In this document: piece after piece, positions 1 to 24,050 of the stretch
How positions within the stretch are numbered: position 1 is the first letter of the stretch
Layout: each line of letters begins with the position of its first letter
Virus record (IMG/VR): IMGVR_UViG_3300009451_000004
Location: 1 to 24,050 of that record
DNA: 24,050 nucleotides
DNA from: a virus
Reading direction: 5' to 3' (one strand)
The notes under the pieces: model-generated
The model's database searches: none
What the model saw: only the letters and a program-made list of their open reading frames with translations
What the model was told of the DNA's origin: nothing
Made by a program: the position numbers and the translations under genes

Positions 1-38
1 GCCTGTTCGTTTATAAATACTTTATCACCTTGTTTCAT
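1..38 (-). CDS. Start of a small gene, cut by the window edge
   Basis: An ATG at 38-36 opens a frame reading MKQGDKVFINEQ to the left edge. It overlaps the TGA stop (27-25) of the upstream gene by 14 nt, which suggests translational coupling. GDKVFI is typical of small KOW/SH3-like phage proteins, but 12 residues are too few to assign a family. Confidence 0.55.
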   Translation of the reverse strand, partial: MKQGDKVFINEQ

Positions 39-255
39 ATCTTATATATTTCAAATATTGTTTTCTTATCTCATTTAGAAACTCACGTGAACGTTCAACT
101 CTGTCATCATATTGTCCTACCCATATTAACTCATTGATGTATTTTTTTACTGCGATATGTTCCCAATGATTCTCTGACATTATTTTAATCAATAATGAAT
201 CATTATTGGCTACATATCGTAACATTTCTATTTGAGGTTCTAATAGTTGTTTCAT
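25..255 (-). CDS. Small hypothetical protein, 76 aa
   Basis: I do not recognise this protein. It is a complete 76-aa frame starting 2 nt after the stop of the upstream methyltransferase and ending in TGA, overlapping the next start. It is charged and probably helical, with no signal peptide, membrane segment or cysteines. The tight packing with both neighbours supports it being a real gene translated in the same operon. Confidence 0.6.
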   Translation of the reverse strand: MKQLLEPQIEMLRYVANNDSLLIKIMSENHWEHIAVKKYINELIWVGQYDDRVERSREFLNEIRKQYLKYIRYETR

Positions 256-257
256 TT

Positions 258-1463
258 TTATTTACGCCACACCCAAACAGGTTCTGCAAATTGCTTATCT
301 TTTAATTCTTCTGATTCTTGTATTCTTTCTTCACTAAATTGTTCAGCATCTTTTGCAGTACCCGCACCTCCACTGTTGGGTCTTTTTGCAAATGCCTGCC
401 CGATGCAGCCCAAATATGTTAATCCTTGTGATGTTAAGTAATCATTCATTGGATTACATATTTCTAACCATGAACTAGTGTATACGTCAGCTATATTGAT
501 TGCAATTATACCACCACTTTTAACAGTTGGTATTATCTTTTCAAGTGTCTTGTGTAAGAACTCCTTATTCCAGTTGTCTATGTTTTTATACCGTACCCAA
601 CTTTGATTATCATCATATGAATACCGTTCTACTGAAAAATAAGGTGGTGATGTGAATACCATGTCAAAGTAATCAGTATATGGCGTGAAGTCAAAATCTT
701 CAGCAGGTGATATATGAAACTCAGATGTTTTTTCGGTTTCAAAGAATCCTGTATGTTTTTCGTAGAATTCTTTTTGTTGTTCGTATATTGGATGATTTTC
801 TTTACGTGGGTCTAAACCAACGTAATGTTTAGTAGTGTCAGCTGCATAGAAACCGGCAAGACGGTCACCCCATCCCATTGAAAAGTCTAATACCGTTTCC
901 GATTTATGCATTTCGTAAAAAATCTTGGCCACGTTTGGTTTGAACTGAGCACATATGTACTTGCGTAATCCAATCATGGTTCGTAATTCACTCTTACCAA
1001 GTTGTGGTAATTTTAGTGAATAAGCTGCTCCCATTAATGATGTCATGAATTTCTTATCACCCCAAGTACGTTCTGGACCTGGACTAACTGAACCATCAAC
1101 TGACCATCTATTCTTTTGTTGGAAGTAATTTGATGCTGAGTTACCCGTATTTAGTCTACTGAAATATAACTGTTTGTTATCATATGTATATGGATACCGA
1201 GTTGGTACGGCTTTTCGTGGAAACCACTCACCCTCAGTTAATATTTCATTCCAACGTATCCCTTTTAACTTCATGAAGTCTTTGTAGGCATCTTGTTCCG
1301 TTATATCTGCATATGGAATTTCGTACTCCATTAAGATTTCAGCTAAGATTTCCTTAACATCGTCTTTTGGGTACGTTTCTTTAATATGAGTCCATTGATC
1401 CTCATTTATGAAGAAATACGGACTCATACCCCTAAATTGATTGAAATATTCTCTTATGTCCAT
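258..1463 (-). CDS. DNA methyltransferase (N6-adenine/N4-cytosine type)
   Basis: A 401-aa S-adenosylmethionine-dependent methyltransferase predicted to act on exocyclic amino groups of DNA. The AdoMet-binding motif I is VLDFSMGWGDRLAGF (residues 191-205) and the catalytic motif IV is SPPYF (272-276), so the order is motif I then motif IV. It shares the phrases SMGWGxRLxGF and SPPYFxxExYS with the protein at 9276-10340, so the two are paralogues. The N-terminal ~185 residues may help recognise the target. The gene starts 4 nt after the HD-domain gene. The target sequence, and whether it protects phage DNA or hypermodifies it, cannot be read from the sequence. Confidence 0.82.
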   Translation of the reverse strand: MDIREYFNQFRGMSPYFFINEDQWTHIKETYPKDDVKEILAEILMEYEIPYADITEQDAYKDFMKLKGIRWNEILTEGEWFPRKAVPTRYPYTYDNKQLYFSRLNTGNSASNYFQQKNRWSVDGSVSPGPERTWGDKKFMTSLMGAAYSLKLPQLGKSELRTMIGLRKYICAQFKPNVAKIFYEMHKSETVLDFSMGWGDRLAGFYAADTTKHYVGLDPRKENHPIYEQQKEFYEKHTGFFETEKTSEFHISPAEDFDFTPYTDYFDMVFTSPPYFSVERYSYDDNQSWVRYKNIDNWNKEFLHKTLEKIIPTVKSGGIIAINIADVYTSSWLEICNPMNDYLTSQGLTYLGCIGQAFAKRPNSGGAGTAKDAEQFSEERIQESEELKDKQFAEPVWVWRK

Positions 1464-1467
1464 TTTA

Positions 1468-2115
1468 TTAATCAGAACTCATAGTGTCACGTTCAATACA
1501 TGTACTCATGTGGTCAGCCCAATGAATAATATATGGAATATTCGTTTTCCATGGCTGGGTTACGGTGTACACTTTTAGATATCTACTATTTTCTTCCTCA
1601 TACATCCCGTCAGCTAACTTAATACCATAAAATTCATTTTGTGAATATTTGATACCATAATTATTTAATAACATAAACGCTCTATCAGTTACGGTCATAT
1701 ATGATAATTCTGGATTTGGTACATATAACTTACCTTGATTCTTTATATGCCATTCTGATTCATTTGGTATGTAATGGATCTTACCAACATCACCAAGTTT
1801 ACCCAAATCATGATGTATTGCCGAAAATAATAATTCCTCTTGTGTGAAGTTAATCGTACCACCGCTTTCTTGGTACATCTTCATCATTTTCATAGCATTT
1901 TTAGCAACGTTCATAATATGGTCAAGATAACCACCGTCATACGCATTATGATAATCTATATTACCACTTGCGGGTGATATCAATACATTTACACCAAGTT
2001 CCTTTTCGGAATACATGTGTAATAGTTTTTCCAATCTATCTCCAGAAAACGCCTTTTTAAGAAATTCAATGAAGTCTTCGTAATTTTGTTGTAATTGCTT
2101 TTCTGTGTATTTCAT
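1468..2115 (-). CDS. HD-domain phosphohydrolase
   Basis: A 215-aa protein with the metal-binding signature of HD-superfamily hydrolases: HNAYDGGYLDH (H56, H66), IHHDLGK (H102-D103) and a distal Asp in HWADHMS (D201). This layout resembles the HD module of YhaM-type 3'-5' exoribonucleases and related phage HD proteins, which act on phosphodiester or phosphomonoester bonds. No OB-fold nucleic-acid-binding domain precedes it, so it is an HD domain alone. The ATG directly follows the TAA of the damaged lipoprotein gene (TAAATG), consistent with co-transcription. The substrate is unknown; a nucleotidase or nuclease role in nucleotide recycling is inference. Confidence 0.75.
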   Translation of the reverse strand: MKYTEKQLQQNYEDFIEFLKKAFSGDRLEKLLHMYSEKELGVNVLISPASGNIDYHNAYDGGYLDHIMNVAKNAMKMMKMYQESGGTINFTQEELLFSAIHHDLGKLGDVGKIHYIPNESEWHIKNQGKLYVPNPELSYMTVTDRAFMLLNNYGIKYSQNEFYGIKLADGMYEEENSRYLKVYTVTQPWKTNIPYIIHWADHMSTCIERDTMSSD

Positions 2116-2395
2116 TTACTTTGTTTTATGTTCTTTGATTACGTATGTACCTTGAAACACACCATATGAACTTTCTTCTGAAAATTTATAAACTTCAGCT
2201 GTTTCGTTTGGTTTCATTTCACGGGTGAGTATCCATAGATTATCACTTTTCTATGTAGCCGTTACCAACTTTTGGTTAGATTCTAACTCTAAGGTTGATG
2301 TTCCACCGAGTTTTTTAGCTCGTTGATTTTGAGTACAACTACCAAATGACAATACTAACATTAGTCCTATGATAAGGATTCCTAATTTTTTTCAT
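2116..2395 (-). pseudogene. Damaged lipoprotein gene (frameshift plus in-frame TAG)
   Basis: The frame reads KKLGILIIGLMLVLSFGSC, then a hydrophilic domain with LVTAT, a TAG (2253-2251), KSDNLWILTREMKPNETAEV and ...GTYVIKEHKTK, ending in TAA. That is a lipoprotein signal peptide with a Bacteroidota-like lipobox (LSFGSC) and a small domain of a type common in phages of this group. Two lesions are visible. The ATG at 2395 is followed by seven A's, which puts it one base out of frame with the signal peptide; six would restore M-K-K-L-G. The TAG sits where I would expect Trp (TWKxDNLW, from memory of relatives), one G-to-A change from TGG. It may be a decaying gene or carry sequencing errors. A good promoter lies just upstream. 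Confidence 0.6.
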
Positions 2396-2423
2396 TTATG
2401 ATTTTTTAGTTTATTTATTTGTA

Positions 2424-2454
2424 CAAATATACAAAAAATATTTGACAATTCCAA
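2424..2454 (-). promoter_or_regulatory. Bacteroidota-type promoter for the lipoprotein/HD/methyltransferase genes
   Basis: Read on the minus strand this is TTG (2454-2452), a 20-nt spacer, then TATATTTG (2431-2424), an exact match to TAnnTTTG. It lies between the 121-aa gene's stop (2458) and the lipoprotein ATG (2395). Spacing and -7 element are identical to the promoter at 21221-21251. Confidence 0.6.
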
Positions 2455-2457
2455 ATA

Positions 2458-2823
2458 TTATTTCACCGAATATGAAGTTTTTAATTTACGGTTTCCACTT
2501 GGTCGTTTTGTGAACGGACGGATTGGGTAATAATCAAAGTTATGTTGTTTCAACATCTTCAATACGTTTTCCTTAATTGTTACAGATGAATCAATAATAG
2601 TAACGCCACGTTTCAACGACCTACGTGAATCATTACCGAATAAATCAACAACATCACCGATTTCAAACGTTCCAGTCTGACAATACAGTAACGAATTTTC
2701 GTCTGTTAGGTACACCGAAGCGTTTTCAGCTAGACTAGAATCGTAGATACTCCAATCATACATTGTTCTCCCAGTATTAATGTTAATAACTCCGATTCCC
2801 ATCACATATACAATCTTATTCAT
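2458..2823 (-). CDS. Hypothetical protein, 121 aa
   Basis: I do not recognise this protein. It starts MNKIVYVMGIGVININTG, has an internal CQTGTFEIGDVVDLFG stretch that looks like a small beta-rich core, and ends in a basic tail (TKRPSGNRKLKTSYSVK). There is no signal peptide or clear transmembrane segment. The codons and base composition match neighbouring phage genes, and it sits between two promoter-like intergenic gaps, so it may be a single-gene unit. Confidence 0.6.
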   Translation of the reverse strand: MNKIVYVMGIGVININTGRTMYDWSIYDSSLAENASVYLTDENSLLYCQTGTFEIGDVVDLFGNDSRRSLKRGVTIIDSSVTIKENVLKMLKQHNFDYYPIRPFTKRPSGNRKLKTSYSVK

Positions 2824-2861
2824 GTTTTATATTTTAAGTGTTTATTACTAATCTTACTATA

Positions 2862-2892
2862 CAAGTATACGACTTTTTTTTGACAATTCCTA
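2862..2892 (-). promoter_or_regulatory. Candidate promoter upstream of the 121-aa gene
   Basis: On the minus strand TATACTTG (2869-2862) is one mismatch from TAnnTTTG, but no TTG lies at the 20-nt spacing seen at the two better promoters. The surrounding GGAATTGTCAAA also occurs at the promoter 2424-2454. It is a weaker candidate, located in the 77-nt gap before the ATG at 2823. Confidence 0.35.
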
Positions 2893-2900
2893 ATTTTTTG

Positions 2901-3725
2901 TCAATTATTTTTCAATTTATTATAGTGTTCTTTTGTCAAATTGTGAGCAGACACCTTTCTATATATTTTCTTTTTGTTACTGGGTATTAACTTTCGTTTA
3001 GCTATATCCTGTCCTTGATCACGTGACGCACCTAAGTTTAATGTCTTACCAATGTTATTAATACAATCGGTATAATGTAATAGAAAATTTGGTTCTTTAA
3101 CTATACCTTTAACGTTTGGGTTAATCAACCGTTGTATTGCAACTGAGTAGTTGTCATTTATTGGTTCGGTTACCGAGAATCCAACCATCATACCCTCACT
3201 ATATACCGTACTTATTTTTACAATGTCTAGATTATGTTTAATGATATCCAACATCCGTAATTGATGTTTTGAATTATGTTCAGTAGACCATGCCTTTGTG
3301 ATAAAATCCATATCTGAATTATATCCATTTACAATTGTAAACTCGGTATTATTAATGTAAGACCTAATACGTTTATATGTACGACCTTTCATTTGTATAA
3401 AGTCATCGGTTGAGTATTCGTACTCTCTACCAAATTGGTCAATCTTACCGACTATATCATGTCCACGTAGTGTTATACCACTTTCATTCAATAAAGTCCG
3501 TACACCATCGGATAACATCGTATTACCGTATTGAACAGTATTAAACTTACCCATTATGGCATTAACCTTTACCACCACTAACTCACCATGTACATACTTG
3601 TATAACATACCATGAAACTGTTGGTATAATACCGAGTTAAAATATTCAGGGTTATCAACTGTTTTGTTGTGGTTGGATATAATGTGATTATTTGTATTGG
3701 TTATCGGTATCCAATTATCGTACAT
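2901..3725 (-). CDS. Hypothetical protein, possible GNAT-fold acyltransferase-like
   Basis: A 274-aa soluble protein with no signal or membrane segment. The C-terminal third reads LHYTDCINNIGKTLNLGASRDQGQDIAKRKLIP; the pattern LNLGAS...G...K.K.IP resembles the acceptor/CoA region of GNAT-fold FemAB or DUF2156-type acyltransferases. That resemblance is from memory and weak. The N-terminal half is not recognised. It follows the 59-aa HTH gene by 4 nt with an AATAAAGTTATG start context, also used by the gene at 4138, so these three small genes form one unit. Confidence 0.55.
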   Translation of the reverse strand: MYDNWIPITNTNNHIISNHNKTVDNPEYFNSVLYQQFHGMLYKYVHGELVVVKVNAIMGKFNTVQYGNTMLSDGVRTLLNESGITLRGHDIVGKIDQFGREYEYSTDDFIQMKGRTYKRIRSYINNTEFTIVNGYNSDMDFITKAWSTEHNSKHQLRMLDIIKHNLDIVKISTVYSEGMMVGFSVTEPINDNYSVAIQRLINPNVKGIVKEPNFLLHYTDCINNIGKTLNLGASRDQGQDIAKRKLIPSNKKKIYRKVSAHNLTKEHYNKLKNN

Positions 3726-3729
3726 AACT

Positions 3730-3909
3730 TTATTGCAGGTGAGTCCAAGTTAAACCAGATGATATACACGTAACATTCCATACACTAATCTTATAATTAC
3801 GTGCAATTAAATTCTTGGAGAATCCGCTTTTTACTAATTCACGGATCTCCAAGACTTGTTTGGTCGTTAACTTACTATTCCAGTGATTTTCACCAACTGA
3901 TCTACCCAT
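3730..3909 (-). CDS. Small helix-turn-helix protein, 59 aa
   Basis: The frame reads MGRSVGENHWNSKLTTKQVL, then EIRELVKSGFSKNLIARNYK and ISVWNVTCISSGLTWTHLQ. It matches the pattern KLT..QV.EIR.L..SG.S...IA..Y.IS...V..I..G.TW, the resolvase-like HTH often seen as a DNA-binding module in phage HNH homing endonucleases. Here it stands alone with no nuclease domain. The ATG overlaps the TAG of the upstream 78-aa gene (ATGGGTAG), implying translational coupling. It may be a small DNA-binding regulator or the leftover DNA-binding half of a homing endonuclease. Confidence 0.6.
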   Translation of the reverse strand: MGRSVGENHWNSKLTTKQVLEIRELVKSGFSKNLIARNYKISVWNVTCISSGLTWTHLQ

Positions 3910-4138
3910 TATTCAAATTGTACAGACCAAGTACGGTTTCTATGAATAGTTTTGCTGATTTGTCAACATCACCTTGAAATTTCAATTTCCCATCTTCCAA
4001 ATAAAATCGGCCAACTTCCTCGTTATTATTTTCCTCATCGTGGAATCGTAGTAAAAAATCAGATGGTTCTAATCCTAGTAAGTTAATTTCGGTTTGGTTG
4101 ATTTCTGATACATCTAATGTACCTTCATTTTCATTCAT
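3902..4138 (-). CDS. Small acidic hypothetical protein, 78 aa
   Basis: An acidic 78-aa protein (many Glu/Asp, MNENEGTLDVSEINQTEINL) ending with GRFYLEDGKLKFQGDVDKSAKLFIETVLGLYNLNNG split around a conserved-looking DGKLKFQGDVDKSAKLF core. Small acidic proteins with this core are, in my recollection, common in phage genomes, but no function is known to me. The AATAAAGTTATG start context matches the gene ending at 2901. It is the first gene after the nrdJ/IS-remnant region and ends in TAG overlapping the next gene. Confidence 0.6.
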   Translation of the reverse strand: MNENEGTLDVSEINQTEINLLGLEPSDFLLRFHDEENNNEEVGRFYLEDGKLKFQGDVDKSAKLFIETVLGLYNLNNG

Positions 4139-4236
4139 AACTTTATTATTTTTAATTATTTGTATTTTTTCGTTTTTTGATATATTCTTTTATTTTGGTA
4201 TAGATTGGTTTGATAAATGGTATAACTACTAATCAT

Positions 4237-4354
4237 TTGAACTACTCCTACCTAAAGGAAGGGGATTCCTGAGCTGAGGTAGCCAATGCTGTCCTCATAT
4301 TTCTGCAGGCGTTAATTTCCGTAGTTCCTACGGTATTTGTTATTATATTGATTC
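4237..4354 (-). mobile_element. IS200/IS605 right-end remnant (copy B) abutting nrdJ
   Basis: This 118-bp block is about 95% identical to 8011-8127, differing by one inserted base and a few substitutions. It carries the end of a tnpB reading frame, no longer in frame, followed by the subterminal hairpin (CCCCTTCC...GGTAGGAG) and terminal AGTTCAA of an IS200/IS605-family right end. In this family the same region encodes the omega-RNA scaffold that guides TnpB. Similarity to copy A stops at the G of the nrdJ TAG stop, so the insertion boundary lies exactly at the reductase stop codon. The ~98 bp between this block and the 78-aa gene hold no convincing gene. Confidence 0.75.
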
Positions 4355-5031
4355 TACGTAATTTCACAACTTCCACCTGAACATGCAAGTTCAGCTGATA
4401 ACTCGGTGTTATCTTCATGCTCAATCACTTGTGTTAAGTCAATTCCTTTTAATTGTTTATATAATTTCTCATATTGTTCTTTTGTAATATCCTCAAACGG
4501 CATCTGTTTGTAAGTACCACCGTTGAATGGTAGTATTGATATACCATTATAGTGTTCCTTTTCACGCCACATCCAATCACGTACTTCATCCCATTCTTCG
4601 TCTTTTACCGAAACCGTACATGAAACGTTATGTTGATTTTGTCCACTATGAAATCCGGGGTGAATCCAATTCTGTGACACAAATTTAACACGTTCTAATA
4701 AATCAATAGGTGATTCATGACGTGTGATGGCTCCTTCGGGTGCTTTTTGTGGTACTGATATAACAGCCTGTTGTTCTGGTCTAAAGAATTCATCTTCCAT
4801 TAATTGACTATGATTATCTCTTAAATATGAATAGATTGATTCATCTTTACCAATTCTCAGTCGCCTAATGTAGTAATCATTATGCCATGCATGTATACCA
4901 CTACTCGTACCAAGTACCAAACTAGTTGTATTATGTGAAAGTGTTCCGTTTGACATTTGATACATTGGTTTGTTTTCCACCTCAATATCTACAGTGAATG
5001 ATTGTGTTATTTCTTTTTTCTTAAATTTCAT
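4354..5031 (-). CDS. nrdJ: NrdJ fragment 4: C-intein 3 plus C-terminal extein
   Basis: Residues 1-34 are the C-terminal intein half (ends MSNGTLSHN), with catalytic His-Asn before Thr+1. Residues 35-225 are the last 191 residues of the adenosylcobalamin-dependent (class II) ribonucleotide reductase, starting TTSLVLGTSSGIHAWHNDYY. They end with ACSGGSCEIT, the flexible Cys-pair tail that re-reduces the active site in monomeric RTPR-type enzymes. The tail gives the full reductase its redox shuttle, so splicing of this piece should be needed for multiple turnovers. The N-half partner is at 5216-5548. The TAG stop lies at the junction with an IS605 remnant, so the original end could have been a few residues different. 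Confidence 0.88.
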   Translation of the reverse strand: MKFKKKEITQSFTVDIEVENKPMYQMSNGTLSHNTTSLVLGTSSGIHAWHNDYYIRRLRIGKDESIYSYLRDNHSQLMEDEFFRPEQQAVISVPQKAPEGAITRHESPIDLLERVKFVSQNWIHPGFHSGQNQHNVSCTVSVKDEEWDEVRDWMWREKEHYNGISILPFNGGTYKQMPFEDITKEQYEKLYKQLKGIDLTQVIEHEDNTELSAELACSGGSCEIT

Positions 5032-5548
5032 TGTATCTACTCTTTTAATTTATTCTTTACTCTATCTTTACTAGAATACCAATCAGTATCCCATATTGTT
5101 ATAACGATATATCCCCTATTCTTTTGAACTACCCCTACCTAAAGGAAGGGGTTTTCTTTTTTATTATTTGATAAATTATAAAAACAACTGTTAAACCAGC
5201 TAAATTCATTAATTATTTTTCAATATGTAAAAAATCATCATCTTCTGTAATGTCAATCGCTTGTTTCCAATTTCCATCATTCATCATAAATTTGTGGTGT
5301 GGTGTACATTCAATTATACTTCCATCCTCCATTGTAAATTTTACTGTTTCTTCTGTACCATTTATGAATAATTTTGTAATAGAATTTTCGTTATCGTTAT
5401 CATCATACACTTTAATATCCGTAGTCACATCATACCATTCCCGATATTCATTCAGTTTATCATTGAGTTCTATACCATTTTTCTTAAAAATATTATATAA
5501 ACTCATATCACCATCAGTTGTTCGTATTTTAGTAGATGGAATTTGACA
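4930..5548 (-). other. Split intein 3 of nrdJ (canonical split, no endonuclease)
   Basis: The N-part, 5548-5216 (111 aa), starts CQIPSTKIRTTDGD and has block B ECTPHHKFM. The C-part, 5031-4930 (34 aa), ends LSHN. The insertion point is SVKPAG|TTSLV. The 181-bp gap (5212-5032) holds only a 28-bp IS605 hairpin and AT-rich sequence. Confidence 0.88.
5124..5151 (-). mobile_element. IS200/IS605 right-end hairpin remnant (copy C)
   Basis: The minus strand reads CCCCTTCCTTTAGGTAGGGG followed by TAGTTCAA, matching the terminal hairpin and end of copies A (8011) and B (4237). Only this ~28-bp tip is conserved. It lies in the spacer of nrdJ intein 3, where an endonuclease gene would otherwise sit. Confidence 0.65.
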
Positions 5549-6037
5549 GCCCGCGGGTTTAACCGATGTTGTTCTAGCTGCTGGGTTTATACCTATGATT
5601 TCAGCCACTCGTTTGTTTTCTTCATTAACAACCTCTGCGGATGCTGAATAATTTAACTGTAAGTTCGCTTTGGATGCAATTCCTGTCATACTTACACCTA
5701 ACAACGCATCCTTTTCGGTTGTACGAGCCCATACATCACGTAGGTAATGAAAATCAGTATATCCACCTTGAAGTGTACCAATGAAAGCGGCTGCTTTAGC
5801 ACGTTGTTCAAAGTCCTCTTGGTCTACAACACTACTCATGTTGATTTCGGTAAGGTTACAAAATTGATTTGGTCTTAACGAAATTTCGGCACAATTATGA
5901 ACTAGTAATCCGTTTGCGAAAAAGTTATGATTTTTACGAACCGTAATATCATAAACATCTTCATTCTTTGTTATATTAATTTTTTTTATTTTAATTTCTT
6001 TGTAATTCATATTTTCAATCTTCGGGTTTGTTTCCAT
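5213..6037 (-). CDS. nrdJ: NrdJ fragment 3: C-intein 2, catalytic extein, N-intein 3
   Basis: Residues 1-48 are C-intein 2 (ends NFFANGLLVHN). Residues 49-163 are reductase extein beginning CAEISLRPNQFCNLTEINMS; residues 164-274 are N-intein 3. By comparison with RTPR-type class II reductases, the first extein Cys is the thiyl-radical Cys, Glu two residues later is the catalytic acid, and the Cys in FCNLTE is the active-site reducing partner. Cys+1 therefore serves first in splicing and later in catalysis. The listed start overlaps the endonuclease 3' end by 31 nt. A second ATG at 6010, overlapping the endonuclease TGA as ATGA, would give a 39-aa C-intein of more usual length and is equally plausible. 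Confidence 0.88.
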   Translation of the reverse strand: METNPKIENMNYKEIKIKKINITKNEDVYDITVRKNHNFFANGLLVHNCAEISLRPNQFCNLTEINMSSVVDQEDFEQRAKAAAFIGTLQGGYTDFHYLRDVWARTTEKDALLGVSMTGIASKANLQLNYSASAEVVNEENKRVAEIIGINPAARTTSVKPAGCQIPSTKIRTTDGDMSLYNIFKKNGIELNDKLNEYREWYDVTTDIKVYDDNDNENSITKLFINGTEETVKFTMEDGSIIECTPHHKFMMNDGNWKQAIDITEDDDFLHIEK

Positions 6038-6828
6038 TTACCTAACTCCTTTTTGTATGTACTATCTATTGGTATGTATTTAGTTATATCATCTACAATA
6101 ATTACATCAATATCTAATTTATTATTCAATTCCGTTGTTTTCCATTGTTTGTCTTTCCAGTAGCCTTTAATTTCTACAATTTTAGTTAAATTTAGATTAT
6201 CATATATAAAAAAATCAGGTCTATAGTTTTTATTATTTACTTGAAATGATGTAACTTCCACATCCCATTCTATATTATTTTTATTCAACCATTTAGCGTA
6301 AATATACTCCCAACTACTCCGTAACCATACATATTTATTTTTTGTTACATTGAAGTAATATCCTTGTACTCCACGTTGTGTGTGATGTGATTTTCTATCA
6401 AATGTAGTAAACCACCCCTTTCTATTTTTATATTCATTTTTACTTTTTTGGGTTCTAAATTCACACACTCTATCAGTGACCACATTATACCCTTTTCTAA
6501 TTTGTATACCAAATACCGAAAAAATATCTCTAACCGATGTATATGAGTATTGTAGCTTTCGTGCTATTAACTTTAATCCATATTCTTTGTTATAATATTC
6601 ATCATATAATCCATCTCGTATTATTTTATATTCATCTGGATATATTCTACTTAAATTCTTCTTCATAAACACACGTTTAACCGAAGCTGCGTTCGCCAAT
6701 CCATACTTATCCCATTGTTGTGTTTTAAACTCATCATATGTATCCAATAATTCTTCTGGTATTGTTATTTTATTTCCACGTCCAAGTGGTTTATAAATTT
6801 CATCTAATAATTTTTTTATTACATCCAT
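6007..6828 (-). CDS. Free-standing homing endonuclease in nrdJ split intein 2
   Basis: A 273-aa predicted homing endonuclease lying between the two halves of intein 2, so cutting an intein-free nrdJ would spread both. An HTH-like segment at about 81-110 (GLKLIARKLQYSYTSVRDIF) could bind the target. The C-terminal nuclease core has RGVQGYYFN, SSWEYIYAKWL (E174), then PDFFIYD (D205) and EIKGYW (E219, K221), a PD-(D/E)xK arrangement as in Vsr-like and related phage endonucleases. It differs in the DNA-binding half from the two nucleases in gene 41. It starts 49 nt after the N-half stop, behind a hairpin (6844-6866), and its TGA overlaps an ATG of the C-half (ATGA). Confidence 0.8.
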   Translation of the reverse strand: MDVIKKLLDEIYKPLGRGNKITIPEELLDTYDEFKTQQWDKYGLANAASVKRVFMKKNLSRIYPDEYKIIRDGLYDEYYNKEYGLKLIARKLQYSYTSVRDIFSVFGIQIRKGYNVVTDRVCEFRTQKSKNEYKNRKGWFTTFDRKSHHTQRGVQGYYFNVTKNKYVWLRSSWEYIYAKWLNKNNIEWDVEVTSFQVNNKNYRPDFFIYDNLNLTKIVEIKGYWKDKQWKTTELNNKLDIDVIIVDDITKYIPIDSTYKKELGKWKQTRRLKI

Positions 6829-6843
6829 CGGTAAAAACCCCTA

Positions 6844-6866
6844 TCTTATTTACTATAAATATAAGA
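6844..6866 (-). promoter_or_regulatory. Hairpin upstream of the nrdJ-intein-2 endonuclease
   Basis: The minus strand reads TCTTAT, loop ATTTATAGTAA, ATAAGA, a 6-bp stem 15 nt before the ATG. Its loop is shared with the hairpin before the 13505-12459 endonuclease while the stems differ in sequence yet still pair. A role in limiting endonuclease expression is inference. Confidence 0.4.
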
Positions 6867-6877
6867 TTTTTGAATTT

Positions 6878-7951
6878 TTAATCAATTTTCAATAAAATAT
6901 CTTCATTTGTTAAGTCAGCCGCATTTACATATCCTCTGTTTTTCGTAAAAACTTTATGATCTGGTGTCATTTTTATCATTTCACCATCTTCTAATTCAAG
7001 TTCAATTACATCTGTATCTTCACGTGTTAGTGCACCCATATCAATAATATCCCATTCAGTTTTCTCAGTTTCTTCATTGTATGATAATACATATGGCATT
7101 ATACCACCACTGTCAAAACGTTCTATTAACAATTTCATTGGAATTTGATATGGTACACCAATTGCAATTTCATCATCGGTTTCACTAATACCAACATCTT
7201 TAACTGTAATCAATGCATCCCCTGTGATGCACGGGTTAGTGCCATATTCCATATCATTTGTAAAGTAGATTCCAGGTTCGCCTGCACCACTTTCTTTCAT
7301 TCGTTCCCATAAATCATGGAATTTACTCTTAGTTATCTTGTGTCTGAGTATAACAGCACTGTTATTAGCTCTACCACGTTGTGGATTACGAACATACCAA
7401 TCACCTGTTTTACATGATAACATAGCGGTGTCATCTAAGTTAAACAAGGCTATCATAGCAGCTCTACGAATACCACCCGCTAAAACTGCATCGGCTATAT
7501 GACACATAATGTCATGAGCTTGTAATGAAGTTAGTTTAGTGTTATCTTCCTTTTCACGTAACATACCCTCTATCTTAGTAAGAGCAAGTCTAAGTGGTTC
7601 AGGACCAGGTGCTCTACCACCAGCGGTGATTAATAATGCTCCTTTTTCTCGGATATCACTAAAGTCAAACTGAATATGTGAATTTATTTTACCTGTGTAT
7701 GATTTGAATAGTACTTTAACGGCGTCAGACCATCCAATTATACTATCTTGTATAACATATTTACGTTTTCGGTTGTAATTGGGTTTTCTAATATCAGGTA
7801 GTTTTTCTATATGGTGTGTCTGTATCGAATATCCCACGCCTGTGTTGTGGACTACCTCACCATCCGCTAAGCAAAAATTATGCGTACCTTCGATTGATAA
7901 ATCATAGTAATTACGATTATCATTTATAAATTTCTTTCTAATTATTTTCAT
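6878..7951 (-). CDS. nrdJ: NrdJ fragment 2: C-intein 1, central extein, N-intein 2
   Basis: Residues 1-36 are C-intein 1 (ends GEVVHN). Residues 37-240 are the central barrel of the class II ribonucleotide reductase, from TGVGYSIQTHHIEKLPDIRK through GGRAPGPEPL, MCHIADAVLAGGIRRAAMI and GIYFTNDMEYGTNP. Residues 241-357 are N-intein 2 (CITGDALITV... TPDHKVFTKNRG). TGVGYS follows LLLGG of fragment 1, matching the GTGVGFS segment of RTPR-type enzymes. The extein ends in Asn-Pro immediately before the radical Cys. The start ATG lies downstream of the IS605 remnant, with no endonuclease in between. Confidence 0.9.
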   Translation of the reverse strand: MKIIRKKFINDNRNYYDLSIEGTHNFCLADGEVVHNTGVGYSIQTHHIEKLPDIRKPNYNRKRKYVIQDSIIGWSDAVKVLFKSYTGKINSHIQFDFSDIREKGALLITAGGRAPGPEPLRLALTKIEGMLREKEDNTKLTSLQAHDIMCHIADAVLAGGIRRAAMIALFNLDDTAMLSCKTGDWYVRNPQRGRANNSAVILRHKITKSKFHDLWERMKESGAGEPGIYFTNDMEYGTNPCITGDALITVKDVGISETDDEIAIGVPYQIPMKLLIERFDSGGIMPYVLSYNEETEKTEWDIIDMGALTREDTDVIELELEDGEMIKMTPDHKVFTKNRGYVNAADLTNEDILLKID

Positions 7952-8010
7952 ATGTCATTTCGGTTAATAATGTGTTCATACCACGTGTGTATATATCTCG
8001 TTCCCACCAA

Positions 8011-8287
8011 TTGAACTACTCCCACCTAAAGGAAGGGGATTCCTGAGCTGAGGTAGCCAATACTGTCCTCATGTTTCTACAGGCGTTAATTTCCGTAGTT
8101 CCACGGTATTTGTTATTATATTGATTCCTTCATTGAGTATGTTAAGTGCTGCATTTAAGTCTCTATCATGAACAGTGTTGCAGTGTGGACAAGTCCACTC
8201 TCTATTATTTAGAGTTAATTCAGTGTTCTTATAATTACAAACATTACATATTTCCGTTATTATTTTCAGAAAATGTTTGAATGTCAT
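8011..8287 (-). mobile_element. IS200/IS605 remnant (copy A): tnpB 3' end and right end
   Basis: It contains the last part of tnpB (8287-8069) and a right end with the hairpin CCCCTTCCTTTAGGTGGGAG and terminal AGTTCAA at 8011. The rest of tnpB, any tnpA and the left end are missing. Positions 8011-8127 recur at 4237-4354. The region corresponds to the omega-RNA scaffold in intact elements; the bases after TTCAA would be the guide. Confidence 0.8.
8069..8287 (-). pseudogene. tnpB: TnpB C-terminal fragment (RNA-guided nuclease remnant)
   Basis: A 72-aa frame carries the TnpB zinc ribbon CNVCNYKNTELTLNNREWTC, PHCNTVHDRDLNAALNI, i.e. two CxxC pairs and the HDRDxNAAxN motif that holds the last RuvC catalytic Asp. 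The ~300 residues with the other RuvC motifs are absent, so it cannot cut DNA by itself. The start overlaps the 3' end of nrdJ fragment 1 out of frame; its first ~10 codons are the intein's tail read in another frame, so the true junction is near 8255. It ended up in the slot usually filled by a homing endonuclease. Confidence 0.75.
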
Positions 8288-8900
8288 CTTCTTCTGTTAA
8301 ATCTTGTGCTTCTACCCAACCACGATTAGTTGTATAAAATTTATGATCTGCTGTACATTTTATTGTTTTGCCTGTTTCAAGTGTCAATTCAATTTTTTGC
8401 TTGTCAGCAGTTGCGGTCATTCCTGCAAATGATGGTTGTACCCAGTTGTAGTTATTTGTTTTTTCATCAAATGTTAAAACATAATCGTCAACGGTTACAT
8501 CAATGATACGTTTATCACCGTCTTTTGTTTTTATCAATGTAGCTGGGTCAAAACACCCGCCAAGTAGTAAAAACATAGTTTCGGAAAAACTATATATTGA
8601 ATCAACTGGTAGAAATGCACAATTGTATATTCTTGAATTGTTTATTTCTATAGGTCTACCACCGAACTGCATTGACCGCATTGACGGTAATACTTTCTTA
8701 GTAAGAACAAAGTCATTATACACATCTTCAATTTCACTCGCAATCATTGGGTACTTTCGTACGTGCATTTCCTTATTACGAGTTACTATTTCTTCCCACG
8801 TCTCCCGTCTGTTCTTATCCTCTAAGTGTCTGGCATATTTAGTATGAACCACGATATCGCTGAGTATTTTTTTGTCTAAATCTAAATCTGATAAGGTCAT
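8244..8900 (-). CDS. nrdJ: NrdJ fragment 1: N-terminal extein plus N-intein 1
   Basis: This is the N-terminal piece of adenosylcobalamin-dependent class II ribonucleotide reductase, which converts ribonucleotides to deoxyribonucleotides without oxygen or a second subunit. Residues 1-115 include YARHLEDKNRRETWEE, LPSMRSMQFGG and YNCAFLPVDS; C94 corresponds to the first active-site disulfide Cys. Residues 116-218 are N-intein 1. After splicing all four fragments, NrdJ would be about 625 aa, shorter than the 739-aa Lactobacillus enzyme but keeping the catalytic and tail Cys residues. It supplies dNTPs for phage replication. Upstream lies a 123-bp region with repeats and a palindrome. Confidence 0.9.
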   Translation of the reverse strand: MTLSDLDLDKKILSDIVVHTKYARHLEDKNRRETWEEIVTRNKEMHVRKYPMIASEIEDVYNDFVLTKKVLPSMRSMQFGGRPIEINNSRIYNCAFLPVDSIYSFSETMFLLLGGCFDPATLIKTKDGDKRIIDVTVDDYVLTFDEKTNNYNWVQPSFAGMTATADKQKIELTLETGKTIKCTADHKFYTTNRGWVEAQDLTEEDDIQTFSENNNGNM

Positions 8901-9023
8901 CTGATTTTTTTCTGTTTTTTAAGTTAATTAATTAATCTATATGCATACCACACACCGTAAAATCAATTGATTTAATCTATATGTAACGTATTATCCATAA
9001 ATGTGTGGGTGTTGTATAAACTG
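8901..9023 (-). promoter_or_regulatory. nrdJ upstream region with direct repeat and palindrome
   Basis: The minus strand holds two copies of CATATAGATTAA about 40 nt apart, and between them a perfect 14-bp palindrome AAATCAATTGATTT. Short inverted segments CCCACACA and TGTGTGG flank the set. I see no clear TAnnTTTG promoter here. Operator function for the reductase gene is inference. Confidence 0.35.
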
Positions 9024-9197
9024 TTATTTACTGTTATGCACCGATGCCTTTCTATAATCGGTTATGAGTTTTTTCAATTCTCCAATTGCTTTACGAGCTT
9101 TTGTTTGAGATGATTTTGTTGTTCCATTGTGTTGTGATTCAAACTCGGTGAATAAACTTTTCATCTGTTCAAATAATTCTTGTGATGTTTGTGCCAT
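9024..9197 (-). CDS. Small histone-H1-like protein, 57 aa
   Basis: It reads MAQTSQELFEQMKSLFTEFE, then SQHNGTTKSSQTKARKAIGE and LKKLITDYRKASVHNSK. An acidic amphipathic N-terminal helix is followed by a Lys/Arg-rich helix of the form ARKAIGELKKLITDYRK. This resembles the small 'histone H1' proteins of Bacteroidota and their phages, thought to bind DNA or assist nucleoid structure. The likeness is from memory of the family. It sits between the methyltransferase and nrdJ with non-coding gaps of 78 and 123 bp on its two sides. The ATAATAAAGACTATG start context agrees with neighbouring genes. Confidence 0.65.
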   Translation of the reverse strand: MAQTSQELFEQMKSLFTEFESQHNGTTKSSQTKARKAIGELKKLITDYRKASVHNSK

Positions 9198-9275
9198 AGT
9201 CTTTATTATTTTTATTAATTCTATTGTCGGTGTGTATAACTATTGTTTATTTGTAAATCTATGTGTAGTTTACTG

Positions 9276-10340
9276 TTAAATTTTTATGAAACTTATTATA
9301 GGTTCAGTCTTGATACCTTTACCAGCTACGCTGGATAATGTCAAATAGATAATTCTGTCCAATTTGAATCCGATCCGTTCTGATATACTCTTAGTTTGTT
9401 CTTCTATCAATTTATGACGTGGTGTATTCGCTATGTTTAATATCATATACCCACCCTTTCGTAATCCATAATGAATATTACGAATTGTATCAGTTAAAAA
9501 CCCATCTAACCATAGTTGTTCAGATGGATATTTTAAGTATGATTGTGTCGGTTCATCTGAGTATTTTTCTGTATCAAAGTATGGTGGTGATGTGAATGCC
9601 AAATCAACACTTTCCTTTTCTGGTCTGAATATCTCTGAACCTAAATTATGTAACTCTACATTCTTATTGTATAAGTTTAGATCATTTTTCATTTGTACCA
9701 ACCCGTTGTATGTTTTAGTTGATGGATCCGTACCGATGTAAGTCTTACAGTTACTTGATAAAAATCCCATCAGCCGTCCACCCCATCCCATACTTGGGTC
9801 ATATATTGTACCGTTGTTTCCGTATGTATTATATAAGTATTTTGCAACGGTTGGTCTAAAGTTACTTACGGTTTGATTTCCACCATAAATTTTGAAGTTC
9901 TGTCTTAGTCTATTTAATGTAAATGTTCCGTTACCGTGTTTTAGTTGCCATGCCCATGTTTTCCTAATAATTTCTTTTAATTTATCATCGTCATTCCAGT
10001 ACTCTATAGGTGTTATTTTGTTAGAACCGCATGGTACATCCACCCAATGAGGAAAGTACGTCCAGCACGTTGAAAGACCGTGCATCGTCTGTTCTAATCG
10101 TTCACCAACAACCAATGTACGTTCATCAAAATTAATTAGTGATTTTATATCTTTAATTCGTTGATACATAGGTACGTTGTAATGTGGAAATCCATGTTTT
10201 CGGTGATATTTGAATATAACATCTACTGCATGTTCAATATCTGTCACTGACAATATGTCAGTCACTATGTCATGATACTCCAAATCCAAAGTATCATGTT
10301 CTACGAACTTTGCAAAAGATGTTGTGTCTATCATTACCAA
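9276..10340 (-). CDS. DNA methyltransferase (N6-adenine/N4-cytosine type)
   Basis: A 354-aa AdoMet-dependent methyltransferase with motif I YDPSMGWGGRLMGF (residues 180-193) and motif IV SPPYFDTEKYS (251-261). YIGTDPS (201-207) would be the acidic loop that binds the AdoMet ribose. It is a paralogue of the 258-1463 protein, with matching motif neighbourhoods and the same motif order. The N-terminal region (FPHYNVP, TYFPHWVD) may be the specificity part. The start overlaps the stop of the upstream methyltransferase half by 7 nt, so the methyltransferase genes are probably translated together. No restriction endonuclease partner is visible, which fits phage DNA self-modification. Confidence 0.82.
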   Translation of the reverse strand: MVMIDTTSFAKFVEHDTLDLEYHDIVTDILSVTDIEHAVDVIFKYHRKHGFPHYNVPMYQRIKDIKSLINFDERTLVVGERLEQTMHGLSTCWTYFPHWVDVPCGSNKITPIEYWNDDDKLKEIIRKTWAWQLKHGNGTFTLNRLRQNFKIYGGNQTVSNFRPTVAKYLYNTYGNNGTIYDPSMGWGGRLMGFLSSNCKTYIGTDPSTKTYNGLVQMKNDLNLYNKNVELHNLGSEIFRPEKESVDLAFTSPPYFDTEKYSDEPTQSYLKYPSEQLWLDGFLTDTIRNIHYGLRKGGYMILNIANTPRHKLIEEQTKSISERIGFKLDRIIYLTLSSVAGKGIKTEPIISFIKI

Positions 10341-11086
10341 AATTTAGTTACATTTTCATTTACCTTTACTCGTGTCTTAGTCTTTTCATCATATGGATTA
10401 TCAATTTCATATTGAATACGAGCTTCAGCAATATCCATGTATTCTTTTTCCATTTCAATGCCGATGAAATCATAACCACTACGAATACATGCTTTTCCAG
10501 TTGAACCACTTCCCATAAATGGGTCTAAAACAGTTCCACCTTTTTTAGTTACAAGTTTTACCAAATATTGCATGAGATCTACAGGTTTTACCGTTGGATG
10601 TGTGTTCTTTTGTATACTATCCTGAAATCCACCATCAAAGTTTTTATCACCAGTTCCATTGGCACTTCTCATTTGTGTTAGCTTAACTTTATCTTCAAAA
10701 TCATCTAACCCCTCGTTTCTATCAGTTTTTGATGTCTTTGGGCAATAGAAAACCCGTGACGCTCCACCAATATCACCAAAGCCAGGATTTTCATCTCTTA
10801 CGTTCTCCTCCAACCCCTCACACCCCATATTCCTTTCTTTCTTACTTGATTTAGCACAGTAGAAGAAGCGAGCGGCTGAGCCTGAGTCTCCATATTCTGG
10901 ACCGATGGGCAAGTTAGTTCCTTTATTCCATATTCCACCAGTTCCTTTTTCCTCTTTGTTTTTACCTGCCTTACTATTTGGAAACAACTCTACTACTTCA
11001 TCACGATTTGGGTTTGGTAGTTCTTGGAAACACGCCTTTATTTCGTCAGGCATTTGATTATATAGTTTTTCCTGTATTGTTATCAT
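10334..11086 (-). CDS. Methyltransferase C-terminal half (AdoMet-binding part)
   Basis: A 250-aa frame with RFFYCAKSSKKERN and RVFYCPKTSKTDRN (a duplicated segment), HPTVKPVDLMQYLV (X-motif region) and motif I LDPFMGSGSTGKACIRSGYDFIGIE. This is the second half of a beta-class N4/N6 methyltransferase, whose catalytic DPPY motif lies in the preceding frame. It contains no DPPY of its own, so alone it should bind AdoMet but not catalyse. It is in the same frame as 12010-11102, with only a TAG and five codons (IIENI) between. It is either a true two-polypeptide enzyme, a readthrough product, or one gene broken by a nonsense change. Confidence 0.78.
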   Translation of the reverse strand: MITIQEKLYNQMPDEIKACFQELPNPNRDEVVELFPNSKAGKNKEEKGTGGIWNKGTNLPIGPEYGDSGSAARFFYCAKSSKKERNMGCEGLEENVRDENPGFGDIGGASRVFYCPKTSKTDRNEGLDDFEDKVKLTQMRSANGTGDKNFDGGFQDSIQKNTHPTVKPVDLMQYLVKLVTKKGGTVLDPFMGSGSTGKACIRSGYDFIGIEMEKEYMDIAEARIQYEIDNPYDEKTKTRVKVNENVTKFW

Positions 11087-11101
11087 TATATTTTCTATTA
11101 T

Positions 11102-12010
11102 CTAATTTATAGTGGCATTTTCTACTGTGTGTTTGACATTCTCATATATCCATTTAAGAGCCTTTTCTCTTTGTTCAATACTTAATTCCTCTTTAAGGAT
11201 ATATTCATTTTCAGGATATGTTAAGATTAGATTAGCAGGGAATCTACCTAGTTTTTGTCCGGTTGTTTGATGGGTAACTTGTTCGCTACTACTTCCATAT
11301 TTTCCCTTACTAACCGCAGATTCTGAACTACGTGAATGATTTGTTATTTCTTCACTTGTTGGTACTCGACTTTCATCAATATTGATACCACCAGTTCCCC
11401 ATTTTAGTACATTTTCAACTACTGTGTTTTCACTTAGTGGTTTACGAGCTACGGTTATTGGTTCTAGTGCTGGTTTTAGAGCAGTTCCCCAACCTTCCCA
11501 TTCGTTACAAACCTCTCTTATTTCTTCATATTTTACTGCGCCAATTTCCGTAGGTTGGTATCCATTTTTATTTTGATTACCTCTACCACCACTTGCGTTT
11601 GCTCCCCACAATTTCTTTTGACCTATAACTTTACCAACATTACCTTCTTTCTTATCTACTTCTTTTCCTATATTCATAGACTTTGGGAAACCTGAACCAT
11701 ACACCCACGCAATCATATCACGTATTTCAAAACCAGCATCTTCAATGTTTACAGCCATCCGATGTTGTGTCCTTGTTCCGGCAAAGGCAAGTAAATGTCC
11801 TCCCGGTTTTAGTACACGATAACACTCTTTCCATTGTTCAACACTTGGTACATCGTAATCCCACGTAAGACCCATAAACCCACCCGTTGATTTACTACCA
11901 CTGTTCTTAGGTGCACTTAATCCATAAGGCGGATCTGTTACGATACTATCCACTGAATTATCCGGTAGTTCCTTTAACCTATCCTCACATTTTCCTAATA
12001 ATAGTTTCAT
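11102..12010 (-). CDS. Methyltransferase N-terminal half (catalytic DPPY part)
   Basis: A 302-aa frame with motif IV VTDPPYGLS near residue 30, VLKPGGHLLAFAGTRTQHRM, and YGSGFPKSMNIGK, typical of phage beta-class DNA N4-cytosine/N6-adenine methyltransferases. The long middle stretch (to GRFPANLILTYPENEYI) is the target-recognition region. Motif I is missing here and found in 11086-10334. The frame ends AAT TAG ATA ATA GAA, and the same frame continues to the next ATG 15 nt on. Together the halves would make a ~557-aa enzyme. The gene starts 3 nt after the stop of gene 41's last fragment. Confidence 0.8.
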   Translation of the reverse strand: MKLLLGKCEDRLKELPDNSVDSIVTDPPYGLSAPKNSGSKSTGGFMGLTWDYDVPSVEQWKECYRVLKPGGHLLAFAGTRTQHRMAVNIEDAGFEIRDMIAWVYGSGFPKSMNIGKEVDKKEGNVGKVIGQKKLWGANASGGRGNQNKNGYQPTEIGAVKYEEIREVCNEWEGWGTALKPALEPITVARKPLSENTVVENVLKWGTGGINIDESRVPTSEEITNHSRSSESAVSKGKYGSSSEQVTHQTTGQKLGRFPANLILTYPENEYILKEELSIEQREKALKWIYENVKHTVENATIN

Positions 12011-12013
12011 AGT

Positions 12014-12472
12014 TTAACCCATTGTTTCTAAATACTTCTTTCTAAGTATGTTTTTTTGTTCTAATTTACCGTTACCAGCTTCTTTTATTGAAAGTATACC
12101 AGCGGCCGTATTACCATCATATACTTCAATAAAACCTGTATTCGTGTCCATTTTACACGGAAACGTAATTCCATCTGGCCCGAATCTGTTTTTCATAATG
12201 TGAGCCCGTGCCGTGTTATTAAGTTTATCAGCTGGTTTTCTACTCCAACTCATGATAAAGTCAGCGTTCATCACTTTTGCGTATGAATCGGCTATTTTAT
12301 CGGCCTCAATAACCTCGCTGTCAATCGCTGAGTTATGTGAATATACGTCATTTGCGTAAAACATATGTGTATCTTCTACTGTTATGTCTACCGTCTCCCG
12401 TTCACCAATTAATTCAATTGAAACGATTTCATCCATCTCAAAATCCTTTGGGTTTAAATTATGTTGTTTCAT
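12014..12472 (-). CDS. 41: gp41 helicase fragment 3: C-intein 2 plus C-terminal extein
   Basis: Residues 1-47 are the C-half of the second gp41 intein (ends MFYANDVYSHN) and closely resemble the C-half of the known metagenomic split intein gp41-1. Residues 48-152 (SAIDSEVIEADKIADSYAKV... ETMG) complete the DnaB-type helicase, with the DFIMSWSRK and NTARAHIMKNRFGPDG segments of the RecA-like core. Ser is the +1 nucleophile. The start overlaps the 3' end of the endonuclease gene by 14 nt, so its translation is probably coupled to the endonuclease. Helicase function needs this piece because it carries the last core strands. Confidence 0.9.
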   Translation of the reverse strand: MKQHNLNPKDFEMDEIVSIELIGERETVDITVEDTHMFYANDVYSHNSAIDSEVIEADKIADSYAKVMNADFIMSWSRKPADKLNNTARAHIMKNRFGPDGITFPCKMDTNTGFIEVYDGNTAAGILSIKEAGNGKLEQKNILRKKYLETMG

Positions 12473-13505
12473 TTATAAAATTTATACATTTGTTTATAAC
12501 TTCTTGTTTATTAGTATTGTAATCTGACTCCTTAATTCGTAATACCGAATATCCTTTACTTTCCAAAAATCGTTGTTTTAGTTTATCTTGTTGTTTAGTT
12601 TCATCAAGTCTATGCCAGTAGTCACCGTCAAATTCTATTATCTTATTACCACATTTAAAATCAGTCAATATGAGTTTATCATTGTTCATAAAAAACCGTT
12701 CTTCATCATTTCTAGTAGCATATTTACATTTTGATTGATGATTAATATCTAATTGATTATACACGGTGTCAAACAATCTTTGTGATATTTTACTATACCC
12801 ACCTGGTGATTTGAAGTTTCTAATATTTTGTTCTACGTATAATCTATACTTAACTGACCCGTGTTCTGAACCAAATGTGTCTATATAATATTCACGAGAT
12901 AATCTATATTGTTGTTTATCATTTCGTAACTTCCATCGTTTATACCCATCTTCTATACCATGTCGTTCTTGATACTCTTCAAGTGTTCTACCGTTTTTCC
13001 ATTTTTTATTTTTGAAGTTTTCTTTTTGAGTTTTTAGTTTTTTAGTTAATGTTTCTTTCCATTTTTGTTTACCTATTAACTCACCGTATTTTTCTACAAA
13101 ATGTTGCTCTGAAAAGTTACCTTTTGATTTACACAAATCTTTCCATTTTTGTTTACCAAGTTTTTTACCGTATTTCTTAATATATGATTTTTCTGTTATG
13201 GTTGTGTTTTTTATCTTTTCATCAAACATCTGGTTACCAATAGTATCACCATATCTAACTACATAAGATTCCAACGAACTACTATCATTACCAAATTTCT
13301 TACTTTCATTTATTCTGTTTACCCAATTACCGTCTACCTTATACTTAATAAGGTTTCTAATCATATCAGATTTGTAGTATATTGTTTTTTTGTCAAACGA
13401 TGATGCTACCGAATTTAATTGTTCAATAACAAAACTGTCATTAGTTTTAAATTCTCTAAATGGTTTCATTTTTAACATATGTAATCCGTTTTTAAAATAT
13501 TCCAT
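12459..13505 (-). CDS. EDxHD/Vsr-like homing endonuclease with five YGxxxGxxKW repeats
   Basis: A 348-aa predicted homing endonuclease between the halves of gp41 intein 2. Residues ~78-221 hold five degenerate repeats of about 20 aa, form YxxxYGxxxGxxKW (starting near 78, 105, 134, 176 and 203), probably a modular DNA-binding array. The C-terminal nuclease domain has TDFKCGNKIIEFDGDYWH (D282, E291, H298), D307 and GYSVLRIKESDY. That layout matches the very-short-patch-repair-like EDxHD family found in fractured genes (I-Bth0305I is the characterised member). It starts 60 nt after the N-half stop behind a hairpin and overlaps the C-half start. Confidence 0.88.
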   Translation of the reverse strand: MEYFKNGLHMLKMKPFREFKTNDSFVIEQLNSVASSFDKKTIYYKSDMIRNLIKYKVDGNWVNRINESKKFGNDSSSLESYVVRYGDTIGNQMFDEKIKNTTITEKSYIKKYGKKLGKQKWKDLCKSKGNFSEQHFVEKYGELIGKQKWKETLTKKLKTQKENFKNKKWKNGRTLEEYQERHGIEDGYKRWKLRNDKQQYRLSREYYIDTFGSEHGSVKYRLYVEQNIRNFKSPGGYSKISQRLFDTVYNQLDINHQSKCKYATRNDEERFFMNNDKLILTDFKCGNKIIEFDGDYWHRLDETKQQDKLKQRFLESKGYSVLRIKESDYNTNKQEVINKCINFINETT

Positions 13506-13509
13506 AGTA

Positions 13510-13535
13510 TTCTCTTTACTATAAATATAAAGAAA
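13510..13535 (-). promoter_or_regulatory. Hairpin upstream of the gp41-intein-2 endonuclease
   Basis: The minus strand reads TTTCTTTA, loop TATTTATAG, then TAAAGAGA, an 8-bp stem with one G-U pair, ending 5-6 nt before the ATG. It shares ATATTTATAGTAAA with the hairpin at 6844-6866. Confidence 0.4.
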
Positions 13536-13565
13536 TTAAAAAATTGGTACGGAAACACAAAAGTT

Positions 13566-14678
13566 TTATGATTTTTTTGTAAATAATTTATCTCCTACTT
13601 TTAATCCACTTTCTAGTGATTTTAGTTTACCATACTTAACAGGAAATTCATGTCTCAATGAACATTTTACTTTTTTCCCACTTTTTAATGTGATTTCATA
13701 AACTGGTTGTGTTTCTTTCTCAAAAACATGAGTAACTTCTTTGTATCCTTTATGAGTTAAGATTTCATCACCCTCTTTTATTGTACCAATTTGAACTTTT
13801 CCATGCTTTGTATCAACTAAATCTTCTACAAAAAAACATCTATTTGTCTGGCTGGCTGTCCATATAGGTACACCAATTTCACCACTTAATCCACGTAATT
13901 CTATGTAAACCCCACCTTGTTCTTGGTACGTTGAATCTGACCTGTTCGTTCGTGACAACATTAAGTCAGCATAATCAATGATTACCAAATCAGGTCTGTT
14001 ACCCAACATTGTTAGTTTTTCAATGTGTTGTTGTATATGTGTTACCGATACCCCTTTTGGTGGAAAATATTTAATCTGTAGATTACCCTTTAATGTTTTT
14101 ATCTTTTCTTCTACTATATGTGTTTTTTCCTTTAGTTTATTAGATGGTACGTGGGTAAACACAGTGTCATATCGTTGTCCTACATAATGTTCGGATAACT
14201 CCATTGTATAATGTACTACGTTTTTACCTTGTAATACGGCGTGTGCACCGATTGAGGTTAAAATCCACGTGTTATGTGATAATACACCATTTGCGTAAAA
14301 ACATCTAACCTTATCAACTTTCATATCATATAAAATCTTTTCTTTCCCTTCGTGAATTCGTCTTATCTTAGTTAAACCATTATCAGTTTCAATGATATCA
14401 TTCTCAATGTCAATATCCTTAACCTGTTTCCAATCACCATTTACTTTCAATTTATGTTCCCACCCACATTCAAGTGTTCTGTTATTCGTGAAATACAATC
14501 TAATAGCAGTTTGTTTAATAGTTCTACATACCGATGGTATTTTATGATAACCATACGGGGTTTTAACTCTAACATCATGTATCAAATCTTGAAAATGATT
14601 TTCTGTATCTGGTATTTCATTTAACTCAAAAAACTTATCAACTTTTATCGTTTCTCTTTTCTTACGAGTTTGTATCAT
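13566..14678 (-). CDS. 41: gp41 helicase fragment 2: C-intein 1, ATPase core, N-intein 2
   Basis: Residues 1-136 are the unusually long C-part of intein 1 (contains block B LYFTNNRTLECGWEHKLKV and ends CFYANGVLSHN). Residues 137-280 are helicase core: TWILTSIGAHAVLQGKNVVH directly after the Walker A Lys, METELSEHYV-type helix read here as MELSEHYVGQRYD, Walker B PDLVIIDYADLM, and PIWTASQTNR. Residues 281-370 are N-intein 2. The replicative helicase unwinds DNA ahead of the phage polymerase as a hexamer with primase. The start overlaps the preceding endonuclease by 17 nt. Four separate splice-site ends must act correctly on this and neighbouring fragments to make one gp41. Confidence 0.92.
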   Translation of the reverse strand: MIQTRKKRETIKVDKFFELNEIPDTENHFQDLIHDVRVKTPYGYHKIPSVCRTIKQTAIRLYFTNNRTLECGWEHKLKVNGDWKQVKDIDIENDIIETDNGLTKIRRIHEGKEKILYDMKVDKVRCFYANGVLSHNTWILTSIGAHAVLQGKNVVHYTMELSEHYVGQRYDTVFTHVPSNKLKEKTHIVEEKIKTLKGNLQIKYFPPKGVSVTHIQQHIEKLTMLGNRPDLVIIDYADLMLSRTNRSDSTYQEQGGVYIELRGLSGEIGVPIWTASQTNRCFFVEDLVDTKHGKVQIGTIKEGDEILTHKGYKEVTHVFEKETQPVYEITLKSGKKVKCSLRHEFPVKYGKLKSLESGLKVGDKLFTKKS

Positions 14679-15795
14679 TTAGATATTCTTTTATAATATT
14701 CATAACCTTTTCTTTATCATCATTATAGTCATTTTCCCATACAACCAATACATCATATCCATTGTTTTTTAGATAACTAATTTTACGTAAATCATACTCT
14801 CTAATTTCTTGTGCAGTTTTACGTATAATTGGATGTATCTCTGTATCCTCAAATAGTGATTCATGTGCATGCCAATAGATACCAAAATATTCAATAATTT
14901 TATTACCAATTAACATATCTACATTATAATCCAATATGAATTCATTTGCAATCACATCATATTTCAATTCATTAAGTACATAGTCAAATATTTCAACTTC
15001 ATCCTTACTTCTATATTTAACATCACTCATATCAAAATGTTTAGACCATTCAGTTTTACCAACATTTTGTATATGAGTACGCATAGAATTTGATGTTTTT
15101 AATTTACTCTCAACCGTGTGGGTTTTACCAGCAAACTTAGTTGAAGTATTAGATAACTTACGTTGTATATCTGATATTATTAACTCAGACTCAGTATTCG
15201 TATAACCTCTACTCAACCAATATTTAATAGTAAGTGTACTTGGTGATGTTTCATAATCACGTTTTTTACTATTATTGCGTTGTATTTCTGATATTTTTAA
15301 TTTAGCATCATCTAATGTATAACCCTTACCTATCCAATAATCAACATTCCAAATACTACCTCTAATATCTTTATATTTATCAATCCACTTTGTTTGTGTA
15401 AATCTATCTTTCCATAAATTAGATAAATATTCCCGTTGTTTTTGTGGCATTTCTTGTACTCTATCTACGTTATACTTTAACTTATAATCATCAATACTCA
15501 TTTTATGTTTACGTGTTATATGAGACACTAACGATTTTCCTTCAAAATTACATATTTTACATTTCATATTAATTCCGTTAATATAAATACAAGAATACTA
15601 TAAAAACGTAAAATTTTACATAGTCTTACTAATACCACTTAGTTCTATCAATTTCATAGCTTCACTTGCAGTAATTTCAACACCATCATCTAATTGAATT
15701 TTATCCCATGGCTTACACCATATAACATGTCCATTGATTAACTCAAAACCAATTTCATCATATTCAATGTCAATCTCAGTATCACCACCAACACA
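14271..15795 (-). other. Split intein 1 of gp41 (atypical split in Walker A, with endonuclease)
   Basis: The N-part, 15795-15619, is only 59 aa (CVGGDTEIDIEYDE... SGISKTM) and lacks block B. The C-part, 14678-14271, is 136 aa, carries block B, and ends LSHN before Thr+1. The insertion point is APSGVGK|TWIL, splitting the Walker A Lys-Thr pair. The endonuclease 15567-14662 lies in the break. Confidence 0.88.
14662..15567 (-). CDS. EDxHD/Vsr-like homing endonuclease with zinc finger
   Basis: A 301-aa predicted homing endonuclease in the break of gp41 intein 1. Residues 3-21 form a C2H2 finger (CKIC...HITRKH: C3, C6, H16, H21). Two repeats follow at about 77-96 and 116-135 (YWIGKGYTLDDAKLKISEIQ and YWLSRGYTNTESELIISDIQ), likely DNA-contacting. 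The nuclease domain has E190/E192, VDMLIGNKIIEYFGIYWH (D217, E226, H233), D259 and GYDVLVVWENDY, as in the EDxHD family. Its core is related to that at 12459-13505 but the DNA-binding half is entirely different. It starts 48 nt after the N-half stop; TATTAA and TTAATA flank CGGAA immediately before and into the ATG and could fold. Confidence 0.87.
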   Translation of the reverse strand: MKCKICNFEGKSLVSHITRKHKMSIDDYKLKYNVDRVQEMPQKQREYLSNLWKDRFTQTKWIDKYKDIRGSIWNVDYWIGKGYTLDDAKLKISEIQRNNSKKRDYETSPSTLTIKYWLSRGYTNTESELIISDIQRKLSNTSTKFAGKTHTVESKLKTSNSMRTHIQNVGKTEWSKHFDMSDVKYRSKDEVEIFDYVLNELKYDVIANEFILDYNVDMLIGNKIIEYFGIYWHAHESLFEDTEIHPIIRKTAQEIREYDLRKISYLKNNGYDVLVVWENDYNDDKEKVMNIIKEYLNDTNS

Positions 15796-16398
15796 TTTAC
15801 CCACACCGCTAGGTGCCACCACAACTGCAAGTTCACCACCACTTAAACCACCATCCATTAAGTCTGTTATTACATCCCACGGAGTTTCAACCGTTTCACG
15901 GTCTTGTTCATCCATACGTAATGCGTAATCTAATATGTAGTCTAATCCCAAGTCAGTGTTAACACCGACTTTCATTGCAGCGTCTACTAAATCTTTTATT
16001 TTACTGTAATCACCAAGTTTTAGTAAATCAACTGCTTTAAGTATTACCTCTTTGAGATTTTGATTTATACAAAATTCCTTAAATTCAGTTTTAATATAAT
16101 CAATATCAACCGTATCAACCATTGTATATACATGGCGTAATTGGTCAATGATAGTCTTACTTAGAGTGTCTTCTGGTAGTTTCATTATATGTACCTTAAA
16201 CACGTCAAGTGTTGGTACTTTTTTGAAATCCCTATGATACTCCAAGATAGTATCAACTATCCATTTATTGGCATCTGATTCAAAGTAGTCAGACGTTATT
16301 ACTTCACTTAATTCATCAATGAATTTAGCATCAGTTAACAACGCCGCAACTGTCTTGGTCTGAAACGATTGGCCATAGCGAATAAGTGTATCTGTCAT
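15616..16398 (-). CDS. 41: gp41 helicase fragment 1: N-terminal domain to Walker A, plus N-intein 1
   Basis: Residues 1-201 are the DnaB/gp41-type helicase N-terminal domain, linker and start of the ATPase (GGELAVVVAPSGVGK, Walker A). Residues 202-260 are the short N-part of intein 1 starting CVGGDTEID. The extein pieces total 201+144+105, about 450 aa, close to T4 gp41 (475 aa). The start codon overlaps the RNase H stop (ATGA), so the two are translationally coupled. The gene is recognised from the RecA-like motifs and its place beside uvsX, rnh and gene 32. Interruption at Walker A means the unspliced fragment has no ATPase activity. Confidence 0.9.
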   Translation of the reverse strand: MTDTLIRYGQSFQTKTVAALLTDAKFIDELSEVITSDYFESDANKWIVDTILEYHRDFKKVPTLDVFKVHIMKLPEDTLSKTIIDQLRHVYTMVDTVDIDYIKTEFKEFCINQNLKEVILKAVDLLKLGDYSKIKDLVDAAMKVGVNTDLGLDYILDYALRMDEQDRETVETPWDVITDLMDGGLSGGELAVVVAPSGVGKCVGGDTEIDIEYDEIGFELINGHVIWCKPWDKIQLDDGVEITASEAMKLIELSGISKTM

Positions 16399-17456
16399 GT
16401 TATTTTTTCCGTTATTAAAGTCCCATACGTTGCGTTAAGCCATGAACTCATGTTACCAAATGTATCAATGATTTTGTACTTCATACACACTTTCATAAAA
16501 TCCAATTTATTCAATGGTTTCGTTGGTTCATCGTATGTTGATAATATGTCCATTTTTATTGTACCACTTATGTTTGGACTATATAATTGCATAAGTTTCT
16601 CGTTAAGTTCAAGTTGAGGTCTAGCGTTCAGTATATCAGTATATATTTTGATTGGTTTCTTTGGTGTTTGTTTTTCTTCGCACAACCTAAACAAATCATT
16701 TATAGATAACTGAGTACTATCAGCTAACTCTGGTAATCGTTTTACTAATGTTTTAAGTCCTATCCCCTTTACTCCTGGAATTTCGTCTGATGTGTCACCA
16801 TCTAACGTCCTATATAATAGGATATTATTGGCATCAATACCAAATTCTTCTTTTACCGTTTCTCTGTTGTATATTTTCTTTTTGGTAGGTGACCAAACAA
16901 TGATACTATCACTGACTAACTGTAAAAAGTCTTTGTCAGTTGACATTATCACTGCTTGTTCATCTTCCTTAATAAGTTGAGTTGCAATATATCCCATTAC
17001 ATCGTCTGCCTCCACTCCATCGTATATCATGGTAGTAACGGGTAACACGTCAAGTACATCGGATAACCACTTGTATTGACGTTTCATTGATTCACGTTCA
17101 TCTTCATCGTTCATCATACCGTCATACTGTCTATTCACTCTTAACTTGTTGGTACTACGTTTAGACTTGTATCCACTATAAATTTTCCGTCTACTCGATG
17201 CACCGCCTTTTCCATCAAAAATTACAATAACCCTAGTGGGATTGGTTTGTTTGATAGCATACCCAATTGATTTTAGTACGGTTGTAATTCCAGCAACATG
17301 GTCACCGTCATCGTTCATAGTTGGCACGCTACTCCAACATCGAATAAAATTATTCGTACCGTCAACAATTAGCACCCTTGAATTCTTATGTCTACTATTA
17401 ATGTCTTGGGTACGTTCATCAACTAAACCCAGTATGGTTTTGTAAATTTGTTTCAT
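16395..17456 (-). CDS. rnh: RNase H / 5'-3' exonuclease (T4 Rnh, FEN-like)
   Basis: A 353-aa 5' nuclease of the FEN/T4 RNase H family, expected to remove RNA primers and adjacent DNA from lagging-strand fragments. Metal-binding acidic residues are visible in order: IVDGTNN (D32), VIFDGKGG (D81), GVEADDVMGY (E149, D151, D152), STDKDFLQL (D174, D176) and the helix-3-turn-helix LDGDTSDEIPGVKGIGLKT (219-236). Length fits the family (T4 Rnh 305 aa). The gene is intact, with no intein, between two fractured genes. It lies 13 nt after uvsX and its TGA overlaps the gp41 ATG. An AAAAGAGTTATG start context supports the chosen start. Confidence 0.9.
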   Translation of the reverse strand: MKQIYKTILGLVDERTQDINSRHKNSRVLIVDGTNNFIRCWSSVPTMNDDGDHVAGITTVLKSIGYAIKQTNPTRVIVIFDGKGGASSRRKIYSGYKSKRSTNKLRVNRQYDGMMNDEDERESMKRQYKWLSDVLDVLPVTTMIYDGVEADDVMGYIATQLIKEDEQAVIMSTDKDFLQLVSDSIIVWSPTKKKIYNRETVKEEFGIDANNILLYRTLDGDTSDEIPGVKGIGLKTLVKRLPELADSTQLSINDLFRLCEEKQTPKKPIKIYTDILNARPQLELNEKLMQLYSPNISGTIKMDILSTYDEPTKPLNKLDFMKVCMKYKIIDTFGNMSSWLNATYGTLITEKIT

Positions 17457-17469
17457 AACTCTTTTTTAA

Positions 17470-17916
17470 TTAATCATCTACACCAGCACCATGTGTGTCA
17501 ATTTCGATATCATCTTCATCAACTAAACTACTATTTCCAATATATCGTTTAATAGTAGCGTCACATATATGATTATATATTTGATCCTCTAGTCCCTCGT
17601 TGGCTTTTAGTAAATCCACGAATTCCTTTGCCTGAAATTTATGTTCTTCTCCAGTTTCAGTGTCAACGTATGTATACCAAGAGCCAGCTAGTTTTACTAG
17701 TTTGTTTTCTTTCATAACCTTTAACCAAGAACCGTAATTGTCGATTCCTCTGTCAAAGTAAATTTCCATGTCAACTGTACGTAATGGTGGGCCGATTCTG
17801 TTCTTAACCACTTGACATCGTACTTTGATACCAATGATTTCACCTGTTGTGGTGTTTTTGATTTGCCCCATATTCTTTAACCTTAGTCTTACAGAAGCGT
17901 GGAATGCGATTGCCTT
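17470..17916 (-). CDS. uvsX: uvsX exon 2: C-terminal extein after the group I intron
   Basis: These 148 codons begin AAG GCA ATC (KAIAFHASVRLRLKNMGQIK) and give the C-terminal part of the UvsX/RecA recombinase. KAIAFHASVRL follows TTSGG of exon 1, matching the RecA segment TTGGxALKFYASVRL at the DNA-binding L2 end. The frame is open upstream into the intron to an ATG (17955), but those 13 codons (MRSVDKELHDNKL) are intron sequence. The protein ends with an acidic tail (VDEDDIEIDTHGAGVDD), as in T4 UvsX, where acidic tails modulate partner contacts. The exteins total 77+145+5+148, about 375 aa. Confidence 0.88.
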   Translation of the reverse strand, partial: KAIAFHASVRLRLKNMGQIKNTTTGEIIGIKVRCQVVKNRIGPPLRTVDMEIYFDRGIDNYGSWLKVMKENKLVKLAGSWYTYVDTETGEEHKFQAKEFVDLLKANEGLEDQIYNHICDATIKRYIGNSSLVDEDDIEIDTHGAGVDD

Positions 17917-18342
17917 CAATTTGTTATCATGTAGCTCTTTATCTACACTTCTCATGATTTCTCATGAGTTCGGACTATATCTTTATCAAAATTCTTAATT
18001 AACTTCAACACGTTATGACTTATACATCTGTCCACATAACTCACATTTTATTAATTTATTATTTTGATACTCGGCACTCATGGCAATTTCTTCTTTTATG
18101 TACTTATAAGTATAATGAAACGGACAATCCTTACCCAATTTGTATATATTTTTATAAAAGATTAATCTTACTAGTCTCTGAACCGTTACCTCATCACTGA
18201 GGTACTTGGCTGCTGATTTTCCAATGATTTTATTTTTTAACGTTCACACTTATCGTTACCAATTATGTTGTAGTATAAAATCCTCTAAGGACTTCCCAGC
18301 AATTCACCGAGTTTTTTATAGTGGAAGCTAAGCTGTTATCCA
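17917..18342 (-). ncRNA. Group I self-splicing intron in uvsX
   Basis: All four classical core elements are present on the minus strand in order: P AATTGCTGGGAA (18304-18293), Q AATCAGCAGCC (18218-18208), R GTTCAGAGACTA (18183-18172), S AAGATATAGTCC (17983-17972). The 5' exon end AGTGGAGGT pairs with the internal guide GCTTCCACT (18328-18320), with a terminal U-G pair marking the 5' splice site after GGT (18343). A 7-bp P9-like hairpin with GAAA loop (CTCATGA GAAA TCATGAG) lies at 17968-17951. The intron ends in G (17917) before AAG. Excision joins TTSGG to KAIAF in frame. It is 426 nt long. There is no full homing endonuclease, only a ~75-codon open frame with Cys/His pairs. Confidence 0.93.
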
Positions 18343-18708
18343 ACCTCCACTTGTAGTATTATGATTAACCTGTCCATTTGCTATATAATTCTCATTATCA
18401 GCAACTGATATGTCTACCACATCCATACTACCGTTTACTTTCAGTGCATCTGGATGATCTCGTAATTTAACATACGTGTCACCTAACTTAACTCGGTGAT
18501 TTCCCGTACCATTTAATTTTCCTAGTGAATAATATTCATTCACTTTTTGTTTTACTAGAAACTCGCGAACCTCTTTATACTCAATGTCACCATTACCGGA
18601 CATGGATTGTACTTTCAATCCCAATCCAGTGGTATCCAATACCTCAGGTGTATCAAGTTTCATGTCAAACAATTGAGATAATTGTCCTAATGTTACTTTT
18701 TGTTTCAT
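18343..18708 (-). CDS. uvsX: uvsX fragment 3, exon 1: C-intein 2 plus five extein codons
   Basis: Residues 1-117 are the long C-part of uvsX intein 2, including block B (NGTGNHRVKLGDTYVKL) and the terminal ENYIANGQVNHN. Then Thr+1 begins TTSGG, the conserved RecA stretch before L2, and the exon ends at the intron 5' site. Without RNA splicing the frame reads WITA and stops (TAG, 18330-18328), which would give an intein half with only nine downstream residues. The ATG is one nucleotide after the TAA of fragment 2 (TAACATG) in a different frame, so the ribosome probably re-initiates. Confidence 0.9.
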
Positions 18709-18817
18709 GTTATTTATTTTTATTAATTATTTGTAATAACTTATCATGATATTCAGAATAAAATTCTGAATTTTCATCATATTCTATTTCGACCTCCGTA
18801 CTCAATGGATCAACACA
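18358..18817 (-). other. Split intein 2 of uvsX (atypical split, no spacer)
   Basis: The N-part, 18817-18713, is 35 aa (CVDPLSTEVEIEYDE...) without block B. The C-part, 18708-18358, is 117 aa and ends VNHN before Thr+1. The insertion point is FGDPW|TTSGG. The halves are separated only by a stop and one base, with a frame change and no endonuclease. Confidence 0.88.
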
Positions 18818-19627
18818 CCATGGATCTCCGAACATTGCGTTCATTTTAACACGGAGTTGGTTAGTATAAACTATCAATACTTTTTGTCTTCCAATCATAT
18901 TGGTAATTTTCCTCATAGCCTTGGATATGATAATAGCCTTGTCTGTTGCGTAACCATCTTTACCATGTTCCGATGCAATCTCGGTTGTGGTTGATGCTGC
19001 TGCCACTGAGTCAACTACTATTGTAACCAACTTATCTCGGTCAGTTTGTCTAACCTTTTCAATTATAGTTTCGGTAAATTCAAAACATTGTTCTACTGAA
19101 TCTGCCACTATGTACAATAACTTAGATACATCTACTCCAATGGCACCTAAGAAATCAGTACTTACTGCATTTTCAGTATCAATTAGTACCGCAATTCCAC
19201 CCTTTTTTTGTGTTTCTGCTAAAAGGTGAGCGGATACTAGTGATTTTCCTGAATTATGATTTAGAAACCCATTACCAAAATAGGAATGGTCATCACTATC
19301 TACTTCGATATCAACAATTGGAAATTTCCCAATATAATCAACCGAAATTACTGTATGATATGAATTATCATCACAATGTATTTTAGTTGTATTTGGTTTT
19401 AATTTATCAGTGGACATCCACCCTTGACTTGTGAAAAATCTATGTTTTGCTGATGTTTTTATACTATTTCCATTATCTAACTCAATTTTAAATGTAGGTA
19501 ATATACCTTTTTCAAAATAGTCAACAACGGGTACAAATTCATCGTTTTTAGTGCGGACTTTTATTTTTTTACCAGATTTCAACAGTTCCTTGACTTCCGA
19601 TATTTTTATTTGTTTAATTATACTCAT
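18710..19627 (-). CDS. uvsX: uvsX fragment 2: C-intein 1, RecA core, N-intein 2
   Basis: Residues 1-125 are the C-part of intein 1, holding block B (IKTSAKHRFFTSQGW) and the end HSYFGNGFLNHN. Residues 126-270 are the recombinase core from SGKSLVSAHLLAETQKKGG (rest of Walker A), IDTENAVSTDF, Walker B LVTIVVDSVAAAS, to NQLRVKMNAMFGDPW. Residues 271-305 are the short N-part of intein 2. UvsX forms filaments on single-stranded DNA for recombination-dependent replication and repair. Neither ATP-binding nor the DNA-binding L2 segment is complete until both trans-splices occur. Confidence 0.92.
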   Translation of the reverse strand: MSIIKQIKISEVKELLKSGKKIKVRTKNDEFVPVVDYFEKGILPTFKIELDNGNSIKTSAKHRFFTSQGWMSTDKLKPNTTKIHCDDNSYHTVISVDYIGKFPIVDIEVDSDDHSYFGNGFLNHNSGKSLVSAHLLAETQKKGGIAVLIDTENAVSTDFLGAIGVDVSKLLYIVADSVEQCFEFTETIIEKVRQTDRDKLVTIVVDSVAAASTTTEIASEHGKDGYATDKAIIISKAMRKITNMIGRQKVLIVYTNQLRVKMNAMFGDPWCVDPLSTEVEIEYDENSEFYSEYHDKLLQIINKNK

Positions 19628-19975
19628 TTTTATTACGTTATAATCGTTCTAAATTTTTATCATTTATAATGATGATTTTATTTTTAATTTTATCTTCAAT
19701 ATCTGAATATAATATTGTTGATAAATCATATGTAGTTTCATCTATAACAGAAAAAGTTAAATTGTATTTCTTACAATAGTTTTTAGCTGCTTCAAATTTC
19801 AGTATATTAAGTGGAGTGTTCCGTAATCCATGCGGTTTTATTTCACATGCCACATTCTCATTCAGAAATACAATATCTGGATTATACGTCCTATCAGTTC
19901 CATTTTGATCTTTATATCACAGGATTAAAAAAATCACTCAATAATTACATCAATTAGTGTATCTTCGGTTACACA
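19253..19975 (-). other. Split intein 1 of uvsX (13-residue N-part, Walker A)
   Basis: The N-part, 19975-19937, is only CVTEDTLIDVIIE before TGA. The C-part, 19627-19253, is 125 aa and ends LNHN before Ser+1. The insertion point is ITGLEQ|SGKS, inside the Walker A loop. A truncated endonuclease fills the 306-bp break. Confidence 0.88.
19638..19916 (-). pseudogene. Truncated homing endonuclease in uvsX intein 1
   Basis: The frame opens after a TGA (19919-19917) with YKDQNGTDRTYNPDIVFLNE, then NVACEIKPHGLRNTPLNILK and about 50 further residues ending NDKNLERL. PDIVF...ACEIK is a PD-(D/E)xK nuclease core (D and ExK visible), and KFEAAKNYCKKYNLTFSVID is the usual following helix and strand of phage homing endonucleases. 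The N-terminal DNA-binding region is missing, and the only start in frame is GTG (19853), inside the nuclease core. It is most likely a deletion remnant of a gene like those in the other breaks. Confidence 0.65.
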
Positions 19976-20206
19976 TTGTTCTAATCCGGTGATTTCTATA
20001 ATTCGTCCTACTGGTGCACCACCGTACGCTCTATTTGAAACAGCCACATCTAATATAGCGTTTCCAAATGATACCCAATCTGGAACGTTCGTTGGAACGT
20101 TCCCATCTGAGTCTAGGAAATATGCTACTTGTTGTGATTTAGAGTTTTTGTTTAGAGTTTCCGCGAGGATATCTACCAATTCACCACTTTCCTTTTTCTT
20201 TGTCAT
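19934..20206 (-). CDS. uvsX: uvsX fragment 1: N-terminal extein plus 13-aa N-intein
   Basis: Residues 1-77 are the UvsX/RecA N-terminal region (VPDWVSFGNAILDVAVSNRA, GGAPVGRIIEITGLEQ), stopping just before the Walker A GKS. Residues 78-90 are the N-part of intein 1. PVGRIIEI.G matches the GRIVEIYGPESSGKT region of RecA. The start is chosen by the shared ATTAAGTTATG context and lies 10 nt downstream of the gene 32 stop. The full recombinase requires fragments 19627-18710 and the intron-containing 18708-17470. Fragment 1 alone lacks any nucleotide-binding motif. Confidence 0.88.
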   Translation of the reverse strand: MTKKKESGELVDILAETLNKNSKSQQVAYFLDSDGNVPTNVPDWVSFGNAILDVAVSNRAYGGAPVGRIIEITGLEQCVTEDTLIDVIIE

Positions 20207-20216
20207 AACTTAATGA

Positions 20217-21017
20217 TTATTTCTTGAATAATTCATCAAAAGCGGCACCCACATCAGCTGATGTTTTTACGTTACTACTAGGAGTATTTGTACGTGTTTC
20301 AGTTTTAGTAGGTTGTTCAGGTTGTGTGGTTGTTGTTGGTTCTTCGACATCTTCTTCATCACCAGATGGATTCAACCAACCCTCTAATACCGTTTTCAAT
20401 TCATCGTATGATAACTCTGAATATAAGTCGGTAATTTCAGTTTGAGCATCCAAGAATTTTGTCATGTTTTCTTGATTGTCAGTCAATGGTGTTTCCTTTG
20501 GTTTAACACGAAGTGTTGTTGTAGGATAAGAAGTACCAGCTTCTTCAGCTGATTTGTACTCAATCGTCAAATCTCTACCATTCACTGGATCGGTGATGTC
20601 ACCGTAATCAGGGTCAGCAATGTAACCAAGAATCTCTTGATATACAGTTTTACCGAATCCCCAAAATTGTACACCCTCATTTTCTTTACCACGTACTAAC
20701 ACAGGTACAAAAGTACGAAGTTTTGGCTCCATAGATTTTGCAGTTTTCCAATCATCTTTATCACCCATTCTTTTCAGTTTGTCCGCAAACTCTACAATAG
20801 GGTCTGGTCTACCAAACGATTGAGGTGATAGATAAGTTTTGTTGTTAATGTTGTAGTGAAAATAAAGTTCAATGAATGGATTATCCTTGTCAAATTTGTA
20901 AGGTACGATTCTAACTTGATGTTTTCCAGGAGTTGGTTTCCATAATAAGTCAGACTTTTTCTGTGAACTTTGTAGTTTGTTCAGTCTACCTCTGATAGCA
21001 TTAATGTCAATTGCCAT
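20217..21017 (-). CDS. 32: Single-stranded DNA-binding protein (gp32-like)
   Basis: A 266-aa protein with the layout of T4 gp32. A short N-terminal basic segment (MAIDINAIRGRLNKLQSSQK) is followed by WKPTPGKHQVRIVPYKFDKD, resembling the gp32 phrase W-K...G..V.R..P. An OB-fold core follows (FVPVLVRGKENEGVQFWGFG), with TLRVKPKETPL. A Thr/Glu-rich flexible tail ends DVGAAFDELFKK. The Cys/His zinc site of T4 gp32 is absent: I see no Cys. The protein coats single-stranded DNA and recruits UvsX and helicase loaders. It lies directly upstream of uvsX, and its leader contains a promoter, mini-ORF and hairpin, so it is probably regulated at the leader. Confidence 0.85.
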   Translation of the reverse strand: MAIDINAIRGRLNKLQSSQKKSDLLWKPTPGKHQVRIVPYKFDKDNPFIELYFHYNINNKTYLSPQSFGRPDPIVEFADKLKRMGDKDDWKTAKSMEPKLRTFVPVLVRGKENEGVQFWGFGKTVYQEILGYIADPDYGDITDPVNGRDLTIEYKSAEEAGTSYPTTTLRVKPKETPLTDNQENMTKFLDAQTEITDLYSELSYDELKTVLEGWLNPSGDEEDVEEPTTTTQPEQPTKTETRTNTPSSNVKTSADVGAAFDELFKK

Positions 21018-21120
21018 GATGTTTTTGTTTTTAAATGTTATTAATGGTGTTTATAAATTATGGTTTTATTTACGTGTCTTTACCTACACGAGATATCTGT
21101 ATATAAATATCTAAATATTG

Positions 21121-21149
21121 AAAAAATCATCCGTTTTTTTGATGATTTT
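21121..21149 (-). terminator. AT-rich hairpin with U-tract in the gene 32 leader
   Basis: The minus strand reads AAAATCATC, loop AAAAAAACG or part of it, GATGATTTTTT: an 8-9-bp stem followed by T's. It stands between the promoter 21221-21251 and gene 32, directly after the mini-ORF stop. The stem is AT-rich, so termination may be weak. The rest of the leader (21018-21120) has a CGTGT/ACACG stem-loop but no gene. Confidence 0.45.
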
Positions 21150-21189
21150 AACTATTTTTTTCGTTCGAATATACCGTAGTTTCAGTCAT
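21148..21189 (-). CDS. Possible 13-codon leader peptide before gene 32
   Basis: ATG ACT GAA ... AGT TAA encodes MTETTVYSNEKNS, about 30 nt after the promoter, with its stop overlapping the base of the downstream hairpin. The position suggests a leader peptide or chance ORF. There is no run of regulatory codons of one kind. Confidence 0.25.
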   Translation of the reverse strand: MTETTVYSNEKNS

Positions 21190-21220
21190 GTCTTTTCATA
21201 ATTGTAGTTTTTGTGTAACA

Positions 21221-21251
21221 CAAATATACGACAATTTTCTGACATATCCAA
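21221..21251 (-). promoter_or_regulatory. Bacteroidota-type promoter for gene 32 and uvsX
   Basis: TTG (21251-21249), 20-nt spacer, TATATTTG (21228-21221) on the minus strand: exact TAnnTTTG and the same spacing as at 2424-2454. It lies just after the stop of the 133-aa gene (21254). Confidence 0.6.
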
Positions 21252-21253
21252 AT

Positions 21254-21655
21254 TTAATTTGAAGAAATATCAATTATTTTAAATATTTTTGTTTTAATTA
21301 TTCTCGGTTTATTCATGTCAGTCAATACTATTGAATTACGGTAGTCAGACCAATTTACTATAAACGTACTATCTAATCTTCCATTGTTCAATGACTGTAT
21401 TAACGTGTTTAACGCATTAATTGTGTATAACGTATTTGATTCCTTTTTACGATGTATTAATATCGTATCTTCAACCGGTGTACAATTTCCGTACGATGAA
21501 TTAGTATTATACGTAATAAACAACTCTGTTGATGTTTCTTCGTTGTAAAGCACGTACATGTAATTATACACTAATTCATACCTAGTTTGTATCTTATCCA
21601 ACGTATCTTGTAACCTATCTGTTTGTGCAAATGTACACAGTAAATTTATACTCAT
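21254..21655 (-). CDS. Hypothetical protein, 133 aa
   Basis: I do not recognise a function. The 133-aa protein starts MSINLLCTFAQTDRLQDTLD and has the stretch SNTLYTINALNTLIQSLNNG, then FIVNWSDYRNSIVLTD, which looks like a small alpha/beta phage protein. There is no signal peptide beyond a short hydrophobic start and no transmembrane helix. It lies 35 nt after the large unknown gene and just before the gene 32 promoter, so it probably belongs to the upstream transcript. Confidence 0.6.
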   Translation of the reverse strand: MSINLLCTFAQTDRLQDTLDKIQTRYELVYNYMYVLYNEETSTELFITYNTNSSYGNCTPVEDTILIHRKKESNTLYTINALNTLIQSLNNGRLDSTFIVNWSDYRNSIVLTDMNKPRIIKTKIFKIIDISSN

Positions 21656-21690
21656 TGTTATTTAATTATTAACTTGTATAAATATACTTT

Positions 21691-24050
21691 TTATTTTTTT
21701 CTCTTGGATTTCAAACACTTTATTAAATCACTGCCATCATGACCAGCTATCTTTTCACCGTCACCCGCGGTTCTCCATGTATCTTCACCCAATAATACAG
21801 TTTTACCTGTTTTACTATTTATAAATTGGACACTACCCTCACCTGGCGTTATTTTTACACTTTTAGCTAAATGATTTAATAAATTCTCACGGCCGGCTCT
21901 AGTAGATATATCACCATCAAACCCAGTTAAAGACGATAGACACTCTCTATAATGTTGTGGTTGTACGTAGTCAGATCCAACGGATGATACAATTTCATCA
22001 TCAGCTGTACCGGTTATACTCCTAGTCCAATGCACAGATTTCATAAATGTACGAATAACAGTTTCAGTATGTGGCCCGTTTTCAGTTTTAACTCGTTCTC
22101 TAGCCTGATATTCAGATATACCACCCTTATCCATGAAATATTTAATGTCAGATTCGGTCACATTTTTAACAATATCTTCGTGTGTATGTTTCATAGACTC
22201 ACCACGTGTATCATTAATACTACTCAAATCTTGAAGATACTTATTATTCTTAATAGAAAGAATATCCTCTGACGATAAACCACCACCGTACAATGGTTTT
22301 TTGGTTTTAGGATCTACCTTTTTAGATATAATTTCACATATCTCGTCATCAGTTTTCTTTGGATGTTTTCTACGTTCTATTTCAAATTTAGAATTAACAT
22401 CACCCCATAAGTTTCCCATTTTCATAAGAAATTTACCAGGTGATCCAGGGCCGCTATCTGCAATGTTATGAGCTCCCTTTCGTCCAACTGATGTTGTTAT
22501 GGCTTGAATAATTTCCTTTTCATTAACCGAGTTACGTACCTCATCATCTGACATGTTGTCTATTTCATCAGATGTTAGATTATCACGTTTTTTAATTATA
22601 CTTCGTAATTCACCTACAACTATTTTATTTTTAATAGCATTTTTAACGTATTTATCGGTTGTATCTCCTGCACCTCTACCATAAACAGATGTTATAATAT
22701 TAGGTGGAATATTGTCAATATCTCGTTGACTTGTTGGATTACTCAAAGCGGCCATTGATGTAGTTGCAATCTCATTCATACCACGAACTTCACCAGATGC
22801 AATCTGGTTTATATTAACAAGTGAATCAATATCAGTACCTTCCACCGCATTGTTTTTTATATCATTGGCTCTTGCTCTTTTAGTTGTATTTGATTTAGGA
22901 TCATTATAACTTTGTTTATTTGTAATATGTAATATCTTAATCCTACCATTAACATCCTCATACATTAAAGCAGTATCACCATCTCCCTCAGAACCAGTTG
23001 CACTTGTTGAATGTTCAGCAAACTTTCTAATCTCATTTGAATAATGTTCAATACCATCTGTATCACCTGATTTCTTAGCTTCTTCCAACTTAGATATTAA
23101 CAAATTGGATGTGGTTTCACTTGCCTTTCCAGAAAAGGCATATGACTTAGGAAACCCCTTTGGTTGTGTTGGGTTAAAATCTGAATTTTCTTTGGTTTTT
23201 ACCCAATTCATTATACCAATACCAGCTGAAGATGCTATAGCTAGTTTTTCTAGTTGTTTTCTATTCTTTTTCTTATAGTATGGTATTTTAGCCATTTCAT
23301 CGATCATCATATTTACTATCTCCGTTGGACTCAACTTTGGATTTTCATATGCCAACTCAATAATCCTACAACTCACCTCCTCTTGTGCGGTTGTATCAGG
23401 GCCACCCTTTCCTGCGTTTTTTCCATTGTACGCATCATTCCTAGAATCATCTAACTCTACAAACATATCTTTTGTTGTGATTGGTTTGTATGTTGCTGTT
23501 TTACTACTAGTACCTACCAGGTAGTTTGCAATTTCATCACTTGATTGCTCTGCAAACTTAGGAAATTGTGATTTCTTATATTCTTTATCAGCTTTTGCTA
23601 ATTTATCAACGGGTATATCTTTAACTACAACATCTTTTCCGGTTGTAGTCTTACCATGTATGGTGCCATGTACTTTACCCTCAACCACCGATATATCTGT
23701 ATTTTCAACTCTGATGTATTTCGGAGATCCACTTGGACTATCTGAATAATACCCACCTCCAACGGAATAAAGTGTTTTTCCACTTGATGTTTTCATTGTA
23801 GTGGAGTTATCATCATTCTTGACAGTTGGTATAGTTGATGATTTTTTCTTAGTAATTGGTTTAGTATTATCGTTATCAGATTCAGTAGCCGCATCTTCTT
23901 CACCCTTGATTTGTTTCAGATAACCCTCTGCACCTTTACCTTTAAGAGCCGTACCTGTTTCAGGTTCAGGTTTTTGTTCACCATCTACGTTAGTTTCACC
24001 GTCCTTTGAGTCAGCTTCTGGATTATTCTTTGAGCCGCCCTCGTCACCGA
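21691..24050 (-). CDS. Large hypothetical protein, 5' end outside the window (at least 785 aa)
   Basis: The frame is open from the right edge (first full codon 24048) to TAA at 21691. The Met at 23796 is internal: the 84 codons before it read GDEGGSKNNPEADSKDGETN... KNDDNSTT, an acidic, disordered, low-complexity segment. The remainder is mostly soluble and alpha-helical, with charged stretches (FEIERRKHPKKTDDEICEII), many Gly/Ser/Asp turns and no membrane segments or recognisable enzyme motif. Repeated ARE-like helical phrases (SPTEIVNMMIDEMAKIPYY, SEYQARERVKTENGPHTETV) suggest several small domains. It may be a virion or virion-packaged protein; I cannot assign it. Confidence 0.7.
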   Translation of the reverse strand, partial: GDEGGSKNNPEADSKDGETNVDGEQKPEPETGTALKGKGAEGYLKQIKGEEDAATESDNDNTKPITKKKSSTIPTVKNDDNSTTMKTSSGKTLYSVGGGYYSDSPSGSPKYIRVENTDISVVEGKVHGTIHGKTTTGKDVVVKDIPVDKLAKADKEYKKSQFPKFAEQSSDEIANYLVGTSSKTATYKPITTKDMFVELDDSRNDAYNGKNAGKGGPDTTAQEEVSCRIIELAYENPKLSPTEIVNMMIDEMAKIPYYKKKNRKQLEKLAIASSAGIGIMNWVKTKENSDFNPTQPKGFPKSYAFSGKASETTSNLLISKLEEAKKSGDTDGIEHYSNEIRKFAEHSTSATGSEGDGDTALMYEDVNGRIKILHITNKQSYNDPKSNTTKRARANDIKNNAVEGTDIDSLVNINQIASGEVRGMNEIATTSMAALSNPTSQRDIDNIPPNIITSVYGRGAGDTTDKYVKNAIKNKIVVGELRSIIKKRDNLTSDEIDNMSDDEVRNSVNEKEIIQAITTSVGRKGAHNIADSGPGSPGKFLMKMGNLWGDVNSKFEIERRKHPKKTDDEICEIISKKVDPKTKKPLYGGGLSSEDILSIKNNKYLQDLSSINDTRGESMKHTHEDIVKNVTESDIKYFMDKGGISEYQARERVKTENGPHTETVIRTFMKSVHWTRSITGTADDEIVSSVGSDYVQPQHYRECLSSLTGFDGDISTRAGRENLLNHLAKSVKITPGEGSVQFINSKTGKTVLLGEDTWRTAGDGEKIAGHDGSDLIKCLKSKRKK

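What the first reader, a model, noticed from the sequence alone, without database searches (positions are those of the whole stretch)
17917..18342. Group I intron inserted 15 nt downstream of an intein junction in uvsX
P, Q, R, S elements, a 9-position P1 pairing and a GAAA-capped P9 are all visible. UvsX therefore needs RNA splicing plus two protein trans-splices. The intron separates TTSGG from KAIAF, so two kinds of selfish element share one conserved RecA motif (around L2).
Basis: seen in the sequence. Interest (0 to 1): 0.88.

Follow-up and report, generated by a model that had tools for sequence, protein, structure and literature searches.

The report
Intron and split intein sharing RecA
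A phage recombinase gene carries a self-splicing RNA intron only 15 bases after a split protein intron (intein); related phages show the same pair again and again, apparently handed on together as one block, so the intein may hitch-hike on the intron's DNA-cutting enzyme.

Summary
A group I intron lies at 18342-17917 (minus strand; Rfam RF00028, 54 bits, E=2.4e-11), between TTSGG and KAIAF of a RecA-type UvsX, 15 nt after the C-terminal junction of a split intein. P1 (9 positions), P10, P3-P9 and both splice sites are supported by covariation across ten introns at the same site.

New points: (1) The window's intron has lost its homing-endonuclease gene; relatives carry a Vsr/EDxHD-type endonuclease of about 290 aa there, here a 22-codon stub remains. 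(2) The intein+intron pair recurs in at least seven phage lineages; intein alone, intron alone and empty alleles all exist. (3) Two phages about 97% identical differ exactly by a block from the intein start to the intron's 3' splice site: split intein + endonuclease intron in one, a different contiguous intein and no intron in the other. (4) The inteins next to introns group together, while their host UvsX sequences reject such a clade (p-AU about 1e-9).

Best reading: a composite element in which an endonuclease-less split intein travels with a mobile intron next door. RNA splicing plus two trans-splices for UvsX is supported by ORF structure; no splicing or homing has been shown experimentally.

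The parts
17917..18342 (-). Group I intron, 426 nt, HEG-deleted
   Evidence: RF00028 54 bits E=2.4e-11; covariation on ten same-site introns
18343..18357 (-). 15-nt micro-exon TTSGG: +1 extein residue Thr of the intein at one end, 5' strand of P1 (AGUGGAGGU, 18351-18343) at the other
   Evidence: sequence; P1 pairs
18320..18333 (-). Internal guide sequence: P10 strand GCUUA (18333-18329) and P1 3' strand GCUUCCACU (18328-18320)
   Evidence: P10 pairs with the 3' exon AAGGC (17916-17912) and covaries in relatives
18172..18183 (-). R element GUUCAGAGACUA (P7 5' strand)
   Evidence: invariant in ten introns
17972..17981 (-). S element GAUAUAGUCC (P7 3' strand)
   Evidence: invariant in ten introns
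17951..17968 (-). P9 hairpin, 7 bp, GAAA loop; all seven pairs covary in relatives
18013..18081 (-). Stub of the deleted homing endonuclease: MSAEYQNNKLIKCELCGQMYKS*; about 735 nt missing relative to L100, joined within ATAA
   Evidence: comparison with the 1161-nt intron of L100
18328..18708 (-). ORF3: C-terminal intein-b fragment (ends NHN, 18358) + TTSGG + readthrough WITA* into the intron; after RNA splicing continues into KAIAF...
   Evidence: TIGR01443 intein_Cterm above cut-off on the joined intein
18710..19627 (-). ORF2: C-terminal intein-a fragment (ends NHN|SGKS) + UvsX exon 2 (Walker A to FGDPW) + N-terminal intein-b fragment (CVDPLST..., 35 aa)
   Evidence: PF00154 100 bits; PF14890 below cut-off
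19934..20206 (-). ORF1: UvsX exon 1 + 13-aa N-terminal intein-a fragment CVTEDTLIDVIIE*
   Evidence: the same intein is contiguous in L083
17470..17916 (-). UvsX exon 4 (KAIAFHASVR... to stop)
   Evidence: PF00154 43 bits; intronless homologues

Best explanation
The feature is a self-splicing group I intron that was mobile in its ancestors and has lost its endonuclease gene here. It sits in uvsX one micro-exon (15 nt) after a split, endonuclease-less intein. To make UvsX, the third mRNA segment is first RNA-spliced (exon codons S-G-G pair with the guide sequence in P1; the 3' exon pairs in P10). Its product IntC-TTSGG-KAIAF... is then joined by protein trans-splicing to exon 2, which is itself joined to exon 1 by a second split intein. 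In relatives the intron encodes a Vsr/EDxHD-type homing endonuclease, and intein plus intron are inherited and exchanged as one block. The likeliest mechanism is that the intron's endonuclease cuts intronless uvsX alleles, and break repair copies the intron together with the intein 15 bp away, replacing whatever intein (or none) was there. Shown: intron structure, boundaries, HEG loss, recurrence, allele replacement, tree discordance. Inferred: splicing activity, endonuclease activity, co-conversion as the cause.
For: Rfam match; covariation of P1, P10, P3, P5, P6a, P8 and P9 on ten introns; same pair in L083, L100/L105, L104/L117, L111, L151/L157, L173; intron ORF in relatives resembles Vsr (Pfam E=2e-4, below cut-off) and best PDB hit is 3r3p 'Mobile intron protein' (E=0.017); L100 vs L147/L154: flanks 95.5-98.7% identical, intein 53% and no intron in L147; L100 vs window: intein 90%, intron 95-97%, exon 4 74%, downstream 75%; with-intron inteins are one side of a branch (weak support 80/27) while their UvsX exon-4 sequences reject one clade, p-AU 9e-10; intron-bearing inteins never hold an endonuclease in the split, whereas 16 intronless ones do.
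Against: No transcript or protein data. Joint presence followed by repeated loss or intein replacement could also give the tree discordance, and the direction of change in the L100/L147 pair is not fixed. The intein clade has weak support. Exon 2 of the window is as similar to L147 as to L100, so no upstream co-conversion gradient can be claimed. The window's own copy cannot home by itself.
Confidence: 0.72

Rival explanations
1. Two independent elements that each target the same conserved RecA motif and simply ended up as neighbours; no joint transmission.
For: Intein-only (about 30 distinct) and intron-only alleles (L169, L170, L172) exist, so each can live alone. The intron endonuclease and the endonucleases in intein splits are separate clades. 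Insertion into conserved sites is general for both kinds (PMC2814812).
Against: Inteins beside introns group together and all lack their own endonuclease, although host genes are scattered. The L100/L147 allele pair differs by the whole block.
Confidence: 0.22
2. A decayed intron that no longer splices, so that this phage's UvsX is truncated after TTSGG.
For: The endonuclease is deleted, and unspliced RNA ends in WITA*.
Against: All catalytic elements, P1, P9 and most of P10 are intact; P8 arms survive the deletion; exon 4 is open and RecA-like. Deletion of the endonuclease usually leaves splicing intact (general knowledge).
Confidence: 0.04
3. Assembly chimera.
For: Window and relatives are metagenome contigs.
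Against: The same arrangement was assembled independently: L100 and L105, L104 and L117, L151 and L157 come from different samples; the alternative allele likewise (L147, L154).
Confidence: 0.02

Closest known systems
I-Bth0305I and its group I intron in recA of Bacillus phage 0305phi8-36 (EDxHD homing endonuclease; described in PMC3943268; location in recA from my own knowledge)
   Same: Phage RecA-type gene, group I intron, Vsr-like endonuclease in relatives; the I-Bth0305I catalytic domain (PDB 3r3p, 'Mobile intron protein') is the best solved relative of the relatives' endonuclease.
   Different: The window copy has no endonuclease; a split intein lies 15 nt upstream; I could not compare insertion sites (phage record not held).
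Split inteins in 'fractured genes' of phage-like metagenome sequences (Dassa et al. 2009; not held, own knowledge)
   Same: Host gene broken into ORFs by split inteins, with Vsr-like endonucleases between halves in relatives.
   Different: The intein next to the intron has stop and start adjacent and no endonuclease between; a mobile intron sits beside it.
Neighbouring inteins MCM-a/MCM-d of Haloferax (PMC10643990)
   Same: Two selfish elements at close sites in one conserved gene.
   Different: There both are endonuclease-bearing inteins and co-homing is poor; here one is an RNA intron and only it carries an endonuclease.
Bacillus recA and phage group I introns (PMC3984707)
   Same: Group I intron interrupting a recA-type gene.
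   Different: No intein partner described there.

Membership tests
Group I intron | Covariance-model match above the curated cut-off | tested here: met
   54.0 vs 50 bits
Group I intron | P, Q, R, S elements, P3-P9 core with covariation | tested here: met
Group I intron | U before the 5' splice site paired to G; G as last intron base; P10 | tested here: met
   U.G in 10/10; omega-G in 10/10 rows, with L169's 3' site placed by frame and P10; window P10 four of five pairs
Group I intron | Guanosine-dependent self-splicing | not testable with these tools
   needs bench work
Mobile group I intron (with homing endonuclease) | Intact endonuclease gene in the intron | tested here: not met
   window: 22-codon stub only; relatives: intact ORFs
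EDxHD (Vsr-like) homing endonucleases (relatives' ORF) | Vsr-like nuclease domain | tested here: inconclusive
   Vsr E=2.1e-4 but 21.5 vs cut-off 27 bits; PDB 3r3p E=0.017
Split intein (intein b) | Cys1, block-B T-x-x-H, C-terminal His-Asn and nucleophilic +1 residue | tested here: met
   C1, TGNH, HN|T in sequence; TIGR01443 17.8 vs 15.6 bits; PF14890 below cut-off
Split intein (intein b) | Halves in separate ORFs | tested here: met
   ORF2 ends 18710, ORF3 starts 18708 in another frame; kept in seven lineages
Split intein (intein b) | Trans-splicing activity | not testable with these tools
   needs bench work
RecA/UvsX | RecA domain | tested here: met
   PF00154 100 and 43 bits vs 27; spliced protein vs RecA chains E down to 1e-53 for single-domain chains

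The most novel reading that the evidence does not exclude
A composite mobile element: a split intein without an endonuclease and a group I intron with one, fused functionally through a shared 15-nt micro-exon, homing together into the RecA L2 region and displacing other inteins. This would be a case of a protein-splicing element dispersed by an RNA-splicing neighbour.
Probability: 0.45. Interest if true: 0.8.

Novelty: new variant of a known kind. Interest (0 to 1): 0.62.

Why it matters
Turgeman-Grott et al. [quoted passage not shown] Here is a natural system, present in many marine/environmental phage contigs, with all four allele states and a near-isogenic allele pair (L100 vs L147). It makes that question directly testable, and shows a recombinase that needs one RNA splice and two protein trans-splices.

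Tried and rejected
Near search of the whole window in phage records: no match. Distant search with the intron hits only core stretches of other phage introns. Bacterial recA genes with an intron at this site: 11 pattern hits in genome contigs, none in recA. Idea that the intron endonuclease moved over from the neighbouring intein's endonuclease: rejected, separate clades. Idea of an upstream co-conversion gradient in exon 2 (75 to 87% window vs L100): dropped, because the window shows similar identity to intron-free L147 there. A first intein tree had a faulty extraction for some contiguous inteins and was redone. HPnc0580 match at 4262-4348: below cut-off, taken as chance. Comparison with the 0305phi8-36 recA site: record not held. 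Papers on I-Bth0305I, fractured genes and Bacillus recA intron: not held.

Full report
What is there. The window is one complete IMG/VR contig of 24,050 bases. On the minus strand uvsX is broken into three ORFs: 20206-19934 (exon 1 + 13-aa intein-a N-fragment), 19627-18710 (intein-a C-fragment + exon 2 + 35-aa intein-b N-fragment) and 18708-18328 (intein-b C-fragment + TTSGG), followed by an intron and exon 4, 17916-17470. Exon 2 and exon 4 match Pfam RecA above the cut-off, and the joined exons align with RecA structures through FGDPW-TTSGG-KAIAF = FGNPE-TTTGG-NALKF.

The intron. Rfam RF00028 matches with 54 bits, E=2.4e-11, above the gathering score. The RNA folds better than dinucleotide shuffles (z=-2.3). 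Ten introns at the same site (window plus L100, L083, L104, L111, L151, L169, L170, L172, L173; endonuclease ORFs cut out) were aligned. A structure written from known group I anatomy gave 94.2% standard pairs, 41 of 73 pairs with changes on both sides, covariation score 0.49 against 0.18 in shuffles (0/500 reach it) and 0.05-0.10 when slid. These shuffles do not keep relatedness; the slides do. P10, which joins the guide sequence to the 3' exon, changes in step (AAAGC/GCUUU in L111, AAGGC/GCCUU in L170, GUAGC/GUUAC in L169), which fixes the 3' splice site; the window keeps four of five P10 pairs. RNAalifold on the same alignment finds these helices plus an extra helix between P7 and P3' (columns 214-230 with 315-330), as expected of a P7.1-type extension of subgroup IA (subgroup assignment is inference). 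An in-frame stop follows the 5' splice site in the window and in the relatives read (WITA*, WLTA*, IS*, IA*, ITK*), a feature reported for bacterial group I introns (PMC3984707).

Loss of the endonuclease. In L100, L083, L104 and L111 the intron is 1161-1193 nt and holds an ORF of about 280-330 codons that begins in the P3/P8 region and ends past P7. It has a ROS/MUCR-like zinc-finger start and a Vsr/MTES_1575-like nuclease (weak Pfam matches); the best PDB relative is 3r3p, 'Mobile intron protein', E=0.017, the EDxHD endonuclease I-Bth0305I (name from my own knowledge; family in PMC3943268). The window's 426-nt intron keeps the first 22 codons and stops (18081-18013); about 735 nt are missing, and both P8 arms remain.

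Distribution. Empty alleles: 517 stretches encode UvsX relatives, and the best 80 listed are continuous across both sites. Intein b without intron: about 30 distinct loci. Intron without intein: L169, L170, L171/L172, whose endonucleases are 38-40% identical to that of L100. Both: window, L100/L105, L083, L104/L117, L111, L151/L157, L173. L129, L132 and L134, another phage RecA, also carry an intron at the same GG|KA site. In all intron-bearing cases the intein is split with stop and start next to each other and no endonuclease between; 16 intronless intein-b loci have a Vsr-like endonuclease between the halves. This is a pattern in related sequences, not an independent count, so I give no p-value.

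Joint movement. L100 and L147/L154 are about 97% identical along several kilobases. They differ from the intein's first codons to the intron's 3' splice site: L100 has the split intein, TTSGG coded ACTACAAGTGGAGGT and the endonuclease intron; L147 has a contiguous intein (53% nucleotide identity to that of L100), TTSGG coded ACAACCAGTGGTGGA, and no intron; exon 4 resumes at 98.7%. Window and L100 agree by 90% in the intein, 100% in the micro-exon and 95-97% in the intron but by only 74% in exon 4 and 75% downstream. For older pairs the intein is less alike than exon 2 (e.g. window-L083: exon 2 70%, intein 60%, intron 74%), so the window-L100 pattern is unusual. On the UvsX exon-4 tree carriers of both elements need six changes and one clade is rejected (p-AU 9e-10 for seven rows; 1e-89 for the five closest). 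On the intein tree they are one side of a branch in the best tree and in 82% of bootstrap trees, though the branch itself is weak (80/27). The intron endonuclease is not a daughter of the intein's endonuclease.

How it most likely works. Expression: RNA splicing of the third segment, then two protein trans-splices. Of the 15 shared bases, the first codon serves the intein (+1 Thr) and the last nine serve P1, so the micro-exon is almost wholly used by the two elements (sequence; inference). Mobility: the intron's endonuclease cuts an intronless allele, and repair from the donor copies intron and intein together. I-Bth0305I-type enzymes can bind targets of nearly 60 bp (PMC3943268); a target of that length here would reach past the intein site 15 bp away, so an intein-bearing and an intein-free recipient would look different to it. 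That is a prediction, not a result.

Comparison and novelty. The parts are known kinds. The arrangement - an endonuclease-less split intein and a (formerly) mobile group I intron separated by five codons, recurrent, swapped as a block - I did not find described in the held literature; most subscription papers are not held, so absence is weak evidence. PMC10643990 states the open question this bears on, and phage intron endonucleases can affect competition between co-infecting phages (PMC11620839 abstract).

Noticed in passing
L092 (minus, near 9892-9462) and L120: A third intein site (RLG|TSFGDPY) lies seven residues before intein b in these UvsX genes, giving two inteins seven residues apart; with the intron site, three insertion sites fall within about 12 residues of the L2 region.
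   Followed up: partly
window 19970-19300 (-): Intein a at the Walker A motif is split after only 13 residues (CVTEDTLIDVIIE*), with a decayed TnsA-like endonuclease reading frame (19889-19638) between; in L083 the same intein is one contiguous 137-aa piece, showing how the short split arose by insertion.
   Followed up: partly
L129 (4706-7156), also L132, L134: Another phage recA appears to carry about five group I introns, several clustered around L2, one at the same GG|KA site.
   Followed up: partly
window 4354-8900 (-) and 12014-16398 (-): A ribonucleotide-reductase-like gene and a DnaB/gp41-like helicase gene are also broken by split inteins, with several endonuclease-like ORFs (6828-6007, 13505-12459, 15567-14662).
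   Followed up: partly
window 8069-8287 (-): A 72-aa ORF (CNVCNYKN...WTCPHCNTVHDRDLNAALNIL) looks like the zinc-ribbon end of a TnpB protein, inside the split-intein region of the reductase gene; not tested with a family search.
   Followed up: no
L153 and L148: Near-identical inteins at the b site, one split with an endonuclease between the halves (L153), one contiguous (L148): a snapshot of splitting or healing.
   Followed up: no
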